From the NCBI GenBank assembly GCA_029932675.1, contig JAOZPP010000078.1, forward strand, positions 1 through 7,121: 7,121 bases of DNA. The letters run 5' to 3'. The DNA comes from a bacterium (lineage in GTDB: Bacteria > SM23-81 > DAOVCL01). Both the position numbers and the translations under genes were made by a program. Under the pieces are notes generated by a model. The model worked only from the letters and a program-made list of their open reading frames with translations. It did no database searches and had not been told where the DNA came from. Position 1 is the first letter of the stretch, and the number at the start of each line of letters is the position of its first letter. This document shows positions 1 to 7,121 of this stretch, piece after piece.

Positions 1-61
1 AATCCACCTAAAGCCTTCGTTTTACAAAAACCCACTTTTTCAGCAACCTCCTAAAAAAACC

Positions 62-90
62 TTGACAGGCCGTTTTAAAAGTGTTATTAT
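62..90 (+). promoter_or_regulatory. Sigma-70-type promoter with no large gene downstream
   Basis: A perfect -35 box TTGACA (62-67), a 17-bp spacer and TATTAT (85-90, five of six matches to TATAAT) make a strong housekeeping promoter. The predicted start is near 97. A small CCTCT-ACAA-AGAGG hairpin (92-105) overlaps the predicted start. No convincing coding region follows for almost 600 bp, so the transcript is either a non-coding RNA, a micropeptide mRNA or a very long leader for the toxin-antitoxin pair. No terminator is visible between here and 678. Confidence 0.6.
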
Positions 91-96
91 CCCTCT

Positions 97-537
97 ACAA
101 AGAGGTTCATTCCTATAACAAAAAGGATCCACTAACAATCTATGAGTTCAATTTTGCTATTCATTCGAGCTTCACCGCTTCTCAAAGGTAAGAAAATAAT
201 AATAGGGCACTGCGGATTAGCAGAGAGTCAGCATTATTAATTTTAAATTGTCTTCTTCCGTAGTGAATCATTATCTGAAAAATCTATATATGGACCGGCA
301 TCGAAAATTAGTTTAAGAGAAGCGGCCATACCCGAGCGAAGCGGCTTTGCTTGTGGTTTGTTAACCACCAAAGCCTGCATAGAAAGGGGGCGAAGAAAAG
401 ACTATGTGGCTAATTGATTTTCTCCTTGGTCTATTCGGTAAAGGCGGCGATACTGAGTGGTGATAGCTATTCGATGTCGGTCCATTTTTTGTTTTCCTTG
501 GTAGATAATCTTTAAACTCTGCCTCCCTGGCGCCTCC
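97..537 (+). other. Gene-free stretch, possible RNA of unknown kind
   Basis: I see no large coding region on either strand. Short frames exist, such as a 32-codon frame from the ATG at 142, but it lacks a properly spaced ribosome-binding site and looks accidental. The notable structure is a nested hairpin at 343-375: GGCTTTG (343-349) pairs with CAAAGCC (369-375) and GTGGTT (353-358) pairs with AACCAC (363-368), with a 3-nt bulge on the left arm. No T-tract follows, so it is not a terminator. I recognise no tRNA, rRNA, tmRNA, SRP RNA or known riboswitch here. Confidence 0.3.
404..463 (+). CDS. Possible 19-residue hydrophobic micropeptide
   Basis: An ATG frame of 19 codons ends in TGA and reads MWLIDFLLGLFGKGGDTEW. 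The first eleven residues are strongly hydrophobic (Trp, Ile, Phe, Leu), and a short polar Lys-Gly-Gly-Asp tail follows. That composition resembles small membrane-active peptides. The best ribosome-binding candidate is the purine run AGAAAGGGGG at 381-390, 13 nt upstream, which is further than usual; a weaker AGAAAAG lies at 394-400. It sits just downstream of the 343-375 hairpin and about 300 nt into the transcript predicted from the 62-90 promoter. A frame this short can arise by chance, so this is a low-confidence call. I do not recognise a family. Confidence 0.18.
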   Translation: MWLIDFLLGLFGKGGDTEW

Positions 538-642
538 GCGGTGAGATATTAACCGCAAAGCCACAGAGGACGTAAAGAAATAAAACGAATGATCAATAAT
601 CTTTAAAAAACTTTGCGCACTTTGTGTCTCTGCGGTGAGATA
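538..642. repeat. Dispersed intergenic repeat with imperfect inverted ends
   Basis: GCGGTGAGATA occurs as an exact direct repeat at 538-548 and 632-642. Between them, the segment at 553-577 (beginning CCGCAAAG) is an imperfect inverted match to 611-635 (ending CTCTGCGG), with roughly 18 of 25 positions agreeing. The wording (aaccgcaaagccacagag, then tttgtgtctctgcggtg) is of a kind I associate with a widespread intergenic repeat found in many unrelated environmental bacteria, often mistaken for coding sequence. It ends about 20 bp before the ribosome-binding site of the antitoxin gene. Confidence 0.5.
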
Positions 643-677
643 AATCAACTGCAAAAAAATTCTGAGGAGGTATTCAA

Positions 678-899
678 ATGTCTAATCAACAGACTTTAAC
701 ATTCCAAGAGGTTTTAGACATAGTTGAGTCCTTACCTGAACATCAGCAAGAAAGCCTTATCGACATTCTTCGCCACAGATTAATAGAGCACAGAAGAGAT
801 GCGCTTGCAAAAAACATTAGAGAAGCAAGACAAGAGTATGCCAGAGGGGAAGTAAAAAAAGGTACCGTAGATGACCTGATGAGAGAGCTTTCTAAATGA
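678..899 (+). CDS. Type II antitoxin, addiction-module component
   Basis: This 73-residue protein is the likely antitoxin of the toxin encoded next door. The N-terminal part (about 8-35: FQEVLDIVESLPEHQQESLI) is the helical segment typical of small addiction-module antitoxins found widely in cyanobacteria and environmental bacteria. The charged C-terminal part (about 40-73, ending VDDLMRELSK) would be the toxin-wrapping segment. The start is well supported: AGGAGGT at 665-671 lies 6 nt before the ATG. The stop overlaps the toxin ATG in an ATGA (896-899), the classic arrangement for translational coupling and balanced expression. Antitoxins of this type usually repress their own promoter with the toxin, but I see no clear operator. 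No classical ribbon-helix-helix or HTH signature is obvious, so the DNA-binding mode is unknown. The family call rests on pattern and neighbour. Confidence 0.8.
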   Translation: MSNQQTLTFQEVLDIVESLPEHQQESLIDILRHRLIEHRRDALAKNIREARQEYARGEVKKGTVDDLMRELSK

Positions 900-1180
900 G
901 AACACTCATTTGGGGTAAAACCTTTGTAAGGGCTTTCAAACGGACTATCAAAAAGCATCCAACTCTAAGCAAAGATATTGAAGAAACCTTGAGAGTTTTG
1001 GTGAAAGACCCTTTTGCTCCACATTTAGAAACTCATAAACTCAAAGGGAAATTATCAGGCTCATGGGCGTGCAGTGTTGGATACGATTTGCGAATAGTAT
1101 TCGATTTTGTAAAGAGCGAAAAGCAAAAGGAAGATGATATTCTCTTGCTTGAGATTGGAACACACGAGGAGGTATATTAG
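896..1180 (+). CDS. RelE/YafQ-type mRNA interferase toxin
   Basis: The 94-residue product has the length and motif order of RelE/StbE (YafQ-like) toxins, which cleave mRNA in the ribosomal A site. Visible landmarks are the helical N-terminus (about 8-36), HKLKGKLSG (47-55), CSVGYDLRIVF (59-69) and the C-terminal LLLEIGTHEEVY (83-94). Compared with YafQ from memory, a His before the LxG motif (H47), the Asp of the YDL strand (D64) and the His of the GTH motif (H90) are kept. The position of a second catalytic His is Ser60, and the Arg before the GTH motif is Glu86. R66 could supply the positive charge. This variant pattern is common in the environmental subfamily, so the toxin is probably active, though its cleavage specificity is unknown. 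Its ATG overlaps the antitoxin stop and it has no ribosome-binding site of its own, which implies translational coupling. Confidence 0.87.
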   Translation: MRTLIWGKTFVRAFKRTIKKHPTLSKDIEETLRVLVKDPFAPHLETHKLKGKLSGSWACSVGYDLRIVFDFVKSEKQKEDDILLLEIGTHEEVY

Positions 1181-1249
1181 ATTTGGTTGGACACTACAAA
1201 ACAGTAAAAACCCCATTTTAATTCCCAATTCTTAATTGCCTTTTATTCA

Positions 1250-2563
1250 ATGAAAGAATTACCAAAACCAGCCCGAATTTACATTTCTTCAGTAATACTG
1301 CTTGGTTTGGCATTCCTTGGTTACTTTTCCCAAAAAATCGTCCTTCCCCATTGGTGGGAACTCCTTTTCTGGGCAGGATTGATCATTTTGACGAAATTCC
1401 TGTCAATACCGCTTCCCAGAGGGGGCGCCTCAATGACTGTTACCTCAGCCCTCTATTTTGCTCTTATTCCCCTTTATGGCCCTGTTGTTACTGCTTGGTT
1501 AGCGATTCCTGGGCCAATTGTTTTAAGCGGAATAATAAAAAGGAGACACCTTTATAGAGTAGAATTTAATATTTTGCAGCTCGTCCTTTCTATTGGTTTA
1601 GCTGGGTTTGTTTACCAGTATCTGGGAGGAGAGCTCATGCCCAGCAACTACGGCCAAACCATTTTACCGTTTACTTGCGCAGCAATAACTTTCTTTTTAG
1701 CCAATACTATCTTGGTGAGTATAGCTATCAGCCTAATGGAGAAGATATCACCCTTTCGGATATGGTGGGTTAACTATAGCTGGACTTCTGTTGACCTTTT
1801 GGCCTTGGGCCCCTTAGGTTTTCTCCTGACATTGGTCTATACCCAAATTGGACCCTGGGCAGTTTTCATCTGCCTGGCCCCCATCATTCTCGCCCGATAC
1901 TCCTTTAAGCTCTATATGGACCTTCGCCAATCATACCTTAACTCCATTACTGCCCTTTCCGCAGCCTTAGATGCCAGCGACCCATATACTCATGGCCACT
2001 CCAACCGGGTAGCCTTAAACGCTGAGAAGGTAGCCAGGGAGATTGGCCTCTCAGAGGGCAAGATTGAAAGGGTAAAGTTTGCAGGACAGTTGCATGACAT
2101 TGGAAAGATAGGCTTGGATATTGCCATCCTTAACAAACCTGGGGCCTTAAATGATGGGGATTGGGAGGAGATGAAAAAACACCCGGCCAAAGGAGCTGAA
2201 ATAGTAAAAGGACTCAAGCCTCCCATTTATGATATTGTTATGGCCCATCAGGAGCATTATGATGGAACAGGTTATCCGGCAAAGCTCAAGGAAGAACAGA
2301 TCCCCATAGAGGCCCGTATAATCCATGTCTGTGATGCCTTTGAAGCAATGACCTCTGACCGACCTTATCGCCCTGCTCTTCCCATTAGTAAAGCGGTAGA
2401 TGAGTTAAAAAAGGAGGCAGGAAGGCAATTCGATCCGAAAGTAGTGGAAGCTTTTCTCAAGGTAATGGAGAAGGGAGAACTGACAATCGAAAGTGAGAAG
2501 AAACGCAAATTTACTGAAATAAAGAAAAGCCTCACCAAAGACCTCATAGCTCCAACAAGGTAG
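1250..2563 (+). CDS. Membrane-anchored HD-GYP domain protein, likely c-di-GMP phosphodiesterase
   Basis: This 437-residue protein should hydrolyse cyclic-di-GMP (or a related cyclic dinucleotide) at the inner face of the membrane. Residues 1 to about 220 hold six or seven hydrophobic helices (roughly 8-28, 36-53, 65-95, 105-125, 137-162, 180-215) forming a sensor or anchor that I cannot assign to a named family. A short linker (DLRQSYLNSITALSAALDA) leads to the HD-GYP domain at about 240-400: THGHSNRVA with H250, HDIGKIG with H282-D283, HP with H311, HQEHYDGTGYP (333-343) and CDAFEAMTSDRPYR with D362. The usual HHExxDGxGYP motif reads HQE here, so one predicted metal-ligand His is Gln334. The C-terminal tail (from about 405) is Lys-rich. 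There is no receiver, PAS or GGDEF domain. The ATG has no visible ribosome-binding site, but it is the natural first Met before the first membrane helix. The gene starts 70 bp after the toxin and could be a separate unit. Confidence 0.9.
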   Translation: MKELPKPARIYISSVILLGLAFLGYFSQKIVLPHWWELLFWAGLIILTKFLSIPLPRGGASMTVTSALYFALIPLYGPVVTAWLAIPGPIVLSGIIKRRHLYRVEFNILQLVLSIGLAGFVYQYLGGELMPSNYGQTILPFTCAAITFFLANTILVSIAISLMEKISPFRIWWVNYSWTSVDLLALGPLGFLLTLVYTQIGPWAVFICLAPIILARYSFKLYMDLRQSYLNSITALSAALDASDPYTHGHSNRVALNAEKVAREIGLSEGKIERVKFAGQLHDIGKIGLDIAILNKPGALNDGDWEEMKKHPAKGAEIVKGLKPPIYDIVMAHQEHYDGTGYPAKLKEEQIPIEARIIHVCDAFEAMTSDRPYRPALPISKAVDELKKEAGRQFDPKVVEAFLKVMEKGELTIESEKKRKFTEIKKSLTKDLIAPTR

Positions 2564-2611
2564 AACTCAGATGAATAACGATAGACAGCAAACAAAAAGA
2601 GGAAATCGAAA

Positions 2612-2641
2612 TTGACACGAATTATTTCATAAACTGATAAT
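2612..2641 (+). promoter_or_regulatory. Possible sigma-70-type promoter after the HD-GYP gene
   Basis: TTGACA (2612-2617), an 18-bp spacer and GATAAT (2636-2641, five of six matches) make a plausible promoter starting near 2648. It would transcribe the repeat-rich gene-free stretch towards the 3305 gene, either as an extra distal promoter for that unit or as a non-coding RNA. The flanking DNA is AT-rich, so chance matches are possible. I see no clear rho-independent terminator for the HD-GYP gene ahead of it. Confidence 0.4.
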
Positions 2642-2692
2642 AAACTAGCGTAACTTTCTTGAAATTAAGAAAATTATATGTTTTTCGCGTAG

Positions 2693-2713
2693 GGACAAAC
2701 CTTTAGGTCTGTC
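2693..2713. repeat. REP-like hairpin
   Basis: GGACAAACC, a TTTA loop and GGTCTGTCC pair at eight of nine positions (2692-2714 region). The preceding GTAGG and the flanking CCACCCC make it look like a dispersed palindromic repeat. No T-run follows, so I do not call it a terminator. Confidence 0.4.
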
Positions 2714-2726
2714 CACCCCTCCGTTC

Positions 2727-2771
2727 CCATGGATTCCGCTAAGGCGAAGTCCTTACGGCCAGGGAATATGG
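2727..2771. repeat. Inverted repeat with long imperfect stem
   Basis: CCATGGATTCC on the left faces GGGAATATGG on the right, and inside them CCGCTAAGG (about 2736-2744) faces CCTTACGG (2751-2758) around a CGAAGT loop. This is either a dispersed palindromic element or a structured part of a long transcript. Its function is not evident. Confidence 0.4.
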
Positions 2772-2850
2772 CAATTTTGAACTTGGTGCAAATTTATGAA
2801 TGGATCAGGTTGAAAACGGACACGGAGGGAACACGAATAAGAGGTTAGTG

Positions 2851-2898
2851 TTGTTCTCCCTCCCCTTGCGGGAGGGAGTTAGAGGGAGGGGGAGCACC
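2851..2898. repeat. CT/GA-rich palindromic dispersed repeat
   Basis: CTCCCTCCC (2856-2864) and GGGAGGGAG (2870-2878) form a perfect 9-bp stem around CTTGC, followed by a second GGGAGGGGGAG copy (about 2884-2893) that can compete for the left arm. I recognise this general pattern as an intergenic repeat of many environmental bacterial genomes, and its translation (LPLREGVRGRG) commonly appears in false gene calls. The 72-codon frame across it is therefore left out. Confidence 0.6.
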
Positions 2899-2918
2899 AC
2901 AGAAAAAAACAGAGGTCA

Positions 2919-2925
2919 GTTTACA
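2919..2925 (+). promoter_or_regulatory. Isolated GTTTACA heptamer, distal possible regulator site
   Basis: This is an exact copy of the heptamer clustered at 6713-6835. It lies about 90 bp upstream of the -35 box of the 3015-3043 promoter. A single heptamer is expected about once by chance in this window, so on its own the evidence is weak. It matters only because of the second copy at 3066. Confidence 0.25.
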
Positions 2926-3014
2926 AGGCTTAGAGATAACCAGCATAACCGTATTCTTAATTGCCCTTACGCTGCTAACCAGTGCAAAAGAATCATTAAG
3001 AGATCAAAAAAAGC

Positions 3015-3043
3015 TTGACAGAAAGTGATTTTTGCTTTATATT
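3015..3043 (+). promoter_or_regulatory. Sigma-70-type promoter of the small protein-TPR regulator unit
   Basis: TTGACA (3015-3020), an exact 17-bp spacer and TATATT (3038-3043, five of six matches) form a strong promoter with a start near 3050. It points at the gene starting at 3305, leaving a leader of about 255 nt that holds the strong hairpins at 3131-3220. The activator unit therefore appears to be made by housekeeping polymerase. I found no -24/-12 promoter ahead of it. Confidence 0.7.
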
Positions 3044-3065
3044 TGTTTGACGTTGGGTTTTATGA

Positions 3066-3072
3066 GTTTACA
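3066..3072 (+). promoter_or_regulatory. GTTTACA heptamer just after the predicted start site
   Basis: This exact GTTTACA copy (context gaGTTTACAga) sits about 16 bp downstream of the predicted start of the 3015-3043 promoter, a position typical of repressor sites. The same heptamer is clustered upstream of the sigma-54 promoter at 6924. If both are bound by the regulator encoded at 3649, that protein would repress its own transcription. This is inference from position. Confidence 0.35.
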
Positions 3073-3130
3073 GAGCTACGGGCTTTTTTTGTTTCCTCAC
3101 ACTTGCCACTTAGGAAAAACTGGATTATGA

Positions 3131-3246
3131 GGTGGCAGAACCCCGATTCTGCCACCACCTGCCTGTGGAGTGCTTATGACTCCTGTCACAGCCTACGTCA
3201 ACAGGAGTTACCACACTCCATACTTGCCGCCAGATTTGGGGTTCTG
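3131..3246 (+). ncRNA. Structured leader region, candidate cis-regulatory RNA
   Basis: Three stems are visible in the leader of the 3305 gene. GGTGGCAGAA (3131-3140) and TTCTGCCACC (3147-3156) form a perfect 10-bp hairpin with loop CCCCGA. TGGAGTG (3166-3172) pairs with CACTCCA (3214-3220), and inside it ACTCCTGT (3179-3186) pairs with ACAGGAGT (3201-3208). In addition CAGAACCCC (3136-3144) is perfectly complementary to GGGGTTCTG (3238-3246), so the first hairpin can be replaced by a long-range closing stem. Mutually exclusive pairings ahead of a ribosome-binding site suggest a switch. Alternatively, this is a small palindromic mobile repeat with inverted ends. It matches no riboswitch class I know. 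Confidence 0.4.
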
Positions 3247-3290
3247 ACGGCTCGGTGAAAATTCTTCATTCATAATTCTGTCCACACTGT

Positions 3291-3298
3291 GAGGTGAT
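3291..3298 (+). promoter_or_regulatory. Ribosome-binding site of the small exported protein
   Basis: GAGGTGAT is a near-ideal Shine-Dalgarno sequence, 6 nt before the ATG at 3305. It is the main support that the small 3305-3631 gene is real. It lies about 45 nt after the last structured arm of the leader. Confidence 0.75.
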
Positions 3299-3304
3299 GA
3301 TAAG

Positions 3305-3631
3305 ATGGTAAAGAAATCTTTGGTTGGCCTGCTGGTTTTGGTAGTTTTGCTTGGTCCTATTAGTGGCTTCTGGCCAAAGCCAGCGCAGGCCAATACCGGG
3401 AATGAGCGTCGGGTTATGCTCTGCGCCGCCTGGCCGTGGCATGATGAGGGATGGAACAGTGCGACTCCACCTCCACCCTCAAATCAGACCTTATCCTATC
3501 CGTCGGCCAAGAATACCAACTCTGAACACAAATTTGAACTTCAAAAACCTCAGCAGAAACCCTCTCAGTCACCCTGGTTCCTGGTGAAGGTTCTTCTGTT
3601 CAACTTCAGGCTGCTCCTGGGGAGTAAGTAG
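3305..3631 (+). CDS. Small exported protein of unknown function, directly upstream of the TPR regulator
   Basis: This 108-residue product begins with a textbook Sec signal peptide: a Lys-Lys start, a long Leu/Val core (about 5-20), then PISGFWPKPAQA with an AxA-type cleavage site after residue 29. The predicted mature part (about 79 residues) has no recognised domain. It holds one Cys (in VMLC), a Trp-rich patch (AAWPWHDEGW), a TPPPPS run, a Gln/Lys/Pro-rich stretch and a hydrophobic-basic C-terminus (WFLVKVLLFNFRLLLGSK, 91-108) that could be an amphipathic helix. The strong ribosome-binding site at 3291-3298 fixes the start. The stop lies 17 bp before the regulator ATG, so the two genes are surely co-transcribed. 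It could be a signal-peptide precursor, an envelope sensor subunit or a small lipophilic effector. The sequence does not decide. I do not recognise homologues. Confidence 0.65.
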   Translation: MVKKSLVGLLVLVVLLGPISGFWPKPAQANTGNERRVMLCAAWPWHDEGWNSATPPPPSNQTLSYPSAKNTNSEHKFELQKPQQKPSQSPWFLVKVLLFNFRLLLGSK

Positions 3632-3635
3632 GGAC

Positions 3636-3642
3636 GGAGGTG
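3636..3642 (+). promoter_or_regulatory. Ribosome-binding site deciding the regulator start
   Basis: GGAGGTG lies 6 nt before the ATG at 3649. The competing GTG start at 3640 would lie inside this site, which makes it unlikely to be used. Confidence 0.7.
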
Positions 3643-3648
3643 GATAGG

Positions 3649-6456
3649 ATGGAAGCCAGGACAAAGTTACGGGAGGAAAGGACGGCTCTGAGGGAGCTAA
3701 AGGAGAAGATTGAAACCCTTCTCCGGGAGAGGGAATATGCAAAGGTTGTGGAGGAGATAGAGGCTTTCTCCCAGGGGTATACTCCGGAAGACAGGGACCT
3801 GGATTGGGCGGAGCTACAGGTAAGGTTGGCCTTTGCCCAGGAGAAGCTGGGCAGGTATGATAGGAAGACCGCGGAGGCAGCATACGAGGCATTGAGACTT
3901 ACTGATAAGCGTAAGGAAATAGGCACAATCGAGAGAATATTGGGTAGAGAATATTTGGCTTTAGGAGAGACAAAAACTGGCCTCAAGTATTTGAGGAATA
4001 GTCTTACAGAATTTGATACGATAGGGGATAAGAAGGGGAAGCTGGAAACACTTAACGCTTTAGGTAGAGCGTGCTTTATCAGCGGTCGCACAAGGGAGGC
4101 CATTGAGCATCTTACCGAGGCCCTTCACCTCTGCCATCAGAATAAAGGGGATAAGACCCAGGAGGCTATGCTCAGGGGGAATCTGGGAGCTTGCCGGATT
4201 TTCACAGGGCAATGGCCATTGGCCTCTGATATGTTAAGGGAGAGCTTGAAGCTTTATGAGGAGATAGGCGATAGCCTGGAGATTGTCAAGGGATTGATTG
4301 CCCTTGCTCGGTTGCTCATTATGCAGAGGAATTTTGATGAAGCCGAGAGGCTATTACAGAGGGCAGAGGCCTTGAGTCAGGTCTACCCTCGGGAGCTGGC
4401 GATGACCTACGAATCGCTGGGTGACCTGGCCAAAGAGAGGAGTCAGTTTCAGAAGGCCAAGAAGTATTATCAGAGGACGCTGGAGATAGGCAGGAGGATA
4501 GCTCCGCAGGGTGACCTGATCAATCAGGTGCAGCGCAGAAGAGCGGAGTTGCTCATCGCCGAGGGGAAAGATCTCGCACAGGCATCGGCATGCATTAAGG
4601 AAGCCCTCAAGGTCTCTCAATCCCTCGGGGACAGGTTTGAGGAAGGCTGTTGTTATCGCACAATGGGGAGACTCGCTCAGGCCAAAGGCAACTCTAAGGC
4701 TGCAGAGGCCAACTTTGAGAAGGCGGTTGAGGTCTTGCGCTCCCTTGAGGACAGGTTTGAGTTGGCGAATACTCTTTTGGCTCAGGGTGAGCTTACCGGG
4801 AGGGATGACCCCTTGCGGGAAGCCCAGAGGCTCTTTGCCCAAATCCAAGGGGCAGAGTTCTACCAGGCTTTGGCCCTGCTCCAGATTGCTAAGGTGGAGC
4901 CTTCCTTCAAGAAAGCGATAGAGACCTTGGAGGAGGTGGAGAAACTACTGAAGGGCAAGGGAGAGGCTGAGAAGCTGGAGGAGGTAGAAGCCCTAAAACT
5001 TGAGCTTAACCAAAGGCTGAAGAGTTTTCATAACCAAAAATATCAGGTCTTGCAAGGACTATCATCAGAGGATTTGGGAAAGGTCTTTGGCAGGGTAATT
5101 GAGGCGGTAGAGGCAGATAGAGGGTTTGTGGCCTATAGAGGGAATGGGAGGAAGGAAATGGAGGTAGGGGCATCTTGTAACCTCAGTGAAAGGGAGGTGA
5201 AGGGGCTTCTCTCCCTGTTAGCAGACAAGGATGGCTTTGAAGTGGGCAGTCCTTTTATCCTCTATGATAGCTCCCTTGATAAGCGGTTCTCCTCCACAGG
5301 GGCCTATAGCATAATGGTAACACCATTTGGGAATGGGGAAAGGATAGATGGTTACCTGTATGTGGATAGACAAAGGGGCAAGGAGCCTTTTTTGGATAAG
5401 GAGTTTGACCTCTTCTATCTCCTCTCCGAGAGGGTAGCCAAGGCGATAGCCGAGCAGAGGCAAAGGGAGTTGGAGAGGACAAGCCAGGGCTTAATGCAGA
5501 GGCTGGCTGTGCAAGGGGTGGTTCCTGAAGAAATAATCACCCAGAATGAGAAGATGCTTGAGGTGTTGAGGGAAGCGGATAAGGTTAAGGACTCCAAAAC
5601 TGCTGTGCTCATTCAGGGCGAATCGGGCACAGGAAAGGAGTTGGTGGCCCAGAAGGTTCACTTCACCAGTCAAAGAAGCTCCAAAAAAATTATCCCCATA
5701 AATTGTGGGGCCATACCGGATGATCTGTTGGAGGCGGAGCTCTTTGGCTGTGAGCGGGGAGCATTTACCGGAGCTATGCCGCGGAAGGGGTTAATTGAGG
5801 AGGCTAATGGGGGGACACTTTTTCTGGATGAGGTGGGGAATCTCAGTCTCAGACATCAGGCCAAACTCCTGCGGGTGCTGGAAGAGGGGAAGGTCCGCCG
5901 GGTGGGAGGGAACGAGGAGAGGCGTGTAGATGTGCGAGTAATAGCGGCTACCAACAAAGATCTGGCAGAGGAGATAAAGAAAGGAAGGTTCCGGGAAGAT
6001 CTCTACTACAGGCTCAACACGGTGGTGTTAGATCTACCTCCTCTGCGGGAGAGGAGGAATGACATCAAGCTTCTGGCTCAGTATTTTCTGGATATCTATT
6101 CCCGTAAGTTCAAAAAGAACCTGCGGGGCATTACGGAGGAGGCTTTAAAACTTTTGGAGCGCTATCCCTGGCCGGGGAATGTGCGGGAGTTGAAGAACGA
6201 GATGGAAAGGGCAGTGCTGCTTGCCGATGAGGGGGACGAGCTCACCCCCGGTCATCTATCTGAAGAGGTGAAGGTAAGCAAAAGGGGGAGGCAAACATCC
6301 GGTAGGCCGAAAGGAAAACGGGAGCTTACCTTAGAGGCATTAGAGCAGAACGGATGGAATAAGACTAGGGCAGCCCAGTCATTAGGCATCACCCGCCAGG
6401 GGTTGATTAAAAGGATAAAGAGGTTTGGACTGGAGAAGATGGAAGCCCAAACTTAG
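3649..6456 (+). CDS. TPR-GAF-AAA+-Fis sigma-54-dependent transcriptional activator
   Basis: This 935-residue cytoplasmic regulator activates sigma-54 polymerase. Residues about 30-460 are tandem tetratricopeptide helices (for example the [17 protein letters not shown] and [15 protein letters not shown] units), a protein- or peptide-binding scaffold. About 470-605 is a GAF-like sensor domain. The AAA+ domain follows with Walker A GESGTGKE (657-664), GAFTGA (704-709, the sigma-54 contact loop), Walker [11 protein letters not shown] (D727-E728) and the arginine-finger segment [10 protein letters not shown] (R782, R788). A Fis-type helix-turn-helix ends the protein (about 900-930: [20 protein letters not shown]). 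All core motifs are intact, so it should be an active ATPase. There is no receiver domain, so control is not by a classical histidine kinase. A GTG at 3640 is also in frame, but it overlaps the GGAGGTG ribosome-binding site (3636-3642). The ATG at 3649 sits at ideal spacing and is preferred. Likely targets are the 6713-6835 sites. Confidence 0.93.
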
Positions 6457-6493
6457 CCTCCTTTTATCCTGCGAATCCAATATAAAAATTCTG

Positions 6494-6529
6494 TGCCGTC
6501 AGGGCTTCTGCCCTGACGGCATCTTTTTT
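6494..6529 (+). terminator. Strong rho-independent terminator after the regulator
   Basis: TGCCGTCAGGGC (6494-6505) and GCCCTGACGGCA (6510-6521) form a perfect 12-bp GC-rich stem with a TTCT loop, followed by TCTTTTTT. It lies 37 bp after the regulator stop and ends the small protein-regulator unit. Confidence 0.93.
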
Positions 6530-6712
6530 CCCGGGGCCTTCCCCCATATGGCAGACTCAAAGGTGGTAAAACCCTTTTTTATCCAAGTTTAGCTGGTTCT
6601 AATTGGGCATTAGTCCCTTTTGGGGGTCCTGTGACCTATCTACAACATAAGTAAGCTTAAACTAACGGAATTCCATACTAATCCGCCCAAAAGCGGGGTT
6701 GAAACCCCTAAG
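6530..6712. other. Gene-free spacer with one short palindrome
   Basis: There is no gene here. The only structure I see is GGGGTT-GA-AACCCC at 6695-6708, a perfect 6-bp palindromic arm pair that resembles dispersed palindromes elsewhere in the window and ends 5 bp before the first regulator-site heptamer. I find no convincing sigma-70-type promoter, so it is unclear which transcript the terminator at 6891-6922 stops. Confidence 0.4.
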
Positions 6713-6835
6713 TGTAAACTTTTCGGAAGTTTACAGAAGTGTAAACGAAAAATTTTCCACTTGTAACCCCTTTAAAAACAGAGGATTGGAAAATGGAGGG
6801 TTTACAGTTCAACTTTGAGTTTACAAAAGTTTACA
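6713..6835 (+). promoter_or_regulatory. Cluster of six GTTTACA/TGTAAAC sites, likely enhancer (UAS) of the sigma-54 promoter
   Basis: Heptamers lie at 6713-6719 (TGTAAAC), 6729-6735 (GTTTACA), 6740-6746 (TGTAAAC), 6800-6806, 6819-6825 and 6829-6835 (all GTTTACA). The first two form a perfect inverted repeat with 9-bp arms, TGTAAACTT and AAGTTTACA, around TTCGG (6713-6735). The second and third form another, with 7-bp arms around GAAG (6729-6746). The last two are 10 bp apart, one helical turn. The cluster lies about 115-240 bp before the predicted start of the 6924 promoter, the usual place for enhancer-binding activators, and dyads suit a Fis-type dimer. The neighbouring regulator is the natural candidate binder, but binding is inferred. 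Confidence 0.65.
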
Positions 6836-6890
6836 GTAAATCATTACCGCAGGGGTTTGGGGCAGATTTTGTAACTACTTGTGACATAAG

Positions 6891-6922
6891 CCACTTAGGA
6901 ATTTTGCCTAAGTGGTTTTTTT
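6891..6922 (+). terminator. Rho-independent terminator shielding the sigma-54 promoter
   Basis: CCACTTAGG (6891-6899) and CCTAAGTGG (6907-6915) form a perfect 9-bp stem around AATTTTG, followed by seven T residues (6916-6922). It ends 1 bp before the -24 box, so any transcript arriving from the enhancer region is stopped and the downstream gene is left under sigma-54 control. Confidence 0.85.
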
Positions 6923-6923
6923 G

Positions 6924-6938
6924 TGGCACGGAATTTGC
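6924..6938 (+). promoter_or_regulatory. Sigma-54 (-24/-12) promoter reading off the right edge
   Basis: TGGCACGGAATTTGC matches the consensus TGGCACG-N4-TTGC at every conserved base. The -24 GG (6925-6926) and -12 GC (6937-6938) are separated by exactly 10 bp. The predicted start is near 6950. Such a promoter is silent without an AAA+ activator, and one is encoded 470 bp upstream. The regulated gene starts beyond 7121 or very near the edge. Confidence 0.88.
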
Positions 6939-6949
6939 GAATATAAATT

Positions 6950-7121
6950 ATAGTGGGTTATCTTGCTACCCGTAGCTTTGGCAGTCAAGGGATAAGCTTG
7001 TCCCCCCCACTCTATCCAGAGTGGAAAAATATAATGCTGGTCTCTTGCCTACATACTTATAAATTCCTTGCTTAAGCGTCACATTGTTGATAATTTTCCA
7101 GGGTCCCAGGTTAAAGGGAAG
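6950..7121 (+). other. Leader of the sigma-54-controlled transcript, no gene start seen
   Basis: From the predicted start to the window end I see no coding region with a convincing start, so the leader is at least about 170 nt. It contains a near-perfect 16-bp palindrome at 6989-7004 (GGGATAAGCTTGTCCC, one mismatch or T-G wobble) and a CCACTC (7007-7012) to GAGTGG (7019-7024) hairpin with loop TATCCA, followed by an A-rich run. Smaller pairings (GGGT 6955-6958 with ACCC 6968-6971) may add to it. It matches no riboswitch class I can name. Confidence 0.4.

Follow-up and report, generated by a model that had tools for sequence, protein, structure and literature searches.

The window, the whole 7,121-nt stretch of DNA that was analysed, is positions 1–7121 of contig C76 in a host genome of 3.03 Mb (116 contigs, 97% complete). 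It carries a gene for a small exported protein and a gene for a sigma-54 activator, followed by a predicted enhancer, a -24/-12 promoter and the start of a transcript leader:

3015–3043, + strand: sigma-70-like promoter (TTGACA-17-TATATT) of the small-protein/activator operon
3305–3631, + strand: small exported protein, 108 aa (sequence, paralogue alignments, dN/dS, structure model)
about 3305–3391, + strand: its signal peptide
3392–3439, + strand: its mature motif NTGxERRVMLCAAWPW, followed by a disordered linker
about 3572–3622, + strand: its C-terminal helix
3649–6456, + strand: sigma-54 activator, 935 aa (Pfam, model, paralogues)
about 3799–4950, + strand: TPR superhelix of the activator
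about 5029–5463, + strand: GAF-like domain of the activator
5533–6297, + strand: AAA+ domain of the activator (GAFTGA)
about 6331–6426, + strand: Fis HTH of the activator
6493–6522, + strand: intrinsic-terminator-like hairpin 3′ of the activator
6713–6835, no strand assigned: predicted enhancer, six GTTTACA half-sites at 6713, 6729, 6740, 6800, 6819 and 6829 (count, duplicate locus)
6888–6918, + strand: palindromic terminator CCACTTAGG..CCTAAGTGG, immediately 5′ of the promoter
6924–6938, + strand: -24/-12 sigma-54 promoter TGGCACGGAATTTGC (motif scan; rpoN in the genome)
6949–7121, + strand: start of the sigma-54 transcript leader, continuing beyond the window (L041)

The open reading frame at 3305–3631 has a hydrophobic N-terminus ending AQA/NTG and a good Shine–Dalgarno sequence, and dN/dS between paralogues is about 0.2–0.6 over the mature part (in the N-terminal motif it is often near 0.15), indicating that it is a real protein-coding gene. 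Copies of the small protein share a signal-peptide helix, mostly with small residues at -3/-1, and a mature motif, NTGxERxxMLxAAxPW, whose A-x-P-W is invariant in 13/13 host-genome copies; a variable low-complexity linker then leads to a recurring aromatic/basic C-terminal helix. The AlphaFold2 model, of low confidence (pLDDT 56), has helices only at residues 3–20 and 90–106, and the mature protein is predicted to be disordered with a C-terminal helix. A match of NCBIfam Phr_nterm to one small protein (E 0.057) was below the cut-off and was taken as chance.

Seventeen base pairs separate the stop codon from the activator ATG at 3649, in agreement with the first-pass annotation, which had also assigned the activator a TPR–GAF–AAA+–Fis architecture. 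Pfam supports TPR_12 (1e-36), Sigma54_activat (PF00158, 3.9e-68, with GAFTGA) and HTH_8 (9.6e-10); GAF is not in the Pfam listing of this activator and is supported by four paralogues, in which it scores over the cut-off at the aligned position. The GAFTGA-bearing AAA+ domain and the C-terminal HTH are those of a sigma-54 enhancer-binding protein, and the host genome encodes rpoN and has the -24/-12 promoter with upstream dyads. In a model of the TPR–GAF part built from two sequences (pLDDT 80), the nearest fold is LGN/Pins (Z 30), with RapI at 24.9 and NprR at 24.2. All three are groove-type TPRs, so the model makes binding of an extended segment plausible. Structure modelling covered proteins from the window and from L083, a further copy described below.

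The dyad cluster and perfect sigma-54 promoter that had been reported after the activator also hold. GTTTACA occurs eight times in the window against 0.58 expected (0/200 shuffles reach 8), six of the matches falling at 6713–6835, and TGGCAC-N5-TTGC occurs once, without mismatch, at 6924–6938, against 0.01 expected. The other two GTTTACA matches, at 2919 and 3066, are not counted as regulator sites, because the 3066 site also lies upstream of another module (C9b) whose own enhancer differs; autoregulation through this site was rejected on the same ground.

A 13-copy family in one genome

Used as separate queries against the whole host genome, the small protein and the TPR–GAF half of the activator returned the identical set of loci, a 13-copy family of small exported protein plus TPR–GAF–AAA+–Fis activator. 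The small-protein profile finds exactly 13 copies, all directly 5′ of a TPR–GAF activator (13/13), and all 13 activators are directly preceded by a small gene; the profile finds no stand-alone copy. The gap between the two genes is 9–24 nt in most modules, and in one (C33) the two overlap, the activator frame there being long. In another genome of the genus (G001), the small protein has five matches. An activator stands after four of them (in one case frameshifted, in another interrupted by the contig end), and the fifth is a truncated remnant with no activator after it. Wherever upstream sequence is available in the same-genus copies, the activator is directly preceded by an exported small gene. 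The arrangement of exported gene, activator, enhancer and promoter described in the first-pass annotation is confirmed and is larger than reported. Two findings named there as grounds for abandoning the idea, relatives of the activator without the upstream gene and an upstream frame with an unconserved mature part, did not materialize, and where it looked for a conserved C-terminal segment the upstream frames have the recurring aromatic/basic helix.

Further afield, a contig scan across genomes, possibly excluding the records closest to the window's genome, yielded one further copy and only named match, L083, in a record named Candidatus Zixiibacteriota. The small-protein profile had no match in the two other-family genomes of the phylum, which do carry other sigma-54 activators, some of them very long.

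A TTGAC[A/T]-N17-TATxxx site lies upstream in 12/13 modules and in 4/4 of the G001 copies tested, against 0.03 expected per 420 nt. The small genes are conserved, under purifying selection and located in the activator's operon, and this conserved sigma-70-like promoter sequence suggests that they are probably expressed with the activator and not with the cargo.

Private enhancers, secreted cargo and segment swapping

A -24/-12 site on the coding strand follows the activator by 180–470 nt in 11/11 testable loci; contig ends lie too near in C7 and C33, which were excluded. In C104 the site is near-consensus, and in C98 it appears farther away only owing to an activator frameshift. Most loci also have a palindromic terminator between activator and promoter. 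The strongest sequence support for GTTTACA as the predicted enhancer is its in-register duplicate at another sigma-54 promoter: a second enhancer copy (C76:10078–10198), located 3.4 kb further along, retains 5/6 half-sites in register within diverged flanking sequence, upstream of a second -24/-12 site at 10285. The 20-nt core of the enhancer occurs at only these two C76 places genome-wide, with up to 3 mismatches allowed.

Beyond the window, the first promoter is followed by genes for a tandem pair of small exported peptides, a beta-propeller and a thioredoxin-like protein; behind the second lie a 57-aa ORF and genes whose products have type IX sorting domains. Most other loci have, in order, a leader, the 57-aa ORF and cargo with Por_Secre_tail, CHU_C or FlgD_ig domains. 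Type IX-secretion tails occur on most targets: the C-terminal sorting domain TIGR04183 is over the cut-off on two proteins, and PF18962, PF13585 or PF13860 is found on further cargo proteins tested. As for the leader, no known RNA family matched at the gathering threshold, the weak E-value matches being chance-like, and covariation support for its helices is not claimed, since the changes were mostly one-sided.

Enhancers mostly differ across loci, and their similarity tracks Fis identity (Pearson 0.66, Mantel p 0.0005) more closely than AAA+ identity (0.31). C9b and C30, for instance, share 79% of the AAA+ domain, with Fis domains 22% identical and unrelated enhancers. Identity likewise changes abruptly along the activators. 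Between the window's activator and that of C46, identity is 22% over residues 1–75, rises to 37% and then 81% across the two TPR halves, stays at 82% in AAA+ and drops to 33% in Fis; C108 and C109 have an identical small protein, a second TPR half at 95% and a first at 48%. Synonymous divergence jumps alongside segment identity, from 0 to saturation inside one gene, which points to recombination rather than amino-acid selection. Together, these comparisons, made at the sequence level, give good support to sigma-54 cassettes that are insulated, act in cis, serve secreted cargo and have activators with swapped segments; the genetic switch, of which this one genome carries 13 mosaic copies, looks real and undescribed.

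What the activator may read

The explanation that we favour, and to which we give somewhat better than an even chance, is an insulated cis-acting sigma-54 cassette with the small protein as a likely part of the input, perhaps read by the TPR. From the anatomy we infer the direction of regulation, the TPR binding and the signal as follows. A sigma-70-type promoter would drive the two-gene operon of small Sec-exported protein and TPR–GAF–AAA+–Fis activator; the activator would bind the private dyads just 3′ of its own gene and thereby activate the -24/-12 promoter that belongs to it. Transcription would run through a leader and usually the 57-aa ORF into genes for secreted proteins whose C-terminal tails are of the type IX-secretion kind, except that at the window locus the two small exported peptides, the propeller and the thioredoxin-like protein would come first and type IX cargo would be reached through the second enhancer copy. 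Exchange of segments among the 13 cassettes has reshuffled inputs (small protein, N-terminus, first TPR half) and outputs (Fis plus enhancer). The small protein, probably part of the input in being produced with the activator and not with the cargo, could bind the TPR superhelix as a ligand or antagonize it, and would more likely do so in a nascent or unexported form than re-imported: the precursor would hold the activator until exported, and export would relieve the hold.

How far the mature small proteins have diverged correlates to differing degrees with the divergence of the regulator segments: 0.53 for the N-terminus, 0.42 for the first TPR half, 0.24 for the second and below 0.1 for AAA+/Fis; GAF, at 0.38, is somewhat above the linkage trend. 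The pattern is broadly that of linkage, and co-evolution of small protein and TPR was rejected as evidence of binding, since the correlation drops with distance along the gene. Gene conversion, whatever the function, could produce both this covariation and the C108/C109 pattern.

That linkage alone explains the covariation equally suits a reading in which the small protein ends up in the envelope and never touches the activator, for instance as a surface or membrane-active peptide or a cargo helper, and the activator senses a metabolite through GAF or another partner through its TPR. The activator does have a GAF domain and may instead sense a small molecule by that route, and a conserved signal peptide with a cationic amphipathic C-terminal helix would fit a membrane-active product. 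Against this reading, the small gene is found in the activator's operon rather than behind the regulated promoter, and the host genome (G000) has no copy of it without an activator. We regard this reading as quite possible, though well short of probable.

The first-pass annotation had read the locus as an analogue of RRNPP peptide signalling, a reading of which the genetic layout stands: the adjacent exported gene and the enhancers with a sigma-54 promoter proved general to the family. The mechanism, in which a peptide cut from the exported small protein would be taken up again and occupy the activator's TPR groove, did not gain support and is unlikely. It would fit the exported small gene adjoining the activator in every copy, the predicted disorder of the mature region, the match of Rap and NprR to the modelled TPR fold, to which LGN/Pins is closer, and a paralogue number comparable with that of Rap–Phr expansions. 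Yet, of the oligopeptide importers that the annotation suggested looking for, the 97%-complete genome has neither a PF00496 (SBP_bac_5, Opp/Dpp-type) match, in a search that gave matches in 11/14 genomes used as controls, nor a PTR2 (POT) transporter; it does have one OPT-family transporter, which speaks for the route. A peptide would also have the outer membrane as an additional barrier to cross. Covariation of small protein and TPR is no greater than linkage, the identical small proteins of C108 and C109 stand next to divergent first TPR halves (48%), and the mature part is best conserved at its N-terminus rather than in a variable C-terminal peptide.

It is very improbable that the small ORF is an arrest peptide of the SecM/VemP type, through which export status would control translation of the activator: the signal peptide, the position directly 5′, the disordered middle and the recurring C-terminal segment resemble a layout that is widespread among arrest peptides (PMC10987492), but no copy has a RAPP/RAGP-like motif, the C-terminal residues vary across alignments, and occlusion of the activator ribosome-binding site is not general, being no stronger than in shuffled controls at most loci.

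Significance and comparison with known systems

Our literature search, with most subscription papers outside its coverage, found no description of a sigma-54/TPR/exported-peptide module. We propose, tentatively and with more doubt than conviction, a signalling family of Gram-negative type whose TPR sigma-54 activators read a small exported protein or the unexported form of it; each genome would hold 13 insulated channels, every one controlling type IX-secreted cargo of its own and evolving by exchange of input and output segments. Thirteen parallel channels of one activator, one promoter and one cargo, each with an obligatory exported partner, constitute a natural set of candidate orthogonal switches, and because Fis domain and enhancer change together, DNA specificity should be readable from the pairs. 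If the small protein is the TPR ligand, peptide- or export-coupled TPR signalling would extend to this lineage and to an output module for which we found no description, and this would explain how the type IX-type surface proteins are chosen.

RRNPP systems (Rap–Phr, NprR–NprX, PlcR–PapR, ComRS) likewise place a TPR superhelix regulator beside a small exported protein and expand to multiple copies. Here the adjacent small exported protein is present in 13/13 modules, its status as a propeptide being putative. RRNPP receptors are compact, the size range used by RRNPP_detector being 250–500 aa (PMC10075063), whereas the activator here has 935 aa with an AAA+ sigma-54 module, and the small gene lies upstream. 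The large-scale RRNPP survey concerns Firmicutes and viruses only (PMC10075063); the present lineage lies outside Firmicutes, and no Opp-type binding protein was found. LGN/Pins, the nearest fold to the predicted TPR superhelix, grips long extended segments of partner proteins; LGN/Pins proteins are eukaryotic polarity adaptors, and the likeness is one of fold only. The monitoring substrates SecM, VemP and MifM share an exported small ORF immediately 5′ of the regulated gene, but the small proteins here lack an arrest motif and consistent occlusion of the downstream ribosome-binding site.

Within the host genome, a 1738-aa kinase–ATPase–TPR–GAF–sigma-54 protein (C35; domains read from sequence) has a homologous TPR–GAF–AAA+–Fis half, 34% identical over residues 17–929. 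Activators of that kinase–AAA–TPR–GAF–sigma-54 kind have N-terminal kinase and ATPase parts; the cassette activators lack these and have an exported partner gene instead. With enhancer-binding proteins of the NtrC/NifA/PrdR class the cassettes have in common the GAFTGA AAA+ domain, the Fis HTH, dyad enhancers and a -24/-12 promoter, and they differ in being a multicopy, mosaic family in which every copy has an enhancer to itself and, next to it, secreted cargo of its own.

Elements behind the sigma-54 promoters

Recurrent elements of the modules
L017:7836-7920: conserved leader of ~80-100 nt, just 3′ of each sigma-54 promoter (also L013, L014, L015, L010 and others)
Window 3130-3160: palindrome GAGGTGGCAGAACCCC(G/T)ATTCTGCCACC, present also in many module leaders
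C76:10580-10711: conserved 57-aa cytosolic ORF, which in most modules separates the leader from the cargo (L052-L059)

The leader (GTGTCTCCGCTTGTCCGTGGCTTGGGCGGGCAGGGGAAGCC...) is conserved in sequence between modules, and its 5′ end approximately coincides with the predicted sigma-54 transcript start. All seven close copies in the genome were located at module loci, and no Rfam family was found for this leader. The palindromes are dispersed, occurring both 5′ of the small exported protein genes and inside the sigma-54 leaders. The 57-aa ORF follows the pattern MESDDDKKPKPEL...GVWQRILEVLEEEVRKGREEE...DPSDW.

Activators and outputs of other modules

L086:271-2724: peptidase C25 with a type IX sorting tail, cargo of the C20 module in the same-genus genome G001

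Frameshifts were found in the activators of both C98 (L009) and G001 C161 (L085), reflecting either assembly errors or decaying copies. The C30 (L038) and G001 C115 (L088) modules are orthologous, and in both a short structured RNA (GGCGGGT...ACTCGCC) is apparently transcribed from the sigma-54 promoter. The hairpin 3′ of this RNA differs in sequence between the two modules and its pairing is kept; secreted cargo is absent beside the RNA in both.

Genes flanking the module in C76

Window 678-1180: toxin-antitoxin-like pair; the toxin is of YafQ/ParE type (PF15738, 1.9e-8), and its partner ORF is small and antitoxin-like
Window 1250-2563: MASE9-HD-GYP membrane protein
C76:7221-7439 and 7682-7936 (L041): two small exported peptides in tandem, beyond the window end

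The MASE9-HD-GYP protein is a likely cyclic-di-GMP phosphodiesterase. Both tandem peptides, the first with its start masked by an N run just past the window end, terminate in VV(I/V)CHGWGFTC; the genes behind them encode a beta-propeller protein and a thioredoxin-like one. Within the genome, these peptides are unique to the C76 locus.

Follow-up and report, generated by a model that had tools for sequence, protein, structure and literature searches.

TyrR acts at sigma-70 promoters. Its box is TGTAAA-N6-TTTACA, and the box of GcsR, a TyrR-like enhancer-binding protein of Pseudomonas aeruginosa, is TGTAACG-N4-CGTTCCG (PMC4894688). For sigma-54 activators, a gene next to the operator and multiple copies of the upstream activating sequence (UAS) are standard (Clostridiales, PMC6615313; Desulfovibrio, PMC4641369), and many of the Clostridiales motifs have the form TGT-N10-12-ACA (PMC6615313). 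Peptide quorum sensing of the RRNPP type (Rap, NprR, PlcR) has been described for Bacillota (PMC10075063). The GTTTACA array analysed here lies in a 7,121-bp window (the whole stretch of DNA under analysis) on contig C76 of a 3.03-Mb draft genome. The motif, its geometry and conservation, its restriction to promoters of one kind, the paralogous modules and the sigma-54 gene are all observed, and they are best explained if the array is the UAS of the activator encoded just upstream of it, driving an exported-protein operon and, via a downstream copy of the array, a second operon. We put the probability of this reading at about 0.85.

The window contains eight GTTTACA sites, six of them within the array (Table 1). 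The original prediction had assumed that such a heptamer occurs about once in a window of this size; the computed expectation is 0.58, and eight sites were reached in 0 of 200 shuffles. The maximum for any 7-mer per 123 bp was four in 300 dinucleotide shuffles, against the six observed. Heptamers A and B form a 23-bp dyad, TGTAAACTT-TTCGG-AAGTTTACA, at 6713–6735, and heptamers B and C form an 18-bp dyad that overlaps it, GTTTACA-GAAG-TGTAAAC, at 6729–6746. Heptamers E and F are direct copies. The number and positions of the sites, the two overlapping dyads and the direct pair were all confirmed in the sequence as originally described. Both heptamers outside the array sit upstream of the activator's own operon, and the one at 3066–3072 is a possible, speculative autoregulatory site for that operon.

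Table 1. Positions of the heptamers, promoters, hairpins and genes in the window.
Feature	Position	Strand	Remarks
Heptamer A	6713..6719	-	TGTAAAC on + strand; left arm of 23-bp dyad; identical in second module
Heptamer B	6729..6735	+	GTTTACA; common to 23-bp and 18-bp dyads; identical in second module
Heptamer C	6740..6746	-	TGTAAAC on + strand; right arm of 18-bp dyad; identical in second module
Heptamer D	6800..6806	+	GTTTACA; identical in second module
Heptamer E	6819..6825	+	GTTTACA; GTTAACA (one mismatch) in second module
Heptamer F	6829..6835	+	GTTTACA; 10 bp from E; identical in second module
Whole array, proposed UAS	6713..6835	.	89–211 bp upstream of -24 element
Single heptamer	2919..2925	+	Upstream of activator operon; may be chance
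Single heptamer	3066..3072	+	About 20 bp downstream of predicted -10 of activator operon
Sigma-54 promoter TGGCACGGAATTTGC	6924..6938	+	-24 GG, -12 GC
Terminator-like hairpin and T run	6888..6918	+	Between array and promoter, just upstream of the latter
Intrinsic-terminator-like hairpin	6493..6522	+	3' of activator gene
Leader of target operon, putative transcript	6939..7121	+	
Small exported protein, 108 aa	3305..3631	+	Ends 8 bp before activator; AWPW motif; proposed input partner
Proposed cognate activator, 938 aa	3640..6456	+	TPR-GAF-AAA-Fis
Sigma-70-like promoter TTGACA-17-TATATT	3015..3043	+	Likely promoter of small protein–activator operon; consensus match only

The specificity of the motif was assessed by pattern searches. 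Across the genome, the inverted pair TGTAAAC-N3-33-GTTTACA was found in three places, the window array, C76:10078 and C35:5571, and all three lie 100–230 bp upstream of a -24/-12 promoter. Direct heptamer pairs were confined to the first two of these places. The reversed pattern, used as a control, had zero occurrences in this genome, and no inverted heptamer pair was present in the sister species or in two genomes of the same phylum. A repeat dispersed without relation to promoters, which would have spoken against the original prediction, is rejected, since the heptamer pairs of the 3.03 Mb are confined to the two C76 arrays and C35, all before sigma-54 promoters near activator genes.

The second C76 array belongs to a module that lies 3.3 kb downstream, outside the window (contig positions 10078–10300). 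It holds a 23-bp and an 18-bp dyad, three downstream heptamer copies (one mismatched), a hairpin and its own sigma-54 promoter at 10285. When the two modules were compared in an alignment anchored by the heptamers, 41 of 42 heptamer bases were identical versus 49 of the 81 bases between them (60%; Fisher p = 2.7e-6). The hairpin was 56% and the outer flanks 31% identical. The mean column identity of the two modules was 77%. Site-to-site and site-to-promoter distances in the two modules agree within 3 bp. At the level of sequence, the conservation of heptamers over spacers looks like the pattern of binding sites under selection.

The same comparison bears on two other readings of the array. Its dyads might act as RNA hairpins in a transcript, as attenuator or processing sites, and not as DNA operators; as RNA, the window copy of the 23-bp dyad would fold into a stem of 9 bp closed by a UUCGG loop. 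However, three of the six heptamers are direct copies that have no arm to pair with, the two modules show no compensatory change and an invariant word, the dyad is not followed by a T run, and an Rfam search of the array and leader gave nothing at the gathering score, which makes RNA hairpins a very improbable explanation. The mean column identity of the two modules makes them look like duplicates, and further hairpin repeats are scattered over the region, as would fit an array that is a dispersed repeat or iteron without regulatory role, carried in a duplicated intergenic segment. This reading is disfavoured as extremely improbable, because the heptamers are conserved and the spacers are not, and because heptamer pairs elsewhere in the 3.03 Mb were found only before the C35 promoter.

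As predicted for a UAS, the array stands before a sigma-54 promoter with the -24/-12 element TGGCACGGAATTTGC. Hairpins like the one between array and promoter are present in most of the paralogous modules, where they also lie just before the promoter. The genome has a single rpoN gene, with a Sigma54_DBD match at C108. The transcript and the terminator functions were assigned from consensus matches. A 100-base N run directly follows the window, and the first target gene of the window promoter, which encodes a small exported protein ending in HGWGFTC, starts within this run. At locus L005 (7222–7939), two genes in tandem for small exported proteins with the ending CHGWGFTC(Y/L) are the predicted first targets of the window promoter, and they are followed by genes for a beta-propeller-like protein and a redoxin-like protein.

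Several further features were observed at the paralogous loci. In nine modules (alignment A2; L044, L045, L047–L050, L052, L102 and L103), the -12 element is followed by about 150 nt of conserved leader that looks structured. Long-range pairing is predicted for the leader RNA; none of the loci searched gave an Rfam match at the gathering score, and both sides had changed in 2 of 36 pairs, which is too little for covariation. Small lysine-rich proteins ending in ...KKGVWQRILEVLEEE..DPSDW are recurrent predicted first targets of the paralogous promoters (L043, L044, L046, L047, L049 and L050). A dispersed hairpin repeat, GAGGTGGCAGAACCCCGGTTCTGCCACC, lies downstream of most modules (for example L048, 10460–10560), often with several copies per locus. 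A selenocysteine tRNA gene is located at 5462–5552 of L045.

The proposed cognate activator has four parts: a TPR region (about residues 1–440), a GAF-like domain (441–629), a sigma-54 AAA+ domain with GAFTGA (630–885) and a Fis-type HTH (886–938). The AAA+ domain matches PF00158 (Sigma54_activat, E = 3.6e-68) and the GAFTGA loop is present in the translation, while the C-terminus matches the Fis-type HTH family PF02954 (E = 9.7e-10), with helices at 893–928 of the predicted model. The GAF-like assignment draws on this model, which has high confidence (mean pLDDT 84.6), and on paralog C35. In its ATPase portion, the model matches the corresponding domains of NtrC1, ZraR and FleQ. The closest solved TPRs by sequence are those of Pins/LGN. 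Among genome contigs, the closest named relative by identity is from WOR-3, at 48% over the C-terminal third only. Elsewhere in the window, a candidate toxin–antitoxin pair was observed at 678–1180, with a YafQ-type toxin (PF15738) after a small antitoxin-like gene, and 1250–2563 encodes a MASE9-like membrane domain fused to an HD-type domain, possibly a cyclic-dinucleotide phosphodiesterase.

In the proposed mechanism, dimers of the C-terminal Fis-type HTH would dock on the TGTAAAC half-sites, and the AAA+ domains would then form a ring, loop over about 90–210 bp to the sigma-54 holoenzyme at 6924–6938 and open it. We infer these steps, from DNA binding through ring assembly and looping to activation, from how proteins of this family are known to behave. 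The hairpin between array and promoter would block read-through transcription, and by keeping it out would ensure that the target operon is on only with the activator; terminator function and insulation are thus putative roles of the hairpin. The module 3.3 kb downstream would bring the second operon under the same activator. Each paralogous activator would serve its own set of promoters, with a common AAA core and a different DNA-binding end and operator.

The genome encodes 13 further relatives of the activator, which are 34–76% identical over the matched parts. A sigma-54 promoter lies 180–330 bp past the coding region in all relatives with readable downstream DNA (12/12); the relative on C33 runs into the contig end. 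At L046 (C98), the activator frame is disrupted in the AAA domain and the operator and promoter remain. The window heptamer is absent from the modules of all 13 relatives except C35, where the dyad is TGTAAAC-N4-GTTTACA. Other dyads were found in the inter-gene regions of most paralogs, among them TTGGCAATATTGCCAA (C18), AGCTGAAAATTCAGCT (C98), TTCGCCAAATTTGACGAA (C30), TGTCAATAGAAGTTGACA (C104) and TGTGAACTTCAGTTAACA (C7). No single dyad spacer stands out as preferred across the modules, and a search for over-represented 6-mers within each module gave no information, owing to the high AT content of these regions. Three of the activators, C30, C109 and C46, have an ortholog in the sister species, where the dyads are largely retained. 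The C30 ortholog is the most telling of the three, its dyads being largely kept though the surroundings have diverged.

Identity among these activators differs by domain. For C76 (the window activator) and C111 it is 83% in the TPR, 48% in the AAA and 28% in the HTH. For C7 and C9b it is 66% in the TPR, 97% in the GAF, 98% in the AAA and 26% in the HTH, and for C18 and C109 it is 42% in the TPR, 88% in the AAA and 37% in the HTH. As judged from the proteins' sequences, these comparisons show that the activators are mosaics with a common core and exchanged sensor and DNA-binding ends. A recombining core with differing ends would suit a set of switches that do not cross-talk. A single genome offers about a dozen natural activator–operator pairs on a common core, which form a test set for DNA choice by the Fis-type HTH and for the design of activators free of cross-talk.

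The original prediction that the array is an enhancer for the adjacent activator is supported, and the cognate link is suggested by adjacency, by the pairing of dyads and activators among the paralogs, and by the HTH of C35. C35, which is larger and carries an N-terminal kinase domain, has a sensor half only about 25% identical to that of the window activator; of all the relatives, it has the HTH most similar to the window's (17/35 residues). The HTHs of C46 and C9a are 100% identical and their operators near-identical. Other findings stand against the link. The array combines a 23-bp dyad of 16-bp half-site spacing with an inward-facing 18-bp dyad and direct copies, whereas TyrR, GcsR and C35 have an outward dyad of 18 bp. 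Dyads are weak in several paralogs (C111, C46 and C108). HTH and operator similarity correlate weakly when the half-sites are chosen by hand (r = 0.27, p = 0.025); the correlation is absent with an unbiased, alignment-free k-mer measure, so an HTH–operator recognition code is not claimed.

A different regulator, either the kinase-fused C35 or a TyrR-like repressor/activator, might instead use the array and act on the same promoter in trans. C35 has the same heptamer and the most similar HTH, the TyrR boxes are alike, and cross-binding between C35 and the window activator is plausible. We nevertheless consider this quite unlikely, because C35 has its own array by its own gene, the window array directly follows the window activator, and in most other relatives the gene is next to an operator with other dyads; in addition, the recognition helix of E. 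coli TyrR, SHTAIANKL, is unlike the window's TRQGLIKRI. Another of the many sigma-54 activators of the genome could also act in trans on the array, and Clostridiales offer examples of activators encoded away from their targets (PMC6615313).

The adjacent activator, as the preferred regulator of the array, is paired with a second gene. A small exported protein gene closely precedes 13 of the 14 activators in the genome, and the activator is preceded by such a gene in 3/3 loci checked in the sister species. The small proteins are 102–122 aa long, counting the three sister-species copies, and have an N-terminal membrane/signal segment, from which their export is predicted, an invariant A-x-PW, a low-complexity middle and a C-terminal helix. 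Their divergence tracks that of the TPR (r = 0.69) and not that of the AAA (r = 0.11), a pattern that adjacency alone could cause. No Pfam family matches the window's small protein, and weak Phr_nterm matches in 3 of 15 small proteins (best E 0.023) may reflect signal-sequence likeness only.

The pairing extends to another phylum (L119–L147). Members of the activator family were found there in 132/132 genomes sampled, a count that includes partial matches and some members that may be ordinary sigma-54 activators without TPR. A small ORF precedes the activator in 26 of 28 readable loci, with PW in 27 of 29 loci, HPW in 24 and HPWD in 19. The downstream sigma-54 promoter was mostly not seen in these loci, so the pairing with a small protein would be the wider feature and the 3' operator a local one. 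The small exported protein may be what the adjacent activator senses, and it is a concrete candidate input for this TPR class of sigma-54 activators. A broader reading, which we offer tentatively and hold to be rather doubtful, is that the array is the output of peptide sensing outside Bacillota. The exported AWPW/HPWD protein would be processed and sensed by the TPR, and the activator would then fire sigma-54 promoters via its own operator. Around a GAF-AAA core that recombines, about a dozen such pairs would have diversified through two kinds of exchange, of the sensor end together with the small protein and of the DNA-binding end together with the operator. Neither the mosaic family nor the conserved small exported partner was found described in the open papers searched.

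Compared with the known systems, the operator is similar in sequence to the TyrR and GcsR boxes, with variant spacing and orientation. The prediction of a new operator motif holds for these two properties and does not hold for the half-site, which is that of TyrR and close to that of GcsR (PMC4894688). GcsR works with RpoN and, like the array, has several TGTAAC-type half-sites upstream of a sigma-54 promoter (PMC4894688). It uses 7-N4-7 dyads as in paralog C35, three of them, outward and 18 bp long, whereas the outward dyad of the window has N9 between its heptamers, its N4 dyad faces inward and direct copies are added. The window sensor also differs from that of GcsR in being TPR-GAF. TyrR shares the half-site TGTAAA and, being itself an AAA+ protein of this superfamily, also carries a Fis-type HTH; its box has N6 where the window has N11 in the same frame, and the window's recognition helix, GVSHTAIANKLREYG, differs from that of E. 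coli TyrR.

The PEP-CTERM system PrsK-PrsR also has a sigma-54 promoter and an upstream motif before exported-protein genes (PMC1569441). Unlike PrsR, a response regulator that contains a receiver domain, the window activator showed no such domain in the Pfam scan, and with 323 bits against the TIGR02915 cut-off of 502.6 an identity with PrsR was rejected. As in RRNPP systems, a TPR regulator lies directly by the gene of a small exported (pro)protein in many paralogous pairs (PMC10075063), but the output here is a sigma-54 AAA+ activator. By analogy, this resemblance is a lead and not membership. NtrC/NifA-type systems share with the window an activator by its target, several UAS copies and a -24/-12 promoter; unlike them, this genome has mosaic paralogs built on one core, with a small exported protein before nearly every activator.
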